This document shows positions 1-64,000 of a DNA stretch of 64,000 nucleotides, piece by piece. The position numbers and the translations under genes were made by a program. The DNA comes from Epilithonimonas zeae. GTDB taxonomy: Bacteria; Bacteroidota; Bacteroidia; Flavobacteriales; Weeksellaceae. Where the stretch lies: contig NZ_CP075338.1 of assembly GCF_023278365.1 (NCBI RefSeq), forward strand, positions 3,534,001 through 3,598,000. The letters run 5' to 3'. Position 1 is the first letter of the stretch, and each line of letters starts with the position of its first letter. The notes under the pieces were generated by a model, which was not told the origin of the DNA, ran no database searches, and worked only from the letters and a program-made list of their open reading frames with translations.

Positions 1-693
1 AATGGGATTCAGAAATCAGAAACAAAGACTTTTAATTTGAGTTCATTCAATGCTGTGAAAACTTCCCAGGCAATCGAAGTGGAAATTATAAAATCAGACG
101 AAGAAAAAGCGGTTGCGACAAGCACGCATTTGTCAGAACTTAAAATCGAAGTGAAAAATAAAACGCTTTACATCCAATACAGACCTAATGTTTCGCTTCA
201 GAATGCCGATACAAAAGTGGTTGTTTACGCAAAAGAGCTTGTAAAAGCAGAAGCCGGAAATGCCTCTTCTATAAAAGTGAAAAGTGTTTTTGAAACTGCT
301 GAACAAACTTTTGAAAGCAATGGAAGCGGAAGAATTGTTGCAGATTCTAAAGCTTCGGTTGTTAATATCAATACCGATAGTGCAGGTGGATTTTCAGGAA
401 AAATCAATACGAAAAATCTGAATGTTGATGCTAATTCTGCAAGTTCGGTAAAAATCAGCGGTTCTGCAGATAATGCGAAAATCAATGTGGATAGTGCAAG
501 TTCTGTAGATGCCAAAAATATGAATATTCAAACTGCAAAAGCAACTGCAAGTGCGACATCATCGATAACTTTGAGTGTTTCAAAAGAATTAACCGCTTCT
601 GCAAGTTCATTAGCTAAAATCAGATATAAAACATTGTCAGGAATTAAATTCTCTGCAAGCAGAAGTTCTGGAGGAACAATCGATTCAATTTAA
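1..693 (+). CDS. GIN-domain (DUF2807) adhesin-like protein, 5' partial
   Basis: The frame is open from the first base of the window to a TAA at 691-693, so the start lies upstream. About 230 residues are present. They are rich in Ser, Ala, Lys and Asn and form repeating short beta-type stretches around recurring 'SASSV' and 'NVDSASS' words. This is the look of the GIN (DUF2807) domain, a beta-helical fold common in Bacteroidetes and called an auto-transporter adhesin head by similarity. It is probably secreted, but the signal peptide would lie outside the window. It is followed after 35 bases by a secreted metalloprotease on the same strand. The exact function is unknown. Confidence 0.75.
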   Translation, partial: NGIQKSETKTFNLSSFNAVKTSQAIEVEIIKSDEEKAVATSTHLSELKIEVKNKTLYIQYRPNVSLQNADTKVVVYAKELVKAEAGNASSIKVKSVFETAEQTFESNGSGRIVADSKASVVNINTDSAGGFSGKINTKNLNVDANSASSVKISGSADNAKINVDSASSVDAKNMNIQTAKATASATSSITLSVSKELTASASSLAKIRYKTLSGIKFSASRSSGGTIDSI

Positions 694-728
694 AATAATA
701 AACTATAAACCTAGAAAACTCAGATTAA

Positions 729-2186
729 ATGAAGACCTTAAAGATGATTAATAAAAGCATTTTGACTTTGATGATGTTTTTATTGGCGGCAAATCTGAAA
801 TCTCAATCAAAAGTGGATGTGGAATTCAACCCAAATATTGCCACATATTCCATTGTCGAATATCTTGTAGCGAAGCATCAGGGAAGGCTTTTCTACATCG
901 ACGGGAAAGCGGACATCAGTCATTTACCTTTGGCAGATTTGGCGAACAGGGAAATGGAAAAATATGATAATTCGAAAATCATCAAAGCGATGCAGGATTA
1001 TCTGCAGGTTGCCGGCCAGCAACAGGATTTGACTTATCAGGTTTTACTGAAGCACAATATTTTTCCTGCAAAAGGTTATGCTTACCAGATTGAGGAAAAT
1101 GATAGTGCAAAGAAAGAAGCAGTGGAAAAATTCGCTGAACAGTTGAGAGAGTTTTATATCGAAAGAAATCTGGGAAAATTCTTCAAAGACCAGAGTCATT
1201 TTTTAGAAGGTGCAAAGAAAGAGGTCAGAAAAAATATTCCGGCTGGCTATATGGCTAAAATGGAGCAATATTATGGTGAGAAGTTTCTGGCTTACAGATT
1301 CTGGATTAATCCGTTGGATATTATGCCTAACATTTCGGTCTTCTGGCACGGCAACGGCCCAATGATTAAGTCTGACAAAGGGCAGATTGCCAATATGATC
1401 AGCAGTCCTTATCTTCCGCTGGAAAAGAAAAATAATATCAGGGATTATAAAGAATTTGGTTTCGATCATCCGGAAACGCTCAACTTTTTAATCACGCACG
1501 AGTTCGGTCATTCGTTTGTCAACCAGCATTTGGGCTCATATGAAGACAGGATTAACAAGAGCAGTAATCTGATGTCTGAGGCTCTTGTTGATAAGATGGC
1601 GATGCACGGTTATTCTTACTGGCCGTCTTGTGTTGCCGAGCATATCGTAAGAACAGGAGAAATCCGAATTGCGTTGGCTGATGGCAATCAGAAATTGGCT
1701 GAAAATTTACGAAAACAACATATGAATGACTATTCTTTTGTTCTGATTCCGGAATTTGAAAAGAAAATGGAAGTATATGAAAACAACAGGAAAAAATATC
1801 AATCGTTTAAAGAATTTGTTCCTGAATTACTAAATGTTTTGGATGAAACCAGTGTCGAAAAAGTGAGAACAAAATTGGGTTTATCTAATGTAAAATACGA
1901 AGTGAATTTAACGGTAAATGTTCCCGAAAACAGCGGTGATGTTTATATTACAGGTAATCAGTCAAGCATCGGGAATTGGAATCCTAACGTCATTAAACTT
2001 AATAAAACCGGTGAAACAACCAGACAAATTACATTCAAAACTTACCCTGATTTGAAATTCAAATTAACCAAAGGAAGCTGGGAAACGGAAGGGGAAATCG
2101 ACGTAATCGAAGAAGGGAAAGATGTTTCTTTGTCACTGGATAAAAATACAAGTCTGAATTACACGGTGAAAAACTGGAAACAATAA
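729..2186 (+). CDS. Secreted DUF4932-like zinc metalloprotease with C-terminal CBM20-like domain
   Basis: The 485-aa product has an N-terminal signal sequence of about 25 residues ending near 'ANLKSQS'. The centre carries HEFGH at residues 257-261, the HExxH zinc-binding and catalytic signature of gluzincin/metzincin-type peptidases. A downstream acidic residue probably supplies the third ligand. The overall layout resembles the DUF4932 family of Bacteroidetes. Residues of about 390-485 form a separate beta domain with 'VYITGNQSSIGNWNP', the hallmark of a CBM20-type starch-binding domain. The natural substrate is not evident. The protein would act in the periplasm or outside the cell. It precedes the retropepsin-like gene by 21 bases, suggesting co-transcription. 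Confidence 0.7.
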   Translation: MKTLKMINKSILTLMMFLLAANLKSQSKVDVEFNPNIATYSIVEYLVAKHQGRLFYIDGKADISHLPLADLANREMEKYDNSKIIKAMQDYLQVAGQQQDLTYQVLLKHNIFPAKGYAYQIEENDSAKKEAVEKFAEQLREFYIERNLGKFFKDQSHFLEGAKKEVRKNIPAGYMAKMEQYYGEKFLAYRFWINPLDIMPNISVFWHGNGPMIKSDKGQIANMISSPYLPLEKKNNIRDYKEFGFDHPETLNFLITHEFGHSFVNQHLGSYEDRINKSSNLMSEALVDKMAMHGYSYWPSCVAEHIVRTGEIRIALADGNQKLAENLRKQHMNDYSFVLIPEFEKKMEVYENNRKKYQSFKEFVPELLNVLDETSVEKVRTKLGLSNVKYEVNLTVNVPENSGDVYITGNQSSIGNWNPNVIKLNKTGETTRQITFKTYPDLKFKLTKGSWETEGEIDVIEEGKDVSLSLDKNTSLNYTVKNWKQ

Positions 2187-2207
2187 TTAAACAATCAATA
2201 AACTAAA

Positions 2208-3074
2208 ATGCAAAATCGATTATTGTTTTTAATTACAGTCATTATAGGTCTTTTTGTTAAAGGGCAAAGTATTGATTTTAAATGGGAAAAAGATTCTATT
2301 AACGGGAAATTGGTTGATAAAATCGCAATGAGCGTGCCTTTCACTATCGAAAACAAAACGTATCGGTTTCAATTTGATTTAGGCGCCAATACGACTTTAA
2401 TCTATGATAAATGTTTTGAAAAAACAGAGTTCATTAAAAATAAGAAAGTAGAAGAAGCAATGGAAGCAGCCGGACACAAAGTTTTCACTGTCGATCATCA
2501 GAATTTCAGTGTTGGAAAATTAAAAATTGAGAATTATAAACTTAACGGGCTTTTGAACTTCGAACAGGAGGAAGCTTGCGGTGTTGTAGGAGCAGATTTG
2601 TTTCAAAATAAATATCTGATTATTGATTTTCCTAACCAAAAAATAACTGTAAGTGAACAATTAAAAACCACTAAAAAAATTGATCTTGTTGACATCAAGA
2701 TTATCAATAACAAACCGATTCTTCCGGTAGAGATTGATGGCAAAGTGTATCATTTTCAGTATGATACGGGCGCAAGTATTTTTCCAATAGTTTCTTATAA
2801 AAAGAATTTTCAAGACTTAATTGATTCATCCAAAATTATTGAAAACTTTAATATCAGAAATTTTAATAATCCTCTGGTTGTAAAAGCAATAGAAACCAAT
2901 AAAAATGTGATCATCGGAAAATCGTCATTCAGTACCAAAGAGTTTTGGTTTACAGACGAAGATTACTTTTCCTTTGAACAACAGGGGCTCGACGGAGTAA
3001 TGGGAAATGTTTTTTTCCTCGACAAAACAATAGTCATTGACTTTAAAAATAAAAAATTCGGAATCATAATTTAA
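2208..3074 (+). CDS. Secreted retropepsin-like aspartic protease homologue with two D-x-G lobes
   Basis: The 288-aa product has an N-terminal signal sequence (residues 1 to about 19, ending 'VKGQS'). It contains two retropepsin-like half-domains. The first has 'FDLGANTTL' near residue 60 and the second 'YDTGASIFP' near residue 185. D-T/L-G-A is the catalytic loop of clan AA aspartic peptidases, so this is a tandem two-lobe arrangement in one chain. The first lobe has Leu instead of Thr/Ser after Asp, so activity cannot be assumed. It lies 14 bases before the ABC ATPase gene and seems part of the same transcript. Confidence 0.65.
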   Translation: MQNRLLFLITVIIGLFVKGQSIDFKWEKDSINGKLVDKIAMSVPFTIENKTYRFQFDLGANTTLIYDKCFEKTEFIKNKKVEEAMEAAGHKVFTVDHQNFSVGKLKIENYKLNGLLNFEQEEACGVVGADLFQNKYLIIDFPNQKITVSEQLKTTKKIDLVDIKIINNKPILPVEIDGKVYHFQYDTGASIFPIVSYKKNFQDLIDSSKIIENFNIRNFNNPLVVKAIETNKNVIIGKSSFSTKEFWFTDEDYFSFEQQGLDGVMGNVFFLDKTIVIDFKNKKFGIII

Positions 3075-3088
3075 AAAAATATACTACA

Positions 3089-3811
3089 ATGATAAACATT
3101 CAAAACCTTTCAAAAGTCTATAAAACTGAAGATGTCCAAACCAATGCGCTTAACAATGTAAGCCTGCAAATCAAAGAAGGCGAATTCGTTGCGATAATGG
3201 GACCTTCCGGTTGTGGAAAATCCACTTTTCTTAATATTCTTGGACTTTTGGACAGCGCTTCTTCAGGTTCTTACCAATTTGAATCGGTTGAAACTATTGG
3301 AACATCTGAAAAGAAAAAATCAGAGATCAGAAAGAAAAATATCGGTTTCATTTTCCAGAATTTTAATCTGATTGATGAATTGACAGTTTACGAAAACATT
3401 GAATTGCCATTAATTTACAACGGTGTTTCTTCCTCGGAAAGAAAAAGAAGAGTGGAAGAGATTATGGAGAAAATCAATATCGCTCACAGGGCAAAACATT
3501 ATCCACAGCAGCTTTCCGGAGGTCAACAACAGAGAGCAGCGGTTGCAAGAGCTTTGGTAACAAGACCAAAATTAATTTTGGCCGATGAGCCAACCGGAAA
3601 CCTCGACAGCTCCAATGGAAATGAAGTAATGAATCTCCTTGCAGAACTCCATAGAGAAGGTTCTACGATTGCAATGGTAACGCACTCGTCTTACGATGCA
3701 GGTTACGCTTCCAGAATCGTGAATATGAAAGACGGCGAGATTTTCTCCGAAGAACACTCTTCGCAGAGAAAAGATGTTTTCGAAAAAGCAGACGCAAAAA
3801 ACTTCGAATAA
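3089..3811 (+). CDS. ABC transporter ATP-binding protein (MacB/LolD type)
   Basis: The 240-aa product is a complete nucleotide-binding domain. Walker A is GPSGCGKST (residues 38-46), the Q-loop is at Gln90, the signature is LSGGQ (142-146), and Walker B LILADE starts at 162, followed by PTGNLDS. The 'EPTGNLDS' ending and 'IGFIFQNFNLI' are typical of the MacB/LolD/FtsE class that works with FtsX-fold (type VII) permeases. These couple ATP hydrolysis to periplasmic mechanotransmission rather than direct transport. It is the only ATPase in this locus and is followed by three permease genes, so it probably serves all three. Confidence 0.9.
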   Translation: MINIQNLSKVYKTEDVQTNALNNVSLQIKEGEFVAIMGPSGCGKSTFLNILGLLDSASSGSYQFESVETIGTSEKKKSEIRKKNIGFIFQNFNLIDELTVYENIELPLIYNGVSSSERKRRVEEIMEKINIAHRAKHYPQQLSGGQQQRAAVARALVTRPKLILADEPTGNLDSSNGNEVMNLLAELHREGSTIAMVTHSSYDAGYASRIVNMKDGEIFSEEHSSQRKDVFEKADAKNFE

Positions 3812-3822
3812 TTGTTAAATAA

Positions 3823-3878
3823 GGATGTCTGATGATGGATGTTAGGTGAAAAATTTCCGACATCCAGCATCCTTCCTG
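3823..3878. repeat. 7-bp-phased intergenic hairpin element (ATPase/permease junction)
   Basis: The segment divides into consecutive 7-mers: ggatgtc, tgatgat, ggatgtt, aggtgaa, aaatttc, cgacatc, cagcatc, cttcctg. The left half reads gatg-rich and the right half catc-rich. The reverse complement of the right arm (aggatgctggatgtcg) matches the left arm with one 7-bp slip. It lies inside the operon, between the stop of the ATPase and the start of the first permease. Confidence 0.65.
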
Positions 3879-3894
3879 CAACAAAAAAATAATT

Positions 3895-6309
3895 ATGTTT
3901 AAAAATTGGCTCAAAATTGCCTTCATCAATTATAAAAAGAACTGGTTGTCTACCATCATTAATTTGTTTGGTTTAACCATCGGTTTGACAGGATTTATGC
4001 TCATCCTAATGCACTGGAATGACGAAGAATCCTTTGAAAAATGGAATCCGAAAAAGGATGACATCTATTATTTCCAGACTTATTACAAAAAAGATAATGT
4101 TTATGGAGGTGCTATCTCAATTCCTTTGGCAGAAAATGCATTAAAACGAATCTCGGAAATCGAAGATTATGTTTTGATGAACGGTTCTGATATGTCCTAC
4201 AAAATGACCACCAAACATACGACGGCTTATCAGAAAGGCGGGATGTCGGTCACAGAGAATTTTTTCAACTTGTTCCCATTCAAATTAGTTGCCGGGAGCT
4301 ATAAAGACGTTCTCAAAAATGATAACAACATTGCTATTTCTAATGTTGTGGCAAAGAATCTTTTCGGAAAAACGGATGTCGCAGGCGAAACGATAAAAAT
4401 TAATACAACAGATTATATTGTTACTGCAGTCTATGAACTGCCGACCGGAAACAGCCAGATGAAGCCTGATTTTGTTTATAAACCTGCTGAGCAAATCAAA
4501 AATGATAAAGAAGCTTGGGGAAACTTCAATTATGCCAGCTTTTTTTTACTGAAAAAAGGCGCTGATCCAAGAAGCTTTGAGAAAAAATTCCTGGATATTA
4601 TTATGCTTCGGGCAAAAATAAACTCTAAAGGTTCCGGAATGACACCTCAGCAGTTTATTGATACTTACGGACCGACAGATACATTGCTAACTCCGCTTGA
4701 TAAGATAAAACTGCATTCAGAATCTACCTGGTTCGGGAAACCGGATTTCAAATCGTTGATGATTCTGTTTACTTTATCTGTTCTGATTGTAATTTTATCG
4801 GCCATTAATTTTATTAACCTTAAAACAGCGCAGGCTTCACAGCGAGCGAAAGAAATTGGGGTTAGAAAAGCGATTGGAAGTACAAAATCCAGTCTGGTTC
4901 TGCAGTTTTTGATGGAAACTTTCCTGATTTGTTTTGCATCTTATCTTTTATCATTAGCGCTCACAGAAATTCTTTTGCCAAGTCTTAATAAGTTTTATAA
5001 TAAGGAAATTGTGATGAACGACTGGCATATTTACTTCTATTCATTGGTGATGGTTGTTTTGGTTACGATAATTTCCGGTCTTATTCCTGCTTTATATTTA
5101 TCCAATTTCAAAGCCATAGAAACCCTGAAAGGAAACTTTGCAAGAAGCAGAAACGGTGTTTGGCTCAGAAACGGAATTCTGACTTTGCAATTAATCATTT
5201 CGTCATTCTTTATCATCGGTGGATTGATTGTCAACCAGCAGGTAAAGCATATGATGAACAAAGATTTAGGTTTCAATGGAAATCAGATTTTTCAGATAAA
5301 TTTCAATGAATTCAACAACGGGAAACCTTGGCTGAAATATGAAAGACTGAGAACAGAAATGGCTAAAATACCGGGTGTAGAAAGTATTTCTTTTTCAGAA
5401 GCGCCTCCGGGAAGCAACAATCAAAGCAGCTCGAATATGGATTATCTGAATACCAGTATTCAGGCTCGCCACGGTTCTATAGACTACAATTATCTTCAGT
5501 TTATGAATGTTAAACTTCTGAAAGGACGTTTTCTAAATCCTAAATTATCATCAGATACAATTGACAATGCATTGGTTAATGAAGCATTTTTGAGAAAGTT
5601 CGGATGGACCAATGAGCAGGCAATGAAAAGGGAAGTCAGACCGGGATTCGATAACAAGCCTTACCATATCATAGGAATTGTGAAAGATTTCAACATCAGA
5701 AGTTTGAAAAGCGAAGTAGAGCCGATGATATTCTTCCACTACAGAGAAACCGAATGGAAACGATACAATGTAAGTAATATTCAATTAAAATTAAAAGCAA
5801 ACGATATCGACGGAACTGTAAAAAGATTGAAAACCTATTGGCAGAATAATGTAGAACCGGGTTATCCATTCAATTCTTATTTTATTGATAAGCAATTTGC
5901 CAAAACTTTTGAAACTTATCAGAAACAGCAGACACTTTTCACCATCCTGAACGCAATGGTTTTGATGGTAGCTTTATTAGGATTATTCGCTTTGTCTTCA
6001 TTAATGATTGAACAGAAACTGAAAGATGTGGCGATTAGAAAAACACTGGGCGCATCAGACGGAACTTTAATTTTTGGTTTGACGAAACAATTTCTTTGGA
6101 TTACGTTAATTGCGGTTCTAATAAGTATTCCGATCAGTTATTATCTGATGAACGAATGGCTGAAAGATTTCGCGTACCGAATTGATATGCCGGTTTTCCC
6201 ATTCATTCTGAGTATGATTTTATTATTGATACTGACTTTTGCAGTCGTAAGTATCAAAGCTTATCAGGCAACGAAAGTGAATTTAGTTAAATATTTGAAA
6301 TACGAATAA
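3895..6309 (+). CDS. ABC transporter permease, duplicated FtsX/MacB type (paralogue 1 of 3)
   Basis: The 804-aa product is a double-length FtsX-family permease. One membrane helix lies near residues 20-40, followed by a periplasmic MacB_PCD-like domain and three helices around 285-405. A second helix-domain-three-helix set starts near 425. The 'KEIGVRKAIGSTKSSLVLQF' and 'KDVAIRKTLGASDGTLIFGL' motifs after the first helix of each bundle are the characteristic FtsX coupling segments. It follows the ATPase gene by 83 bases and is about 80% alike at protein level to the next gene over long stretches (estimated by eye). The likely role is export or envelope remodelling with the upstream ATPase; the substrate is unknown. 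Confidence 0.88.
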   Translation: MFKNWLKIAFINYKKNWLSTIINLFGLTIGLTGFMLILMHWNDEESFEKWNPKKDDIYYFQTYYKKDNVYGGAISIPLAENALKRISEIEDYVLMNGSDMSYKMTTKHTTAYQKGGMSVTENFFNLFPFKLVAGSYKDVLKNDNNIAISNVVAKNLFGKTDVAGETIKINTTDYIVTAVYELPTGNSQMKPDFVYKPAEQIKNDKEAWGNFNYASFFLLKKGADPRSFEKKFLDIIMLRAKINSKGSGMTPQQFIDTYGPTDTLLTPLDKIKLHSESTWFGKPDFKSLMILFTLSVLIVILSAINFINLKTAQASQRAKEIGVRKAIGSTKSSLVLQFLMETFLICFASYLLSLALTEILLPSLNKFYNKEIVMNDWHIYFYSLVMVVLVTIISGLIPALYLSNFKAIETLKGNFARSRNGVWLRNGILTLQLIISSFFIIGGLIVNQQVKHMMNKDLGFNGNQIFQINFNEFNNGKPWLKYERLRTEMAKIPGVESISFSEAPPGSNNQSSSNMDYLNTSIQARHGSIDYNYLQFMNVKLLKGRFLNPKLSSDTIDNALVNEAFLRKFGWTNEQAMKREVRPGFDNKPYHIIGIVKDFNIRSLKSEVEPMIFFHYRETEWKRYNVSNIQLKLKANDIDGTVKRLKTYWQNNVEPGYPFNSYFIDKQFAKTFETYQKQQTLFTILNAMVLMVALLGLFALSSLMIEQKLKDVAIRKTLGASDGTLIFGLTKQFLWITLIAVLISIPISYYLMNEWLKDFAYRIDMPVFPFILSMILLLILTFAVVSIKAYQATKVNLVKYLKYE

Positions 6310-6310
6310 A

Positions 6311-6387
6311 GATGGAAGCTAGAAGATAGATGCTGGAAGTTTTTCCATATAATAATTAACATCCATCTCCCCTCATCCATCTTCCAA
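6311..6387. repeat. 7-bp-phased intergenic hairpin element (permease 1/2 junction)
   Basis: The left arm is gatggaa, gctagaa, gatagat, gctggaa (6311-6338). The right arm is catccat, ctcccct, catccat, cttccaa (6360-6387). The arms are complementary in word content (gatggaag against cttccatc). They are separated by 49 bases start to start, exactly seven periods, so the 7-bp phase runs through the loop. Confidence 0.7.
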
Positions 6388-6402
6388 CCTAAAAACGAAA
6401 CT

Positions 6403-8817
6403 ATGCTAAACAACTGGCTCAAAATAGCATTCATCAATTACAAAAAAAACTGGCTTTCCACCATCATTAATTTATTTGGATTAACGATTGGACTGACAGG
6501 ATTTATGCTCATCCTGATGCATTGGAATGATGAAGAATCCTACGAAAGATGGAATCCAAAAAAGGAAAACATCTACGCTTTCCAAACTCATAACAAAGCA
6601 GAAAATACCTACGGAAATAATATTTCTGTTCCAATGGCAGAGCGAGCTATAAAAGTGATTCCGGAGGTTAAGGATTTTGTCTTGTTCAATGGCTCGGGGA
6701 TGGGTTATAAAATGACTACGAAAGTCAAAACTGTTTATCAGGGTGAAGGAATGTCGGCTTCAGAAAGTTTTTTCAATTTCTTCCCGTTCAGATTGGTCTC
6801 CGGAAGCTATAAAGATGCTCTGAAGGGTGATAAAGTAATGGCACTTTCCACAAAAGCAGCCAAAAATCTCTTCGGTAAAACCAATGTTGCAGGAGAAACT
6901 GTGAAAATCAATAATAAAAGTTTTGTTGTAACCGCAGTTTATGAATTGCCGGAAGCAAACAGCCAGATAAAACCGGATTTTATCTTCTCGCCGTATGAGC
7001 AGATGAAGGGTGATAAAGAACAATGGGGGAATTTCAATTACGGCTGTTTCTTTTTGCTGAAACCCGGAACAGATGTAGAAGCTTTACAACAGAAATTCTA
7101 CGACAATATCTTTTTGTATAGAGCAAAAATCAGTGCGCAAGGTGCAGGGGTTACACCGCAAAAATATCTGGAATTGTACGGTCCTACAGGAAGTTTGTTT
7201 ACGCCGATTGACAAGATAAAACTGCACGCCAAAGCCTCTTGGTTTGGAAATGGAGATTTCAAAACGATGATGATTCTGTTTACGCTTTCTGTTTTGATCG
7301 TTGTTTTATCAGCCATTAATTTTATTAATCTTAAAACCGCTCAGGCATCTCAGCGTGCTAAAGAAATCGGCGTCAGAAAAGCAATTGGAAGTACCAAATC
7401 CAATCTTGTTCTTCAGTTTTTGTTGGAAACTTTTGTGATCTGTTTGGCGTCATATCTTTTGTCTTTGGCTTTAACAGAGCTTCTTTTACCAAGCTTCAAC
7501 AAGTTTTACAACAAGGAAATCGTGATGAATGACTGGCATATTTACTTCTATTCATTCTTAATGGTTTTGGCGGTTACATTGATTTCGGGATTGATTCCTG
7601 CTACTTATTTAGCCAACTTCAAAGCTATTGAAACGTTAAAAGGAAATTTCGCCAGAAGTAAACACGGTATTTGGCTACGAAACGGGATTTTGACATTGCA
7701 ATTAATCATTTCGTCATTCTTTATCATTGGTGGTTTAATCGTTAACAAGCAGGTGAAATATATGATGGATAAAGACTTGGGCTTCAGCGGGAAGCAGGTT
7801 TTCCTGATTAATTTCAGTGAAAATAGCGACAAGCCCTGGCTGAAATATGAGCGCATCAAAAATGAAATGAGAAAAATAGGAGGTGTTGCCGATGTGTCTT
7901 ATGGAGAAGCGGTTCCGGGAAGCGGGAGATTCAGCAATTCTAATATAGATTATATGGACAAAAGCATCTTTGCGCAGCACGGTTCTATGGATTATAATTA
8001 CCTCCAGTTTATGGATATAAAGCTTAAAAAGGGACGTTGGCTCAATCCGGATCTTGCTTCCGATACTATTACCAATGTCTTGGTCAATGAAGCTTTTGTG
8101 AACAAATTCGGTTGGACGGATGATCAGGCATTTAAGAATGAAGTTCGCCCGGGATTCGATAACAGACCTTACCATATTGTAGGGATTGTAAAGGATTTCA
8201 ACGTTCTGAATCCCCGAAGAGCTATTGAACCCATTGTATTTTTCCATTACAGAGAAACAGATTGGAAACGATACAATGTCTATAACATCCAGTTGAAAAT
8301 AAAACCGGACGATATCGATGGAACGGTAAAAAGAATAAAGTCTTATTGGCAGAAAAATGTAGAGCCAGGTTATCCTTTTGATTCTTATTTTATCGATAAA
8401 AAATTCGCTGAAAGTTTTGTTAAATATCAGAAACAGCAAACACTTTTCACCATCCTGAACGCAATGGTTTTGATGGTAGCTTTATTAGGCTTATTCGCAT
8501 TGTCATCATTAATGATCGAGCAGAAGCTGAAAGATGTTGCCATTAGAAAAACTTTAGGCGCATCAGACGGAACTTTAATTTTTGGGTTGACGAAGCAATT
8601 CCTTTGGATTACGTTCATTGCAGTTCTAATAAGTATTCCGATCAGTTATTATCTGATGAATGAATGGCTCAAGGATTTCGATTACCGAATTGATATGCCG
8701 GTTTTCCCGTTCGTCCTTAGTTTGATTTCTCTATTGATACTGACTTTTGCAGTCGTAAGCATAAAAGCCTACCAAGCTACAAAAGTGAATCTTGTGAAAT
8801 ATCTGAAATATGAATAA
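6403..8817 (+). CDS. ABC transporter permease, duplicated FtsX/MacB type (paralogue 2 of 3)
   Basis: The 804-aa product matches the previous gene exactly in length and collinear in architecture: two repeats of one helix, periplasmic domain and three helices. The N-terminal 45 residues and the C-terminal helix bundle are almost identical to paralogue 1 even at DNA level (8428-8556 against 5922-6050), while the periplasmic domains have diverged. That pattern fits recent duplication or gene conversion at the ends, with selection for different periplasmic specificities. It is separated from its neighbours by intergenic elements with a 7-bp period. Confidence 0.88.
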   Translation: MLNNWLKIAFINYKKNWLSTIINLFGLTIGLTGFMLILMHWNDEESYERWNPKKENIYAFQTHNKAENTYGNNISVPMAERAIKVIPEVKDFVLFNGSGMGYKMTTKVKTVYQGEGMSASESFFNFFPFRLVSGSYKDALKGDKVMALSTKAAKNLFGKTNVAGETVKINNKSFVVTAVYELPEANSQIKPDFIFSPYEQMKGDKEQWGNFNYGCFFLLKPGTDVEALQQKFYDNIFLYRAKISAQGAGVTPQKYLELYGPTGSLFTPIDKIKLHAKASWFGNGDFKTMMILFTLSVLIVVLSAINFINLKTAQASQRAKEIGVRKAIGSTKSNLVLQFLLETFVICLASYLLSLALTELLLPSFNKFYNKEIVMNDWHIYFYSFLMVLAVTLISGLIPATYLANFKAIETLKGNFARSKHGIWLRNGILTLQLIISSFFIIGGLIVNKQVKYMMDKDLGFSGKQVFLINFSENSDKPWLKYERIKNEMRKIGGVADVSYGEAVPGSGRFSNSNIDYMDKSIFAQHGSMDYNYLQFMDIKLKKGRWLNPDLASDTITNVLVNEAFVNKFGWTDDQAFKNEVRPGFDNRPYHIVGIVKDFNVLNPRRAIEPIVFFHYRETDWKRYNVYNIQLKIKPDDIDGTVKRIKSYWQKNVEPGYPFDSYFIDKKFAESFVKYQKQQTLFTILNAMVLMVALLGLFALSSLMIEQKLKDVAIRKTLGASDGTLIFGLTKQFLWITFIAVLISIPISYYLMNEWLKDFDYRIDMPVFPFVLSLISLLILTFAVVSIKAYQATKVNLVKYLKYE

Positions 8818-8823
8818 AAATTC

Positions 8824-8904
8824 GTTGATGGTTGTCGGTTGATAGTTGATAGAAACTCTCCCGACAGCCAACAACTGACAACTGACAACTAACAACTGAC
8901 AACT
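8824..8904. repeat. 7-bp-phased intergenic hairpin element (permease 2/3 junction)
   Basis: This is the clearest copy. The left arm is gttgatg, gttgtcg, gttgata, gttgata (8824-8851). After two spacer 7-mers the right arm is agccaac, aactgac, aactgac, aactaac, aactgac, running straight into the ATG of permease 3. GTTGACA/GTTGTCA-type words on the left pair with their complements on the right, giving a long imperfect stem next to a translation start. Confidence 0.75.
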
Positions 8905-11340
8905 ATGCTGAAAAACTGGCTCAAAATAGCATTCATCAATTACAGAAAAAACTGGCTTTCCACCATCATCAATATTTTGGGATTGGGTGTTGGGTTGTGT
9001 GTTTTCCTTTTGATATTTATCCATTGGCAGGATGAGAAGTCCTATGAGCAGCATAATCCTAATAAGGACAAGATCTATTTTATAGAAAATGGAAATGCTT
9101 CTTTCGGGATTATGCCTTCTTCCAGTTATCCGGAATTGACAGTATCGAAAGAGAAATTTTCTGAGATAGAAGATTATGCGATTGCCAATTCTTGGAGCCA
9201 TTACAAGACAAGACTTATTGCAGGGAAGAATTCAGCTTATACTTCATCTTGCCGGGCTTCGGGTTCTTATTTTGATTTTTTTCCATTCGAAAGAATTGCG
9301 GGAAGTTTCAAAAATGCCATCAGTGAAGATAATAAAATGGCTCTTTCTGTGGAAACTGCAAAGTCATTATTCGGAGACGAGTATCAGAATTGTATTGGCA
9401 AAACGGTTAAAATTGATGATTCCCAGAATAAAGAATATGTGATTACGGCAGTTTATAAAAACCCTGCAGAAAATTCTGTTTTCAAACCTGGTTTTATAAT
9501 GAAACATCCTGATATTGGAAAACAGAATAATTCGCAATGGACCAATTACAGTTATATAGGTTATTTCAAAATTAAACCAGGGACTGATATTCAAAATTTG
9601 GAGAAAAAACTTTCCGACCAGCAGGCTGCTCAGGAAAGGATTTTGTCAGAAAAATGGGGCGAGAAATATGATGAAAAAAATAGTGCGAAAGTTTATTTGA
9701 CACCGATCAGCAAAATGAAATTGGAGGCCAAAAGTGAAGGTGTGCAGAAAGGTGATAAAAAATCAATTATAATTTTATTGAGTTTATCTGCATTAATTTT
9801 GTTGCTGTCGGGAATTAATTTAATCAATTTGAAAACGGCGCAGGCTTCTCAAAGAGCTAAGGAAGTGGGTGTGAGAAAAGTGGTTGGAAGTACAAAATCG
9901 AAACTGGTTTTACAGTTCCTATTGGAAACATTTATGATTTGTTTTGTAGCTTATATTGTAGCTTTTGCGATGGTTGAACTCCTGCTTCCCAATTATAACA
10001 AATTTCTAAACAAAGCAATCAAACTGGATGACCCGAGTCTATTTATCTACACAGGATTATTATTGATTGTTTTTTCCTTGATTTCAGGTTTGATTCCGGC
10101 ACTTTACCTTGCTAATTTCAAACCAATCAATACTTTGAAAGGCAATTTCGCCAGAAGCCGACACGGTATTTGGCTAAGAAATTCTATTCTGACTTTGCAG
10201 TTGATTATCTCATCATTTTTCATTATTTGTTCCTTGGTTATTCATACTCAGGTCAATTATATGATGAATAAAGATTTGGGATTCAAAGGAGACCAAGTCA
10301 TTAATATTCAATTCAAAAAAACGGATTGGCAGAATGATTATAATTCAAAAAAATATATTCGACTGAAAAATGAAGTTTCAAAAATAGCAGGTGTTGAAGA
10401 CATCACAGGTTCTATCAACTCCATAGGTATGGGATTTTCGAATGCTTCCGTTGTAAGAAGTGCATTAGATACACTCAAGTCCGTGGAAAATGTTATCGTA
10501 GGTGCAATTGATTATAATTATTTCAAATTCTACAAAATCAAATTTGCTTCCGGGCGAGATATGGATTTACGTTTTGCTTCTGACACGATTTCCGGAGCGA
10601 TTGCCAATGAAACTTTCATTAAGAAAATGGGCTGGAATCAGAATCAGGCGCTTGGAAAAGAATTGATTACAGGTTGGGAAGAAAAAGGTCACAATTATAA
10701 AATCATTGGTGTTGTCAAAGATTTCTATATGACGGGAATGGATAAACCGATTGAACCAATGGTATTTTTCAATTATGATAGAAACTGGGCAAAAAATAAT
10801 ATGGGAAATCTCCAGATAAAAATCTCAGGTAATGATATCAATGGAACCCTTGAACGAATCAAAGAATTCTGGACAACTAAAGCAGAACCTGGTTATCCTT
10901 ACGATTTCGAATTTGTAGATAAACAATTTGCTAAAACATATGAGAAATTCCAGAAGCAGCAGACCTTGTTCACCACTTTGAACATTGTGGTTCTGGTGAT
11001 TGCATTATTAGGATTATTCGCTTTATCATCATTATTAATAGAGCAAAAACTGAAAGACGTTGCTATCAAAAAGACTTTAGGTGCAGACGAAAGAACAATT
11101 GTTTGGGATCTAACGAAAAGATTTCTATTGATTTGTGTGATAGCGGTTTTAATAAGTATGCCTTTCGGATATTACGCGATGAACGAATGGCTGAAGGATT
11201 TCGCTTACCGAATCGATATGCCGGTTTGGCCTTATGTTTTAAGTTTGCTTTTATTATTGATTCTGACATTTATAGTCGTGAGTTTCAAAGCTTACAGAGC
11301 AACCAAAATCAACCTTGTTAAATACTTGAAATACGAATAA
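8905..11340 (+). CDS. ABC transporter permease, duplicated FtsX/MacB type (paralogue 3 of 3)
   Basis: The 811-aa product is the most divergent of the three tandem permeases. The first residues (MLKNWLKIAFINYRKNWLST) and the segments 'LKTAQASQRAKEVGVRK' and 'LLIEQKLKDVAIKKTLGAD' still match the other two, but most of both periplasmic domains differ. The ATG at 8905 lies directly at the end of a series of 7-bp units, so its translation start is embedded in the repeat. The gene ends one base before the GLPGLI gene, implying tight co-transcription. Confidence 0.87.
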   Translation: MLKNWLKIAFINYRKNWLSTIINILGLGVGLCVFLLIFIHWQDEKSYEQHNPNKDKIYFIENGNASFGIMPSSSYPELTVSKEKFSEIEDYAIANSWSHYKTRLIAGKNSAYTSSCRASGSYFDFFPFERIAGSFKNAISEDNKMALSVETAKSLFGDEYQNCIGKTVKIDDSQNKEYVITAVYKNPAENSVFKPGFIMKHPDIGKQNNSQWTNYSYIGYFKIKPGTDIQNLEKKLSDQQAAQERILSEKWGEKYDEKNSAKVYLTPISKMKLEAKSEGVQKGDKKSIIILLSLSALILLLSGINLINLKTAQASQRAKEVGVRKVVGSTKSKLVLQFLLETFMICFVAYIVAFAMVELLLPNYNKFLNKAIKLDDPSLFIYTGLLLIVFSLISGLIPALYLANFKPINTLKGNFARSRHGIWLRNSILTLQLIISSFFIICSLVIHTQVNYMMNKDLGFKGDQVINIQFKKTDWQNDYNSKKYIRLKNEVSKIAGVEDITGSINSIGMGFSNASVVRSALDTLKSVENVIVGAIDYNYFKFYKIKFASGRDMDLRFASDTISGAIANETFIKKMGWNQNQALGKELITGWEEKGHNYKIIGVVKDFYMTGMDKPIEPMVFFNYDRNWAKNNMGNLQIKISGNDINGTLERIKEFWTTKAEPGYPYDFEFVDKQFAKTYEKFQKQQTLFTTLNIVVLVIALLGLFALSSLLIEQKLKDVAIKKTLGADERTIVWDLTKRFLLICVIAVLISMPFGYYAMNEWLKDFAYRIDMPVWPYVLSLLLLLILTFIVVSFKAYRATKINLVKYLKYE

Positions 11341-11341
11341 A

Positions 11342-12163
11342 ATGAAAAAAATAATCATCTTAATATTTACATTAATTATCAATCTATTTTTCGCACAGAC
11401 CAACAGATTCATTTACGAAATGGAAATGAAACTTAAGGATAAACCAATGAAAATGAATATGGTTTTGGACATTGATAAAGATTATACAAAATTTTACGAT
11501 TACGATTTTCTAAAAAATGATTCTATCAGCAAGAAAACCGGGGAAAATTGGCAGACCAATACACAATCTGACCAGTTGATTCTGAGAAAAGCTAATTCCA
11601 ACGAGAACAGAGCTTTTCACGACAATATGTTCGATTATTTTGTAATTGACTCCAAAGACGAAATGAATTGGAAAATCGAAAAAGAAACCAAAAAAAGTGC
11701 TGAATATTCATTACAAAAAGCAACCACGGATTTCGGTGGAAGAAAATGGACTGCTTGGTTTTGTTCAGCCATTCCTTTTCACGAAGGACCTTACAAATTC
11801 AGAGGTTTGCCAGGATTGATTTTCGAACTGCAGGATGATAAAGGTGATTACAATTACACATTGTCAAAAAGCATCAATCTTCCCGAGACTTTTGTAACCA
11901 CTAATTTTCTGGAAACCCATTATGGGAATCAGCCTGTTAAAGTGACTTTGAAACAATTCCAAAAAGTAAAGCTCGATTATTACAGTGACCCGGTTGCCGA
12001 GATGAGAAATAATCTGAAAACTGGCGGAACGGTGATTATTGGAGGAGAGAAAATCACAAGTCAGGAACAGCTTGACCAGAAAAGGAAATTCATTCAGGAG
12101 AGCATCAAAAATTATTATAATCCGATAGAATTGGACAAAACGATTCCATATCCCAAAAATTAA
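11342..12163 (+). CDS. GLPGLI family protein
   Basis: The 273-aa product begins with a signal sequence (residues 1-18, ending 'NLFFAQ'). It carries the family-defining GLPGLI motif at residues 155-160, in 'FRGLPGLIFEL'. GLPGLI proteins are restricted to Bacteroidetes, are predicted to be secreted or periplasmic, and have no established biochemical role. The gene starts one base after the stop of the third permease and is followed by a TolC-like gene 21 bases on. It is therefore probably an accessory of this export locus. Confidence 0.85.
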   Translation: MKKIIILIFTLIINLFFAQTNRFIYEMEMKLKDKPMKMNMVLDIDKDYTKFYDYDFLKNDSISKKTGENWQTNTQSDQLILRKANSNENRAFHDNMFDYFVIDSKDEMNWKIEKETKKSAEYSLQKATTDFGGRKWTAWFCSAIPFHEGPYKFRGLPGLIFELQDDKGDYNYTLSKSINLPETFVTTNFLETHYGNQPVKVTLKQFQKVKLDYYSDPVAEMRNNLKTGGTVIIGGEKITSQEQLDQKRKFIQESIKNYYNPIELDKTIPYPKN

Positions 12164-12184
12164 AATTGTCAACGACAAACTATT

Positions 12185-13474
12185 ATGAAAAAATTACTCT
12201 TCATATTATTAATCAATCTTCTTCCCGCTCAGCAGAGTTGGACACTCCAACAATGTCTGGATTATGCTTCAGCCAATCATCCATTGGTAAAACAATCTGC
12301 GGTTAATATTCAGAAAAATGAAAGACAGATTTCTGCTGCAAAAGGAATGTTGTTGCCGTCTGTTGATGCTGGAGTCAATCACAATTATAATTTCGGAAAC
12401 GGAATCAATCAGCAGAATAACCAGCGTGAAGCGATTAATACGCAAACGGATAATCTCTATGCACAGGCTAATTGGGAACTGTTGAACTGGCGGAATTACC
12501 TCAATATTTCTTTGTCCAAAATCAACAAGGAAAGTTCGACTTTCAAAATGAAACAGGCTCAGAATGAAGTTAGACTGAATGTCATTCAGATGTTTTTCAC
12601 TTATCAGAACAGCAAAAGCTGGCTCGAGGTTTTAGAAACACAGCTTTCCGGAATCGAAGACCAGATTAAAAGGACCGAGAAAGAAGTCGAAATCGGGAAC
12701 CGCCCGAAAAGTGACATTTACGATATCAAAGCCAACCTTGGAACAATGCAGGAACAATGGGTTTCTGCGAAAAATCAGAGAGACCTTTCTAAAATTAATT
12801 TATTAAATTCTTTGGCGATTACAAAAGATACGCTGGATTTTACAATAGCCGAAGAAAATCTGGCAAGTTCAAATTTTAACGATGCTAATTTCATCCAAAA
12901 TCTTCTGGAAAAAAATCCGGCTTATCAAACGACTCTCGCAGAAATCAAAGCCCAGCAGAAAAGTGTAGAGGTTGCAAAATCCGGCTATTTGCCAACCTTG
13001 AACGGCTCTTACATCTGGTCAAGTTTTTATAACAAAGTCTTGGGACAGCCAGCTCCGTCCAATTTTTCAGACCAAATCAAAACCAACAAAAACCAGCAAT
13101 TAAGTTTCGGACTCAATATTCCGATTTTCAACAAACTGCAGGTTAAAAACAATGTCGAGATTGCCAAACTGAATGTCATCAATTCCAATTATGATAAAGA
13201 TATTGTCATTAATGATTTGACAAAAAGCATCAATTCCATCAAAGCCCAATTCCTGAATGCTCAGGAAAAATACAATCTTTTGGAAGCCAATTTCGAAAAC
13301 CAAAAATTATCATTCCAGAAATCCGAAGAAAAATACAAAGAAGGATTAATGGATGCCTACACATTTTTCGTAGTAAGGAACAACTGGCTTCAGGCGAATT
13401 ATAACTTGATTAACAGCAAAAATGACGTTGTCCAGCAGACAGAACTGCTTAAAGTTTTTGAAACTGGCTTATAA
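12185..13474 (+). CDS. TolC family outer-membrane efflux protein
   Basis: The 429-aa product has an N-terminal signal sequence (ending about 'LLPAQQ'). It then has 'WTLQQCLDYASANHPLVKQS', the standard start of Bacteroidetes TolC-like outer-membrane efflux proteins. Long amphipathic helical stretches follow, with two related halves (OEP repeats), consistent with the trimeric alpha-barrel/beta-barrel channel. It is the last gene of the first ABC locus. No periplasmic adaptor (HlyD/MacA) gene is visible in this locus, unlike the second exporter at 22707-27345. Confidence 0.85.
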   Translation: MKKLLFILLINLLPAQQSWTLQQCLDYASANHPLVKQSAVNIQKNERQISAAKGMLLPSVDAGVNHNYNFGNGINQQNNQREAINTQTDNLYAQANWELLNWRNYLNISLSKINKESSTFKMKQAQNEVRLNVIQMFFTYQNSKSWLEVLETQLSGIEDQIKRTEKEVEIGNRPKSDIYDIKANLGTMQEQWVSAKNQRDLSKINLLNSLAITKDTLDFTIAEENLASSNFNDANFIQNLLEKNPAYQTTLAEIKAQQKSVEVAKSGYLPTLNGSYIWSSFYNKVLGQPAPSNFSDQIKTNKNQQLSFGLNIPIFNKLQVKNNVEIAKLNVINSNYDKDIVINDLTKSINSIKAQFLNAQEKYNLLEANFENQKLSFQKSEEKYKEGLMDAYTFFVVRNNWLQANYNLINSKNDVVQQTELLKVFETGL

Positions 13475-14165
13475 CATTTAGATTCACAATGTCAGTCTGA
13501 GTATTTCGACTACGCTCAATATAAACTACGTCGAAGACTTTCATCAAAAAATTCTTATTATTATTATTTTCTTATGAATCCTTCCAAAGACTCACACTTT
13601 GGAGGGATTTTTTATTGAAAATTATTTGACTTTGTGGAACCAATTCGTTAGGTTTGGGCGCCTTTATCCGCCTTCCGCTCCCAATCTTTTCACTCCACTA
13701 CGTTGCGTAAAAAGGATTTCCGCTCAAGTCGGGGCGCAAATTCAGCATAAAACAATATTAGTCATAGTACATAATGTTTGGCATTCCGTAGGAAACCTAA
13801 CAAAGCCGTTCGACGGAGTCAATTTCAGCAGTCTAGATTCCTACGGAATGAAGAACTGGATGTTTTTAATTTTATTTCTTTGATGAGCGAAGCATCTTGC
13901 GACCCCTAAAAATATTTTCAATAATAATAAAAAAATCTTTGCACTCTTTGCGTTCAAAAATAAAAATTAATTCCAATTTTAATATAAGCGAAGTGCCTAT
14001 GTGAACCCTAAAATGTTTTCAATCAATTAATAAAATCTTTATGAACTTTGTGTTCAAAATCCCTCGCTTTTTAAATTTAAAAATCGCATTTTTGCAAACC
14101 TTCTCAAGCATAATCAATGAAACGTCTTGACGTTCCATCTGGCTTTAACAACAATAAAAATTAAG
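13475..14165. repeat. Gene-free stretch made largely of dispersed repeat elements
   Basis: No convincing gene is present. In order it holds: a 'gtcagtctgag...tcgaagac' element (13486-13542); a 'ccgccttccgctcccaatctttt...aaaaggatttccgctcaagtcgg' element (13655-13745, printed here as two short parts); a palindromic element with 13-bp perfect arms (cattccgtaggaa at 13782-13794, ttcctacggaatg at 13838-13850); and two direct copies, 100 bases apart, of a roughly 74-base unit ending 'ctttgcgttcaaaa' and 'ctttgtgttcaaaa' (13887-13960, 13987-14060). Related copies of several of these lie elsewhere in the window. Confidence 0.65.
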
Positions 14166-16265
14166 ATGAAACTTTGTATTGCCGAAAAACCAAGCGTTGC
14201 GCGTGATATAGCCAAAGTTTTGGGCGCTACAACTCCCAAAAGCGGTTATATGGAGGGAAACGGCTATTGCGTTACCTGGACTTTCGGTCATCTTTGTACT
14301 TTGAAAGAACCGCACGATTACGCTGAGCATTACAAATCCTGGGATTTGATTTTTTTGCCTATAATTCCCAAAAACTTTGGAATAAAATTAATTCCCAATA
14401 ATGGTGTTGAGAAACAATTTCAAACCATAGAAAAACTGGTTCAGGAATGTGATGAGGTCATTAACTGTGGGGATGCCGGGCAAGAAGGAGAATTGATTCA
14501 GCGTTGGGTTTTGCAGAAAGCGAAATGTGACAAACCAATGAAGCGGTTATGGATTTCTTCTTTGACAGAAGATGCCATAAAAGAAGGCTTTGAAAATCTG
14601 AAACCGGCTGATGACTACAAAAATCTTTATTTGGCAGGTAATGCCAGAGCTATTGGCGATTGGCTTTTGGGAATCAATGCAACACGATTATTCACGAAAA
14701 GATTTGGTGGCAATAAAGGTGTTTTGTCGATTGGACGAGTTCAGACACCAACTTTGGCGATGCTTGTTCAACGTCAAAAAGAGATTGACGCTTTTACGCA
14801 GGAAGAATATTGGGAACTCAAAACCAAATACCGGGATGTGCTTTTCAGTGCGTCAATTGACCGATTGAAATCGTTGGAAAAAGCAGAACGAGGCCTGGAA
14901 TATCTTAAACAGAATCAATTTGAGATTGTCTCTTTTGAAATCAAAGAAGGAAAAGAAAAAAATCCGAGATTATTCGATTTGACGGGGCTTCAGGTTGAAG
15001 CGAATAAAAAATACGGTTTCTCTGCAGAACAGACTTTGAATTACATTCAAAGTCTTTATGAGAAAAAATACACCACTTACCCAAGAGTTGACACCACTTA
15101 TTTATCTGAAAATCTTTATCCGAAAATTGACGGGATTCTAAGAAGTATGACTATTTATTCGGAGTTTACAGCGCCGTTGCTGGCTCAGCCTATTCCGAAA
15201 ACAAAAGCAGTTTTTGATGATACGAAAGTGACCGACCACCACGCCATTATTCCGACAGAAATTCCGCCTTCGTCCAATCTTAGTAGAGAAGAGAAGCTGG
15301 TTTATGATTTGGTAGCGAGACGCTTCATCGCTGTTTTTTATCCTGAATGTAAAATTTCAAATACTTTAGTAGAAGGTCAGGTTGGAACGATTCCTTTCAA
15401 AGCTTCTGGAAAACAAATTTTGGAACCGGGCTGGAGAATCATTTATGCCAAAGACAAAAAAGAAGAAAAGGACGAAAAAGATAAAGACGAGGAACAAACA
15501 ATTCCCGAGTTCACTGCTGGTGAAAAAGGAGACCACGAGCCATTGATTCATCAGGGAAAAACTTCGCCCCCAAAACCTTACACAGAAGCAACTTTGCTAA
15601 GAGCAATGGAAACGGCTGGGAAACAGGTTGAAGATGAAGAATTGCGTGAAATGCTCAAGAATAACGGCATCGGAAGACCGTCAACACGAGCAAATATCAT
15701 CGAGACACTTTTCAAAAGAAAATACATCGAGAAGAAACGTAAAAATCTCATTGCCACCCAAACTGGAATCGAATTAATCGACACGATAGAAGACGAGCTT
15801 CTCAAAAGTCCGGAACTTACGGGAGAATGGGAATCAAAACTGAGAAAAATCGAAAAAGGGGAGTATGAGGCCAATCAGTTCAAAGAAGAATTGATAGAAA
15901 TGGTAACGGATTTGACGGATAAAGTTGTCAATGGGAAATCTAAAGTTATCGCATTTCACGAGGAGAAAAAAGTAACTCCAAAAGAAAAAAGGCCAAGAGC
16001 AAAAACCGAGATTGTCTGGGAAGAAACACAATGCCCAAAGTGTAAATCTAACAATCTGATGAAAGGCAAAACCGCCGTTGGCTGTTCCGATTATAAAGGT
16101 TGTGGTTTCAAAGTTCCATTCGAAATATTGGGGAAAAAATTATCAGAAAAACAACTTCAGGATTTGATTCTGAAAAACAAAACTTCCAAACTGAAAGGCT
16201 TTACAGGTGAACAGGAAGAAGGTGTTCTAATCATAAACGAAGATTTTTCAATTAGTATAAAATAA
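14166..16265 (+). CDS. topB: DNA topoisomerase III
   Basis: The 699-aa product starts MKLCIAEKPSVARDIAKVLG, the standard TOPRIM opening of type IA topoisomerases. A TTG at 14127 is an in-frame alternative, but ATG at 14166 fits the family start. The acidic TOPRIM motif 'NCGDAGQEGELI' is near residue 100 and the catalytic tyrosine is Tyr305 in 'TTYPRVDT'. A C-terminal zinc ribbon has CPKC, then C...C in 'GCSDYKGCGF'. The enzyme cuts and rejoins single DNA strands and decatenates replication or recombination intermediates. A hairpin terminator follows at once. Confidence 0.93.
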   Translation: MKLCIAEKPSVARDIAKVLGATTPKSGYMEGNGYCVTWTFGHLCTLKEPHDYAEHYKSWDLIFLPIIPKNFGIKLIPNNGVEKQFQTIEKLVQECDEVINCGDAGQEGELIQRWVLQKAKCDKPMKRLWISSLTEDAIKEGFENLKPADDYKNLYLAGNARAIGDWLLGINATRLFTKRFGGNKGVLSIGRVQTPTLAMLVQRQKEIDAFTQEEYWELKTKYRDVLFSASIDRLKSLEKAERGLEYLKQNQFEIVSFEIKEGKEKNPRLFDLTGLQVEANKKYGFSAEQTLNYIQSLYEKKYTTYPRVDTTYLSENLYPKIDGILRSMTIYSEFTAPLLAQPIPKTKAVFDDTKVTDHHAIIPTEIPPSSNLSREEKLVYDLVARRFIAVFYPECKISNTLVEGQVGTIPFKASGKQILEPGWRIIYAKDKKEEKDEKDKDEEQTIPEFTAGEKGDHEPLIHQGKTSPPKPYTEATLLRAMETAGKQVEDEELREMLKNNGIGRPSTRANIIETLFKRKYIEKKRKNLIATQTGIELIDTIEDELLKSPELTGEWESKLRKIEKGEYEANQFKEELIEMVTDLTDKVVNGKSKVIAFHEEKKVTPKEKRPRAKTEIVWEETQCPKCKSNNLMKGKTAVGCSDYKGCGFKVPFEILGKKLSEKQLQDLILKNKTSKLKGFTGEQEEGVLIINEDFSISIK

Positions 16266-16305
16266 AAACCCTTTCAGATTTTTAATATCCAAAAGGGTTT
16301 TATAA
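16265..16305 (+). terminator. Rho-independent terminator after topB
   Basis: The stem is aaaacccttt (16265-16274) with aaagggtttt (16292-16301), with a 17-base AT-rich loop and a following T/A-rich run. It overlaps the topB stop codon. Confidence 0.65.
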
Positions 16306-16314
16306 TATTTTTAT

Positions 16315-16370
16315 CTCGCCGATTTTACAGATTAGGCTGATGAATCTGCAAAATTTGCCAAATCTGCGAG
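16315..16370. repeat. Palindromic 'ctcgcagatt' element
   Basis: ctcgccgatt (16315-16324) and aatctgcgag (16361-16370) pair with one mismatch. The interior carries further 'cagatt/aatctgc' words. It is placed between the topB terminator and the stop of the convergent GH28 gene. The same family is at 40902-40969 and, more decayed, at 51552-51632. Confidence 0.6.
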
Positions 16371-16380
16371 GGCTAAAAGA

Positions 16381-17868
16381 CTACTTCACAACAATTGCCT
16401 TTTTCAAACCACTATCGATTTTATAGTCAGTCGAGTTATTGATTTTCACATTTTCGAAAACAATATTCTGAGCGTTCTTACCAACAATTCCTTTCTTACT
16501 CATGATATTCAAGTTTTTAAAAAAAAGATTCTCAATCAGTTTTTCAGGAAGTCCATTAAAGCTAAACGCAGTTTCAGACGAAGAACAATTCACATTACTC
16601 ACATAAAAATCGTGGAAATAAGGCACTTTTTCGCCCGTATGTTGTGCTGCTTCACTTTCTTTGGTGCTTCCAACAGGTGCGTCTGCATAGAATGTATCAA
16701 ACAAAACTGCTTCTTTGATAATGTTTTTCATTTCAATATTATCGATGAAAATTTGGCTCACATCGCCGCCTCTTCCCGAGTTACTTTTCACACGAATTCC
16801 GATGTCGGTTCCATCGAAAGTACAGTTCGTAACGTAGATATTTTTCATTCCGCCATCGGTGTTACTTCCAATGACAAAACCGCCGTGACCTTCATTCACA
16901 GTACATTCTGCGATGATGACGTTTTGTAAAAGTGCTTCTCCATTTTTCGGGGTTCCGCTCGATTTCATACAGATTCCGTCGTCGCCTGCACTCACTTTGG
17001 TGTTGTAGATAATCACGTTTTTTGAAGCGCTGATATCAATTCCGTCACCATTTTGAGCCCATTTTGGATTATAAACCGTTGTATTTCTAATCACAAGATT
17101 CGTAATTTGTTTTGGATTAATCACAAACTTTGGCGAGTTTCTGAATGTTGGTCCGTCAATCAAAAGATTCGTCACTTTTGATAAAGTGAACATCATTGGT
17201 CTCAAGAAATGATGAAGTTGCTCGTACATATCAATCGTTGCATTCGGCATTTTGGTAATCACTTTGGCCAGTTCTTCCCCACGTTTTGCCGCTTCGCTTG
17301 GATACCAGATTTTCCCGTCATCACTCAACACGCTCCCAGATTTTGCAACCAACTCCTGCCATTGTCCTGCTGTAGTTTTAAATTTTTTCACAGGTCGCCA
17401 CGCTTCTCCGGCTCCATCGAAAATTCCTTTTCCTGTAAACGAAACGTCTTTCAGATTATTTCCCCAAATCGGTGGTGTCACTTCAAATTTCCCTGACGAA
17501 GTTTCTCTCATAGGAAATTGCTTAATATCGCTGCTGAACTGCACAATCGCACCTTCTTCTACGTGAAAATCGATTTTACTTTTTAATTCGATGGGACCTG
17601 TTAACCAAGTTCCGGCAGGAACAACTAATCTTCCACCACCATTTTGAGCAATCGCAGAAATCGCTTTTTCAAAAGCTTTTGTGTTTAATGTTTTTCCATC
17701 GGCAACACCTCCAAAATCCTTAAAGTTATAATCCTTTTGAGGAATTGTCGGCAAAACCATTTCTCCAAATTTGAAAGGCGCTTTTTCAATGTAATAATTA
17801 ATGTCGTTTTTCTGTGCAGAAATTATTGCTGCAAAAGAAAATGCAAGACCTATTAAAAGTTTTTTCAT
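16381..17868 (-). CDS. Secreted glycoside hydrolase family 28 (polygalacturonase-like)
   Basis: The 495-aa product has a cleavable signal (MKKLLIGLAFSFAAIISAQ). It starts the mature part with 'YNFKDFGGVADGKTLNTKAF', the usual pectate/polygalacturonase beta-helix entry. The GH28 active-site signatures are present: NGDGID with Asp275, AGDDGIC with Asp296-Asp297, GHGG with His328, and IRVKS with Arg359/Lys361. The enzyme hydrolyses alpha-1,4-galacturonosyl or related rhamnogalacturonan linkages and would act in the periplasm or at the cell surface. It is a single-gene unit. Its upstream region, shared with fabV, carries a perfect LacI-operator-like palindrome at 18101-18120, a plausible sugar-responsive control site. 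Confidence 0.9.
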   Translation of the reverse strand: MKKLLIGLAFSFAAIISAQKNDINYYIEKAPFKFGEMVLPTIPQKDYNFKDFGGVADGKTLNTKAFEKAISAIAQNGGGRLVVPAGTWLTGPIELKSKIDFHVEEGAIVQFSSDIKQFPMRETSSGKFEVTPPIWGNNLKDVSFTGKGIFDGAGEAWRPVKKFKTTAGQWQELVAKSGSVLSDDGKIWYPSEAAKRGEELAKVITKMPNATIDMYEQLHHFLRPMMFTLSKVTNLLIDGPTFRNSPKFVINPKQITNLVIRNTTVYNPKWAQNGDGIDISASKNVIIYNTKVSAGDDGICMKSSGTPKNGEALLQNVIIAECTVNEGHGGFVIGSNTDGGMKNIYVTNCTFDGTDIGIRVKSNSGRGGDVSQIFIDNIEMKNIIKEAVLFDTFYADAPVGSTKESEAAQHTGEKVPYFHDFYVSNVNCSSSETAFSFNGLPEKLIENLFFKNLNIMSKKGIVGKNAQNIVFENVKINNSTDYKIDSGLKKAIVVK

Positions 17869-18253
17869 TGTTTATCTATGTAATTTATTCTATTCTAAAT
17901 TTTTGTTTAGGCATCTTATCCCCCTGCAGTTTATCCTGAGCTTGTCGAAGGGCTTCCAATCTTTTCTCCACTTCTTTGCGTAAAAAGGATTTTCGCTCAA
18001 GTCGAACTGTGAGTAATTCTACGTTCTTGGATTGTATTTAATATTTTAAATAATATACTTTACAATTTCGAATGTTGGTAAAATTAAATAAAATATTCAC
18101 TTGCGCAATCGATTGCGCAAAATAAAAACAACGACTCTCCAAAAGCATTATTAACACTCGAAAAACAGAAAACAGTGATACGCTTTTTTCCAGATAATTC
18201 TTAATATATGATTCAAATTTCTTTAATTTGCAATGCTAAAAATAATTTCAACA
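17869..18253. other. Divergent intergenic region GH28/fabV
   Basis: This 385-base gene-free stretch holds a chimeric dispersed element (17926-18013) in which 'cctgagcttgtcgaaggg' is joined to a decayed 'cgtaaaaaggattttcgctc' segment. AT-rich DNA and the 20-bp palindrome at 18101-18120 follow. The fabV start at 18254 is preceded by a 'ctttaatttg' sequence close to, but not exactly, the TAnnTTTG -7 consensus. Confidence 0.6.
18101..18120. promoter_or_regulatory. Perfect 20-bp palindrome, LacI-family-like operator
   Basis: The sequence ttgcgcaatcgattgcgcaa is identical to its reverse complement. A central CG flanked by symmetrical GCGCAA half-sites is the style of LacI/GalR-family operators, which commonly control carbohydrate genes. 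It lies 233 bases before the GH28 start and 134 bases before fabV. No LacI-family gene is present in the window, so the regulator is unidentified. Confidence 0.6.
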
Positions 18254-19456
18254 ATGATTATTCAACCTAGAACAAGAGGATTTATATGTTTGACGGCACA
18301 TCCAGACGGAGCGCATCAAAGCATTAAAAATCAAATAGAATATGTAAAGTCCAAAGGCGAAATCAAAAACGGACCAAAAAAAGTATTGGTAATCGGAGCT
18401 TCTACGGGATTCGGGATTGCTTCAAGAATTACTGCAGCTTTCGGTTCTAATGCTGCTACAGTTGGTGTTTTCTTTGAAAAACCAGCATCTGAAGGGAAAA
18501 TGGGAACAGCGGGTTGGTACAATTCTGCAGCTTTCGAAAAAGAAGCGCACGAAGCTGGACTTTATGCAAAAAGTATCAACGGCGATGCGTTTTCTGACGA
18601 AGTGAAAAAAGAAACAATTGAGTTGATTAAAAAAGACCTTGGTCAGGTTGATTTGGTGGTTTATAGTTTGGCTTCTCCAAGAAGAACGCATCCAAAAACA
18701 GGTGTTGCTTATGCATCAGTTTTAAAGCCGATTGGCAAGCCCTTTACCAATAAAACGGTTGATTTTCATACAGGTGTAGTTTCTGACATCACCATTAATC
18801 CGGTTGAAAACGACGAAGATATTTCCAACACAGTTGCTGTAATGGGTGGTGAAGACTGGAAATTCTGGATAGAAGATTTGAAGGCGGCAGGTGTATTGGC
18901 AGAAGGCGTTCAAACCGTTGCTTATTCTTACATTGGTCCTGAACTGACTTTCCCAATCTACAGAAACGGAACAATCGGACAAGCGAAAAATGACTTGGAA
19001 GCGACTGTAACAGTTTTGAATGATTTATTAAAAGACCTCAACGGAAAATCTTATGTTTCTGTGAACAAAGCTTTGGTAACGCAATCTAGTTCAGCGATTC
19101 CTGTAGTTCCATTGTATATTTCTTTGCTTTATAAAGTGATGAAAGCAAAAGGAACGCACGAAGGAACAATTGAACAAATCCAAAGATTGTTTGCTGACAG
19201 ATTATATACTGAAAACGGAAATGTTGAATTAGACTCAGCAGGAAGAATCAGAATTGATGATCTGGAAATGGCGGAAGATGTTCAGGCGGAAGTAGCGAAA
19301 CTTTGGGAACAAACTTCAACTGAAAACCTTTCCGAAATCAGTGATATCGAAGGTTACAGAAAAGAATTCTTCAATCTTTTTGGTTTCCAGTTTGACGAAA
19401 TCGATTATGAGAAAGATGCAAATGAGAACGTGCAAGTTCCAAGTATTGAAGCTTAA
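18254..19456 (+). CDS. fabV: Enoyl-[ACP]/trans-2-enoyl-CoA reductase FabV
   Basis: The 400-aa product starts MIIQPRTRGFICLTAHPDG, the conserved FabV N-terminus. An in-frame ATG at 18233 would add seven residues with no family support. The NAD-binding glycine motif GASTGFG is at 48-54. The FabV catalytic pair is Tyr236-x8-Lys245, longer than the spacing in FabI. It catalyses the last NADH-dependent reduction of each fatty-acid elongation cycle in the cytoplasm. FabV enzymes are known to be less sensitive to triclosan than FabI. A terminator follows at 19516-19542, and an acyltransferase of lipid synthesis lies convergently downstream. Confidence 0.93.
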   Translation: MIIQPRTRGFICLTAHPDGAHQSIKNQIEYVKSKGEIKNGPKKVLVIGASTGFGIASRITAAFGSNAATVGVFFEKPASEGKMGTAGWYNSAAFEKEAHEAGLYAKSINGDAFSDEVKKETIELIKKDLGQVDLVVYSLASPRRTHPKTGVAYASVLKPIGKPFTNKTVDFHTGVVSDITINPVENDEDISNTVAVMGGEDWKFWIEDLKAAGVLAEGVQTVAYSYIGPELTFPIYRNGTIGQAKNDLEATVTVLNDLLKDLNGKSYVSVNKALVTQSSSAIPVVPLYISLLYKVMKAKGTHEGTIEQIQRLFADRLYTENGNVELDSAGRIRIDDLEMAEDVQAEVAKLWEQTSTENLSEISDIEGYRKEFFNLFGFQFDEIDYEKDANENVQVPSIEA

Positions 19457-19491
19457 GAATAGAAATTAGAGTTTAGATATTAGAATTTTAG
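19457..19491. repeat. Short 7-bp-periodic tract after fabV
   Basis: The trinucleotide 'tag' recurs at 19460, 19467, 19474 and 19481 with a strict 7-base spacing, then slips to 19489. This is a half-element of the type seen in the ABC operons, without an opposing arm. Confidence 0.5.
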
Positions 19492-19515
19492 ACTTTAATT
19501 AAAATGATAAAATAG

Positions 19516-19545
19516 AAACGGCTACTTTTTCAGTAGCCGTTTTTT
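19516..19545. terminator. Bidirectional terminator fabV / plsC-type gene
   Basis: aaacggctact (19516-19526) and agtagccgttt (19532-19542) form a perfect 11-bp stem with a 5-base loop. There is a T-run on the plus strand and an A-rich flank that gives a T-run on the minus strand. It sits between two convergent genes. Confidence 0.8.
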
Positions 19546-20342
19546 TATTGTTGAGATTGAGATTTTATCTCTTTTTGTTTAACATCGTATTCGTGCAGAA
19601 GGTTGTGTTGTGGAGTCTGCTCTATGGCGTGCATTATTTTGTCCAGAATTTGTGTCGCCGACTCATTATCGTAATCGATATCCAAAGCAGGTTTGAACTC
19701 CATTGTAGGTTTAACACCAGTTACTTTGATTTTCAATCCTTTCTTATCAAAAGCTCTTCGGAATCCATCAATTTTAATTGGAATTACTGTTGGTCTTTGG
19801 TTTTTAATCAGCTTTGCCGTTCCTTTTCTACCTTGTGCATAAGCAGAAGTTGTACCTTGAGGAAAAGTAATAACCCAGCCGTTATCCAAAGCTTTCATAA
19901 TGTTTTCAACTTCGGTAAGGTCAACCATTCGGTTTACGTTTTGACCTTCTGCTCTCCACGTTCTTTTTACTGTAACTGCACCGGCGATTTTAAAAATTCT
20001 CGCCAAAATTCCTTTATTCATTGTTTCTTCTGCGGCCACATAATAGAAATCTACTTTTGGGTTCAGAAGGTAAACAGGATTTTTTATTGTGTTGTGATAA
20101 CCGTTATTCACAGCGCAAAATGCGTGATACATCGCCGCAACATCCGCAAAATAAGTCTGATGATTGGAAACGAAAAGAACATTGCTGTCTGGCAAATCAG
20201 AAAGATTTTCAGTTCCGGTAATCTTCAATTTATTAAAACCATTGAATCTCCTGTAGGAAACAATTCCCAGAATGAAAATAATTATTCTTTTCAGAATATA
20301 AATATTTCCAAAAGAATCGGTAAAAATATTTTTTTTTGCCAT
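19545..20342 (-). CDS. 1-acyl-sn-glycerol-3-phosphate acyltransferase family protein (PlsC type)
   Basis: The 265-aa product has an N-terminal hydrophobic stretch (about 17-30). Its acyltransferase box I is NHQTYFAD (60-67) and the box III-like motif is 'FPQGTTSA'. These define the glycerolipid acyltransferase fold that transfers an acyl chain to lysophosphatidate or a similar acceptor at the inner membrane. Oddly, His61 and Asp67 are separated by five residues rather than the usual four. It is transcribed towards fabV and is likely a lipid-synthesis enzyme, but the precise acceptor cannot be read from sequence. Confidence 0.82.
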   Translation of the reverse strand: MAKKNIFTDSFGNIYILKRIIIFILGIVSYRRFNGFNKLKITGTENLSDLPDSNVLFVSNHQTYFADVAAMYHAFCAVNNGYHNTIKNPVYLLNPKVDFYYVAAEETMNKGILARIFKIAGAVTVKRTWRAEGQNVNRMVDLTEVENIMKALDNGWVITFPQGTTSAYAQGRKGTAKLIKNQRPTVIPIKIDGFRRAFDKKGLKIKVTGVKPTMEFKPALDIDYDNESATQILDKIMHAIEQTPQHNLLHEYDVKQKEIKSQSQQ

Positions 20343-20438
20343 TGCTTTTTTAATTAGATTTTAAAACTAAAAATCTTTATTAATTTAATAAATTGATTAA
20401 CCAATTTTCATTCCCAAACTGCGGGAATATTTGCAAAA

Positions 20439-21068
20439 TTAAACATTTTTTAACAAGTTGCTGAACTCGCTCAAAATCATTGATGTAGCTCCCCAAATGA
20501 TGTAACCATTGAAATCGATTACGGGAACTTCATAACCTTTCGTAGAAGGTAAAGCCATTATCTTTGGCTGGTCGGGAAGACTTAATAAAGATGAAATAGG
20601 GAATTCAATCAATTCTACAGCTTCTGTTTCCTGTAAAACGAATTCAGGATTTTTCTTCGTGTAAGACACAAAAGAATGAACATAAAAATTACTTGGCGGA
20701 ATATAAATCGGAGACATCTCACGAATGATTCTTACATAATGTTCATCAATTCCTAATTCCTCAGAAGTCTCGCGTTTAGCTGTATAAGCAAAATCTGGGT
20801 CTTCTTTTTCTCTTTTTCCACCAGGCAATGAGATTTGTCCGCTGTGCCTGTCGTTTTCATTCACGCTTCTTACAATCAGAGGGAAATGCCATTCATTGTT
20901 TTTAAGATAAAGTAGAATATTAACAGCTGCAAACTTTGGATTTTTAGTCAGAATATCTTCGTAACTGAAAACAGGACGATAGGGCGGAGAATAAATTTTG
21001 TGGGCATTTTCACCCAACAATTCCGCTGCTTTGATATCTCTGAGTAAATCTTTTCCAAAAATCTGCAT
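20439..21068 (-). CDS. Nudix hydrolase, coenzyme A diphosphatase-like (NudL/UPF0035 type)
   Basis: The 209-aa product has 'HSGQISLPGGKRE' followed by 'RETSEELGI', which is the Nudix box with the preceding 'GQ-x-S/A-x-PGG' motif of CoA pyrophosphatases. The conserved REx2EE metal-binding part is intact. These cytoplasmic enzymes split CoA or related nucleotide diphosphates. It is separated by 96 bases from the downstream acyltransferase on the same strand, so the two may be read together. A TATCTTTG box lies on the minus strand just before the start. Confidence 0.8.
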   Translation of the reverse strand: MQIFGKDLLRDIKAAELLGENAHKIYSPPYRPVFSYEDILTKNPKFAAVNILLYLKNNEWHFPLIVRSVNENDRHSGQISLPGGKREKEDPDFAYTAKRETSEELGIDEHYVRIIREMSPIYIPPSNFYVHSFVSYTKKNPEFVLQETEAVELIEFPISSLLSLPDQPKIMALPSTKGYEVPVIDFNGYIIWGATSMILSEFSNLLKNV

Positions 21069-21072
21069 ATCT

Positions 21073-21080
21073 CAAAGATA
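21073..21080 (-). promoter_or_regulatory. Possible -7 box (TAnnTTTG) for the Nudix gene
   Basis: Read on the minus strand the bases are tatctttg, matching the Bacteroidetes -7 consensus. No good TTG element was found at 19-21 bases, and the distance to the start codon is very short, so this is tentative. Confidence 0.3.
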
Positions 21081-21120
21081 AGAAAAGTTAAAGAATTTCT
21101 TATCGCCGTTCAATATAAAA

Positions 21121-21149
21121 AAAGTCGCAAAGACTAACTTTACGACTTT
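21121..21149 (-). terminator. Terminator after the second tolC-like gene
   Basis: aaagtcg (21121-21127) and cgacttt (21143-21149) pair. On the minus strand the stem is followed by a run of Ts. It lies just downstream of the tolC-like gene ending at 21184. Confidence 0.6.
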
Positions 21150-21183
21150 AGAATATTATAATTTATGAATGTTTGATATATAG

Positions 21184-22545
21184 TTACAAATTAATCCCAC
21201 GTCCAGCGTAAAAATCTAAAACTTTGATACTGAACAGATAATTGTATTTTGCCTGTGCTACAGAACCTTGTGCATTTGCATAATTGTTTCTGGCAATTGT
21301 TACGTCGTAGATTGTAGAGCGTCCGGCTTCATAACTTTTCTCAGCAAAATCCAAAGCTAACCTAGTGCTTTTTTCAGCTTCGATAGCAGCAAGATAGATT
21401 TCATAATTAGAATCTGCATTAAACTGCGCCTGCTGAATATCCTGCTTCAACTGGAATTTCTGTTGCTCCAGATTATTTTTCGCAACCACTTCATTGATTT
21501 TGGTTTGCTCAACCTGAAGTTTTGTAATTCCTTTATTGAAAATAGGGATATTAGCTGATAAGCTCAACTGTTGTCCAAAATTATCTTTGTATTGTTGTGT
21601 GAAATTTCTTTCGGTTATGGCGACAGGATTTCCTGCTGCATCTACACTGTAGCCAATTGTATTTTTATTCAAAAGATTATTATAAAAACTTCCAATCCCG
21701 GCAGTAGCAGATATTGTAGGATAAAAATTAGTTTTCGCAACTTCAGTTTGTGCTTCAGCTGCTTTGATTCTAATTTCCGCTGCTTTTACAATGGGTTGAG
21801 AAGTGTAAGCAATATTCAGGACTTCTTCTACAGATTCTGTTTGTGGTGCCAATTCATCCGGAACTGGAATGTCTACCACATCAAATGTTTTGTAATCTTG
21901 TAATTGAAGAAGCTGAGCCATTGCAAACAATGCTTTATCTACATTAATTTGAGCTGTTTTTACATTCTGTTTCTCTCTCGCCAAAGACGCCGTTGCTTCT
22001 GCTAAAACCGTCTGAGCTGTAGTTCCAACATCTGTTGTGATTTTCGCTCGGTCGTATAATCTTTGTGCATTTTCCATTGCACTTTCTGAGATTTTTTTGA
22101 TTTCTCTATTCAGCATCACATTCAGATATTGCTGAGCAATTTGAAGTGAAATATTATTTGTGATGGTTTCGATATCCTGTAAACTAGCATCCACATCGAA
22201 GCTGGTTTTCTTGATAGTTTTTTCTAATCTTCCGTTATTATAAACCAAAATATTAGCTCCTAAATTGGCACCGTTATAATAACTGTCATTTCTGATACTG
22301 CTGGTTCCTACTAAGGATTGCCCAAAATTGGCATTGTTATTAATGGTGCCGGAAACCGAAGGCAAATACTCCTTTTTTGCCATTTCCAGATTTTTTGTCT
22401 GCACATCCTTGTTGTAAGCCTGCGCTTGGATTTGCAAATTGTTTTTAATTGCATAATCCACACATTCCTGAATTGTCCATTTTTTCTGAGAAAATCCCAA
22501 AACTCCTATTGACAAAAGCGAAATACAAAAAACTTTTTTAAGCAT
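21184..22545 (-). CDS. TolC family outer-membrane efflux protein (second exporter)
   Basis: The 453-aa product has a signal sequence (ending about 'GVLGFSQ') and then 'WTIQECVDYAIKNNLQIQAQ', the TolC/OEP opening shared with the gene at 12185. Two homologous helical halves follow, with Gln/Ala-rich coiled regions; 'YDVTIARNNYANAQG' marks the last helical hairpin. It is transcribed away from the ABC ATPase gene across a 161-base region. With that operon it forms a tripartite MacAB-TolC-type exporter. Confidence 0.88.
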   Translation of the reverse strand: MLKKVFCISLLSIGVLGFSQKKWTIQECVDYAIKNNLQIQAQAYNKDVQTKNLEMAKKEYLPSVSGTINNNANFGQSLVGTSSIRNDSYYNGANLGANILVYNNGRLEKTIKKTSFDVDASLQDIETITNNISLQIAQQYLNVMLNREIKKISESAMENAQRLYDRAKITTDVGTTAQTVLAEATASLAREKQNVKTAQINVDKALFAMAQLLQLQDYKTFDVVDIPVPDELAPQTESVEEVLNIAYTSQPIVKAAEIRIKAAEAQTEVAKTNFYPTISATAGIGSFYNNLLNKNTIGYSVDAAGNPVAITERNFTQQYKDNFGQQLSLSANIPIFNKGITKLQVEQTKINEVVAKNNLEQQKFQLKQDIQQAQFNADSNYEIYLAAIEAEKSTRLALDFAEKSYEAGRSTIYDVTIARNNYANAQGSVAQAKYNYLFSIKVLDFYAGRGINL

Positions 22546-22706
22546 AAAAGAAAAATTATACCCAATAAGACTCCGGAATTATAAAAATGTTACGCCAGTA
22601 ATTAAAATTTTTTCAAAATCTGATTAAATACAAAAATCACAAAATATTTTTTCGTGTTCTGTAACATTTGTATTCTCCGGTTTACTTATAATGTAAAATC
22701 CAGACA

Positions 22707-23408
22707 ATGTCTCATCCCATTCTGAAAATAGAAGATATTAACAAATCTTACGATACAGGCAAGAGCAAACTTCACGTGCTGAAAGGTATTAATCTTAATA
22801 TCAACCAAGGCGAGTTTGTTTCTATTATGGGAAGTTCAGGTTCCGGAAAATCGACTTTGCTGAATATCATCGGGATTTTGGATGAAGCTGATAATGGGAT
22901 TTATGAACTTGATGGATTTCCGATTAAACATCTCACAGAAGTAAAAGCTGCTGAATACAGAAGCCGTTTCATTGGATTTATTTTTCAATCATTTAATTTG
23001 ATTAATTATAAAACGGCGTTGGAAAACGTAGCACTTCCATTATATTATCAAAACGTTTCCAGAAAGGAAAGAACAAAAAAAGCCTTAGAGTATCTGGAAA
23101 AAGTAGGATTGAAAGAGTGGGCAGAACACCTTCCAAGTGAACTATCCGGCGGACAGAAACAAAGAGTTGCTATTGCAAGAGCGTTAATCTCTGAACCAAA
23201 ATTAATCCTTGCCGATGAACCTACCGGAGCTTTGGATTCCAAAACAACTCACGATATTATGAAGCTGCTTCAGGAAATTAACAACGAGGGAAAAACAATT
23301 GTTGTTGTAACGCACGAGAACGATGTTGCGGCACAAACCAAAAGAAACGTTGTCCTGAAAGATGGCAGAATAGAAAGCGATGAGTATATCCAACAAATTG
23401 TTTTATAA
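22707..23408 (+). CDS. ABC transporter ATP-binding protein (MacB type, second exporter)
   Basis: The 233-aa product is a complete nucleotide-binding domain. Walker A is GSSGSGKST (42-50), the signature is LSGGQ (146-150), Walker B LILADE starts at 166, and it is followed by PTGALDS. 'FIFQSFNLI' marks the MacB/LolD class. It is the first gene of a four-gene operon with two half-size permeases and a periplasmic adaptor. Unlike E. coli MacB, the ATPase is a separate polypeptide. Confidence 0.9.
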
Positions 23409-23409
23409 A

Positions 23410-23515
23410 GCTGGATGATGGAAGTTAATGAATTGAAAACAGAGAAATTAAAAAATAAATACTGCGAAAAGCTGGAAGCTTCCAAACTTCCAACTTCGAG
23501 CTTCCAACCTGAAAA
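23410..23515. repeat. 7-bp-phased intergenic element (ATPase/permease junction, second exporter)
   Basis: The left part is gctggat, gatggaa, gttaatg, aattgaa (23410-23437). The right part, 23471-23505, is built of gctggaa, gcttcca, aacttcc, aacttcg, agcttcc, then aacctga. The words are the same as at 6311-6387 (gatggaag/cttccaac), although the two arms here are not in the same 7-bp phase. Confidence 0.6.
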
Positions 23516-23517
23516 TT

Positions 23518-24747
23518 ATGTTTGATTTAGACCGCTGGCAAGAGATATTTAGTTCCATTCGCAGTAATGTATTGCGGACGGTACTTTCTGGTTTTACGGT
23601 GGCGTTGGGACTTTTCATTTTCATTGTTTTATTTGGGATTGGAAACGGACTTAATAATTCCTTTGCGAAGGCGTTTACAAGAGATGCAACCAATCTGATA
23701 ATGGTTTGGGGCGGAAAGACAACTATTCCTTACGCTGGTTTGCAATCGGATAGGACCATTACATTTAATAATGATGATTTTGATGCAATTGTAAAGGAGA
23801 GCAAAGGAAAATTAGAGTACGCTTCACCAAGATATACGACGAATCTTACTGTGAAATATGGTAAGGAAAGTGGCAGTTATCAAATCAACGGTGTTTTGGG
23901 AGATGAAAAATTTCTTGAAAACAGAACGATGATAGACGGTCGTTACATCAATGAGCGAGATAACGAACTGAAACAAAATGTAGCATCCATTGGAAGAATG
24001 GCTTGGCGGGATTTGATTCGTGATGGTAATCCGATTGGGAAAGATTTGGAAATCAATGGAACGATGTTCAAAGTCGTTGGGGTTTTCTCTGACCCAGGTG
24101 GTGATTGGGATGAACGCCATATTTCTATTCCGCTTTCCACACTACAACAGATGAAGAAAAGTTCGGACACCATCAGTACTGTGATGTTGGCTTATAACCC
24201 GGATATGACGCCGGATGAAGGTATAAAATATGGAGACCAACTTGAGAAAAACATTAAAGCAAGACAAAATATTTCTCCAGAAGACCAACAAGGAATCAGA
24301 GTTAGTAATAATGCTAAAAATACACAGGATTCTTTTGCTTTCTTGTTTGTGATTACTGCTGTTGTTGGATTTATCGGGCTTGGAACTTTGCTGGCGGGAA
24401 TCATTGGAATCAGTAATATCATGGTTTACATCATCAAGGAAAGAACCAAAGAGATAGGCGTAAGAAAAGCAATTGGCGCAAAACCAGCCGGAATTGTGGC
24501 TTTGATTTTACAGGAAAGTATTGTAATTACTGTGATTTCCGGATTTGTTGGAGTAGGATTAGGTGTTCTGGCTTTGAAATTAATTGGTAATAATCTGGAA
24601 GATTTCTTTATCACAGAACCATCCGTAGGTTGGGGATTAATTGCTGCAGCATTTTTCTGTTTGGTACTTTCTGGTGCAATTGCAGGATTTGTTCCAGCTT
24701 ACAAAGCATCGAAAATCAAACCGATTGAGGCTCTGAGAACAGATTAA
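23518..24747 (+). CDS. ABC transporter permease, MacB type (second exporter, subunit 1)
   Basis: The 409-aa product has the single-length MacB/FtsX layout. There is one helix (about 20-42), a periplasmic MacB_PCD domain, then three helices from about 275, where 'KERTKEIGVRKAIGAKPAGIV' is the coupling segment that meets the ATPase. The C-terminal 'KASKIKPIEALRTD' is the standard family ending. Paired with the next gene it probably makes a heterodimeric permease. Confidence 0.9.
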   Translation: MFDLDRWQEIFSSIRSNVLRTVLSGFTVALGLFIFIVLFGIGNGLNNSFAKAFTRDATNLIMVWGGKTTIPYAGLQSDRTITFNNDDFDAIVKESKGKLEYASPRYTTNLTVKYGKESGSYQINGVLGDEKFLENRTMIDGRYINERDNELKQNVASIGRMAWRDLIRDGNPIGKDLEINGTMFKVVGVFSDPGGDWDERHISIPLSTLQQMKKSSDTISTVMLAYNPDMTPDEGIKYGDQLEKNIKARQNISPEDQQGIRVSNNAKNTQDSFAFLFVITAVVGFIGLGTLLAGIIGISNIMVYIIKERTKEIGVRKAIGAKPAGIVALILQESIVITVISGFVGVGLGVLALKLIGNNLEDFFITEPSVGWGLIAAAFFCLVLSGAIAGFVPAYKASKIKPIEALRTD

Positions 24748-24796
24748 GTTATAGAGTGGGAGAGTTTTAGAGAATTTGAGAATATTGTAATAAAAG

Positions 24797-24824
24797 CATT
24801 TATCAATCATCATTAATCATTTAT
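24797..24824. repeat. 7-bp tandem tract between the two permeases of the second exporter
   Basis: Four consecutive 7-mers, catttat, caatcat, cattaat, catttat, lie immediately before an A-rich leader and the GTG start at 24835. A gag-rich stretch at 24752-24782 precedes it but is not a clean complement. The words 'agttaat, catttat' recur at 26113-26126 before the adaptor gene. Confidence 0.55.
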
Positions 24825-24834
24825 AAACAAAAAC

Positions 24835-26103
24835 GTGAATATACTTTTCAAAAGAGATACCTGGCAGGAGATTTATTATTCCCTTCGGAATAATAAGCTC
24901 AGAACGTTTCTTACGATGATAGGCGTGGGCTGGGGTATGTTTTTGTATGTTAGTTTGTTAGGTGCTGCAAAAGGGATGGAAAATGGTTTTAACAAATTGT
25001 TTTCCGGGCTTGCAACCAACTCGATATTCCTTTGGCCACAAAATACCAATATCCCTTACGAAGGTTTTGCGAAAGGCAGAAAAATGGACCTTCATCTGAA
25101 AGATATAGAATATATCACGAAGAAAATTCCAGAAATCGATTATATTTCGCCTCAAAGTGTGCGAGGTAATTTTGGGACGCCAGGCGAGCAGATTTCCAGA
25201 AATGGAAAGAAAAACACCTATATGATAACGGGCGATTTTCCTGTTGGTAATCAGATTTCCAAGAAAAAATTATTATTCGGACGATATATTAATGATGCAG
25301 ATATTCAGTCTAAAAAGAATGTGATTGTCATAGGAGAGGATATTTATAAAAATCTTTTTGATGCGAAGAAAAATGAAGACCCTATTGGGAAATCAGTCAA
25401 TCTGAAAGGTATATTTTTCAATGTCATTGGTGTTTTCAGAGTTCCAAGAGGTGGTGGGATGGAGAATGACCAATCAGCTTATATTCCGTTTTCCACTTAT
25501 TCCGGGATGTATAACGAGGGTGATAAAGTTGGATTTTTCGCTATCGTTGGAAAGCCAAATGCCGAAGCTGCAATTGTGGAAACTAAAGTGAAAGACGAAT
25601 TGAAAAAAATCAATCACGTTTCGCCTGAAGATACTAATGCATTCGGAAGCTTTAACCTGGCAAAAGAATTTAAAAAAGTAACAGGATTTTTGACCGGAAT
25701 GCAGTTGTTGACAATAGTTGTAGGAACATTAACGATTTTGGCAGGTGTCATTGCGATTTCAAATATCCTATTAATTACAGTAAAAGAAAGAACCAAAGAA
25801 ATAGGAATCAGAAGAGCTTTGGGAGCAAAACCGGCTGAAGTTCGAAATCAGATTTTGCTGGAAAGTGTTGTGATTACTTTATCATCAGGATTATTAGGAT
25901 TTTTATCTGGGATTTTTCTTCTCATTATTCTGAATGTTGCAACAATGAACAATGATGCTTTCCCATTCAGTAATCCGACTGTGGATTACGGAAATGTATT
26001 TTCGGCAATGGGAATTATGATTTTCCTCGGATTGGTTATCGGATTGATTCCTGCACAAAGAGCGGTTAAAATCAAACCAATTGAAGCCTTAAGAACAGAA
26101 TAA
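24835..26103 (+). CDS. ABC transporter permease, MacB type (second exporter, subunit 2)
   Basis: The 422-aa product is homologous to the preceding permease (DTWQEIYYSLRNNKLRTFLT matches its N-terminus in pattern). It has one N-terminal helix, a periplasmic domain and three C-terminal helices. The coupling motif is 'KERTKEIGIRRALGAKPAEVR' and the end is 'KIKPIEALRTE'. The start appears to be GTG, since no ATG lies in frame nearby, which is unusual here. The two permeases together suggest a heterodimer driven by the shared ATPase. Confidence 0.88.
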   Translation: MNILFKRDTWQEIYYSLRNNKLRTFLTMIGVGWGMFLYVSLLGAAKGMENGFNKLFSGLATNSIFLWPQNTNIPYEGFAKGRKMDLHLKDIEYITKKIPEIDYISPQSVRGNFGTPGEQISRNGKKNTYMITGDFPVGNQISKKKLLFGRYINDADIQSKKNVIVIGEDIYKNLFDAKKNEDPIGKSVNLKGIFFNVIGVFRVPRGGGMENDQSAYIPFSTYSGMYNEGDKVGFFAIVGKPNAEAAIVETKVKDELKKINHVSPEDTNAFGSFNLAKEFKKVTGFLTGMQLLTIVVGTLTILAGVIAISNILLITVKERTKEIGIRRALGAKPAEVRNQILLESVVITLSSGLLGFLSGIFLLIILNVATMNNDAFPFSNPTVDYGNVFSAMGIMIFLGLVIGLIPAQRAVKIKPIEALRTE

Positions 26104-26105
26104 AA

Positions 26106-26126
26106 AACTAACAGTTAATCATTTAT
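26106..26126. repeat. 7-bp half-element before the adaptor gene
   Basis: Three 7-mers, aactaac, agttaat, catttat, end 22 bases before the ATG of the adaptor. They share the catttat word with 24797-24824. Confidence 0.4.
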
Positions 26127-26148
26127 AATTAAACTATATTTCTACATA

Positions 26149-27345
26149 ATGGAAAAGGAAAAAAAGAAATTTACATTCAAGAAAGCGATTTCCATATTTT
26201 TGGGATTACTATTCGCGGTCGCTTTGGTTGGCGGAATCGGTTATCTTATTAAATCCAATTCGGCTGAGAACGAAGTGTTCCTGACCAGAAAACCAAGCAT
26301 CAAAAATTTGGATGATAAGGTAATGGCAACCGGGAAAATAGAACCTCGCGAAGAAATCGAAATCAAACCAAACATTGCCGGAATTATCCAAAGCATCAAT
26401 GTGGATGAAGGTGACAAGGTGGAAGCTGGACAATTGATAGCAACCATCAGAATTGTACCTAATATTACGGATGTTAACAATGCAACGATGCAAATCAATA
26501 ATTCTCAAATCCAGTTGACGAATGCAAAAATCAATGTTGAGAATCAACAAAAGCAATATGAGATGCAGGCGAAATTGTACAAACAGGGTGTGATTTCTAA
26601 ACAAGAATATATTACAGCTCAGCAACAATTGGAAACGACTGTTCAGCAACAAAAATTAGCTGTGCAACAGTTGAACGCTGCTCAAAAACAATTGCAAATT
26701 GTGAGAACTGGAGCAACGCCGGAATTGCAAAGTATGGCGACTACTCAAATCCGTGCAAAAGCGGCTGGAACAGTTTTAGAAATCCCTGTAAAAGTCGGAA
26801 GTCAGGTAATTGAAGCCAACTCGTTTAATGCCGGGACAACAATCTGTTCTATTGCAGACCTTAATTCATTGATTTTTAAAGGTGATATCGATGAAGCTCA
26901 GGCTGGAAAACTGAAGCAAGGAATGGATATGAGTGTGGTAATCGGTGCGCTTCAAAACAAATCTTTCCCAGGAAAATTAACCCTGATTGCTCCAAAAGGA
27001 ACCGAGGAAAGTGGAACGATAAAATTTGCTGTAGAAGGTGATGTTTTCAATAAAACCGGAGAATATATTAGAGCGGGATTTAGTGCCAACGGAGAAATTT
27101 TGTTGAGTTCTAAGAAAAATGCATTACTTTTGGATGAGTCACTGATCCAATATGAAAAGGGTAATAACAAATCTTTTGTAGAAGTAAAACAACCGAATGG
27201 TGGCTTCAAGAAAGTATATGTTAAGTTAGGTTCAAGTGACGGAATCAATGTTCAAATCCTTTCTGGAATTGATAAAAATGCAGAAGTAAAAGTCTGGAAC
27301 CCATCTGATAAAGACAAGGAAGAACTGAAAGATAAAAAGAAATAA
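26149..27345 (+). CDS. Periplasmic adaptor (HlyD/MacA-type membrane fusion protein)
   Basis: The 398-aa product has one N-terminal membrane anchor (about 14-33). Then come a biotinyl-lipoyl half-domain ('GKIEPREEIEIKPNIAGIIQSINVDEGDKVEAGQLIATI'-like; only parts are quoted by family pattern), a Gln-rich alpha-hairpin (about 105-195), the returning lipoyl half and beta-barrel, and a membrane-proximal domain. The charged tail is 'KDKEELKDKKK'. It bridges the inner-membrane permeases and the TolC-like channel encoded divergently. A strong terminator follows at 27373-27403. Confidence 0.9.
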   Translation: MEKEKKKFTFKKAISIFLGLLFAVALVGGIGYLIKSNSAENEVFLTRKPSIKNLDDKVMATGKIEPREEIEIKPNIAGIIQSINVDEGDKVEAGQLIATIRIVPNITDVNNATMQINNSQIQLTNAKINVENQQKQYEMQAKLYKQGVISKQEYITAQQQLETTVQQQKLAVQQLNAAQKQLQIVRTGATPELQSMATTQIRAKAAGTVLEIPVKVGSQVIEANSFNAGTTICSIADLNSLIFKGDIDEAQAGKLKQGMDMSVVIGALQNKSFPGKLTLIAPKGTEESGTIKFAVEGDVFNKTGEYIRAGFSANGEILLSSKKNALLLDESLIQYEKGNNKSFVEVKQPNGGFKKVYVKLGSSDGINVQILSGIDKNAEVKVWNPSDKDKEELKDKKK

Positions 27346-27372
27346 TAGACCTTTAATTATAATTGTTAAAAG

Positions 27373-27409
27373 AATCCGTCTCGTTTTTATAGCGAGACGG
27401 ATTTTTTAT
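27373..27409. terminator. Bidirectional terminator after the adaptor gene
   Basis: aatccgtctcg (27373-27383) and cgagacggatt (27393-27403) form a perfect 11-bp stem with a 9-base loop, followed by a T-run. It lies between convergent genes. Confidence 0.85.
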
Positions 27410-27410
27410 T

Positions 27411-28076
27411 TTAAAACATTTTGCCGTAGAAAGATGTGATGTCAAAGTAGTATCGAACTTCAGTTCCATCAGCTTTTTTGAGAGAAAGAATGTCATACAT
27501 TTTTCCTTTGTTTTCTGAAAGAGACTGGCTTTGCATTGTACAGTCCGAACAATTTTCTCTTATATATTTGTATTCGTCGGGCACGCTTTTTACTTTGATG
27601 GCTTTTTCAAAGGATGAACCGTCTTTTACAGATTTACTTTTGTTATTAAAATCTTTGCGGGTGTCTATGAATTCATAAGGATTTTGATTCATATCTACAC
27701 TGATCTTATCGGACTTGAATTTTATATGATTTTTGTCGATGACTTGGTAGGTGTAAGTATCTGTCATTCCAGATTCTGTGTGCGCTTCGAAAAATTTTCC
27801 GTCTTGGATCCACCAATTTCCGGTCTCAACACTTTTTTGACTTTCCCCATCTTTACAGAATGTAAAATCTAAGACAAAAGTGCCATCATTGTTTCTTGTC
27901 ATAATCCATTCTTTTGCCATTCCTTCGATCTGTTCATCTTTTTCTGAGCCTGCCCATTCGCCGGATAAACGTTTGTCGATTTGTTTTCCGTTGGATAAAG
28001 TTGTCATTGAACTTCCACAAGAAATTAAAAAGAGGCTGGAAATAGCAACAGCCATACAGTTGATTATTAGTTTCAT
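27411..28076 (-). CDS. Hypothetical lipoprotein
   Basis: The 221-aa product has a signal ending in the lipobox LISC at residues 17-20, so Cys20 should be lipid-modified. The body contains beta-type stretches ('LSGEWAGSEKDE', 'GNWWIQDGKFFEA', 'YTYQVIDKNHIKFKS') resembling lipocalin-like or C-terminal-domain stress lipoproteins of Bacteroidetes, but no family is recognised with confidence. The start codon is preceded on the minus strand by an uninterrupted run of 16 A residues, an exceptional A-tract exactly where initiation takes place. Confidence 0.65.
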   Translation of the reverse strand: MKLIINCMAVAISSLFLISCGSSMTTLSNGKQIDKRLSGEWAGSEKDEQIEGMAKEWIMTRNNDGTFVLDFTFCKDGESQKSVETGNWWIQDGKFFEAHTESGMTDTYTYQVIDKNHIKFKSDKISVDMNQNPYEFIDTRKDFNNKSKSVKDGSSFEKAIKVKSVPDEYKYIRENCSDCTMQSQSLSENKGKMYDILSLKKADGTEVRYYFDITSFYGKMF

Positions 28077-28124
28077 TTTTTTTTTTTTTTTTAAATAAAT
28101 TATTATTTAAATATTATTCAAAAA

Positions 28125-28153
28125 AAATACTGCAATTGTTTTGCAGTATTTAT
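28125..28153 (-). terminator. Terminator after the TonB-dependent receptor gene
   Basis: aaatactgcaa (28125-28135) and ttgcagtattt (28141-28151) form a perfect 11-bp stem with a 5-base loop. On the minus strand it is followed by a T-rich run. Confidence 0.8.
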
Positions 28154-28171
28154 ATTTCTATTGTTTTAGGA

Positions 28172-30685
28172 TTACATTGGTGGCATATCGTCACCTCCAT
28201 TGCTATTAGAATTGATGTCTTTTTTACGTTTTGGTTGCTCAATCTTTTCTCCTTGTTTGAAACGGTAAGTCAAAGATAAAGAAAACTGTCTAGGATTCCA
28301 TTGCATATACATATCTCGTGTATAGTTCGGTCCATAGTTCGTAGTTTCTCTTGCTCTTGTATTGAAAATATCTTGAATATTAAAAGCTAAAGTACCGTTA
28401 CCTTTCCAAATTGTTTTTGTTGCACCGAGATTGAAGAAATAAATTGATTTTTGATTTTGACTGGCATTCTTTTGTCCTCCTCTAAAATTAGATTGAATTT
28501 GAATACTAAAGGTTTTGTCGAATCTAAAAGTATTAGCTAATCTTGCTCTGGAAGAAAAACCATCACCATTATAAGATTGGACTAAAACATTATTGATATA
28601 AAGATCACCTCTTGTTTTATAACCAAATAAATCAATATTTCCCATTATTTTCCACCACGAGAACGGATCATAAGTTCCATTAAAATCTAAACCGTAACGA
28701 TCTTCGCTTCCAACATTATTAGGTCCAAGTGTGAAGGCTCCCGGATCTGTAATGTCCTGTATGATGGCAAATTGAATATTGTCCTTTTCTTTTCTATAGT
28801 ATAAAGTTGGATTGATTGTTACTTTACTTTTCGACAAATTATATCCAAGTTCAAATGAATCAATATACGAAGGATTCAAATCTGGATTTCCTTGAAAAAC
28901 GTTTCTTACATCATTAGGAGAAGAAATAGGAATCAAGAAAAATGATCTTGGTCGATCAATTCTTCTAGAATAATTTAACAAGATTTGATTGTTTTTTGCA
29001 AAATCATAGCTTAGGAACACACTTGGGAAAAGATTGTTGTAATTCTTCTTTTTATCTGTAGTCTGTCCAGTATCTACATCTGGTTGCAAAAGATTTCTTG
29101 TGGGATAATTAAAATTAACATTCGTAAGTTCATCTCTCAAACCTACTTGATAAGAAAGTGCGCCTATTTTACTCTTGAACTGGAGGTAAAATGCATTGAA
29201 CGTTTCTGTGTAATTTGCAGGCCCAGTAAATCTACCTAGAATAGTAGGATTTGTTTCATCAGCAAGTAATCTTTGTGTGAAGAAATCATAATCATTGTTG
29301 TTATGATCTAGTCTATATCCAGCATTGAACAACGAGTTTTCTCCAATTGGTAACTCATAGTCTACTTTAGCAATTACAGATTTGTTTTCTGTCTTGGTTT
29401 TAGATGTTGTTAATGAACTAAAGATATTATTGTCCGTAGCTGTAATTTTAGAATCATTACTTGATTGATTACTTTGAAGACTTAATGATAAGGAAATATT
29501 TTGACCTTTGTCATCAAATTTGTGATCAATACCAAAATCACCTTGCATTCCAGTATTAGTATTTCTACCGATTGCATCTCTAGTGGTAAAATCTATACTT
29601 CCATCTCTATTGTAATTGGTGTATTTTATAGGGTTAGTGCTTTCATTTTCGAAAGTTCTAATAGTACCGCTTAAGTTAACGGATGTATTCGGAGAAATAT
29701 CATAAACTACTCCAAGATTTGCATTGTAATTATTGTTCTTGGACTCGTTTATACTATTTTGGTTAAAGGATAACAAATCTCCAGATGTGTAATTTGTTGT
29801 CGATCTGTTGGTGTTTTTATTTTCCTGATAACCACCGCCACCATTTAAGAACCAACTCCAGTTTCCTTTTTTCCAGCTCAGGTTGGTGTTGAGATTAGTT
29901 TTTGGAAGATAACCCAAGGTTCCAATTACGCTTCCGTTGAAGCCTAATTTTGTTGTTTTTTTCAAAATGATATTAAGAATACCTGCGGTACCTGAGGCAT
30001 CATATTTTGCAGATGGATTGGTTATGACTTCAATTCTTTCTATTTGATCTGCCGGTATGGCTTGTAATGCATTTGCTCCATCATCAATGCCTAAAAGTGC
30101 AGATGGTTTTCCATTTACTAAAAATCTGACATTAGAGCTTCCTCTCATAGAAACTGTTCCGTCTGTATCTACAGAAACAGATGGAACATTTTGCAAAACA
30201 TCTTGCAAGTTACCACCAACTGCAGTTAAGTCACTTTTTACGTCGTAGGTTTTCTTGTCTAGCTCAACTTTATAAGGTTTTGTAGATTGTGCAGTAATCA
30301 CAACGCCTTGGATGTCAGTTGTATTATTAAGGTTAGCTTTTCCGTCAGAAACAACAACGAAGGGTGCAATGGCGCCAGCTTTCTCTACTCTGATTGTTTG
30401 CGTGAATTTTTTATAATCAACTGCTTCAATGCTTACATCATAGCTTCCTGGCGCCAAGTCTAATTTATAGTTTCCGTCAGCATCTGCCAAAGCTGCATCA
30501 CTTAATTGAGAATTTTGTTGATTTTTAAAAGTTATGGATGCATATCCAACACCGCCATTTGTATCTTTTACGTTTCCAGAAACATTCACTTTTTGCTGAG
30601 CCATTATAAAACTCGTAGCTCCAATGGTTAAGGCTAACCCAAAGAATTTTTTCTGAAATACACTTACAATTTCCGTTCGTTCCAT
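28172..30685 (-). CDS. TonB-dependent receptor / outer-membrane beta-barrel protein
   Basis: The 837-aa product has a signal sequence (up to about 'SFIMAQ'). A carboxypeptidase-regulatory-like domain follows (about 32-115; 'VNVSGNVKDTNGGVGYASIT', 'DADGNYKLDLAPGSYDV'). The plug domain comes next, with 'LQDVLQNVPSVSVDTDGTVSMRG' near 155-180 and 'IERIEVITNPSAKYDASGTAG'-type sequence near 215-235. A large beta-barrel forms the remainder. This is the Bacteroidetes OMP_b-brl_3 layout. It probably imports a TonB-energised nutrient, but no substrate-specific partner (SusD, siderophore gene) is adjacent. The acidic tail 'GGDDMPPM' is unusual. It follows mltG by 26 bases. Confidence 0.88.
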   Translation of the reverse strand: MERTEIVSVFQKKFFGLALTIGATSFIMAQQKVNVSGNVKDTNGGVGYASITFKNQQNSQLSDAALADADGNYKLDLAPGSYDVSIEAVDYKKFTQTIRVEKAGAIAPFVVVSDGKANLNNTTDIQGVVITAQSTKPYKVELDKKTYDVKSDLTAVGGNLQDVLQNVPSVSVDTDGTVSMRGSSNVRFLVNGKPSALLGIDDGANALQAIPADQIERIEVITNPSAKYDASGTAGILNIILKKTTKLGFNGSVIGTLGYLPKTNLNTNLSWKKGNWSWFLNGGGGYQENKNTNRSTTNYTSGDLLSFNQNSINESKNNNYNANLGVVYDISPNTSVNLSGTIRTFENESTNPIKYTNYNRDGSIDFTTRDAIGRNTNTGMQGDFGIDHKFDDKGQNISLSLSLQSNQSSNDSKITATDNNIFSSLTTSKTKTENKSVIAKVDYELPIGENSLFNAGYRLDHNNNDYDFFTQRLLADETNPTILGRFTGPANYTETFNAFYLQFKSKIGALSYQVGLRDELTNVNFNYPTRNLLQPDVDTGQTTDKKKNYNNLFPSVFLSYDFAKNNQILLNYSRRIDRPRSFFLIPISSPNDVRNVFQGNPDLNPSYIDSFELGYNLSKSKVTINPTLYYRKEKDNIQFAIIQDITDPGAFTLGPNNVGSEDRYGLDFNGTYDPFSWWKIMGNIDLFGYKTRGDLYINNVLVQSYNGDGFSSRARLANTFRFDKTFSIQIQSNFRGGQKNASQNQKSIYFFNLGATKTIWKGNGTLAFNIQDIFNTRARETTNYGPNYTRDMYMQWNPRQFSLSLTYRFKQGEKIEQPKRKKDINSNSNGGDDMPPM

Positions 30686-30711
30686 TATTGTTTATTTTTC
30701 GCTTTTTCTCT

Positions 30712-31737
30712 TTATTTTATTTGTTTGCTGTTCAGCCAGTCTTGATAGGCTTTTGCATTCTTGGCGTGTTCCGCATCATTATCTGTGAATTTATGATAAC
30801 CGAATCTCGCAGGATCGGCGCACATAAAAATGTAGTTGTTTTTTTCTGCTTCTAAAACTGCGTTCAATGAGTTTTTGTCTACAATACAAATGGGGCCTGG
30901 CGGAATTCCCTTGTTCGCATAAGTGTTATAAGGAGAAGGTTCTTTCAGGTGTTTGTAATAAACTCTCTTAATTTGTTGAGTGAAGTTACTCGCTTTGTTA
31001 ACTGCATAAATAACCGTCGGGTCACTCTGCAATTTCATTCCTTTTTTATAACGATTGATGTAAAGTCCGGCAATTGTTCTTTGTTCATCAGGTTTTCCAC
31101 CAGATTCTTTGTAAACGATAGAAGCTAGTGCGTAGATTTGATCTCTGGTTAATCCGGATTGTTTTTCTTTTTCGATTCTGTCAGCTGTCCAAAAATCTTT
31201 GTAATCTGATTCGAATTTGTTGAAGAATTCTTTTGGTGTTACCGTCCAGAAAAAATCATATGTATTATTGAAGAAATATTTTTTAAGGTCTTCTGCGTTT
31301 TTGTAACCTTTACTGATAGCAATTTCGTTCAGTTGATTAGCAAATTTCAAAGAATCAACTTCTGTCTTTTTGGTAACTCTTCCAATCATCTGGTAAACAT
31401 CATCGAAATCTTTAATCCTGAAAGAATTAGGCGTTTGATTTCCTGCAAGAATCATATTGGCAATTTCGCGGTTGTTCATTCCTGGTTTCAGTTCGTATCG
31501 CCCAGGGTTGTAATTTTCTTTCAGATTTTTATCGTCTGCAATACTCGCAAAGTTGTCTTGATTTTTAACGAAAGGCGAAATTGAATCCAAAATTTGTTTG
31601 TAAGAAGAATGATGTGGAATCAAAACAAATCCTTCTTTTTCCACATTATTACCAAGATATTTATTGTAAAATCGCAATCCACAGAAACCAAGGATTGCTA
31701 TTAATACAACTGATATGATAAGAATTATTTTTTTCAT
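30712..31737 (-). CDS. mltG: Endolytic peptidoglycan transglycosylase MltG
   Basis: The 341-aa product has one N-terminal membrane anchor (4-22) and the YceG-like domain. The catalytic glutamate is Glu211 in 'LASIVYKESGG'. It is followed by 'EQRTIAGLYINRYKKGMKLQSD' and 'YNTYANKGIPPGPI', which are diagnostic for MltG. The enzyme cuts nascent glycan strands in the periplasm and so sets chain length. It is 20 bases downstream of dapF on the same strand, so two cell-wall genes are paired. Confidence 0.93.
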   Translation of the reverse strand: MKKIILIISVVLIAILGFCGLRFYNKYLGNNVEKEGFVLIPHHSSYKQILDSISPFVKNQDNFASIADDKNLKENYNPGRYELKPGMNNREIANMILAGNQTPNSFRIKDFDDVYQMIGRVTKKTEVDSLKFANQLNEIAISKGYKNAEDLKKYFFNNTYDFFWTVTPKEFFNKFESDYKDFWTADRIEKEKQSGLTRDQIYALASIVYKESGGKPDEQRTIAGLYINRYKKGMKLQSDPTVIYAVNKASNFTQQIKRVYYKHLKEPSPYNTYANKGIPPGPICIVDKNSLNAVLEAEKNNYIFMCADPARFGYHKFTDNDAEHAKNAKAYQDWLNSKQIK

Positions 31738-31757
31738 AGTTTTAAGTCTTCAGGCTT

Positions 31758-32522
31758 TTATAAATTAGTCTCTCCTTTAAAAACCTGAACAGCTGGACCT
31801 TCTAACCAAATGTTTTTGAATCCGTCTCCATTTTTTTCGGCATAAACTTTCAAATTGCCGCCCATTACTTTAATTCCAACAAACGTTTGATTATTATTTT
31901 TCATAAAAGTTAAAGCTGCAGCCGTAACGCCGGTTCCGCAACTGTAAGTTTCATCTTCAACACCTCGCTCATAAGTTCGTACAAAAAGTTCCTTGTCAGA
32001 CAATTTTTCTACGAAGTTGACATTGATACCTTCTTGCTTATAAGTTTCGGAATTTCGGATTTCGTTACCGTTTTTGTAAACATTATAATTATTTAACATT
32101 TCCACGTATTTAACATAATGTGGCGATCCCGTATTCAGAACAAAATTATTTCCGTCTTTATTGATGTTGTTTACATCACCCATTTTCAACTTTACAATAC
32201 CATTTTTGATTTCCGCTTCGTGGATTCCGTCAATAGCGGTAAAAGTTGTTCTATCTTCAATCATATCCAGAAAATGAGCAAAAGCCACAGAGCAACGTGC
32301 GCCGTTTCCACAGAAACTTTTAGAACCATCTGAGTTGTAATAATCGACTTCAAAATCAACATCTTCTGCGGAATTAATTTTAATTAATCCATCTGCACCA
32401 ATGCCGAATCTGCGGTCGCAAAGTTTCTGTATGTTTTCGATAGAAAGATCATCCCATTCGCCTAAACGGTTGTCTATCATCACAAAATCATTTCCTGTTC
32501 CTTGATATTTATAAAATTTCAT
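31758..32522 (-). CDS. dapF: Diaminopimelate epimerase
   Basis: The 254-aa product begins MKFYKYQGTGNDFVMIDNR. It carries the two catalytic cysteines in their conserved contexts: Cys71 in 'FCGNGARC' and Cys195 in 'SCGTGVTAAAL'. It interconverts LL- and meso-diaminopimelate in the cytoplasm for lysine and peptidoglycan synthesis. The length is slightly short of the usual 270-280 residues but all core motifs are present. It heads the dapF-mltG unit. Confidence 0.95.
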   Translation of the reverse strand: MKFYKYQGTGNDFVMIDNRLGEWDDLSIENIQKLCDRRFGIGADGLIKINSAEDVDFEVDYYNSDGSKSFCGNGARCSVAFAHFLDMIEDRTTFTAIDGIHEAEIKNGIVKLKMGDVNNINKDGNNFVLNTGSPHYVKYVEMLNNYNVYKNGNEIRNSETYKQEGINVNFVEKLSDKELFVRTYERGVEDETYSCGTGVTAAALTFMKNNNQTFVGIKVMGGNLKVYAEKNGDGFKNIWLEGPAVQVFKGETNL

Positions 32523-32716
32523 TATTTATTTGTCTGATTTTTAAATATTTATTTTGATTTTTCTAATCCAAGATCAAGCCAGTAAAAATACTTCTTTTAA
32601 AATAATTCAGTCTTGATATTTGTTATTTAAATTCACTCTAAATCTCAAAAAAATTCCATTCAAAATAATAGAAATTCTCAATCTCTCCAAATTAATATTT
32701 TTTAATAATATATAGC

Positions 32717-32724
32717 TATCTTTG
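32717..32724 (+). promoter_or_regulatory. Possible -7 box for the sigma factor gene
   Basis: The bases tatctttg match TAnnTTTG and end 12 bases before the ATG at 32737. No clear -33 TTG is seen. Confidence 0.35.
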
Positions 32725-32736
32725 TTCATTGAAAAA

Positions 32737-33294
32737 ATGAAAGAAGACCAGTTACTAGCTCTCATCATAAAAGCCAGAGATAAAAATCAAAAGGCTCAGA
32801 CACAGTTGATTAATCTATTTTGGGTTGATGTTTTTTCTTTTGTGATGAATAGAGTGAAGGATGAAAATGATGCAGATGAAATTACGGTTTCGGTATTTTC
32901 AAAAGTTCTTAACAAGCTGGATTTATTTGACCCTAATTTTCAATTCAAGACTTGGATTCTGACAATTGCTCAAAATACAATCATCGATTTCTGGAGAAGA
33001 AAAAACAGAGAGAATGAAGATGCAAGTGGCGGATTGGAGAATGTAAAGAACGAATTTGCAAGATCGCCGGAAGAACTGATGATTTCTGAAGAAGACCAAC
33101 AGAAAATCATCAAAATCATAGAAACAATGGATGCTAAAAATCAGGATATTATTCGTCTGAGATTTTTTGAAGAAAAGAGCATCAAAGAAATAGCGGAAGA
33201 ACTCAATCTTTCCGTAGCCAACACAAAAGTAAGGATAATGAGAGCTAAGAAAATTCTGGCCGAATTATTAAAAGAAGACGAAACAGATTTTTAA
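32737..33294 (+). CDS. RNA polymerase sigma factor, ECF/sigma-70 family
   Basis: The 185-aa product starts at ATG 32737 (MKEDQLLALIIKARDKNQKA); a TTG at 32722 is an unlikely alternative. The sigma region 2 core is 'FQFKTWILTIAQNTIIDFWRRKNRE'. The region 4 helix-turn-helix is 'DIIRLRFFEEKSIKEIAEELNLSVANTKVRIMRAKK'-like, with the typical ECF spacing. No anti-sigma gene is adjacent; it is followed after 15 bases by lipA, which suggests co-transcription. The controlled regulon cannot be inferred. Confidence 0.88.
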   Translation: MKEDQLLALIIKARDKNQKAQTQLINLFWVDVFSFVMNRVKDENDADEITVSVFSKVLNKLDLFDPNFQFKTWILTIAQNTIIDFWRRKNRENEDASGGLENVKNEFARSPEELMISEEDQQKIIKIIETMDAKNQDIIRLRFFEEKSIKEIAEELNLSVANTKVRIMRAKKILAELLKEDETDF

Positions 33295-33309
33295 TTTCAA
33301 AAAATCAAA

Positions 33310-34164
33310 ATGGAAGAAACAGTGACTCAAAAACCCAAATGGATTCGTGTAAAATTGCCAACAGGTAAGAATTATCGCGAGCTAAGAAATTTGGTTGATA
33401 AATATAAACTTAACACGATTTGCCAAAGTGGAAGCTGTCCGAATATGGGCGAATGTTGGGGCGAAGGAACGGCAACATTTATGATTCTGGGAAATATCTG
33501 TACCAGAAGTTGTGGTTTCTGTGGCGTGAAAACCGGGAAACCAATGGATGTCAATTGGGACGAACCGGAAAAAGTAGCACGTTCTATCAAATTAATGAAA
33601 ATCAAACATGCGGTTTTGACTTCGGTTGACAGAGATGATTTGAAAGATATGGGTTCGATTCTTTGGGCAGAAACAGTGAATGCTGTTCGCCGTATTTCTC
33701 CAGGAACAACTATGGAAACGCTGATTCCGGATTTCCAGGGTGTGACAAAACACATCGATAGATTGGTAGAAGTTGCTCCGGAAGTGATTTCCCACAATAT
33801 GGAAACAGTAAAACGTCTGACAAGAGAGGTGAGAATCCAGGCAAAATATGAACGTAGCTTGGAGGTTTTAAGATATCTGAAAGAAGCAGGACAAAACCGT
33901 ACAAAAACCGGTGTGATGCTTGGTTTAGGTGAAACAAAAGATGAAGTGTTCCAAACGATCGAAGATATCAGAAATGCTAATGTAGATGTGATTACATTAG
34001 GTCAATATCTTCAGCCGACTAAAAAACATCTTCCTGTTCAGAGATTTATCTCTCCGGAAGAATTTGATGAATATGGAGATTTTGCAAGAAATTTAGGCTT
34101 CCGTCACGTGGAAAGCTCACCTTTGGTAAGAAGTTCTTATCACGCAGAGAAACATATTCACTAA
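33310..34164 (+). CDS. lipA: Lipoyl synthase
   Basis: The 284-aa product is a radical-SAM enzyme. Cys38, Cys43 and Cys49 ('[12 protein letters not shown]') bind the auxiliary iron-sulfur cluster that is consumed as the sulfur source. Cys64, Cys68 and Cys71 ('CTRSCGFC') bind the radical-SAM cluster. The C-terminal '[12 protein letters not shown]' carries the serine that ligates the auxiliary cluster. It inserts two sulfurs into octanoyl groups on lipoyl domains. It is followed by a hairpin terminator. Confidence 0.96.
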
Positions 34165-34189
34165 GAATTTACTTCATATACAAAATAAA

Positions 34190-34214
34190 AAAAGACTCCT
34201 ATATGGAGTCTTTT
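34190..34214. terminator. Bidirectional terminator after lipA
   Basis: aaaagactcc (34190-34199) and ggagtctttt (34205-34214) pair around a 5-base loop. The stop codon of the minus-strand small membrane protein gene lies at 34199-34201, so its last codons form one arm. Confidence 0.75.
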
Positions 34215-34387
34215 ACTTTTGGTTCCACTGGCTGTACTTTATCAGTTTGGTTCATCTGTTCCACTTGTTGCGGAATAAACATCATATACGCAAAATATCC
34301 TAAAAGGAATAAAACGACAATAATGATAATTGCCATCATGGGACCTTTGTTGGTCTCACTGTCAGGTTTTGGAATATCTGGTCTCAT
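34199..34387 (-). CDS. Small single-pass membrane protein, hypothetical
   Basis: The 62-aa product has a polar N-terminus (MRPDIPKPDSETNKGPM). One strongly hydrophobic helix spans about residues 17-38 (MAIIIIVVLFLLGYFAYMMF), followed by a polar Gln/Val/Pro tail. Charge distribution and size look like a real membrane peptide rather than a chance frame, and it fills an otherwise empty gap between lipA and amt. Its last codons and stop are part of the shared terminator hairpin. No function is assigned. Confidence 0.55.
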   Translation of the reverse strand: MRPDIPKPDSETNKGPMMAIIIIVVLFLLGYFAYMMFIPQQVEQMNQTDKVQPVEPKVKDSI

Positions 34388-34534
34388 AATTTATTTTTAT
34401 TGATAATATATCAAAACTGATGCCTTGTTGTTTTAATTTTTCAAGATATTAGTAACTGTGAGTGTATTTGTTTTTATTAATGAAAAATTAAGGGTTTGAT
34501 TTTGAATTTTTATGATTATTTGAAATTAACCCCA

Positions 34535-34542
34535 TATATTTG
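34535..34542 (+). promoter_or_regulatory. Possible -7 box for amt
   Basis: tatatttg matches TAnnTTTG, 20 bases before the ATG at 34563. No TTG is found at the usual 19-21-base distance, so support is partial. Confidence 0.35.
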
Positions 34543-34562
34543 CAGGGTTAAATTCAAAATAT

Positions 34563-35906
34563 ATGAAAATTGAAAAACGTTGGGTGATTTCATTTGTGAT
34601 AATTAGTCTCATTTCAATTGCGGCATTATTCTGGCCGGAACAAACTTCTTTGCCAAAACCCGGGACTTTTCTAAAAGAGGATAATATTGTAGGTTCTGAT
34701 GTAGCCTGGATCCTTGCTTCTTCCGGATTAGTTTTGCTAATGACACCAGGTCTTTCTTTCTTTTATGGCGGAATGGTTGGGAAAAAGAATGTTATTTCAA
34801 CAATGTTACAAAGTTTTATTGCACTTGGTGTTATAAGTATTCTTTGGGTTGTTGTAGGATTTAGTTTGTCGTTTGGCGATTCAATCGGAATTACCATTAA
34901 TGGAGAACATTATGGTTTGATTGGAAATCCGACATCCTATTTGTTTTTTAACAACGTTGGTGTTTTTCCTCACAGCCAGATGGCTTCAACAATTCCATTT
35001 ATTTTGTTCGCAATGTTTCAAATGAAATTTGCGGTGATTACACCAGCTTTGATAACAGGATCATTTGCAGAAAGAGTTAGGTTTATTTCTTACTTACTAT
35101 TTATGGTTTTGTTTAGCCTGATTATCTATACACCGCTTTGTCATATGGTTTGGCATCCGGAAGGTTTATTGAACAAGTATTTCGGTGTTAAGGATTTTGC
35201 AGGAGGAACAGTCGTTCATATGAGCGCAGGATTTGCAGCTTTGGCTGGTGCAATGATGATAGGAAAACGTAAAAATCCACATCACGAACCGTCTAATATT
35301 CCATTTGTGATTCTCGGAACGGGAATGCTTTGGTTTGGCTGGTTTGGTTTTAACGCGGGTTCGGCTTTGTCGGCTAATGCAACAGCAGCAATGGCTTTTG
35401 GAACAACTACGGTAGCTTCGGCAACCGCAATGCTAACCTGGATTTTCTTTGATAGAGTTAATGGTCGCAAAGTTTCCGCTTTAGGTGCTTGTATTGGTGC
35501 TGTTGTTGGTTTAGTTGCGATTACACCTGCAGCAGGATTTGTGACCATTCCGCACGCTATTTTCATCGGATTTATTTCAGCTATTGTTTCTAATCTGATG
35601 TGCAATTGGAAAAGATTGAAAAAAGTAGACGATACTTTGGATGTTTTCGCTTGTCACGGCGTTGGCGGAATTATGGGAATGATTTTGACGGCAATATTGG
35701 CTCAGGGCGAAAATGCAAGCTTGCTTCACGGCGGATTTGAAGTGTTTGCTCATCATATGATGGCGCTGGTTTTGGTTTCTGCATTTACATTTTTAGGATC
35801 TCTGATTTTATATAAATTCACAGATTTAATAATTCCGCTCAGAGTTGCAGAAGATTCCGAAAATATAGGTTTGGATTTGTCTCAGCACGATGAGACTTGC
35901 ATATAA
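34563..35906 (+). CDS. amt: Ammonium transporter
   Basis: The 447-aa product has about eleven membrane helices. It shows 'MTPGLSFFYGGMVGKKN' near residue 60, 'DFAGGTVVHMSAGFAALAGAMMIGKR' in the middle, and the conserved His of 'CHGVGGIMG' near 360. These are the signature elements of Amt channels, including the twin-His pore. It conducts ammonium across the inner membrane for nitrogen assimilation. Unlike many loci, no PII (glnK) gene is adjacent. It ends 65 bases before the convergent methyltransferase, with a terminator between. Confidence 0.93.
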   Translation: MKIEKRWVISFVIISLISIAALFWPEQTSLPKPGTFLKEDNIVGSDVAWILASSGLVLLMTPGLSFFYGGMVGKKNVISTMLQSFIALGVISILWVVVGFSLSFGDSIGITINGEHYGLIGNPTSYLFFNNVGVFPHSQMASTIPFILFAMFQMKFAVITPALITGSFAERVRFISYLLFMVLFSLIIYTPLCHMVWHPEGLLNKYFGVKDFAGGTVVHMSAGFAALAGAMMIGKRKNPHHEPSNIPFVILGTGMLWFGWFGFNAGSALSANATAAMAFGTTTVASATAMLTWIFFDRVNGRKVSALGACIGAVVGLVAITPAAGFVTIPHAIFIGFISAIVSNLMCNWKRLKKVDDTLDVFACHGVGGIMGMILTAILAQGENASLLHGGFEVFAHHMMALVLVSAFTFLGSLILYKFTDLIIPLRVAEDSENIGLDLSQHDETCI

Positions 35907-35935
35907 TAAGGTTTTTGATTTTGTTTAAGAAGGAT

Positions 35936-35968
35936 GCCTCATTTGTTTTTTAACAGTGAGGCTCTTTT
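35936..35968. terminator. Terminator after amt
   Basis: gcctca (35936-35941) and tgaggc (35957-35962) pair across a 15-base T-rich loop, followed by TCTTTTA. It lies between convergent genes and may serve both. Confidence 0.55.
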
Positions 35969-35971
35969 ATT

Positions 35972-36745
35972 TTATCTCTTAGAACAAACCAAAATATGTT
36001 CGTTTTCACTTAAACCAAAAAAATCATCTTTTTGGAAAGTCTGAACATCAACAAAAAATCCACTTTTCTCCAAACGTTCTTTCAAGCCATTGATCGAATA
36101 GATACGAACGTGATCATCTTGTCCGAAATGTTTTAATCGATCTTCTTTGGTTTTGATGGAAAAATCCTCATAAGTTTCTCCATCTTTAAAAGGTGTTTGG
36201 ATGAGGCAGGTTCCATCAGCTTTTAAAACTCGGAACAGTTCATTCATTGCTTGTTGGTCAGAATCGATATGCTCTAAAATATGGTAGCAAATAATCAAAT
36301 CAAAACTTTCAGATTCCGCAGCAATATTAGTGATATCAAAACGATAATCAGCTAAAAATTCATTCTCAAAATCCGTGGAAAAATAAGTGATGTTTTTATT
36401 TTTTTTGAGATTCCTGTAAATCGCTCTGGAAGGTGAAAAATCTAAAATTTTAATTTCAGGTTTTAAGTATTTTTCATTCAGAAGTTTCCAAAGCCGTCTC
36501 GTTCTTGGCAAGCTGCCACAGACAGGACAAACCAAATTTCCATTTTCTACCAAAACAAAATCTTTCAAGTGCTTTTTGCAAATGTTACATTCGTGATTTT
36601 CACCTTTATAGAGCGGATAAATCAGCGAACGCAACAGAACCTCATTTTCAAAAAGAAATTTTTGAGGCATAATATTTTTGACGACTTTTTTTAAAGTTTT
36701 GTACATCCGGAATAAAAAATGAACCGCAAGATAATAAACATCCAT
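35972..36745 (-). CDS. SAM-dependent methyltransferase with N-terminal zinc-ribbon
   Basis: The 257-aa product has a treble-clef-like Cys set ('CNICKKHL' and 'CPVCGSLPR', about residues 52-80) ahead of a class I methyltransferase fold. Motif I is replaced by 'ILDFSPSRA', and the later 'FDLIICYHILEHIDSDQQAMNELFRVLK'-type block is the typical Methyltransf_11 region. Alternative starts at 36706 or 36670 would remove a weakly hydrophobic leader and are possible. The target is unknown; similar proteins occur in polysaccharide and glycan loci. It is divergent from the HMG-CoA synthase gene by 55 bases. Confidence 0.75.
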   Translation of the reverse strand: MDVYYLAVHFLFRMYKTLKKVVKNIMPQKFLFENEVLLRSLIYPLYKGENHECNICKKHLKDFVLVENGNLVCPVCGSLPRTRRLWKLLNEKYLKPEIKILDFSPSRAIYRNLKKNKNITYFSTDFENEFLADYRFDITNIAAESESFDLIICYHILEHIDSDQQAMNELFRVLKADGTCLIQTPFKDGETYEDFSIKTKEDRLKHFGQDDHVRIYSINGLKERLEKSGFFVDVQTFQKDDFFGLSENEHILVCSKR

Positions 36746-36800
36746 TATATTTAGGCGCTTTCCCTAAGATTTTCTAAATTCGTGTCTTAAAATTTTTAAA

Positions 36801-38132
36801 ATGACGAAATTCGGAGTTGATGCGGCCAGTTTTTATGTGCCTTCTTTATATTTAGAAATCAAAGAACTTGCAGAGAAAAGAGGAATAGAACCAGCAAAAT
36901 TGGAAAAAGGTTTGGGCTTACATAAAATGGCTTTACCTGATGTTCACGAGGATGCAGCTACTTTTGCGGCGGAAGCTTTACTAAAATTGATTCAAGATTA
37001 TAATATCAATCCGAAAGAAATATCAAGAGTTTATCTCGGAACTGAAAGCGCTTTGGACGCTGCAAAACCAACTGCAACTTACGCCGTTCAAATGGTGGAA
37101 GAATTGCTGAGTGGTGAATTTGGGGAAAGAAGTTTCAAAAACTGTGATGTTGTGGATATGACTTTCGCTTGCGTTGGAGCAGTTGATGCACTTCATAATT
37201 CGCTGGATTTTGTAAGAGCTAATCCTTTGAAAAAAGCTATTGTCATCGCCAGTGATTATGCTAAATATGAGTTAGCTTCTTCCGGAGAATATACGCAGGG
37301 TGGAGGAGCCGTGGCACTTTTGGTTTCTGCCAATCCAAGATTGATTGAGATTGATAATAATTGGGGCGTTGCAACAGAGAGCGTTTTCGATTTTTTCAAG
37401 CCGAGACGTCATCATTCTAAATCAGAATTCAATTCTGCACCAGAAAATTATCCGGACAAAATCGAAGTTTTTACAGACGAACCTGTTTTTGATGGTCAAT
37501 ATTCCAATCAATGTTATCAGGACAGAATCCGTGAAGCTTATCAGCATTATAAAGAACAGACTTTCACCGTTAGACCTTATGAGGATTGGCGATATTTGAT
37601 TTTCCATTTGCCTTATGCGTTTCACGGGAAAAGAGTCTTCACCGAGATTTATAGTTTAGAAAATCATCTTAATTTTTCTGATGCCGAGAAACAAAAAGCA
37701 ATTGCGAAATCCGAAGATTATATCAATTTCATCAATGAAAAAATTGAGAAATCTCAGAGAGCTTCTTCCGAAATCGGAAATATGTACACGGCTTCTATCT
37801 TTATGGCATTGCTGTCTGCACTACAAACTTCGTTTAACGAAAATGAAGATTTAACGGAAAAAGAAATTGGTTTCTTAGCTTACGGAAGTGGTTCCAAATC
37901 AAAAGTGTTTGTAGGAAAAATCTCTCCTGAATGGAAATCTGTTGTAGAAAAATGGAACATTTTCGAAAGCTTGAAAAACAGATTAGCAATTGATTTTGAT
38001 ACTTACGAGAAATTGCATCGCAAACAACTAGATTCTTCTGTGAATCCGGATTATAAAGGATTCGGATTGACAAGAGTTGAAAAAGAAAGTCCTGTTCTGA
38101 AGGGCGCAAGATATTATTCTTATCAAAAATAA
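36801..38132 (+). CDS. mvaS: Hydroxymethylglutaryl-CoA synthase
   Basis: The 443-aa product has the bacterial HMG-CoA synthase thiolase fold. The catalytic triad is readable: Glu82 in 'GTESALDAAKP', nucleophile Cys124 in 'TFACVGAVDAL', and His269 in 'IFHLPYAFHGK'. 'GGGAVALLV' is the conserved glycine loop. It condenses acetyl-CoA with acetoacetyl-CoA in the mevalonate route to isoprenoids, which several Flavobacteriia use. No other mevalonate gene is adjacent. A very strong terminator follows. Confidence 0.92.
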   Translation: MTKFGVDAASFYVPSLYLEIKELAEKRGIEPAKLEKGLGLHKMALPDVHEDAATFAAEALLKLIQDYNINPKEISRVYLGTESALDAAKPTATYAVQMVEELLSGEFGERSFKNCDVVDMTFACVGAVDALHNSLDFVRANPLKKAIVIASDYAKYELASSGEYTQGGGAVALLVSANPRLIEIDNNWGVATESVFDFFKPRRHHSKSEFNSAPENYPDKIEVFTDEPVFDGQYSNQCYQDRIREAYQHYKEQTFTVRPYEDWRYLIFHLPYAFHGKRVFTEIYSLENHLNFSDAEKQKAIAKSEDYINFINEKIEKSQRASSEIGNMYTASIFMALLSALQTSFNENEDLTEKEIGFLAYGSGSKSKVFVGKISPEWKSVVEKWNIFESLKNRLAIDFDTYEKLHRKQLDSSVNPDYKGFGLTRVEKESPVLKGARYYSYQK

Positions 38133-38160
38133 GATTCTTACAATTAATTTGAATAAAAGC

Positions 38161-38197
38161 GAAGACGAGCAAATGATGTATTTGCTCGTCTTCTTTT
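38161..38197. terminator. Strong terminator after mvaS
   Basis: gaagacgagcaaat (38161-38174) and atttgctcgtcttc (38180-38193) form a perfect 14-bp stem with a 5-base loop and TTTT. It is also suitably placed for the convergent AraC gene. Confidence 0.9.
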
Positions 38198-38226
38198 GAA
38201 AATCTATAACTAACTACTAACTTAAT

Positions 38227-39144
38227 TCAAAATAATTTTTTGGACTGAAAGATTTTTGGTGTTACGCCCTCCATTTGCTTGAAAACCCGGATGAAATAAT
38301 TCGTATCCGAAAAACCAGTACTGAAAGCCGCTTCACTCACAGAATTATTACGAATCAATAATTCTTTCGCTTTTTTAATCCGCTCCTGAATAATAAATTC
38401 ATTAGGAGAAAGCCCCAATTCTTCTTTGAACATCTTGAAGAAATTCGATTTGCTGACATAAGCCATTTTTGCAATCGCATCAATGGATAATTTTTGATGT
38501 AGATTTTTCTTGATATAATCCGCAACAAAACCAATTCTTGACTTATTTTTCAAAGTGTTTTTCTCAACCAGATTTCTCGCCTGAGTTTGCATCAGTCTTA
38601 TCAAAAGTTCTTTCAAAGCAAAATCTGCAATTACATCTTTATAAGAATTATCGTCCATTGCAATTCTCATAATATTGTTAGTTGCAGAAGCCAGAGCTTT
38701 GCTGTTAAGCAGATAAAATTCTTCCAAAGAAATATTCCATTGCGAATAATCATCCACCTTTGTCGCATTGAAATTAAGATGGTCTAATGACTGCTGCACA
38801 AATTCAGGATTTAATGTCAACGAAATACACTGCGAAGCATCTTTATCAGCATCAGGAAAATCAATCACCATTGTTTCTCCAGGCGCAACCAAAACGCTTT
38901 CTCCAGGCAGATATTCAAAATAATTGCTCTTGTCTTGGAGCTTCATCCATTTCTTTCCTCTCAACATTCCTGTGAATGCCAGATGTTCAAAATGCAATTT
39001 CACGTCATATGCACTCTGATGCGTCTCATAAATACTGAATTCACAATTATTTAAACTGAACTTGGTTTGATTTTCCACCAATGTGTTCAGTTTATGTTCC
39101 TGCGTCAGATTAGGTTTGTTAAGTTGGAAATGATTTGGATTCAT
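38227..39144 (-). CDS. AraC family transcriptional regulator (divergent to ALDH)
   Basis: The 305-aa product has a sensory N-terminal cupin-like region. The C-terminal AraC double helix-turn-helix spans about 200-300: 'KLSIDAIAKMAYVSKSNFFKMFKEELGLSPNEFI' is helix set 1 and 'SEAAFSTGFSDTNYFIRVFKQMEGVTPKIF'-like sequence is set 2. The N-terminus resembles AraC_N (DUF6597-like) proteins found next to aldehyde/alcohol dehydrogenase genes. It is divergent from the aldehyde dehydrogenase by 210 bases, so it is the likely regulator of 39355-42882. Confidence 0.88.
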   Translation of the reverse strand: MNPNHFQLNKPNLTQEHKLNTLVENQTKFSLNNCEFSIYETHQSAYDVKLHFEHLAFTGMLRGKKWMKLQDKSNYFEYLPGESVLVAPGETMVIDFPDADKDASQCISLTLNPEFVQQSLDHLNFNATKVDDYSQWNISLEEFYLLNSKALASATNNIMRIAMDDNSYKDVIADFALKELLIRLMQTQARNLVEKNTLKNKSRIGFVADYIKKNLHQKLSIDAIAKMAYVSKSNFFKMFKEELGLSPNEFIIQERIKKAKELLIRNNSVSEAAFSTGFSDTNYFIRVFKQMEGVTPKIFQSKKLF

Positions 39145-39174
39145 TACTCAAGATTTTTATAACATCTTGTTTCT

Positions 39175-39204
39175 CAAATATAATAAATTTAAAATTAAAG
39201 CCAA
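39175..39204 (-). promoter_or_regulatory. Bacteroidetes-type promoter for the AraC gene
   Basis: Read on the minus strand, TTTG/TTG at 39202-39204 is followed by a 19-base spacer and tatatttg at 39175-39182. The fit to TTG-N19-TAnnTTTG is exact, and the start codon lies 30 bases further on. Confidence 0.55.
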
Positions 39205-39354
39205 ACATAATTTTTTCTTAATGAAATGATAAAGAATCTTAAAAGTAGGATTTTACTATTTTTTTGGACAATTGTGCTATTCTGTTGTTAATAATGGAAT
39301 TAACTTAGTCTTAATCAAATGTTAACTGATTATTAATTACAAAACAATATTATT

Positions 39355-40881
39355 ATGAGCACAACAGTAGAAAAACAAAACCCGACAACATTAGCCTGGC
39401 CAGAATTCAAAGCTAAATATGATAATTACGTCGGTGGAAAATTTGTACCATCAGCTGGCGGACAATATTTCGATGTAGTTTCTCCGATTAACGGAAAAGT
39501 TTTCACCCAAGCTGCACACTCCAACAAAGAAGATTTGGAAAATGCTGTAAATGCGGCAGCAGAAGCTTTCAAAACTTGGAAGGACACTTCTCCGACAGAA
39601 CGCAGTATTATTTTAAACAAAATCGCAGACAGAATCGAGGAAAATCTCGAATATATCGCAACAGTCGAAACAATCGATAACGGAAAAGCAGTAAGAGAAA
39701 CTTTGGCCGCAGATATTCCTTTGGCGATTGACCATTTCAGATATTTTGCTTCGGTTATCAGAGCAGAAGAAGGTTCACATAACGAGTTGGATAAAGACAC
39801 CGTTTCATTAATCGTGCACGAACCACTTGGCGTCATTGCACAAATCATCCCTTGGAATTTCCCGATCTTAATGGCCGTTTGGAAACTCGCTCCAGCTTTG
39901 GCAGCAGGTAACTGCGTCGTTCTGAAACCGGCGGAAAGTACACCAATCTCGATTATGGTCTTGATGGAACTGATTGGAGATTTGCTTCCAGCAGGGGTTG
40001 TAAACATTGTTAATGGTTTCGGCGCAGAATTAGGAAGAGCTTTGGTAACCAATCCAAAAGTCAACAAAGCGGCTTTCACTGGTTCTACAGCAACTGGACG
40101 TCTGGTAATGCAATATGCAACAGAAAATATCATTCCTGTGACTTTGGAATTAGGAGGGAAGTCACCTAATATTTTCTTCAATTCCGTGATGGATGCAGAC
40201 GATGAGTTCCTGGATAAAGCAATTGAAGGCGCCGTTCTTTTTGCTTTAAACCAAGGTGAGATTTGTACTTGTCCGTCCAGATTATTGGTTCAGGAAGACA
40301 TTGCAGACGAATTCATCGCAAAAGTAATCGAAAGAACCGAGGCCATCAAAGTCGGAAATCCATTAGACAAAACGGTGATGATGGGTGCGCAGGCTTCTAA
40401 AATTCAAAAAGATAAAATCGAAGGTTATTTGAAACTCGGTAAAGAAGAAGGGGCAGTAGTGTTGACTGGCGGAGAAGCCAACCACATCGAAGGTCTGGAA
40501 GATGGTTACTACATCAAACCTACCATTTTCAAAGGTAATAACAGAATGAGAATTTTCCAGGAAGAGATTTTTGGTCCGGTGCTGGCGTTCACAACTTTCA
40601 AAGATGAAGCGGAAGCTTTAGAAATTGCTAATGATACGATTTATGGTCTTGGAGCCGGCGTTTGGACTAGAGATGCGCATCAGTTGTATCAGATTCCTCG
40701 TCACGTGCAGGCTGGTAGAGTTTGGGTCAATCAGTATCACGCTTACCCTGCCGGAGCACCTTTCGGAGGTTACAAGCAGTCCGGAGTTGGTAGGGAAAAT
40801 CACAAAATGATGCTCGACCACTACCGTCAAACCAAAAATATGTTGATATCCTACAACAAAAACAAATTAGGATTCTTCTAA
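39355..40881 (+). CDS. Aldehyde dehydrogenase (AldB/ExaC-like)
   Basis: The 508-aa product is a full-length NAD(P)-dependent ALDH. It has 'IIPWNFPILMAVWKLAPALA' (165-182), the cofactor loop 'FTGSTATGRL' (241-250), general base Glu265 in 'LELGGKSPN', and nucleophile Cys304 in 'NQGEICTCPSR'. The 'FALNQGEICTCPSR' context matches acetaldehyde-type AldB/ExaC enzymes. It oxidises aldehydes to acids in the cytoplasm. With the downstream Zn-alcohol dehydrogenase and DUF779 gene, and the divergent AraC regulator, it makes an alcohol/aldehyde oxidation or detoxification unit. Confidence 0.92.
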   Translation: MSTTVEKQNPTTLAWPEFKAKYDNYVGGKFVPSAGGQYFDVVSPINGKVFTQAAHSNKEDLENAVNAAAEAFKTWKDTSPTERSIILNKIADRIEENLEYIATVETIDNGKAVRETLAADIPLAIDHFRYFASVIRAEEGSHNELDKDTVSLIVHEPLGVIAQIIPWNFPILMAVWKLAPALAAGNCVVLKPAESTPISIMVLMELIGDLLPAGVVNIVNGFGAELGRALVTNPKVNKAAFTGSTATGRLVMQYATENIIPVTLELGGKSPNIFFNSVMDADDEFLDKAIEGAVLFALNQGEICTCPSRLLVQEDIADEFIAKVIERTEAIKVGNPLDKTVMMGAQASKIQKDKIEGYLKLGKEEGAVVLTGGEANHIEGLEDGYYIKPTIFKGNNRMRIFQEEIFGPVLAFTTFKDEAEALEIANDTIYGLGAGVWTRDAHQLYQIPRHVQAGRVWVNQYHAYPAGAPFGGYKQSGVGRENHKMMLDHYRQTKNMLISYNKNKLGFF

Positions 40882-40901
40882 TAAGATTAGAATATTATTT
40901 C

Positions 40902-40969
40902 TCTCGCAGATTTGACAGATTTAGCAAATGAATGTCTCAGAATCTGCGCAATTTGCTTAATCTGCGAGA
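40902..40969. repeat. Palindromic 'tctcgcagatt' element
   Basis: tctcgcagatt (40902-40912) and aatctgcgaga (40959-40969) are perfect 11-bp inverted repeats. The interior continues with gacagatttagcaaat against atttgctt. It is the same family as 16315-16370 and may act as a terminator for the ALDH gene. Confidence 0.65.
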
Positions 40970-40995
40970 AATTATAAAAATAGTTGTGTTTTTTA

Positions 40996-41130
40996 AGGGC
41001 GTGCCCGCTTGCCTTGGCTTTGTCCGGGGCGGCGGTCGGGCTTTTTAGGGCTCCTCCGCCGCAGGCGTATCCGGTGCTCCGCTGCGCTGCGCACTCTCGC
41101 CTGCGGCGAGACCCTTACAATCCCTCACAC
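40996..41130. repeat. GC-rich island with 11-bp inverted repeat
   Basis: A segment that is far richer in G+C than its surroundings runs from 'agggcgtgcccg' to 'caatccctcac'. Inside, cgccgcaggcg (41057-41067) and cgcctgcggcg (41098-41108) are perfect inverted repeats. It resembles dispersed GC-rich repeat units common in Chryseobacterium-type genomes (recalled, not searched). Confidence 0.6.
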
Positions 41131-41207
41131 AAATGACACATTGATAGAAATTTGGAACATCAAATAACAATAAAAACAACAATAATTAACCATTTAAAAA
41201 GCAAATT

Positions 41208-42242
41208 ATGATTCCAAAAACAATGAAAGCGGCCGTTGTACAAGGTTACGGACAGCCATTGAAAATTATGGAAGTTCCGGTAAGAGAACCCGGACGTTAT
41301 GAAGTATTAGTAAAAGTAATTACCTGTGGTGTTTGCCATACAGACTTACACGCTGTGGACGGCGACTGGCCTGCAAAACCAAAAATGCCATTGATTCCAG
41401 GACACGAAGGTGTCGGAATTGTAGTGGCTTGCGGTCCGGAAGCGATGGTGAAAGAGGGCGATGCAGTTGGGGTTCCTTGGTTGTATTCGGCTTGTGGATG
41501 CTGCGATTATTGTATCACGGGTTGGGAAACATTGTGTGAAGCTCAGCAAAACGGAGGTTATAGCGTAGATGGCGGATTTGCAGAATATGTGATTGCAGAT
41601 TCCAGATATGTAGGACATTTGAAAGATAATGTGAACTTTCTGGAAATTGCTCCGATTCTTTGCGCTGGTGTAACTGTTTATAAAGGTCTGAAAGAAACCG
41701 AAACAAAACCCGGTGAATGGGTTGCCATTTCCGGAATCGGTGGATTAGGACACGTTGCTGTACAATATGCAAAAGCAATGGGAATGCACGTTGCAGCGAT
41801 AGATGTTGCAGATGATAAATTGGAACTGGCTAAAAAACTTGGTGCAGATTTGGTTGTGAATGCAAAAGAAACTGATCCTGGAACTTATCTTCACAAAGAA
41901 GTTGGAGGAATGCACGGTGCGTTGATTACCGCTGTTTCTCCAATTGCTTTTAAGCAGGGGATAGATGTTCTTAGAAGAAAAGGGACTATTGCACTCAATG
42001 GACTTCCGCCAGGTTCTTTTGAACTTCCGATTTTCGAAACCGTTCTTAAGAGAATTACAGTGAGAGGTTCTATTGTTGGAACCAGAAAAGATCTTCAGGA
42101 AGCGCTTGATTTTGCAAACGAAGGTTTGGTAAAAGCTACCGTTACTTCTGCAAAACTGGAAGATATCAACGATGTTTTTGACAAGATGAAGGCAGGACAA
42201 ATCGACGGACGTATCGTTCTGGATATTGCTGGACAAAATTAA
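41208..42242 (+). CDS. adhP: Zinc-dependent alcohol dehydrogenase (AdhP type)
   Basis: The 344-aa product is a medium-chain dehydrogenase. Catalytic zinc ligands are Cys43 ('CGVCHTD') and His66 ('GHEGVG'). The structural zinc set is Cys96, Cys99, Cys102 and Cys110. The Rossmann motif is '[17 protein letters not shown]'. It oxidises primary alcohols such as ethanol with NAD, or the reverse. An in-frame ATG at 41223 ([10 protein letters not shown]) matches the usual E. coli-type start and is an alternative. The gene follows the ALDH after a repeat-filled 326-base gap. Confidence 0.92.
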
Positions 42243-42265
42243 TTTATTGTTATTTGTGTTTTTGA

Positions 42266-42293
42266 GCCCGGCAGATTTTGTTTGTCGGGTTTT
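42266..42293 (+). terminator. Possible terminator after adhP
   Basis: cccggca (42267-42273) pairs with tgtcggg (42283-42289) with one G-T, followed by TTTT. The downstream DUF779 gene would then need its own promoter or read-through. Confidence 0.5.
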
Positions 42294-42326
42294 GTTAACT
42301 TAATGACTTGATTATAAATTGGGAAT

Positions 42327-42467
42327 TAACACAAAGGCACAAAGCTTTCATTATAAATGGTTGTGTTTTAAGGCACAAAGTTTTTAACTTCGTTAACATT
42401 GAAAAATCTTTGATTTTTAGTGCCTTAAAACGAGTTTGAATAAATTAATCGTTGTTCCTTTGTGTTA
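42327..42467. repeat. Nested inverted-repeat element between adhP and the DUF779 gene
   Basis: The outer arms taacacaaagg (42327-42337) and cctttgtgtta (42457-42467) are perfect 11-mers. The inner arms ttttaaggcac (42366-42376) and gtgccttaaaa (42420-42430) are also perfect 11-mers. The 'cacaaag' word family recurs at 13887-14060 and 49935-50113. Confidence 0.65.
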
Positions 42468-42492
42468 AATTATCAATTAAAAAATAGAAAAT

Positions 42493-42882
42493 ATGGAAAC
42501 CAAAGATAAAATCTCAAGACTTTCCGTAACCGAAAAAGCTTTGGAAGTTATTTGGGAACTGGAAAAAAAACACGGTGAACTAATGTTCTATCAGGCCGGT
42601 GGCTGTTGCGAAGGAACCCAGCCACAATGTTTCGAGAAAGGTGGTTATTTTCCGAGAATGAATGACGCTATGATTGGAACCATCAATGGACACGAGTTTT
42701 GGATAGACCGCGACTTATTCGAATATTGGAAGTACTCTCATTTCACTCTGGATGTTCTGGAAGGTTGGGGACCTGGTGGTTTTTCTTTGGAAACTCCTTT
42801 GGGCAAAACATTTAAAGTTCAGTATAGATTGTTTACGCCGGAAGAATTGCAGAATCTGGAACCAGTGAAGCGGAGTGAATAG
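42493..42882 (+). CDS. DUF779 domain-containing protein
   Basis: The 129-aa product has 'FYQAGGCCEGTQPQCF' near residues 32-50 and 'WGPGGFSLETPLGKTF' near 92-108, the two conserved blocks of DUF779. The three clustered cysteines suggest metal or redox chemistry. DUF779 genes are known neighbours of aldehyde dehydrogenases across many bacteria, as here. No biochemical function is established. Confidence 0.85.
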   Translation: METKDKISRLSVTEKALEVIWELEKKHGELMFYQAGGCCEGTQPQCFEKGGYFPRMNDAMIGTINGHEFWIDRDLFEYWKYSHFTLDVLEGWGPGGFSLETPLGKTFKVQYRLFTPEELQNLEPVKRSE

Positions 42883-42904
42883 TTTGCTAAAGATTTAGGA
42901 AGAC

Positions 42905-43020
42905 ACAAAGTGGCGAAATGTTGGTAGAAATATATATTTGCTATCAAAAGGTGCGAAGCACCGACATCAAAAAAATCCAGCGAATTGCTAACTAGCCCCG
43001 ATGGGAACGGCATCCTTTTT
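42905..43020. repeat. Dispersed intergenic element remnant
   Basis: The stretch contains 'cgaaatgttggtagaaatat', 'ggtgcgaagcacc' (a short palindrome) and 'actagccccgatgggaacgg'. These are words I recall from dispersed repeats of Flavobacteriia. No gene was found in it. Related words ('tagctccagcggagcg', 'ggtgcgacctgtta') occur at 57265-57345. Confidence 0.4.
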
Positions 43021-43108
43021 TGTTTTCTGATTCTCATTTCTATCGGATTGACAAATGTTATGAAAACAAAAAAGATATAGTGGACAGCGGGATTTAGCTT
43101 CTAAAAAA

Positions 43109-44323
43109 TTATACGATTTCAGTTTTCACAAATTTCGAGACAATCATACTGGCGAGAATATTCCCAACCGAGTTGAGAACAGTTGCTAGTGGGTCTACCA
43201 AAGTTCCGATAATAATAACTGCGGGGACAACATCGGGCGGGATTTTGTAAACCGAAATCATCAACATCTCGCCAATATAGCCGCCATTTGGGATTCCGCC
43301 GGCGACGGCGCTTACGAAAACTGTGATTCCGAGAGCCATTATGAGATTCATTGGTTCGAAGAAGTTCCAGCCAAGTAATTGGAAAGCAACATAAATCTTG
43401 ATAATTGATGAAATGGAAGAACCATTTTTGTGAATGGTTGTTCCAATCGGAATGACGACATTAGCGATAGATGCAGGAATCCCCATTCTTTTGGCAGCCT
43501 CAATCGCGACAGGCATTGTTGCGAGACTGCTACAAGTACTAATAGCGGTTGCAGTTGGTAAAAGACTTTCTTTCCAAAAGGCTTTTACGCCATTTCCTGA
43601 TTTCCAAATAAAAGCATAAAGACTAAAAAATACGATGAAGTAAATAGTTCCGGCGATGTAATATAACCCTAAAGGTTTGGCATAAAATCCGAACAGCTGA
43701 GGTCCGATGGTTCCTACTTGATAAGCGAAATAAGCGCCTAATCCAATTGGAGCGACTTTCATTATCAGTAACAAAAGCTGTTTCATTACTTCGTTGCCGG
43801 AAAGGATGAAGTTTTGGAATAGTTTTCCTTTTTCTCCCGACTTTCTGATGGATATTCCGACTAAAAACGAAAATACCAGCAATGCTAACATATTCTGTCT
43901 CGAGAACAAATGATAGAACTCGCTGACAGTGAAGAATCCTACAATCTGATCATTGATATTGGCATTGTTCTGGAGATTTTCTGATATGGTTTCGCTGATG
44001 TTTTTCGGTGTTTCGGTTGGAAAAAAGTAAACCATTATGATACAAAACGTAGCGGAAATCAAAATGAAACTTAAAAAAGTCAAAGCCATTGTTCCGATGA
44101 TCTTGCCCAGTTGATTTTGTTGTTCGATGCCGGAAATGGCTGAGACAATCGCAAAAAATACCAATGGAATTACCGTTACGAATAACAAATTCAGGAAAAT
44201 ATCGCCAATAGGTTTCAAGTAGGTTACAAAATCAGGAGCGAAAATCCCGACAAGACTTCCAATGAAAATCCCAATGAGAAGCAGAATAATGTTGCTGTAG
44301 TTGTTCCAGAAAGATGATTTCAT
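43109..44323 (-). CDS. Dicarboxylate/amino acid:cation symporter (SDF family)
   Basis: The 404-aa product has about eight to ten membrane helices. The family signatures near the C-terminal half are the Ser-rich hairpin 'GSSISSIIKIY' (about 296-306), 'VIPIGTTIHKNG' just before it, and 'VDPLATVLNSVGNILASM' near 380. These match the glutamate/aspartate/C4-dicarboxylate:sodium or proton symporters (GltP/DctA type). It imports organic acids or acidic amino acids. It is followed by the MpaB-type gene on the same strand upstream, with a 68-base gap. Confidence 0.87.
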   Translation of the reverse strand: MKSSFWNNYSNIILLLIGIFIGSLVGIFAPDFVTYLKPIGDIFLNLLFVTVIPLVFFAIVSAISGIEQQNQLGKIIGTMALTFLSFILISATFCIIMVYFFPTETPKNISETISENLQNNANINDQIVGFFTVSEFYHLFSRQNMLALLVFSFLVGISIRKSGEKGKLFQNFILSGNEVMKQLLLLIMKVAPIGLGAYFAYQVGTIGPQLFGFYAKPLGLYYIAGTIYFIVFFSLYAFIWKSGNGVKAFWKESLLPTATAISTCSSLATMPVAIEAAKRMGIPASIANVVIPIGTTIHKNGSSISSIIKIYVAFQLLGWNFFEPMNLIMALGITVFVSAVAGGIPNGGYIGEMLMISVYKIPPDVVPAVIIIGTLVDPLATVLNSVGNILASMIVSKFVKTEIV

Positions 44324-44391
44324 TCCCCAATTTTAATCAAAGATAATTATAAAATTGTTTGGAAATCAAATTGAGTTTGCTGGCCTGAGAA

Positions 44392-45588
44392 TTAATGAAA
44401 ATTGGAATGTTTTGTAATCCTCAGATAATCTTCTAAAACCTTCATTTGGTCTTTATTTCCTTTTTTGATTCTGCTTTCTCGGCTCAGGAGTTTGTCGTAG
44501 ATTTTATTAATCAGTCTTTTGGTATTGGGAAAGGCATTTCTAAAGTGAACTTGTGGTATTTCCAGTCTTTTGCAAACTTCATCATCTAATAAAAACCAAG
44601 TACAGCTGATGTGCAGAGATCGTAGTATTTTCCTCTGAAAATTGAATTTAAGAATAGGATTTTCCAATGATTCATTCAAAAGAGAATGGGCTAGTAAAAC
44701 TGAATCTTTATCAGAAGGCGGTTGGATTGCTGTCCACAAATAGAAATATTCGGTTGCTTGTTTTTTGTCGTCAGGTAAAAGGTTTTCGGGAATTCCCAGA
44801 AGATAACCCACGTATTTCCAAAGATGAAAAAGACCTTTTTCTTCCTCGTCAGAAACAATATTTTCCAATTTTTGAAGACTGTGAAGAAAAACCAAACTGA
44901 AACCAATGTAAGTCGCCATCATATCCCAGGAATTGATAGGCTCTCCCCAATTTTCTGTATCCCAATTTGTATAATGCTTTTTGATGGAAAGCCTGGCGTA
45001 AGAATGGATTAATCGTGTTTTTATTGCAAATTCGTAACCCTTTTTATGGGTTTCCAAAGCATTGTATCTGGTGACATTGACCCAGAAATCTAATGTTTCC
45101 GAAAGTCGTTTTACAGCTCCTTTTTTCAAAGCTTCTGTTACGATGAGAGGTTTGTTGAGGTAAGCATAATCGTAACCACCAATCAAACAATAATCCCGCA
45201 GAGAAATAAGAGAATCTACATTACTTCGCATACACAATTCTGCACCATATTTCAGAAGATTGGTATCTAACCATTTTGGAATGGTTTGCGTCTGTTGAAA
45301 AAGGTTTTGTACACTTTCCGGAACATCATCAGTTTCCGAAACTCCTTTCCTTATATACTGTTCAATTTCTCTGGATGCTTCCTGAAATGTTTTCGTGAAA
45401 TAAACGTCTTTCACAACATTATCTCCAATTTGGTCAACGTGATAAAAGTAATTTGAGAATTTTTCAAAATCCTTAAAACTAACTTCAGCCCCGGAAAGAT
45501 CAATCAGTTGTTTTCCGTTGCCTTTGGTCCAGAAATCTTTGAAATGGGGAAAATCTTTAAATCTAGGTTCTAAAATTGTATTTCTCAT
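44392..45588 (-). CDS. Oxygenase MpaB family protein (DUF2236-like)
   Basis: The 398-aa product is largely alpha-helical. It contains 'KTRLIHSYARL' and 'WGEPINSWDMMATYIGFSLVFL', which match the haem-binding/His-containing core of the ER-bound oxygenase MpaB / rubber oxygenase (Lcp) superfamily. 'YDYAYLNKPLIVTEAL' is also in keeping. Family members bind haem b and cleave or oxidise hydrophobic substrates. No signal peptide is seen, so it should be cytoplasmic. The substrate is unknown. Confidence 0.72.
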   Translation of the reverse strand: MRNTILEPRFKDFPHFKDFWTKGNGKQLIDLSGAEVSFKDFEKFSNYFYHVDQIGDNVVKDVYFTKTFQEASREIEQYIRKGVSETDDVPESVQNLFQQTQTIPKWLDTNLLKYGAELCMRSNVDSLISLRDYCLIGGYDYAYLNKPLIVTEALKKGAVKRLSETLDFWVNVTRYNALETHKKGYEFAIKTRLIHSYARLSIKKHYTNWDTENWGEPINSWDMMATYIGFSLVFLHSLQKLENIVSDEEEKGLFHLWKYVGYLLGIPENLLPDDKKQATEYFYLWTAIQPPSDKDSVLLAHSLLNESLENPILKFNFQRKILRSLHISCTWFLLDDEVCKRLEIPQVHFRNAFPNTKRLINKIYDKLLSRESRIKKGNKDQMKVLEDYLRITKHSNFH

Positions 45589-45726
45589 CGATATAAAATT
45601 ACGGATTTTAAGACGATAAATAGTCGTAAGTGAATTATATCATAAGATTTTGAATTGAAATTTTCGATTTGATAAAAATGATAAATTCTTGATTAACTAA
45701 TTGAATTATTTCCGAGATTTGTCTCT

Positions 45727-46977
45727 ATGAAAACAGCAGTTCTGATTACTATCGGCGATGAAATCCTTTCTGGAAATACCGTGGATACCAACTCCAATTT
45801 TATTGCGACACAACTCAAAGAAATTGGAATAAAAGTGCTTTCTATTTTTACAATTCCGGATGAGGAGAAGGCGATTGTTTCCACCTTAGGAAAGGCTTTC
45901 GAGATGGCTGACGTCATTTTTACAACCGGCGGTCTGGGACCAACCAAAGATGACATTACTAAAAAGGCTTATGCAGAATTCTTTGAAGATGAAATGATTT
46001 TCTCTGACGAAATCTATGAACATCTACGAGCTTACCTAGAAAAAAGAAACCGACTCTGGATATTGGAACATAACAAAGACCAGGCAATGGTTTTGTCCAA
46101 GGCAAAGATCTTCCTCAACTATTTCGGAACTGCACCTTGTATGATTTTGGAAAAGAATGGAACTTATTGTTTTAGTCTGCCGGGTGTCCCTTACGAGGTA
46201 AAACCTTTGGTCAAAGACCAGATCGTTCCTTTCCTGAAAGAAAAATTATCACTTGACCATATCGTAACCAGAATAGTTTCTGTGGTTGATATCCCGGAAA
46301 GTATTTTGTCAGAAACGATTGAAGAATGGGAATTGGCTTTACCAAAACACATCAGCTTATCTTACCTGCCAGTTGGAACAAGAGTGAAATTGAGATTGAC
46401 AGCTTCCGGAACTTCTCAGGAATTGCTGAATGCAGAACTGGAAAACGAAATCACAAAGCTGTTTCCTTTAATCGGAGAAAATATCATTGCTACACAGGAA
46501 GATAAAATCGAAAAAATCCTTGGCGAATTATTAGCGGACAAAAATTTGACAATCTCAGTTGCGGAAAGTTGCACAGGCGGAGAATTAGCTCATTTGATAA
46601 CGTCGGTTTCCGGAAGTTCCAATTATTTCTTGGGAAGTGTTGTGACTTATGCCACCCAAAAGAAAATTGATCTTTTGAATGTCAATCCAAAAACGATTGA
46701 AGAATTCACGGTCGTAAGTGAACAAGTTGCTTCTGAAATGGCAATGGGTTGTCAGGATTTATTCAAAACCAATATTGCAGTTTCTACAACGGGAGTTGCT
46801 GGCCCATCAAAAGGCGAAGATGGAAAAGATGTCGGAACGGTTTTTTATACGATTAGAATCGGAAATGAAGAAGTAACTTCTAAGTTATTTCTGCCACATT
46901 TGGAACGGCTGGATTTTATGCATTTTATTTCGCAGAAAGTAATTCAGGATATTGTTTCATTATTGATCAAAAAATAA
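45727..46977 (+). CDS. cinA: CinA family protein (nicotinamide-nucleotide amidase / competence-damage protein)
   Basis: The 416-aa product has the full two-domain CinA layout. The N-terminal MoaB/MPT-binding-like domain begins 'LITIGDEILSGNTVDTNSNF' and contains 'FTTGGLGPTKDD' near residue 65. The C-terminal PncC-type amidase has 'SVAESCTGGELAHLITSVSG' near 280 and 'STTGVAGPS' near 357. It deamidates nicotinamide mononucleotide and hydrolyses ADP-ribose-type substrates in NAD salvage. It is monocistronic with a clear terminator. Confidence 0.94.
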   Translation: MKTAVLITIGDEILSGNTVDTNSNFIATQLKEIGIKVLSIFTIPDEEKAIVSTLGKAFEMADVIFTTGGLGPTKDDITKKAYAEFFEDEMIFSDEIYEHLRAYLEKRNRLWILEHNKDQAMVLSKAKIFLNYFGTAPCMILEKNGTYCFSLPGVPYEVKPLVKDQIVPFLKEKLSLDHIVTRIVSVVDIPESILSETIEEWELALPKHISLSYLPVGTRVKLRLTASGTSQELLNAELENEITKLFPLIGENIIATQEDKIEKILGELLADKNLTISVAESCTGGELAHLITSVSGSSNYFLGSVVTYATQKKIDLLNVNPKTIEEFTVVSEQVASEMAMGCQDLFKTNIAVSTTGVAGPSKGEDGKDVGTVFYTIRIGNEEVTSKLFLPHLERLDFMHFISQKVIQDIVSLLIKK

Positions 46978-46980
46978 AAA

Positions 46981-47010
46981 AAAGACAGCTCAAAGGCTGT
47001 CTTTCTAATA
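46981..47010. terminator. Bidirectional terminator after cinA
   Basis: aaagacagc (46981-46989) and gctgtcttt (46996-47004) form a 9-bp stem with a 6-base loop and flanking A and T runs, between convergent genes. Confidence 0.8.
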
Positions 47011-47018
47011 TCTGATTT

Positions 47019-47762
47019 CTATTTCAAAATTTCTTTCAAAAAAGTCAAAGTATGATTCCAGGCGCGTTTTGCCATTACTTCGTTGTAATCCGGAGATTCC
47101 GGACTGGTGAACGTGTGTTTTGAATTGGCGTAGGTGATGATTTGAAAATCGGTTTTTCCGTTTTTAAGTTCAGCAAGCAGATTAGTCATATCCTCTGGTT
47201 TCACGCTTTCGTCATCGGCAGGGTTTTCGACCAGGACTTTGGTTTTTATTGGGACATTCAGCCTGTCATTTCCTTTTGCCAATCCGCCATGAATAGAGAT
47301 GACGCCAGCCACTGGAAATCCAGCTCTTGCAGTTTCCAAAGCACCGGTTCCTCCGAAACAATAACCAATCACGGCAATTTTATCAACATTCGCTCCTTGT
47401 TTTTTTAATTCTTCCAAAGCAACGGAAATCCTCTGCTGATAAGCTTTATAGTCTTGTTTGTATTGTCCTGCGATTTTAGCGGCTGCAGCGTTGTCAGCAG
47501 GAATGTTACCTTCGCCATAGATGTCGGCCACAAAAGCAATGTAACCTTGTTTTTCCAATTCTATTGCAGCATTTTTTGCTTCATTATCGATGCCTTTCCA
47601 GGCTGGTAAAATCAAAACTCCGGAAAGTTTTTTTCCTGCATTGGATGTCACAAGTCCATTCAGTTTTTGGTTTCCGTCTTTATAATCTACGGATTTTAAT
47701 TGCTGAGCTATTCCGGTCTGGATGCCTAACAATACTGTTAATACTGTCAATGAGATTTTCAT
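47019..47762 (-). CDS. Dienelactone hydrolase family protein, secreted
   Basis: The 247-aa product has a signal sequence (ending about 'LLGIQTGIAQ'). It has an alpha/beta-hydrolase body with the nucleophile elbow GYCFGG, where Cys replaces Ser as in dienelactone hydrolases. Asp is in 'ENPADDESV', and the catalytic His is in 'NSKHTFTSPES'. Such enzymes hydrolyse lactones or small esters; the presence of a signal peptide points to the periplasm. It is the last gene of a minus-strand run starting at 52687, after a small gap from the MFS gene. Confidence 0.85.
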   Translation of the reverse strand: MKISLTVLTVLLGIQTGIAQQLKSVDYKDGNQKLNGLVTSNAGKKLSGVLILPAWKGIDNEAKNAAIELEKQGYIAFVADIYGEGNIPADNAAAAKIAGQYKQDYKAYQQRISVALEELKKQGANVDKIAVIGYCFGGTGALETARAGFPVAGVISIHGGLAKGNDRLNVPIKTKVLVENPADDESVKPEDMTNLLAELKNGKTDFQIITYANSKHTFTSPESPDYNEVMAKRAWNHTLTFLKEILK

Positions 47763-47773
47763 AATATTCTTTA

Positions 47774-48955
47774 TTATTGATTTGAGTTTGATTTAAATGT
47801 TTTAAAGATATTCATCAAAAATACGATTAAACTGAAGATGACCAACTGTAACCCAACATAATGCCATCCGCCAGTTTCCCAACATTTCAAACCGATAAAA
47901 GTTCCAATCGCACCGCCGGCAAAATAGGATGTCATATAAATCGTGTTGATTCGGCTGTTCGCTTTTTGGTCTAGTCTGTAAATCAGCGCCACATTCGTCA
48001 CTTGAATTGATTGAACACCAACGTCGATAAAAATCACAGCTAAAATAATTGATATTAAATAATTGGGGAACAAAAAGATAATCACCGAACCTGCTAACAA
48101 AATAATACTTGCAATCAATTGCGTTTTGCTGGAACCGCCTTTGTCACTTGCTTTTCCAATCATTGGTGCAACTAGAGCTCCCGCAATTCCCAGCATTCCG
48201 AAAAGTCCAATCGTGTCGGAACTGTATTGGTAAGGTTTTTCTACCAACAAAAATGTCAAAGTTGTCCAGAATGAGCAAAAAATGGAGAACGCAATTCCTC
48301 CCATTATTGCATATAACCTCAGCTGTGGAAATCGTTTTAACTGATAAAATGATGACGAAATCAATTTAAGATAAGAATCACTGAAGCTTGGTTTGACACT
48401 TGGTAATTTGAAATAGACAAATCCTAGAGAAAAAATCGTGAATCCTGCCGAAATGTAATACACCATTTTCCAGTTGCTCCATTCAGAAATATAACCGCTG
48501 AAAACTCTTGCCATCAAGATTCCGACAAGAATTCCTGTGAAAATAATCCCGACGTTTTTTCCTTTTTCATTACCTGATAATTCCGCTGCCATTGGTAAGA
48601 TAACTTGTGCCGCTACAGCAGTCAAACCCAACAACAAACTGAATACGAAAATGAAATAGTAATTGGAAACGATTCCTATTCCTGCCAAAATACAGAATAA
48701 AATGGCTAATAAAATCAGGATTAATTTTTTACGATTGACTTTATCACCTAAAGGAACTAAGGTCAATAATCCCGCACCATAACCAACTTGTCCCAAACCA
48801 ACCATAATTCCCATTTTACTTTCGGAAACTTTGAAAGTCTCTGCAATCTGATGCAGAATCGGCTGTGCGTAATAAATATTGGAAACACAAATCCCTGCTA
48901 CGACTGCCATTCCGAGAACCTGAGCTTTGCTCAGCTTCGATTGTTCTTCTACCAT
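47774..48955 (-). CDS. MFS transporter
   Basis: The 393-aa product has twelve predicted helices. The opening 'GICVSNIYYAQPILHQIAETF' and the loop 2-3 motif 'GDKVNRKKLILI' are typical of the YnfM/Bcr-like drug-efflux MFS branch. It starts three bases after the stop of an aldo/keto reductase gene, so the two are almost certainly co-translated or co-transcribed. It is a likely exporter of a small molecule; the substrate is unknown. Confidence 0.87.
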   Translation of the reverse strand: MVEEQSKLSKAQVLGMAVVAGICVSNIYYAQPILHQIAETFKVSESKMGIMVGLGQVGYGAGLLTLVPLGDKVNRKKLILILLAILFCILAGIGIVSNYYFIFVFSLLLGLTAVAAQVILPMAAELSGNEKGKNVGIIFTGILVGILMARVFSGYISEWSNWKMVYYISAGFTIFSLGFVYFKLPSVKPSFSDSYLKLISSSFYQLKRFPQLRLYAIMGGIAFSIFCSFWTTLTFLLVEKPYQYSSDTIGLFGMLGIAGALVAPMIGKASDKGGSSKTQLIASIILLAGSVIIFLFPNYLISIILAVIFIDVGVQSIQVTNVALIYRLDQKANSRINTIYMTSYFAGGAIGTFIGLKCWETGGWHYVGLQLVIFSLIVFLMNIFKTFKSNSNQ

Positions 48956-48958
48956 TGA

Positions 48959-49903
48959 TTATTTTGAAGCTTGATTAAGAATTTCCAAATCTTCCGGATC
49001 CAATTCCAACTTTGGCGCATCGAATATTGTCTGCAATTGTCTTTCGCTGGTTGCACTTACGATTGGAGCCGTAATCAATGGATTAGCTAATAACCAAGCC
49101 AAAGCTACAGTTGCAGGTTGAGATTGATGTTTCTCTGAAACTTTATCCAACGCAGCCAAAACTGCTCTTCCTTTGTCATCAAAATATTTCTTGATGCCGC
49201 CACCTCTTGTTGTGTTTTCAAAATCGGCTTCAGTTCTGTATTTTCCGGTTAAGAATCCTGCAGCTAAAGACCAATATGGAAATACACTCAAGCCAAATTT
49301 TTCAACCAACGGTGCATATTCCGTCTCGAATTTTTCTCTTTCCACCAGATTATAATGGGGCTGGAGCGCCACATATTTTGGAAAATTATTTTTCTCGGCC
49401 ACCTCAAAAGATTCAATCAGTCTTTCAGGAGAAACATTGGAAGCCGCAATATATCTTACTTTTCCGGCTTTTACGATTTCGTCATAAGCTGATAAGGTTT
49501 CCTCAACAGGTGTTTTATTATCATCAAAATGCGTATAGTACAAATCGATATAGTCTGTTCCCAAACGTTGAAGAGATTCATCAACAGATTTCAGAATGTG
49601 TCTTTTGCTAATGTCAAAACCGTGTTCTTTGGTTTCTGAACCTACTTTTGTTGCCAGAACGATACCTTGGCGGTTTTTCCTTTCCTTCATCCATTTTCCG
49701 ATGATTTCCTCAGATTGTCCGCCTTTTCCATTGACCCACCAAGAGTAGGTATCGGCTGTATCAATAAAATTGAATCCGCCTTCTGCGAATTTGTTCAGAA
49801 TATTGAATGATTCTTTTTCATCCAAAGTCCATCCGAATACATTTCCTCCAAAATTAATTGGAGCGATTTCTAAGTCTGTATTTTTAATTAATCGTTTTTT
49901 CAT
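48959..49903 (-). CDS. Aldo/keto reductase
   Basis: The 314-aa product has 'NFIDTADTYSWW' (catalytic Asp/Tyr region, near residue 50), 'LATKVGSETK' (catalytic Lys), 'LYYTHFDD' (catalytic His) and the NADP-binding C-terminal 'VALAWLLANPLITAPIVSA'. It is the AKR TIM barrel of the YajO/Tas-like class. It reduces aldehydes or ketones with NADPH in the cytoplasm. It is adjacent to an efflux transporter and another AKR 1.7 kb upstream. Confidence 0.9.
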   Translation of the reverse strand: MKKRLIKNTDLEIAPINFGGNVFGWTLDEKESFNILNKFAEGGFNFIDTADTYSWWVNGKGGQSEEIIGKWMKERKNRQGIVLATKVGSETKEHGFDISKRHILKSVDESLQRLGTDYIDLYYTHFDDNKTPVEETLSAYDEIVKAGKVRYIAASNVSPERLIESFEVAEKNNFPKYVALQPHYNLVEREKFETEYAPLVEKFGLSVFPYWSLAAGFLTGKYRTEADFENTTRGGGIKKYFDDKGRAVLAALDKVSEKHQSQPATVALAWLLANPLITAPIVSATSERQLQTIFDAPKLELDPEDLEILNQASK

Positions 49904-49934
49904 TTTAAATAATCTAAATTAATTTGTTTTGTTG

Positions 49935-50113
49935 AACACAAATCGAAGATTCGACGTAGTCAAAGTCCGCAAGGTTTTTATTTAATTCAAAGTTTTTAGG
50001 TTCACAAAGGCGTAAACTTAGCAATTGGCTGACATTCTTATCGAAGCGAAGCGTCTTTGTGAGCCTAGATTTGGCATTAAATGATTAATTCTTTGTGAGC
50101 TCCGTGTTCAATA
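49935..50113. repeat. Intergenic inverted-repeat element
   Basis: aggttcacaaag (49998-50009) and ctttgtgagcct (50055-50066) pair with 11 of 12 matches. A second 'ctttgtgagctccgtgttca' follows. It is the same 'cacaaag/ctttgtg' word family as at 13887-14060 and 42327-42467. Confidence 0.5.
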
Positions 50114-50121
50114 CTTTTATT

Positions 50122-51117
50122 TTATGGTTTAAAAAATTCTGTGACAGGTTTGATGAATTGCTCAAAAACCTCGATGTGTGGAAGATGTCCCACATTCTCT
50201 ATTTCTACCAATTTCGAACCTTTTATTTTTTGCTGAGTGGCTTTGCCTAATAAGTCGTAACGTCCCATCGATTCGGCTAATTTTTTATCTTTCACATTGG
50301 CTTTTCCAATCGCTGTTCTGTCTCTTGTTCCGATGATTAATAAAGTTGGAACATTCAGATTTTGAAATTCATAAACGACTGGCTGTGTGAAAATCATATC
50401 CGAAGTTTTGGCATTGACCAGAGCGACTTTTGGATAATCGGGAGATTTTGTCCAGCCTGTCAGCAGATAAACCCATTCGTCATATTCTGGTTTCCATTGG
50501 TTGTCATAATAGAAATTACTTTGATATTTTTTAGTGGATTCGTAATCGGCTTTAAGTTCGGGTTGGTAATTTTGGTCAATTGAACTGTAAGGCGCAACCA
50601 ATTTCCAGTCTTCTAGCCCGATTGGATTTTCGAGGATTAATTTCTCAACCGTTTCGGGATACATCAAAGCAAATCTTGTCGCCAACATTCCACCCATCGA
50701 ATGTCCCAAAAGATAAATTTTTTCTAGTTTTAATTCATCCAAAATCGCTTTGGTATTCTGAGCTAATTGCTGAAAACTGAATTGATATTCTGTAGGTTTT
50801 GAAGATTTTCCAAATCCAATCTGGTCAGGAACAATCACCCGAAATCCTTCTTTGCTCAAAGCCTGAATCGTTGTTTTCCAATACGCACCGTTGAAGTTTT
50901 TGCCGTGAAGCAGAACAACCGTTTTACCATTAGATTTTTCCGGCTTCACATCCATATAAGCCATTTTCAAATCCTGATTCTGACTTTTTAAATCAAGAAA
51001 ATGAACATCATAAGGATATTGATAATTGGTCAACATTATATCCAAGACAGGACGATTCTGAGCCGATAAATAATTAAAGGATAAAATTAAAAAAGCGATT
51101 ATTTTTAAAAACTTCAT
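50122..51117 (-). CDS. Alpha/beta hydrolase, secreted
   Basis: The 331-aa product has a signal sequence (up to about 'NYLSAQ'). It has the classical serine hydrolase triad: Ser in 'GHSMGGM', Asp in 'IIGTRDRTAIG', and His in 'ENVGHLPHIE'. 'VVLLHGKNFNGAYW' provides the oxyanion-hole strand. It resembles lipase/epoxide-hydrolase/haloalkane-type esterases, but no finer class can be read. A DoxX gene lies 16 bases upstream on the same strand. Confidence 0.88.
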   Translation of the reverse strand: MKFLKIIAFLILSFNYLSAQNRPVLDIMLTNYQYPYDVHFLDLKSQNQDLKMAYMDVKPEKSNGKTVVLLHGKNFNGAYWKTTIQALSKEGFRVIVPDQIGFGKSSKPTEYQFSFQQLAQNTKAILDELKLEKIYLLGHSMGGMLATRFALMYPETVEKLILENPIGLEDWKLVAPYSSIDQNYQPELKADYESTKKYQSNFYYDNQWKPEYDEWVYLLTGWTKSPDYPKVALVNAKTSDMIFTQPVVYEFQNLNVPTLLIIGTRDRTAIGKANVKDKKLAESMGRYDLLGKATQQKIKGSKLVEIENVGHLPHIEVFEQFIKPVTEFFKP

Positions 51118-51133
51118 AATTTATTTTTAGAAA

Positions 51134-51520
51134 TTAATGATTTGGAACAGGCTTATACTTTTCATAAAACCAAAGCAATCCACCCAAATAGACTGAATGC
51201 AACAATTGTGCTTCTATTGCACTCCAGTTTTCTATAGATGCACTTCCCAATATCAATAAGCTCATCAAAACCAATCCTGAATAAATCGCGTATTTAGTTT
51301 GGAATCCAATTAATAAAGCCAATCCAATTAGAAATTCTGCAATCGGTAAAAGATAACTGAAAGGTACAATCAGGAAACTCGGAATTGCAGATTTTTCCAT
51401 TGTTGTTAGCATCCAATTACTGAATATTGCTAGCTTTGGCAATCGTACCAAGCCGTGTCCTAATAAGGAAATAGCTATTGGCAATCTTAAGAAGAAATAC
51501 GTCGTTTTGAAATCTTTCAT
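51134..51520 (-). CDS. DoxX family membrane protein
   Basis: The 128-aa product has four membrane helices. It has 'LRLPIAISLLGHGLVRL' at the N-terminus and 'PIAEFLIGLALLIGF' in the third segment, which match the DoxX/DoxD-like family. Members take part in redox or detoxification complexes, but the function here is unknown. It is probably co-transcribed with the downstream hydrolase. Confidence 0.82.
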   Translation of the reverse strand: MKDFKTTYFFLRLPIAISLLGHGLVRLPKLAIFSNWMLTTMEKSAIPSFLIVPFSYLLPIAEFLIGLALLIGFQTKYAIYSGLVLMSLLILGSASIENWSAIEAQLLHSVYLGGLLWFYEKYKPVPNH

Positions 51521-51551
51521 AACTTTTCTTTTATTTTAATAGCGAATTATT

Positions 51552-51632
51552 TTCTCGCTGATTTAAAAAAAATTGTAGATTTTTATAAGTTTAAGATCTT
51601 CGCTATCTGCAAAATCTTCGAGATTATTCTAT
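51552..51632. repeat. Decayed 'ctcgctgattt' element
   Basis: ctcgctgattt near 51554 and aaaatcttcgagat near 51611 recall the palindromic family at 16315 and 40902, with more mismatches. Confidence 0.35.
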
Positions 51633-51634
51633 CG

Positions 51635-52687
51635 TTACTTCAGATGACTATAAAAATCAGGCGTCGGATTCAGACTTTTATTTTTCCATTGATGCCAATA
51701 AGGATAAGTTGGTGGGACTTCGCTGGCTTTATCAAGTTTTTCGACTTGTTCACGGGTTAGATTCCAGCCGACAGCTTCCAGGTTTTGTTTTAATTGTTCC
51801 TCGTTTCTTGCACCAATAATAATGCTGGAAACGGTAGGACGCTGCAAAAGCCAATTCAATGCAACCTGAGCGACAGTTTTTCTAACTTCGCCAGCCACTT
51901 CTTCCAATGCATCAATCGTATTGTAAAAAATCTCTTCCTGAACAACGGCTTCCGGAACCGGACTTCCGCCTTGCGCAATTCTGCCATCTTGCGGAACAGG
52001 TTTGTTTCTGCCGTGTTTTCCACTTAATCTTCCCGAAGCCAATGGCGACCAGATAATCGAACCGACATTTTGGTCGAGTCCGAGCGGCATCAATTCCCAT
52101 TCGTAATCGCGGTTGGCTAAAGAATAATAAACCTGATGCGCTACATATTTGCTCCAACCGTATTTTTCAGAAATCCCAAGAGACTTCATCAGATGCCATC
52201 CAGAGAAATTGGAAGCTGCTATATAACGGACTTTTCCGCTGGTTACCAATTCATCCAGAACTTTCAAAGTCTCATCAACAGGTGTATTACCGTCGAAGCC
52301 GTGCATATGGTAAATGTCGATGTAATCTGTGCCGAGCCGTTTCAGACTGCCTTCGATTTGTTTCAAAATATGAAGTCGGGAAGAACCTTGATTGTTTGGA
52401 CCTTCGCCAAAAGTGAAAGTCGCTTTTGTAGAAAGAATCAATTGATCTCGCGAAATCCCTTCAATTGCTTTTCCCAAAACTTCTTCTGATTTTCCATCAG
52501 AATAAATATCAGCTGTGTCAAATAAATTAACACCTGCATCCAAACAAATATTGATGAGCTTTTTGGCTTCCTCTACCTGTGTGTTTCCCCAAGCTTTGAA
52601 GAAATCGCCTTCACCACCAAAAGTAGCCGTCCCGAAACTAAGAACAGGAACTTTCAGTCCCGATTTTCCTAAAAATCTATATTCCAT
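51635..52687 (-). CDS. Aldo/keto reductase
   Basis: The 350-aa product begins MEYRFLGKSGLKVPVLSFGTATFGG. An ATG at 52765 in the same frame would add 26 residues of atypical Asn/Lys-rich sequence and is not supported. It shows 'LFDTADIYSDGKSEEVLGKAI', 'LSTKATFTFG' and 'YHMHGFDGNTP', the Asp-Tyr-Lys-His tetrad region. The NADP part is 'VALNWLLQRPTVSSIIIGAR'. It is a cytoplasmic NADPH-dependent carbonyl reductase and the first gene of the minus-strand redox cluster. Confidence 0.9.
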   Translation of the reverse strand: MEYRFLGKSGLKVPVLSFGTATFGGEGDFFKAWGNTQVEEAKKLINICLDAGVNLFDTADIYSDGKSEEVLGKAIEGISRDQLILSTKATFTFGEGPNNQGSSRLHILKQIEGSLKRLGTDYIDIYHMHGFDGNTPVDETLKVLDELVTSGKVRYIAASNFSGWHLMKSLGISEKYGWSKYVAHQVYYSLANRDYEWELMPLGLDQNVGSIIWSPLASGRLSGKHGRNKPVPQDGRIAQGGSPVPEAVVQEEIFYNTIDALEEVAGEVRKTVAQVALNWLLQRPTVSSIIIGARNEEQLKQNLEAVGWNLTREQVEKLDKASEVPPTYPYWHQWKNKSLNPTPDFYSHLK

Positions 52688-52726
52688 TTTTTTTTCTTTT
52701 TTAATTAAATTTTTGTGATTATTATT

Positions 52727-52812
52727 TCGAAACACTTCGACATAGTTTATCTTGAGCGAAGTCAAAATGTTCAGTATGACAACTCTTGTTAGTCTGAGGC
52801 TCTCGAAGACTT
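52727..52812. repeat. Dispersed 'cttcgac...tcgaagac' element
   Basis: The stretch contains 'tttatcttgagcgaagtc', 'cagtatgacaactcttg' and 'tctgaggctctcgaagac'. The same words occur at 13486-13542, 17926-17952 and 54676-54770. It lies between the AKR and DUF3861 genes, upstream of the AKR start. Confidence 0.6.
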
Positions 52813-52817
52813 TTATT

Positions 52818-53108
52818 TTACTGACTTTTCAGCTTCTTCATAAACTCCACAATCGCAGGTCTCAGTTCTTCAAACAAAGGATGTTGTTTATTCTTCAGCA
52901 TCACTTCCGTGAAAAGTTTCAATCCTAAAGCAAATTCGGTGGATGTATTGTCGTCTTCGAAGATTTTCTTGGACTTGATTATTTCAAAAATATTAAACAA
53001 ATCATCGTGATTATCAAATTCAAAACTTAATGTTTTTGTGCCTTCGGAGCCGTCTTTCAGTTTTATTTCTTTCAAATCTAATTGATAAGAATTGTTTCTT
53101 TTTTCCAT
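52818..53108 (-). CDS. DUF3861 family protein
   Basis: The 96-aa product ends 'LGLKLFTEVMLKNKQHPLFEELRPAIVEFMKKLK' in family pattern (quoted in part: GLKLFTEVMLKNKQHPLF), which is the conserved block of DUF3861. 'SFEFDNHDDLFNI' is the other conserved element. It is a small, soluble protein of unknown function. It is divergent from an AraC regulator by 82 bases, so it may belong to that regulon together with the AKR cluster. Confidence 0.82.
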   Translation of the reverse strand: MEKRNNSYQLDLKEIKLKDGSEGTKTLSFEFDNHDDLFNIFEIIKSKKIFEDDNTSTEFALGLKLFTEVMLKNKQHPLFEELRPAIVEFMKKLKSQ

Positions 53109-53190
53109 TGTTTTTAATTCTAAGTAAAAGTCGCTATTTATATTATAAATCAGTGTGTAATATTTTGATAGATTATTGTAATTTTGGGTT

Positions 53191-54069
53191 ATGAAGAAAA
53201 AACAGTTTAGCCCTTTGGAAATCGATTGTTTTGAGACTGAAGAATATCCTTTGCCGAGACACAGTCATACATACTATGAGTTGGTTTATATCTTCAAAGG
53301 CTGTGGGAATCATCATTTGAACAATTTGATAATGCCTTACAAAGCTGGAGATTTGTATTTGATTTCTCCCGAAGATGAACATTATTTCGATATCAAAAAA
53401 CAGACGAAATTTGCTTTTATCAAATTCAATGACAGTTTTTTCGAAAGCAACAAACATCTTGCGCCGGATACTTTGATGACCGCTTCTCCGATGGATATTA
53501 TGAGAAATCCAATGCTGAAGGAAATAAAACTCTGTTTCGATGAACCTTGCAAAACGATTCTGAGAAAAACGGTGGAAAATATCGTTGATTATGATAAAAT
53601 CTGCGATGTGACGACTTCTCCGATTATGTTTTTCCAAGTGTTATCCTTATTTGGATTGATTCGTGAAGCATCTGCCAAGCTGAATGTCAGAATTGATAAT
53701 GGTGTTCCGAGTCAGGAAGATTTGATTTCGTACATTCATCAGAATATCTATCGTCCGGAAACGATTAGGATCAAAACGATTGCTTCGCATTTTAATATTT
53801 CACCGACTTATTTCAGTGCTTATTTCAAACGAAATTTCGAGATGTCTTATCGCAATTACATCAACAATTACCGATTGGCTTTAATCGAAAAACGAATAGA
53901 ATCAGGAAAAAATACCATTAAGCAAATTGCTTATGAGTTTGGGTTTACGGACGAAAGTCATCTTTCCCATTATTTCAAAAATAAGAAAAGCAAAACGCTA
54001 GGTTCTTATAAAGTGAAAAGTAAAAACTTAACTCAAAGCCTCGATACACAACTCACGAACATTCCATAA
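53191..54069 (+). CDS. AraC family transcriptional regulator
   Basis: The 292-aa product has an N-terminal cupin domain ('PLPRHSHTYYELVYIFKG', 'GDLYLISPEDEHYFDI'). The C-terminal AraC DNA-binding domain is at about 185-280 ('RIKTIASHFNISPTYFSAYFKR' then 'IKQIAYEFGFTDESHLSHYFK'). It is a one-component regulator likely sensing a small molecule through the cupin. It is divergent from DUF3861 and the AKR/hydrolase run, its most plausible targets. Confidence 0.9.
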   Translation: MKKKQFSPLEIDCFETEEYPLPRHSHTYYELVYIFKGCGNHHLNNLIMPYKAGDLYLISPEDEHYFDIKKQTKFAFIKFNDSFFESNKHLAPDTLMTASPMDIMRNPMLKEIKLCFDEPCKTILRKTVENIVDYDKICDVTTSPIMFFQVLSLFGLIREASAKLNVRIDNGVPSQEDLISYIHQNIYRPETIRIKTIASHFNISPTYFSAYFKRNFEMSYRNYINNYRLALIEKRIESGKNTIKQIAYEFGFTDESHLSHYFKNKKSKTLGSYKVKSKNLTQSLDTQLTNIP

Positions 54070-54083
54070 TGTCAAAAATCTAT

Positions 54084-54362
54084 TTATTTGTCATTGTAAT
54101 GTCCCCAAAAAGAAAGCACCAAAACGATTATTTTTTCATCTTGGATTCTGTAAATTAGTCTATGTTTGTCGGAGATTCTTCTAGACCAAGTTTCGATTTT
54201 ATAGTGTTTTAGCTTTTCTGGTTTTCCAGTTCCCGAGGTTGGATGTTCCCTTAATTCATCCAAAAGTTTATTGATTTTTAGAAGCGTTTTTTTATCTCCT
54301 GCTTTTTTGTGTTTTTGAATATCAGAGTGAGCATCATCAGTTAACTCTATTTCGTAACTCAT
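54084..54362 (-). CDS. Txe/YoeB-type mRNA interferase toxin
   Basis: The 92-aa product shows the YoeB fold pattern. It has 'GKPEKLK' with Glu49, 'WSRRISDKHRLIYRI' with Arg68, and the C-terminal 'SFWGHYNDK' with His88. These match the conserved Glu/Arg/His catalytic set of YoeB RNases, which cut mRNA on the ribosome. It overlaps its upstream partner by four bases (ATGA), the normal toxin-antitoxin coupling. Confidence 0.88.
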   Translation of the reverse strand: MSYEIELTDDAHSDIQKHKKAGDKKTLLKINKLLDELREHPTSGTGKPEKLKHYKIETWSRRISDKHRLIYRIQDEKIIVLVLSFWGHYNDK

Positions 54363-54580
54363 AATCCTAAAAGCTCTTTTTGCTTATCTTTTGACAAGAT
54401 TTGGGTTTTACCAGCTTCGGATTGTGCTATTGATTTATCAATTTTCGCATAAAAATCTTCTTCAGAAAGTTTTGGATTTTCTATTTCCGCAACTTCAAAA
54501 CGAACTTTTAATTCTTCTAATAAAGATTTGAGCAAAGATTTTTGCTTCTCATTTTTTGGGTAAATAGTGATGCTTTCCAT
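54359..54580 (-). CDS. Antitoxin of the YoeB-type module
   Basis: The 73-aa product is charged and helical ('EKQKSLLKSLLEELKVRFEV') with a flexible acidic C-terminal part, as expected for an antitoxin that wraps around the toxin. It precedes the toxin gene and overlaps it by four bases. The N-terminus is not a typical Phd/YefM DNA-binding domain; similar antitoxins of Bacteroidetes are grouped near DUF2683. Autoregulation is likely but not shown. Confidence 0.75.
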   Translation of the reverse strand: MESITIYPKNEKQKSLLKSLLEELKVRFEVAEIENPKLSEEDFYAKIDKSIAQSEAGKTQILSKDKQKELLGL

Positions 54581-54675
54581 AATTCAATATTAAATTCTGA
54601 TGATGTAGTTACAAAATTAATAAAATTAGATTCAAAACAATCATAATTAAATTCGGTATGATAAAAGATAATCGA

Positions 54676-54770
54676 TGTCAGTATGAGCGGAGTCGAAGAC
54701 TTTACACATTGTCAGATTGAATAACTTATAAAATACGCATTGTCAGGCTGAGGCTCTCGAAGCCTCCAGA
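54676..54770. repeat. Dispersed 'gtcagtatgagcggagtcgaagac' type element
   Basis: 'cagtatgagcggagtcgaag' (54679 onward), 'acacattgtcagattgaa' and 'attgtcaggctgaggctctc' are tandem variants of the same word set as at 52727-52812 and 13486-13542. No gene lies in this 194-base gap. Confidence 0.6.
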
Positions 54771-54774
54771 CAAA

Positions 54775-55188
54775 TCACTTGTTAGACCTCATCGCTTTGA
54801 CTTTTTTAACAAAACCATCTTTCAATAATTCTTGATATTCTTCCGACTCAGCGGGAACCAATTGAACTTTCGAATCCTGATTATGGAAAATCCCGAATCC
54901 ATTTTTCTTCACCAAAGGCGAAGTCCGCAAACAAGCTTGACCTTTTGAGAAAAAATTTTGTTTCTCTTCTTCCAATTCTGAAGGCGAAATATCATTTCGT
55001 TCCGCAAAAATTTCGAAAAGCAATTCGTCAGAAGTATATTTCAGAGGATGTTTGGAAAGTTTCTCGTATTGATAATTGGCAATCGTCTTTTTATCATTCT
55101 TCACAGCCGGAATTACTGATGCAGAAACCGGAGAATCTTCAGCAATTTCTATCAAGGTGTTGGTGTAATTGGTGGTGTGGGTTTTCAT
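54775..55188 (-). CDS. DUF6157-like protein
   Basis: The 137-aa product starts MKTHTTNYTNTLIEIAEDSP. It contains 'KKTIANYQYEKLSKHPLKYTSDELLFEIF', which follows the pattern I recall for DUF6157 (quoted by its parts). It is small and probably cytoplasmic; the function is unknown. Its ATG overlaps the stop of the SSS symporter by one base (TGATG), so translation is probably coupled. Confidence 0.65.
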   Translation of the reverse strand: MKTHTTNYTNTLIEIAEDSPVSASVIPAVKNDKKTIANYQYEKLSKHPLKYTSDELLFEIFAERNDISPSELEEEKQNFFSKGQACLRTSPLVKKNGFGIFHNQDSKVQLVPAESEEYQELLKDGFVKKVKAMRSNK

Positions 55189-56759
55189 CAGACTAATTTC
55201 AAACTTCTAGCCTTCACCAACCACAACCCAACAAAAGTCAAAAACCCATTCAGGATAATCAGTTCCACACCAATTCTGTAATCTGTGTTATTCGTTACCA
55301 GATAATTAATCAGATAAGTCACAACAGGCGCCAAAATCGTCACTGCCAAAATGGAATATTTCTTCGTGATTTGATATTTCGTCAAAATTCCGAAAGCAAA
55401 TAATCCCAATAACGGACCGTAAGTATAACCCGCCACTTCCATTATCAAATAAACAATCGACTTGTCATTGATGGCTTTGAAAACCATTATCAAAACAAAG
55501 AAAATCACAGTGAAAGTCAAATGAACCTTCATTCTTAGATGTTTCTTTTGTTTCTCGGTTTTTTGCTGGTCTTCGTTCAGGTTTAATAAATCTACGCAAT
55601 AAGAACTCGTCACCGCCGTCAAAGCACCATCAGCAGAAGGGAACAGAGCGGAAATCAAACCGATGATGAAAATCACGGAAAGTGCCATCGGGAAATGACC
55701 TTGAAGCGATAGAGCAGGGAAGAGGTCGTCGCCCATTATATTTTTGATTTGACCCGCAGAATCTTTGAAACCAAAAGTATTCGTAATCACTTCTTTTCCA
55801 TCAACCATAGTTGATATTTGTCCATAATCTGCGCCGTGCTGTATTGCAAAAAGATAAAGCAAACCACCTAAAAATAAGAATGCTAGGTTCACGAAAAGCA
55901 AAGTTCCGGCAAAGGTCAGCATATTCTTTTTCGAGTTTTTCAGATTGTCAACCGAGATGTTTTTCTGCATCATTTCCTGATCCAGACCCGTCATTGCAAT
56001 CGTGATAAACATTCCACCCAGAATCGTTTTCAGGAAGAAGGTTTTAGAATTCACATCCGTATTGATAAAGTGTGTGTATTGCTTCTGTTCAAGAATAGAA
56101 AATGCTTCTCCAAAAGACAGATTAAGATTTGATAAAATATATACAATGCAGGCAATCAGACTGATAATCATAAACGACGTCTGCAACGTATCAGTAATCA
56201 CAATCGTTTTCACACCACCTTCAAACGTGTAAAGCAAAATCATTAATAACAATATAAAAGCCGTTACCCAAAACGGAACACCAAGCGCTTCCAATAGGAA
56301 AATCTGAAGAATATTCACCACCAGATACAATCTCGCCGTCGCACCAATCGCTCTAGAAATAATGAAAAATACGGACCCGATTTTATGCGCCTCCACATTG
56401 AAGCGTTTCCCGAGATAAGTGTAAATCGAGGTCAGATTCATCCGGTAATAAAGTGGGAGCAAAATCCCCGCAACTATGAAATAACCGATGAAAAACCCAA
56501 TCACCATCATATAATATTCGAAGCCGCCAAACGCATAATCGCCCGCCGTCATCTTGCCCACCGTTCCCGGAACCGAAATAAACGTCACACCCGAAAGCGA
56601 TGTTCCGATCATCCCAAACGCCACCAGCCACCATTTACTTTTTTTGTTTCCGATGAAAAAAGACTGATTGTCCGAGTTACGGCTTGTAAAATAAGAAATG
56701 ACCAAAAGCCCGATAAAATAGGCAAAAACGAATAAAAGTAGAATAGTTCCCGGATTCAT
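55188..56759 (-). CDS. Sodium:solute symporter (SSS family)
   Basis: The 523-aa product has about thirteen membrane helices with an outside N-terminus. 'GTSLSGVTFISVPGTVG' near residue 55 and 'GLISALFPSADGALTAVTSSYCVDLL' near 365-390 are the Na-site and family signatures. It resembles the Na+/sugar-sialic acid-proline branch commonly found in Bacteroidetes. The substrate is not readable from sequence. It is translationally coupled to a DUF6157-like gene. Confidence 0.88.
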   Translation of the reverse strand: MNPGTILLLFVFAYFIGLLVISYFTSRNSDNQSFFIGNKKSKWWLVAFGMIGTSLSGVTFISVPGTVGKMTAGDYAFGGFEYYMMVIGFFIGYFIVAGILLPLYYRMNLTSIYTYLGKRFNVEAHKIGSVFFIISRAIGATARLYLVVNILQIFLLEALGVPFWVTAFILLLMILLYTFEGGVKTIVITDTLQTSFMIISLIACIVYILSNLNLSFGEAFSILEQKQYTHFINTDVNSKTFFLKTILGGMFITIAMTGLDQEMMQKNISVDNLKNSKKNMLTFAGTLLFVNLAFLFLGGLLYLFAIQHGADYGQISTMVDGKEVITNTFGFKDSAGQIKNIMGDDLFPALSLQGHFPMALSVIFIIGLISALFPSADGALTAVTSSYCVDLLNLNEDQQKTEKQKKHLRMKVHLTFTVIFFVLIMVFKAINDKSIVYLIMEVAGYTYGPLLGLFAFGILTKYQITKKYSILAVTILAPVVTYLINYLVTNNTDYRIGVELIILNGFLTFVGLWLVKARSLKLV

Positions 56760-56820
56760 TGTTCAAATTTGAGTTGAACAAAAATAGTTTTTTTATTGGT
56801 TTGTGAGGGAATTAATTATT

Positions 56821-56936
56821 TGGGCAGCTATTTCCGCCTTCCGCTCCCAATCTTTTTTGCAGACCATTTCAAATTAAATAGAATTTCTGTACACGCAAAA
56901 AAGGATTTCCGCTCAAGTCGGGCTGCACATTCGGTA
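56821..56936. repeat. Dispersed element, second copy of the 13655-13745 type
   Basis: Both copies share 'tccgccttccgctcccaatc' and 'aaaggatttccgctcaagtc', and both have a 'ggg(c)gc(a)' end. Copy 2 has a longer divergent centre. A chimeric third copy is at 17951-18010. Confidence 0.65.
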
Positions 56937-57054
56937 TAAAAAAAAGATTACCCTAAAAACGCAATTTTGTCATTCCGTAGGAAGCCTAACGAAGTGGTTA
57001 GACGAAGTCAATCTCAATCTCGTAGCTGTTCAAATAAAAAAGTCAAAAAGTAAA

Positions 57055-57264
57055 GATGTAATTTGATATTCTTACGATGTGATTGGATATTGTTAAGATG
57101 TAGAAGAATATTTTTACGTTGTGCTTGGATATTCTTGAGATGTTGCTGAATATTTTCGCATTGTTGAGGAATATTCTCGCGATGTGAAATTATATTCTTA
57201 CAATATGAAAGTATATTCTAGCTCCTGTAGGTTACATTCTCCAACCTATTAGACATATTCCCGA
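57055..57264. repeat. Ten-unit 21-bp degenerate tandem array with variable core
   Basis: Units start at 57055, 57076, 57097, 57118, 57139, 57160, 57181, 57202, 57223 and 57244, with no length change in any. Consensus within a unit: positions 1-5 GATGT (decaying in the last three), 6-11 variable, 12-17 ATATTC with A12, A14, T15 and T16 invariant in all ten, 18-21 roughly TTAC/TCGC. The ten 6-nt cores are all different (aatttg, gattgg, agaaga, gcttgg, tgctga, tgagga, gaaatt, gaaagt, taggtt, ttagac). Units 1-8 are the best conserved. Confidence 0.85.
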
Positions 57265-57385
57265 CAAACTAGCTCCAGCGGAGCGTGCTGTTAATAGATT
57301 CCAAATATACCTTGTAACGAAGTGTCATAGGTGCGACCTGTTAACAATACAACTTCCAAAAAATTCTTATTCAAATCCCGATAAT

Positions 57386-58603
57386 CTACTTCATTACAAT
57401 CATTCTCTTAACAACCACATAAATAAGAATCGCTGACAAAGCCAAAACCGTAAACGAACCAACCCAAAGACTATCAAACCCAAAGTGGCTCACAACATAA
57501 GTCCCCAAAAACGGCGTGAAAATAAAGGAGAACGAAAATGCAATACCGTTCAGTCCCATATAAGCACCTTTGTTTCCTTTCTCAGCACGTAAAGCCGTAA
57601 CGGTTGACATAAACGGAAGCACCCAAATCTCTGCAATAGACAAAATCGACATCGATAACAAAAGCAACGGAATGTTACTTCCAAAAAGTAGCAGCAGATA
57701 AGAAAAACCTGACATTATAATCCCAATGGACAAGATTTGCGGAATCTTCAAAACCCGTTCTGCTAGACTTACCAAAGGCATTTCCAACAATACGATAATG
57801 AATCCACTGTATCCTAAAATAAAACCAATCGTACTTTGATCCAATTTCGCAACGTCTTTATAAAACAACGGAATCGTATTGAAAAACTGGAAAAAACAAA
57901 CAGCGAAAACTGCACACAAAAAGCTGTAAAGCAAAAATGGATAATCTTTGTAAGGCGATTTTGTAACCGCCTTTTCAACAGGTTTTATAGGTTCTAATTT
58001 CTTTTTCTCTCGGAAGATTTTATTTCTTCTTCGGAAAAATATAACGTAGATAATCCCTGCAATAACGGCTCCGATTGCATTCACAATGAAAAGGAAATTA
58101 TAAGAAATCCCCGACAAAATTCCGCCCAAAGCAGGACCAATCGAAAAACCTAAATTAACGGCCATTCTGTTGAGAGAGAAAGCTTTAGTCAGATTCTCGG
58201 GTCTTGCATATTTTGTAATCGCCACCGAATTCGCAGGTCGAAACGTATCACTGATTGTACTTTGCAGAAAAATTAATAAAGCCATCATTTCCACACTTGA
58301 GAAAAACGGCATAATGATAAATATCGGCGCACTAAGAAACAGACTCCAACTTTGGATATAATATTCTCCAAATTTATCTGTCAAAAAACCGCCCAGCCAA
58401 GAACCTAAAACAGAACCGATTCCGTAAAAGCTTAAAACAATTCCTGTATTTTCCAAAGAAAACTTCAAATGGTCTGTCATATAAACACCCAAAAATGGTA
58501 AAACCATCGAACCGGAACGATTGATGAGCATCACGATGGACAACATCCAGGCTTCTCTGGACAGTCCTTTGAAAGTGTTGATATAGGAATTGAAAAGTTT
58601 CAC
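57386..58603 (-). CDS. MFS transporter
   Basis: The 405-aa product has twelve helices. The loop 2-3 motif is 'GGFLTDKFGEYYIQSW', and 'RMAVNLGFSIGPALGGILSG' forms the motif C-like segment of drug-export MFS proteins in TM5. The charged central loop ('RRRNKIFREKKKLEPIKPVEK') separates the two six-helix halves. It is likely an exporter. It is monocistronic, with a TATTTTTG -7-like box on the minus strand at 58620-58627, 17 bases before the start. Confidence 0.87.
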   Translation of the reverse strand: MKLFNSYINTFKGLSREAWMLSIVMLINRSGSMVLPFLGVYMTDHLKFSLENTGIVLSFYGIGSVLGSWLGGFLTDKFGEYYIQSWSLFLSAPIFIIMPFFSSVEMMALLIFLQSTISDTFRPANSVAITKYARPENLTKAFSLNRMAVNLGFSIGPALGGILSGISYNFLFIVNAIGAVIAGIIYVIFFRRRNKIFREKKKLEPIKPVEKAVTKSPYKDYPFLLYSFLCAVFAVCFFQFFNTIPLFYKDVAKLDQSTIGFILGYSGFIIVLLEMPLVSLAERVLKIPQILSIGIIMSGFSYLLLLFGSNIPLLLLSMSILSIAEIWVLPFMSTVTALRAEKGNKGAYMGLNGIAFSFSFIFTPFLGTYVVSHFGFDSLWVGSFTVLALSAILIYVVVKRMIVMK

Positions 58604-58671
58604 AGGAATTTTTAGACTGCAAAAATATTGTTTTGTTTTCGAGATTCAGAATGAATTTTAAATTAAATAAA

Positions 58672-58699
58672 AAAGACTTATCAATTTTGATAAGCCTTT
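58672..58699 (-). terminator. Terminator after the surface-protein operon
   Basis: cttatcaa (58677-58684) and ttgataag (58687-58694) pair. Further A-T pairs outside extend the stem, and a T-run follows on the minus strand. Confidence 0.7.
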
Positions 58700-58711
58700 T
58701 CTAAATTAAAA

Positions 58712-59101
58712 TTAGTTTTTAGGAATTGTTTTTTTGATCTCAGCAAGAGTCGCGGTATTTGGTAAACCTTGTACTTGTTTTTTGTTGCTCACTTGCTTTT
58801 TATTATTTACCGTTCTGCCAGGAATGCTTGCTTTCACAGCATAAATATCAGAAGTTCCAGGAATCGTTTTGCCAGAAGGAGCCGAAGCTTTATTCTGAGT
58901 TTTTGATTTTTGAAGACCTTCTTCCGATGCCAGACCAGTTCTCTCAACTTTCTTTTCTGCAGCTTTATCTTTGTAAGCTTTGGCATTGGCTTCTGTTACT
59001 TCTTTGGGAATTTCTTGTTTTTCCTCAGTAGTTTTGCTTTCCTGTGCCATAGCGAAAGATGTTCCTGCAATCATTAGAATTGCGATATATAAATTTTTCA
59101 T
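58712..59101 (-). CDS. Hypothetical secreted Lys/Glu-rich protein
   Basis: The 129-aa product has a signal sequence (up to about 'TSFAMAQ'). The remainder is low-complexity and charged ('ESKTTEEKQEIPKEVTEANAK', quoted in part) with 'KQVSNKKQVQ' near the end. It is likely intrinsically disordered. It is the last gene of the minus-strand operon after the 849-aa repeat protein (18-base gap) and probably belongs to the same surface system. No family is recognised. Confidence 0.6.
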   Translation of the reverse strand: MKNLYIAILMIAGTSFAMAQESKTTEEKQEIPKEVTEANAKAYKDKAAEKKVERTGLASEEGLQKSKTQNKASAPSGKTIPGTSDIYAVKASIPGRTVNNKKQVSNKKQVQGLPNTATLAEIKKTIPKN

Positions 59102-59119
59102 TTTGTTTAAATTTTAAAA

Positions 59120-61669
59120 TTATTTGATACTGATTAAAACATTGATTTTACCGATCTCTTTACCATCATAAGATTGCAAAGCCTTTCCAAGAACTTGTCC
59201 TACTTTTACTTTATTGATATCGGCCTTCATTGCTACTCCAGCTGTAGATGAGGTTACTAATAAATCTCCTCTTTTGATGGCGCCGCCTTCCAGACAAACT
59301 TTTGTAGGGATGACACCAATGACACCCATTGGAACTTTATCAGAAATATCCGTGTCGATATTTTCTTCTGTCAAAAGTACACCAGGTTTTGTAGCATAGA
59401 CACCAGCTACAAGATTGGAATAAGGTGATGAGGATTTTTCTACAGTTCTGTCAGAATCGGTCGAAATTACAAGAATGTCTCCGGTTTCGTACTGTGAAAT
59501 ATGACCTTCCACATCAAATGCTTCGGCAATATCAGCTCCACTATTTTGAGTTCCTCCATTGAAAAAACCTCTTCCTGCTTTATTGATCCGGGCTACATTG
59601 GTACTACCGCTTTGGAATGTAGCGAGATTTCCAGACGCTCCAGTATGATTGATCAAGAGAGTTGATCCAGTTCCTGTTGTAGTAATATGTACAGTAGGTT
59701 GTCCATTGGAGTTGTTATAATTAGCAAATCTTCCTGCTTTTCCTGTTCCGAAGTTAGGCGTGAATCCTGATATTGCATTTCCTGCGCCATCCGCACTTGC
59801 TTCTATACCATCGCCACTTCCTCCTGCGTTTGCAGTAATTCCATTTCCATTACCTTCTGTAAGTGCTAATAGCGCAGGTCCATTTCCAGATGCGTTGCTT
59901 GCATAAAATAATCCGGCATATCCACCAGTCCCAGAAGAGAGTCCATAGATACCAGCAGTTCCGAAGTTGGCGAATTGAGAATTTACTTCACCTTTTACTG
60001 CTGGGGATGTTCCTGTTACCCGATCTACTTTAAAATTTCCTGCTGTTCCATTTCCAACAGTAGTAACAGTGATTACATCGCTCTCGTTATCTTCGTTAAA
60101 GTTATTAAATCTCCCTGCGCGACCTTCGGAAAAAGAAGGTACCCAAGCATACAGAGCGTTTCCAGTACCATCAACATTGGTTTCTATCCCGTTTCCGTCT
60201 TTTCCGGCGTTGGCTGTTATAGCATTTCCGTTCCCATCTGTTAAAGCAACCAAAGCGTGTCCATTTCCAGCTGGATTGGAAGCATAAAATAAACCGGCTC
60301 TACCGCCAGTTCCAGAAGATACACCGAAGATTCCTGCTGCACCAAAATTGCCGAAAATAGTATTCACCTCTCCTCGTACAGCGGCAGCAACGCTATTTGT
60401 ATTATTAACTAAGAAAGATGCTGCATTTCCTTCTGTATTATCGGGAATATTGCCATTGCTATTGGTTTCTACTTCAAATGTGTTTCTTTCATTATTTGTA
60501 TTTAGATTTTCAAATCTTCCTGCGCGACCTTCACTACCAGCGAGACCTACTTGACCGTAAACACCCACTCCTGTTCCTGAAGTATTTGTGGCAATAAATC
60601 CACGTACGCCATAACCGCCGCCATCGTTACGTCCAACAACAGCTCCAGCAATGTCACTCGTTGTTCTACCGACTATGGCTTCACCTGCTCCATTGTTATC
60701 TCCAACAATCCCCGCAGAGGTTAGCTGGCTTGTGATACCGTGGATAGCAAAGCCATTTCCTGTGCTGCTTTTGACACCATTACCATTTCCTGCTGTATTT
60801 ACATTAATAACATCACCATTTCCGACGGTGTTGGCATTCAAAACATTGTTGTTGTTGGAATTACTGAATATTGAAATATTGGCAGGAATGCCTGCGCTGC
60901 TCGTTGCTGTAAGTCCTGTTCCGGTATTACTATTAGCATATACCCCTGTTCCATTGGCTGATGAGTTACCATAAACACCCAAACCATTTGGTGTAGAACC
61001 ATAAACGCCCCAGCCTGATCCTGCCTGAGATCCCCAAACGCCAATGCCTAAGCCGCCAGTGCCACTGTTAATCCCTTTTACAGCGGTTGAAAATCCACCT
61101 GGAGTAGTATTGGTTACAATACCTCTTACAGCTGCAATATTAGAAGTAGTTGTGCTATTAGTTCCTTCGAGAGAAGTGCCGTCTCCATCATTGTTTATCG
61201 AAAATAGAATTGATGCATTGTTTTGTGTTGCTATGAAAGGCAGTGTCAAACTTCCGCTTCCTCCACTTCCGGAAGATTTTGCATACAAAGCATATGGAAC
61301 ACTTAACAATTGACTCGTTCCTGCGATAGTATAATTAGTTCCACCAGCTGGATCTGTTTCGGTTTTAAGATAATAAGAGTTTCCGCCCCAGTTGATGGTG
61401 TTGAATGTTCCGCTAAGAACTGTTCCTGAACCTATTTCCAAACTTACCAAACCATTAACATTAGTTGTTCCCGTGATTCTTTCGGAATAAACAGATGCTC
61501 CCGCTGCTGAACCTTGTAGAACGCTGACTCTCACAGCGACATTTTGATTAGCCAAGAGTTGTCCGGTATTATTTCTGATAATTGCCTGATAGCTCATTTT
61601 TTCAGGAGCTTGTGCAGAAACCATATAAGTTCCCAAGGCAAACGCTGCAATTAATACAATTCTTTTCAT
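59120..61669 (-). CDS. Large secreted Gly/Asn/Thr-rich repeat protein with tail-fibre-like C-terminal domain
   Basis: The 849-aa product has a signal sequence (up to about 'MVSAQ'). The N-terminal domain 'KMSYQAIIRNNTGQLL' to 'LLSVPYALYAKSSG' (about 25-135) is common at the start of Bacteroidetes surface proteins. A long beta-type region of 'GNGNGI/GTGxG' words follows. It contains two clear copies of a module of about 125 residues (roughly 428-555 and 555-680) that begins 'GEVN..F.NFG.AGI.G'. The C-terminal domain (about 715-849; 'ADIAEAFDVEGHISQYETGD', 'KVPMGVIGVIPTKV') resembles autoproteolytic or trimerising tail-fibre ends. It may be a trimeric beta-helical surface fibre. Confidence 0.75.
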   Translation of the reverse strand: MKRIVLIAAFALGTYMVSAQAPEKMSYQAIIRNNTGQLLANQNVAVRVSVLQGSAAGASVYSERITGTTNVNGLVSLEIGSGTVLSGTFNTINWGGNSYYLKTETDPAGGTNYTIAGTSQLLSVPYALYAKSSGSGGSGSLTLPFIATQNNASILFSINNDGDGTSLEGTNSTTTSNIAAVRGIVTNTTPGGFSTAVKGINSGTGGLGIGVWGSQAGSGWGVYGSTPNGLGVYGNSSANGTGVYANSNTGTGLTATSSAGIPANISIFSNSNNNNVLNANTVGNGDVINVNTAGNGNGVKSSTGNGFAIHGITSQLTSAGIVGDNNGAGEAIVGRTTSDIAGAVVGRNDGGGYGVRGFIATNTSGTGVGVYGQVGLAGSEGRAGRFENLNTNNERNTFEVETNSNGNIPDNTEGNAASFLVNNTNSVAAAVRGEVNTIFGNFGAAGIFGVSSGTGGRAGLFYASNPAGNGHALVALTDGNGNAITANAGKDGNGIETNVDGTGNALYAWVPSFSEGRAGRFNNFNEDNESDVITVTTVGNGTAGNFKVDRVTGTSPAVKGEVNSQFANFGTAGIYGLSSGTGGYAGLFYASNASGNGPALLALTEGNGNGITANAGGSGDGIEASADGAGNAISGFTPNFGTGKAGRFANYNNSNGQPTVHITTTGTGSTLLINHTGASGNLATFQSGSTNVARINKAGRGFFNGGTQNSGADIAEAFDVEGHISQYETGDILVISTDSDRTVEKSSSPYSNLVAGVYATKPGVLLTEENIDTDISDKVPMGVIGVIPTKVCLEGGAIKRGDLLVTSSTAGVAMKADINKVKVGQVLGKALQSYDGKEIGKINVLISIK

Positions 61670-61674
61670 AAGTA

Positions 61675-62154
61675 TTATTTTTTGATGATTTTAAATGTTC
61701 TGATGTTTTGGTTGTTTTGGAAAATCTGAATGATATAAACAGAAGTAGGCAAAAGAGAAAAATCCAGTTCGCTTTTCTGCTGATTGAGATTCCCTTTTTT
61801 TATCAATTTTCCTTGCGAGTCAAATAAGACGTAATTTGAATCCTGATAATTTTCTTTATTGAAATCAATAGACAAGAAATCTTTCACAGGATTGGGATAC
61901 AAGAGGATATTCTTTGCTTTGTTATCCAAATCTTCTACAGCAAGGGTTATGATTTCATAAGCGTGCTGTACACCTTCCATTACCTGAGCATTGGCTCCTT
62001 TTTGCTGGTAATCTATTTGCCCGACAGTATAAGATGTGCTGCCACCACTTCCGCTGGCGGTTATCCCTGTTGATGCAATTGTCTTTTGCGCTTTCAATAA
62101 TCCTGTTGGAGCAATGGATAGAATCAAAAGCTGAATGAGTATTTTATTTTTCAT
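61675..62154 (-). CDS. T9SS type A sorting-domain protein
   Basis: The 159-aa product has a signal sequence. A short region with 'SGSGGSTSYTVGQIDYQ' and 'EGVQHAYEI' is a recurring motif in flavobacterial surface proteins. The typical T9SS C-terminal domain is 'ILLYPNPVKDFLSIDF' to 'YIIQIFQNNQNIRTFKIIKK'. The domain targets proteins for export across the outer membrane by the Por/Gld system. With almost no other mature domain it may be a partner or anchor for the 849-aa protein encoded five bases downstream. Confidence 0.82.
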   Translation of the reverse strand: MKNKILIQLLILSIAPTGLLKAQKTIASTGITASGSGGSTSYTVGQIDYQQKGANAQVMEGVQHAYEIITLAVEDLDNKAKNILLYPNPVKDFLSIDFNKENYQDSNYVLFDSQGKLIKKGNLNQQKSELDFSLLPTSVYIIQIFQNNQNIRTFKIIKK

Positions 62155-62173
62155 AGGGTGAATTTTTCTATTC

Positions 62174-62181
62174 CAAAGTTA
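62174..62181 (-). promoter_or_regulatory. Possible -7 box for the surface-protein operon
   Basis: Read on the minus strand, taactttg matches TAnnTTTG, 19 bases before the ATG at 62154. No TTG is found at the usual distance. Confidence 0.4.
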
Positions 62182-62276
62182 GAATTACAACTCCTGATAA
62201 AAACTTATAATAGATAAACGACAATTTTAATAGACCAATGACATTTTATAATTAAATTAGTAGAAATTAAAGTGTT

Positions 62277-64000
62277 ATGATTAAAAAACTACTTTTTTTT
62301 GTTTCATTTCTACCACTTCTTCTGTCTTGTCAGGAGTTTTCAAAACTTGAATTCTATAAGCAGGAGTTGAAGAAAAATCAATCTGATGAAAAACGGTTTC
62401 AATTACAACAAAATCTTGTTAATATTTATAGGGTTTACAATCCAGATAGTTGCTTTCTCTATACTGTAAAAAATTTTGAGCTTATCAAGAAAAATAAATG
62501 GTACTTGAGAAAAGGAAAATCACTTCTAGGGCTTGTAGGTTATTACGCAGAGAAAAATAACATCAAATCTGCTTTTAAATATAATCAGGAATCTTTCAAA
62601 ATCAATACAAAAAACAATGACCAATATGCTTTGGCAGATAATTATTATATGTTCGGCAGGCTCTACCACCAGAAAGGTGAACATGCGCAAGCAGTCAAAA
62701 ATTATTTGAAATCAATAGATATTGGAAACAAAAGCAAAAATCTTTGGATTGTAAGTTCAGCATACAGAAGTTTGGCTTTTTTATATCTTGATGAATCTAA
62801 TAAAGAGAAATCTTACGAAAACATCAATAAGGGTCTAAAGATTGCGAAAGAGTCCAAGTCTCTCGAAGCTTCAGGTTTTTGTTATGGTGTTTTAGCAGAA
62901 ATTGATAGAACTTTAGGAAAGCAAAAAGAAGCCCAAATTAATTTTATAAAGGCATACGAATATTTCAAAAAAACTCAAAATGAATATGGACAGGCTTGGC
63001 TTTATACCAACTGGTCGCTTTTGGATACAGACAAATTGGTTGAAAGCTATCTTATGCAGCTCAAAGCTCAGGACATATGGAACAAGATTTCTCCTAATCA
63101 TTATATGTCAGTTGTCAATCATTACAATATGGCTTATTCCTACATGGATTTTTATAAACAATTTGGTAAATATCAAAAGCAATTACAATGGAATAAAAAA
63201 CAGCTATTAGAAAAAGCCCAGAAAGAATTTGAAACCAGTAAAAATATTGCTGAAGCTAATAACAACAAACAATGGGTAATGTTTAATTATTTAGGAATGT
63301 CTGAGTTAAGTATGTTGAAAAGAAATCTTGATGATTATGCCAAATATACTCAGGAATATTACACCACAAGAGACTCTATTTATTCCCAAAGCCGAAAAAA
63401 TGAAATTGCAAAAACCGAAAGCCGAAAAATTGTAGAACAAAAAAACAGAGAGATAGAATTCAATAAATTGATTATAAGAAATAAAGAGAAAGAAAGAGTA
63501 TATTATATTTTGGGCCTTGTTGCACTTTTAGTAATTGGGTTCTTGCTTTTTTATCTTTACAAGCAATCAAAAAATAACAATAATCGGCTTCAAAAATTAA
63601 ATGTTGAACTCGAAAAAGCCAACAAAACCAAAATGCAGTTTTTTGGAATCCTGAATCACGATCTCAGAAGTCCGGTTATTTCATTGATTAATTTTCTACA
63701 TCTTCAAAAAGAGGCACCGGAGATGATGGATATAGAAACTAAAAATCGTCTTGAATTACAAACGACAATGGTAACCGAGCAACTTCTGGAACAGATGGAA
63801 GATCTCCTGCTTTGGAGCAAAGGACAGATGGAAAATTTTGTTCCATCGTTCAAAAATTATAAAGTAGAAGAGATTTTTTCTGATGTTAAGAGAGAATTCG
63901 TTTGGGTTAGTGATATTCAGATGTCATTTAATTATTCAGAAAATATGGTGGTTTTCACGGATAAAGAATATATGAAAACGATTATCAGGAATCTCATTAA
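62277..64000 (+). CDS. Lipoprotein-type TPR sensor histidine kinase, 3' partial
   Basis: The frame is open from ATG 62277 to the window edge (574 codons), so the end is missing. The N-terminus has the lipobox-like 'LLLSC' (Cys at residue 18). About 350 residues of TPR-like helical repeats follow ('ADNYYMFGRLYHQKGEHAQA' is one). One membrane helix lies at about 408-430, then a coiled linker, then a HisKA domain with phospho-acceptor His461 in 'GILNHDLRSP'. The last readable codons, 'TIIRNLI', enter the N-box of the HATPase domain. Such TPR kinases sense envelope or peptide signals in Bacteroidetes. It is divergent from the surface-protein operon. Confidence 0.88.
   Translation, partial: MIKKLLFFVSFLPLLLSCQEFSKLEFYKQELKKNQSDEKRFQLQQNLVNIYRVYNPDSCFLYTVKNFELIKKNKWYLRKGKSLLGLVGYYAEKNNIKSAFKYNQESFKINTKNNDQYALADNYYMFGRLYHQKGEHAQAVKNYLKSIDIGNKSKNLWIVSSAYRSLAFLYLDESNKEKSYENINKGLKIAKESKSLEASGFCYGVLAEIDRTLGKQKEAQINFIKAYEYFKKTQNEYGQAWLYTNWSLLDTDKLVESYLMQLKAQDIWNKISPNHYMSVVNHYNMAYSYMDFYKQFGKYQKQLQWNKKQLLEKAQKEFETSKNIAEANNNKQWVMFNYLGMSELSMLKRNLDDYAKYTQEYYTTRDSIYSQSRKNEIAKTESRKIVEQKNREIEFNKLIIRNKEKERVYYILGLVALLVIGFLLFYLYKQSKNNNNRLQKLNVELEKANKTKMQFFGILNHDLRSPVISLINFLHLQKEAPEMMDIETKNRLELQTTMVTEQLLEQMEDLLLWSKGQMENFVPSFKNYKVEEIFSDVKREFVWVSDIQMSFNYSENMVVFTDKEYMKTIIRNLI

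Follow-up and report, generated by a model that had tools for sequence, protein, structure and literature searches.

Between a symporter gene and a transporter gene, the chromosome of Epilithonimonas zeae carries ten consecutive 21-bp units that share a constant frame and differ from each other in their cores, and the question that this locus raises is what kind of element such an array represents. The window analysed here is the whole 64-kb stretch (positions 3534001-3598000) of a genome that consists of one contig of 3.94 Mb. An earlier note on this DNA, made from the letters alone, had proposed a multi-site binding array, the template of a small RNA or a remnant of a heptad-coding repeat.

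The array and its surroundings

The array (Table 1) is gap-free, and at this spot the identity between positions 21 bases apart is 0.65 (168 positions), against 0.435 or less in 40 simulated first-order Markov windows; this excludes chance as its origin. The best three lags across the whole window are 21, 42 and 63, and TRF likewise detects the array, as overlapping arrays of 21 bp and 42 bp. The natural unit, ATATTCTYRYNNYNNNANNNN, begins at ATATTC. Much of the earlier description stands: ten units of 21 bases follow each other without an indel, positions 12 and 14-16 (A.ATT) in the register used there are invariant, and positions 6-11 are different in all ten units. The motif GATGT, which had been described as kept in most units, is found in roughly the first seven and marks one subtype (A); the last two units, at the 3′ end, belong to another, B-like subtype (CTCCTGTAGGTT). 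Similarly, the six-nucleotide cores do differ in every unit, yet an A at natural position 17 (A17) is conserved across the array family, although it is present in only half of the units in the window. The minus-strand frame of 67 codons (57217-57014), which lacks a start codon and repeats the pattern N-I-x-x-H/Q, was also found as described; a coding remnant, heptad-based or other, is nevertheless rejected because the equivalent frames of relatives contain stops and the variation is not codon-like. No link was found between the 21-bp period and the "ABC-operon elements" with which it had been associated. A short array of the heptamer ACAACTG (about five copies, 8863-8904) elsewhere in the window is unrelated to the 21-bp array.

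Table 1. Features at and around the array, in window coordinates
Feature	Position	Strand	Evidence and remarks
Sodium:solute symporter-family gene	55188..56759	-	Pfam SSF, E 7e-16; other border of array site 1
Flavo-1 RNA motif	56827..56928	-	Rfam RF01705, 42.8 bits against a gathering cut-off of 42
21-bp array	57055..57264	+	Ten units; natural register 57066, 57087, ... 57255
Dispersed REP-like element (AGCTCC..GGAGC..CTGTTAATAG)	57270..57298	+	Touches the 3′ end of the array; flank comparison
MFS transporter gene	57386..58603	-	Pfam MFS_1, E 1e-47; 3′ end of the gene adjoins the array

Orthologues of the MFS gene mark the same site in relatives. The Flavo-1 motif on the symporter side lies outside the array, in the interval that separates it from the symporter gene, and is context; two further Flavo-1 motifs (RF01705) occur at 13660-13740 (minus strand) and 42990-43098 (plus strand), which brings the total in the window to three. 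REP-like elements of the AGCTCC..GGAGC type adjoin arrays at all three sites that are conserved in the genus (seen in relatives for sites 2 and 3), and a second kind of REP-like repeat (GTCATTCCGTAGGAA..) stands beside the window array at 56969-57020.

Related arrays and a linked gene family

Similar arrays are present in the genus, as found by a DNA search of 60 relatives, and of 22 good congeneric genomes 18 are matched by a four-unit model built from sequence only. Genome-wide counts from model and pattern searches give three arrays in total for the genome studied here, all of them origin-proximal. The genus-conserved sites are the symporter/MFS interval that holds the window array (site 1), the interval between a gene for a protein of about 388 aa and one for a 230-aa peptidase S51 (site 2), and one flanked by a gene for a protein of about 244 aa and a neighbour that, from a reading of its protein, we take to be pnp (site 3). 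When all MFS orthologues were read blind to the arrays, site 1 was found to be occupied in 10 of 22 species, in a single orientation throughout, and to be without an array in the other 12. In one species (G012) it holds a collapsed remnant of two units; the copies of the linked gene described below are broken in the same genome (L296, C10), as if the two had decayed jointly. Turnover is evident elsewhere too: the arrays of G008 and G021 have their last unit and flank in common and differ in their interiors, one and the same locus holds 16 units in G004 and 10 in G016, and higher-order repeats are built of 84-bp blocks in this genome's second array and of 105-bp blocks in G020.

Across the Weeksellaceae the array family was found in 32 of 199 genomes, representing six genera. 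A strict search of an order-wide sample found arrays within this family only and none beyond it; Galbibacter mesophilus, a member of a different family, also has such an array. In the Weeksellaceae, additional arrays without the gene occupy conserved loci, mostly near the replication origin, and these orphan arrays lie in either orientation relative to neighbouring genes. A pattern scan of GTDB genomes returned degenerate, non-coding 21-bp lookalikes containing ATATTC in Bacteroidales and Bacilli (L087, L068, L069, L113, L063, L120); the family gene was not found in their fetched flanks.

The linked gene became apparent at the home copy of this genome, outside the window, where an array at about 420.4-420.6 kb lies directly behind a gene (420719-421450, minus strand) for an undescribed protein of about 244 aa with the sequence "SEVGHAKNVANL...". 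The site-3 array lies 3′ of this gene and on the same strand in several genera, and divergent paralogs (31-45% identical) are also followed by arrays with a period of 21 or 42 bp, with wholly different unit sequences. A class-wide profile search of 396 Bacteroidia genomes detected the family in 40, with up to six matches per genome, and most of these copies have adjacent arrays. With the best lag chosen among 52 lags, and strong periodicity defined as an identity of at least 0.55, the downstream flanks of non-redundant copies have a best lag of 21 or 42 in 60 of 66 cases, 57 of them strongly periodic, compared with 7 of 67 upstream flanks, of which two reach the threshold (L305 and L327, where the array is upstream). 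The best-lag criterion by itself is loose, as 13 of 52 control ORFs from the window pass it; the threshold of 0.55 is the reliable one, and the single control ORF that reaches it is the one beside the window array. Among more distant copies an adjacent array was found in 15 of 19, upstream in six, and the copies with an array 5′ of the gene (L340, L341, L331, L332, L333, L345, L305, L327) belong mostly to distant subfamilies. The exceptions comprise one copy with no array (L306), one with an array nearly lost (L293), the broken copies of G012, one with a different repeat beside the gene (L328), and one (L329, genome G630) in which a repeat of about 22 bp (AATCCAAGCGGGTACCCATGTT) replaces the 21-bp array downstream of the gene. 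The anatomy is well supported: nearly every copy of the gene in Bacteroidota stands next to a 21-bp array, and divergent paralogs have different units.

Similarity between arrays follows similarity between proteins (Mantel r 0.45, p≤0.0005), chiefly in the clade whose units contain ATATTC; outside it the correlation is 0.26. The proteins of G004 and G016 are 93.5% identical, yet their home arrays are of different subtype. In ten of the 32 array-bearing genomes a close copy of the gene is lacking, and a strict partnership between the 244-aa gene and every array is therefore rejected; the link is strong and not obligate. Orphan arrays score slightly higher in genomes that bear the gene (p ~0.036). 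Two contigs in a viral collection (IMG/VR) carry the gene near the contig end, both with arrays, and these could be host flank. Phage and plasmid records gave no match to the family, and phages and plasmids were rejected as its source.

The family consists of basic proteins for the most part (median pI 8.8), about 245 aa in length, that are predicted to be all-helical and internally duplicated. An AlphaFold2 model from 30 aligned members (mean pLDDT 89.5) is all-helical, with predicted helices at 4-25, 38-73, 76-88 and 94-107 in the first half and at 133-153, 167-203, 209-224 and 229-235 in the second; these two similar four-helix halves are homologous by hhalign (E 2e-7). No usable family match was obtained from Pfam (30 members), NCBIfam, PADLOC, PHROGs or PDB sequences, and the family databases gave no nuclease- or transposase-like match. 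DUF6261 was considered as a distant relative and set aside as too weak (2 of 30 members, best E 0.0017). A fold search against the PDB and viral models gave no significant match, and by PDB fold comparison the fold is unlike any known DNA-binding domain. No account of the family or its arrays, and no earlier description of a gene-plus-21-bp-array system in Bacteroidota, was found in a literature search that covered mainly open-access papers.

Conserved positions, level of action and chromosomal location

A conservation profile of 197 units from 17 arrays gives the consensus ATATTCTYRY plus A17 amid free positions. Information ranges from 0.03 to 1.89 bits per position over the unit: positions 1-5 (ATATT) hold 1.7-1.9 bits and positions 6-10 hold 0.7-1.25 bits, A17 holds 1.48 bits even though it lies outside the search motif, and positions 11, 16 and 20 hold 0.03-0.18 bits, with the minimum at position 16. 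In two pairs of same-length arrays, substitutions spare positions 1-7: G022 and G023 differ 5 times at positions 1-7 and 13-15 and 56 times at the others, while for this genome and G005 positions 1-7, 15 and 17 account for 3 substitutions and the remaining positions for 29. A neutral variable-number repeat is expected to vary in unit number, as is seen between G004 and G016, and to degenerate evenly over its positions, which this spread of information contradicts; constraint as uneven as this is not what a decayed minisatellite predicts. The outcome that the earlier note had named as the mark of such decay, identical cores in the same order with neutral drift, was not seen in related species at the same locus, where the cores differ and unit positions 1-7 are nearly unchanged. 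The array is a series of sites with fixed contact positions inside a minisatellite-like turnover. Dyad symmetry within units was not significant in a column-permutation test, on which basis dyad-symmetric operator units are rejected, and an operator array of the LytTR type is rejected as the linked protein has no match to the LytTR DNA-binding domain.

Whether the array acts as DNA or as RNA can be approached through its position relative to transcription signals. Of 56 copies, 36 have a terminator-like hairpin that separates the gene from its array or falls within the first units, compared with 4.4 expected from shuffling, and this usual placement of a terminator ahead of the array favours action at the DNA level; the copies in which the array lies 5′ of the gene point the same way. 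When folded as RNA and compared with column-permuted controls, the arrays showed no general structure (median z -0.5), and units are often identical or arranged in higher-order repeats, unlike unique spacers. A DNA-level role is favoured over an RNA-level one, and among the three options of the earlier note the multi-site binding array is the one best sustained, although binding itself is something that we infer; the small-RNA template is disfavoured on the absence of general structure, the identical units and the terminators before the array. The terminator palindrome of several ATATTC-clade members is in register with the array: the array 5′ ends of L257, L236, L245, L250 and L262 hold intrinsic terminators whose palindrome centre, GAATATTC, falls in the 21-bp register. 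This suggests that an array could have been seeded or grown from terminator halves.

The location of the arrays is suggestive only. In this genome dnaA is at 439 and the arrays are found at -349, +158 and +420 kb; the positions relative to dnaA are -366, +69 and +361 kb in G016, and the distances in G221 are 27, 564 and 565 kb. The origin-proximal half contains 17 of the 18 arrays from ten genomes assembled into one or two contigs (KS p 3e-6), a value that becomes p = 0.012 when each locus type is counted once and that then rests on few independent loci. One outlier array lies at 0.68 of the half-chromosome, arrays far from dnaA occur in G070 (+906 kb) and in the drafts G020 and G219, and site 3 may be origin-proximal because pnp is.

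Explanations weighed and known systems compared

We give about an even chance to the explanation that the window array belongs, as an orphan, to a cassette system composed of the protein and its 21-bp array, in which the protein binds the array and perhaps organises the origin region. The family protein probably binds along one face of the DNA: it would recognise double-stranded DNA through the few positions that are conserved in each unit, and as 21 bp corresponds to two helical turns, ten or more molecules could be placed on one helix face and assemble cooperatively over 200-400 bp. Further assembly sites would be provided by the orphan arrays, which may, in the least certain step of the scheme, organise or anchor the origin-proximal chromosome. 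Arrays grow and shrink by tandem duplication, and in this way units are replaced with the contact positions retained. Binding leaves two observations unexplained, namely the array-bearing genomes without a close gene copy and the difference in subtype beside nearly identical proteins. A wider proposal, that these are an unrecognised class of chromosomal protein-DNA arrays with orthogonal paralog-array pairs, and that additional arrays of one type near the origin form a Par-independent centromere-like or nucleoid-anchoring system, is doubtful.

It is unlikely, though it would account for several observations, that gene and array are a selfish element whose protein amplifies or copies its own array and whose orphans are debris of no service to the cell. 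The presence of several paralogs per genome and of orphan arrays at multiple loci, the fast unit turnover with changes in copy number, the REP-like neighbours, and the pseudogenised gene and collapsed array of G012 would all fit; such an element does not readily explain why sites are retained across species and genera and contact positions are conserved within old arrays, and it lacks both a nuclease- or transposase-like family match and phage or plasmid copies. We consider improbable a system that works through array transcripts, with the protein bound to the repeat RNA, as a 3′-UTR regulator or a guide array like that of TIGR-Tas. The gene does stand beside a short-period array whose repeats are constant within a locus and different between loci, home arrays of the ATATTC clade are always in gene-sense orientation, and the window array taken alone folds better than its controls (z -3.4 against column-permuted and -3.5 against dinucleotide-shuffled sequences); the terminator that usually precedes the array, the arrays 5′ of some genes, the lack of general structure, the identical units in place of unique spacers and the lack of a Nop domain weigh against it, and the last three led to the rejection of a guide-RNA array. 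The least probable account is an ordinary degenerate minisatellite without function, its link to the gene being historical. Unit-number variation at one locus, higher-order blocks that reflect tandem-duplication dynamics, and the absence of the site-1 array from more than half of the species would be expected of it; the position-specific constraint, the conserved loci, and the retention of a 21-bp period over unrelated unit sequences beside one gene family would not.

A protein family without an entry in Pfam, NCBIfam, PADLOC or PHROGs, present in about a tenth of the sampled Bacteroidia, is tied to arrays that are rewritten for each divergent paralog with the period kept, and this link accounts for intergenic repeats otherwise dismissed as minisatellites. 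If the protein binds its array, these genomes offer a natural series of protein-array pairs in which binding specificity and cooperative DNA assembly can be studied, together with a candidate system of chromosome organisation for a phylum whose systems of this kind are little known.

Several known systems resemble this arrangement in part. Iteron plasmids carry direct repeats beside the gene of a Rep initiator with duplicated domains, and here too direct repeats in the range of about 17-22 bp, spaced at about two helical turns, lie beside the gene of a duplicated-domain protein. Unlike iterons, the present arrays are chromosomal, multi-copy and mostly behind a terminator, with no plasmid match, and the protein, predicted to be all-helical without winged-helix strands and with no Rep family match, does not correspond to a winged-helix Rep initiator. 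ParR-parC, ParB-parS and RacA/ram each combine a protein with multiple cognate sites near the origin. Multiple sites near the origin are what the array family may have in common with them, as a functional analogy only; fold and sequence are not shared, neither ParB nor a ribbon-helix-helix centromere-binding protein was matched by family or fold, and the long 21-bp tandem arrays are particular to the present system.

Two intergenic repeats are comparable as DNA. The minisatellite MITE BrickBuilt of Porphyromonas gingivalis, also in the Bacteroidota, has 23-nt units of similar length at many intergenic loci, but the unit is different, it has terminal inverted repeats, and the accessible part of its description links no protein family to it (PMC4596501). 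The TAACTGA direct repeats of Beggiatoaceae, found in some Bacteroidota as well and proposed to be protein-bound, have a fixed 7-bp unit placed mostly just 5′ of start codons, again with no linked protein family in the accessible part of the report (PMC4679880). The nearest system in layout is TIGR-Tas, in which two alternating repeats of 8-12 nt with unique 9-nt spacers form an array that is processed into RNAs of about 36 nt, together with Nop-domain proteins (PMC12045711); a Nop domain gave no Pfam match in 30 members of the present family and no significant PDB fold match. Both systems place a short-period array beside the gene of a small protein, with terminators nearby and with repeats that are constant within a locus and differ from one locus to another. 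Unlike those of TIGR-Tas, the arrays described here have a 21-bp period and many identical units, and the conserved A17 splits their variable part.
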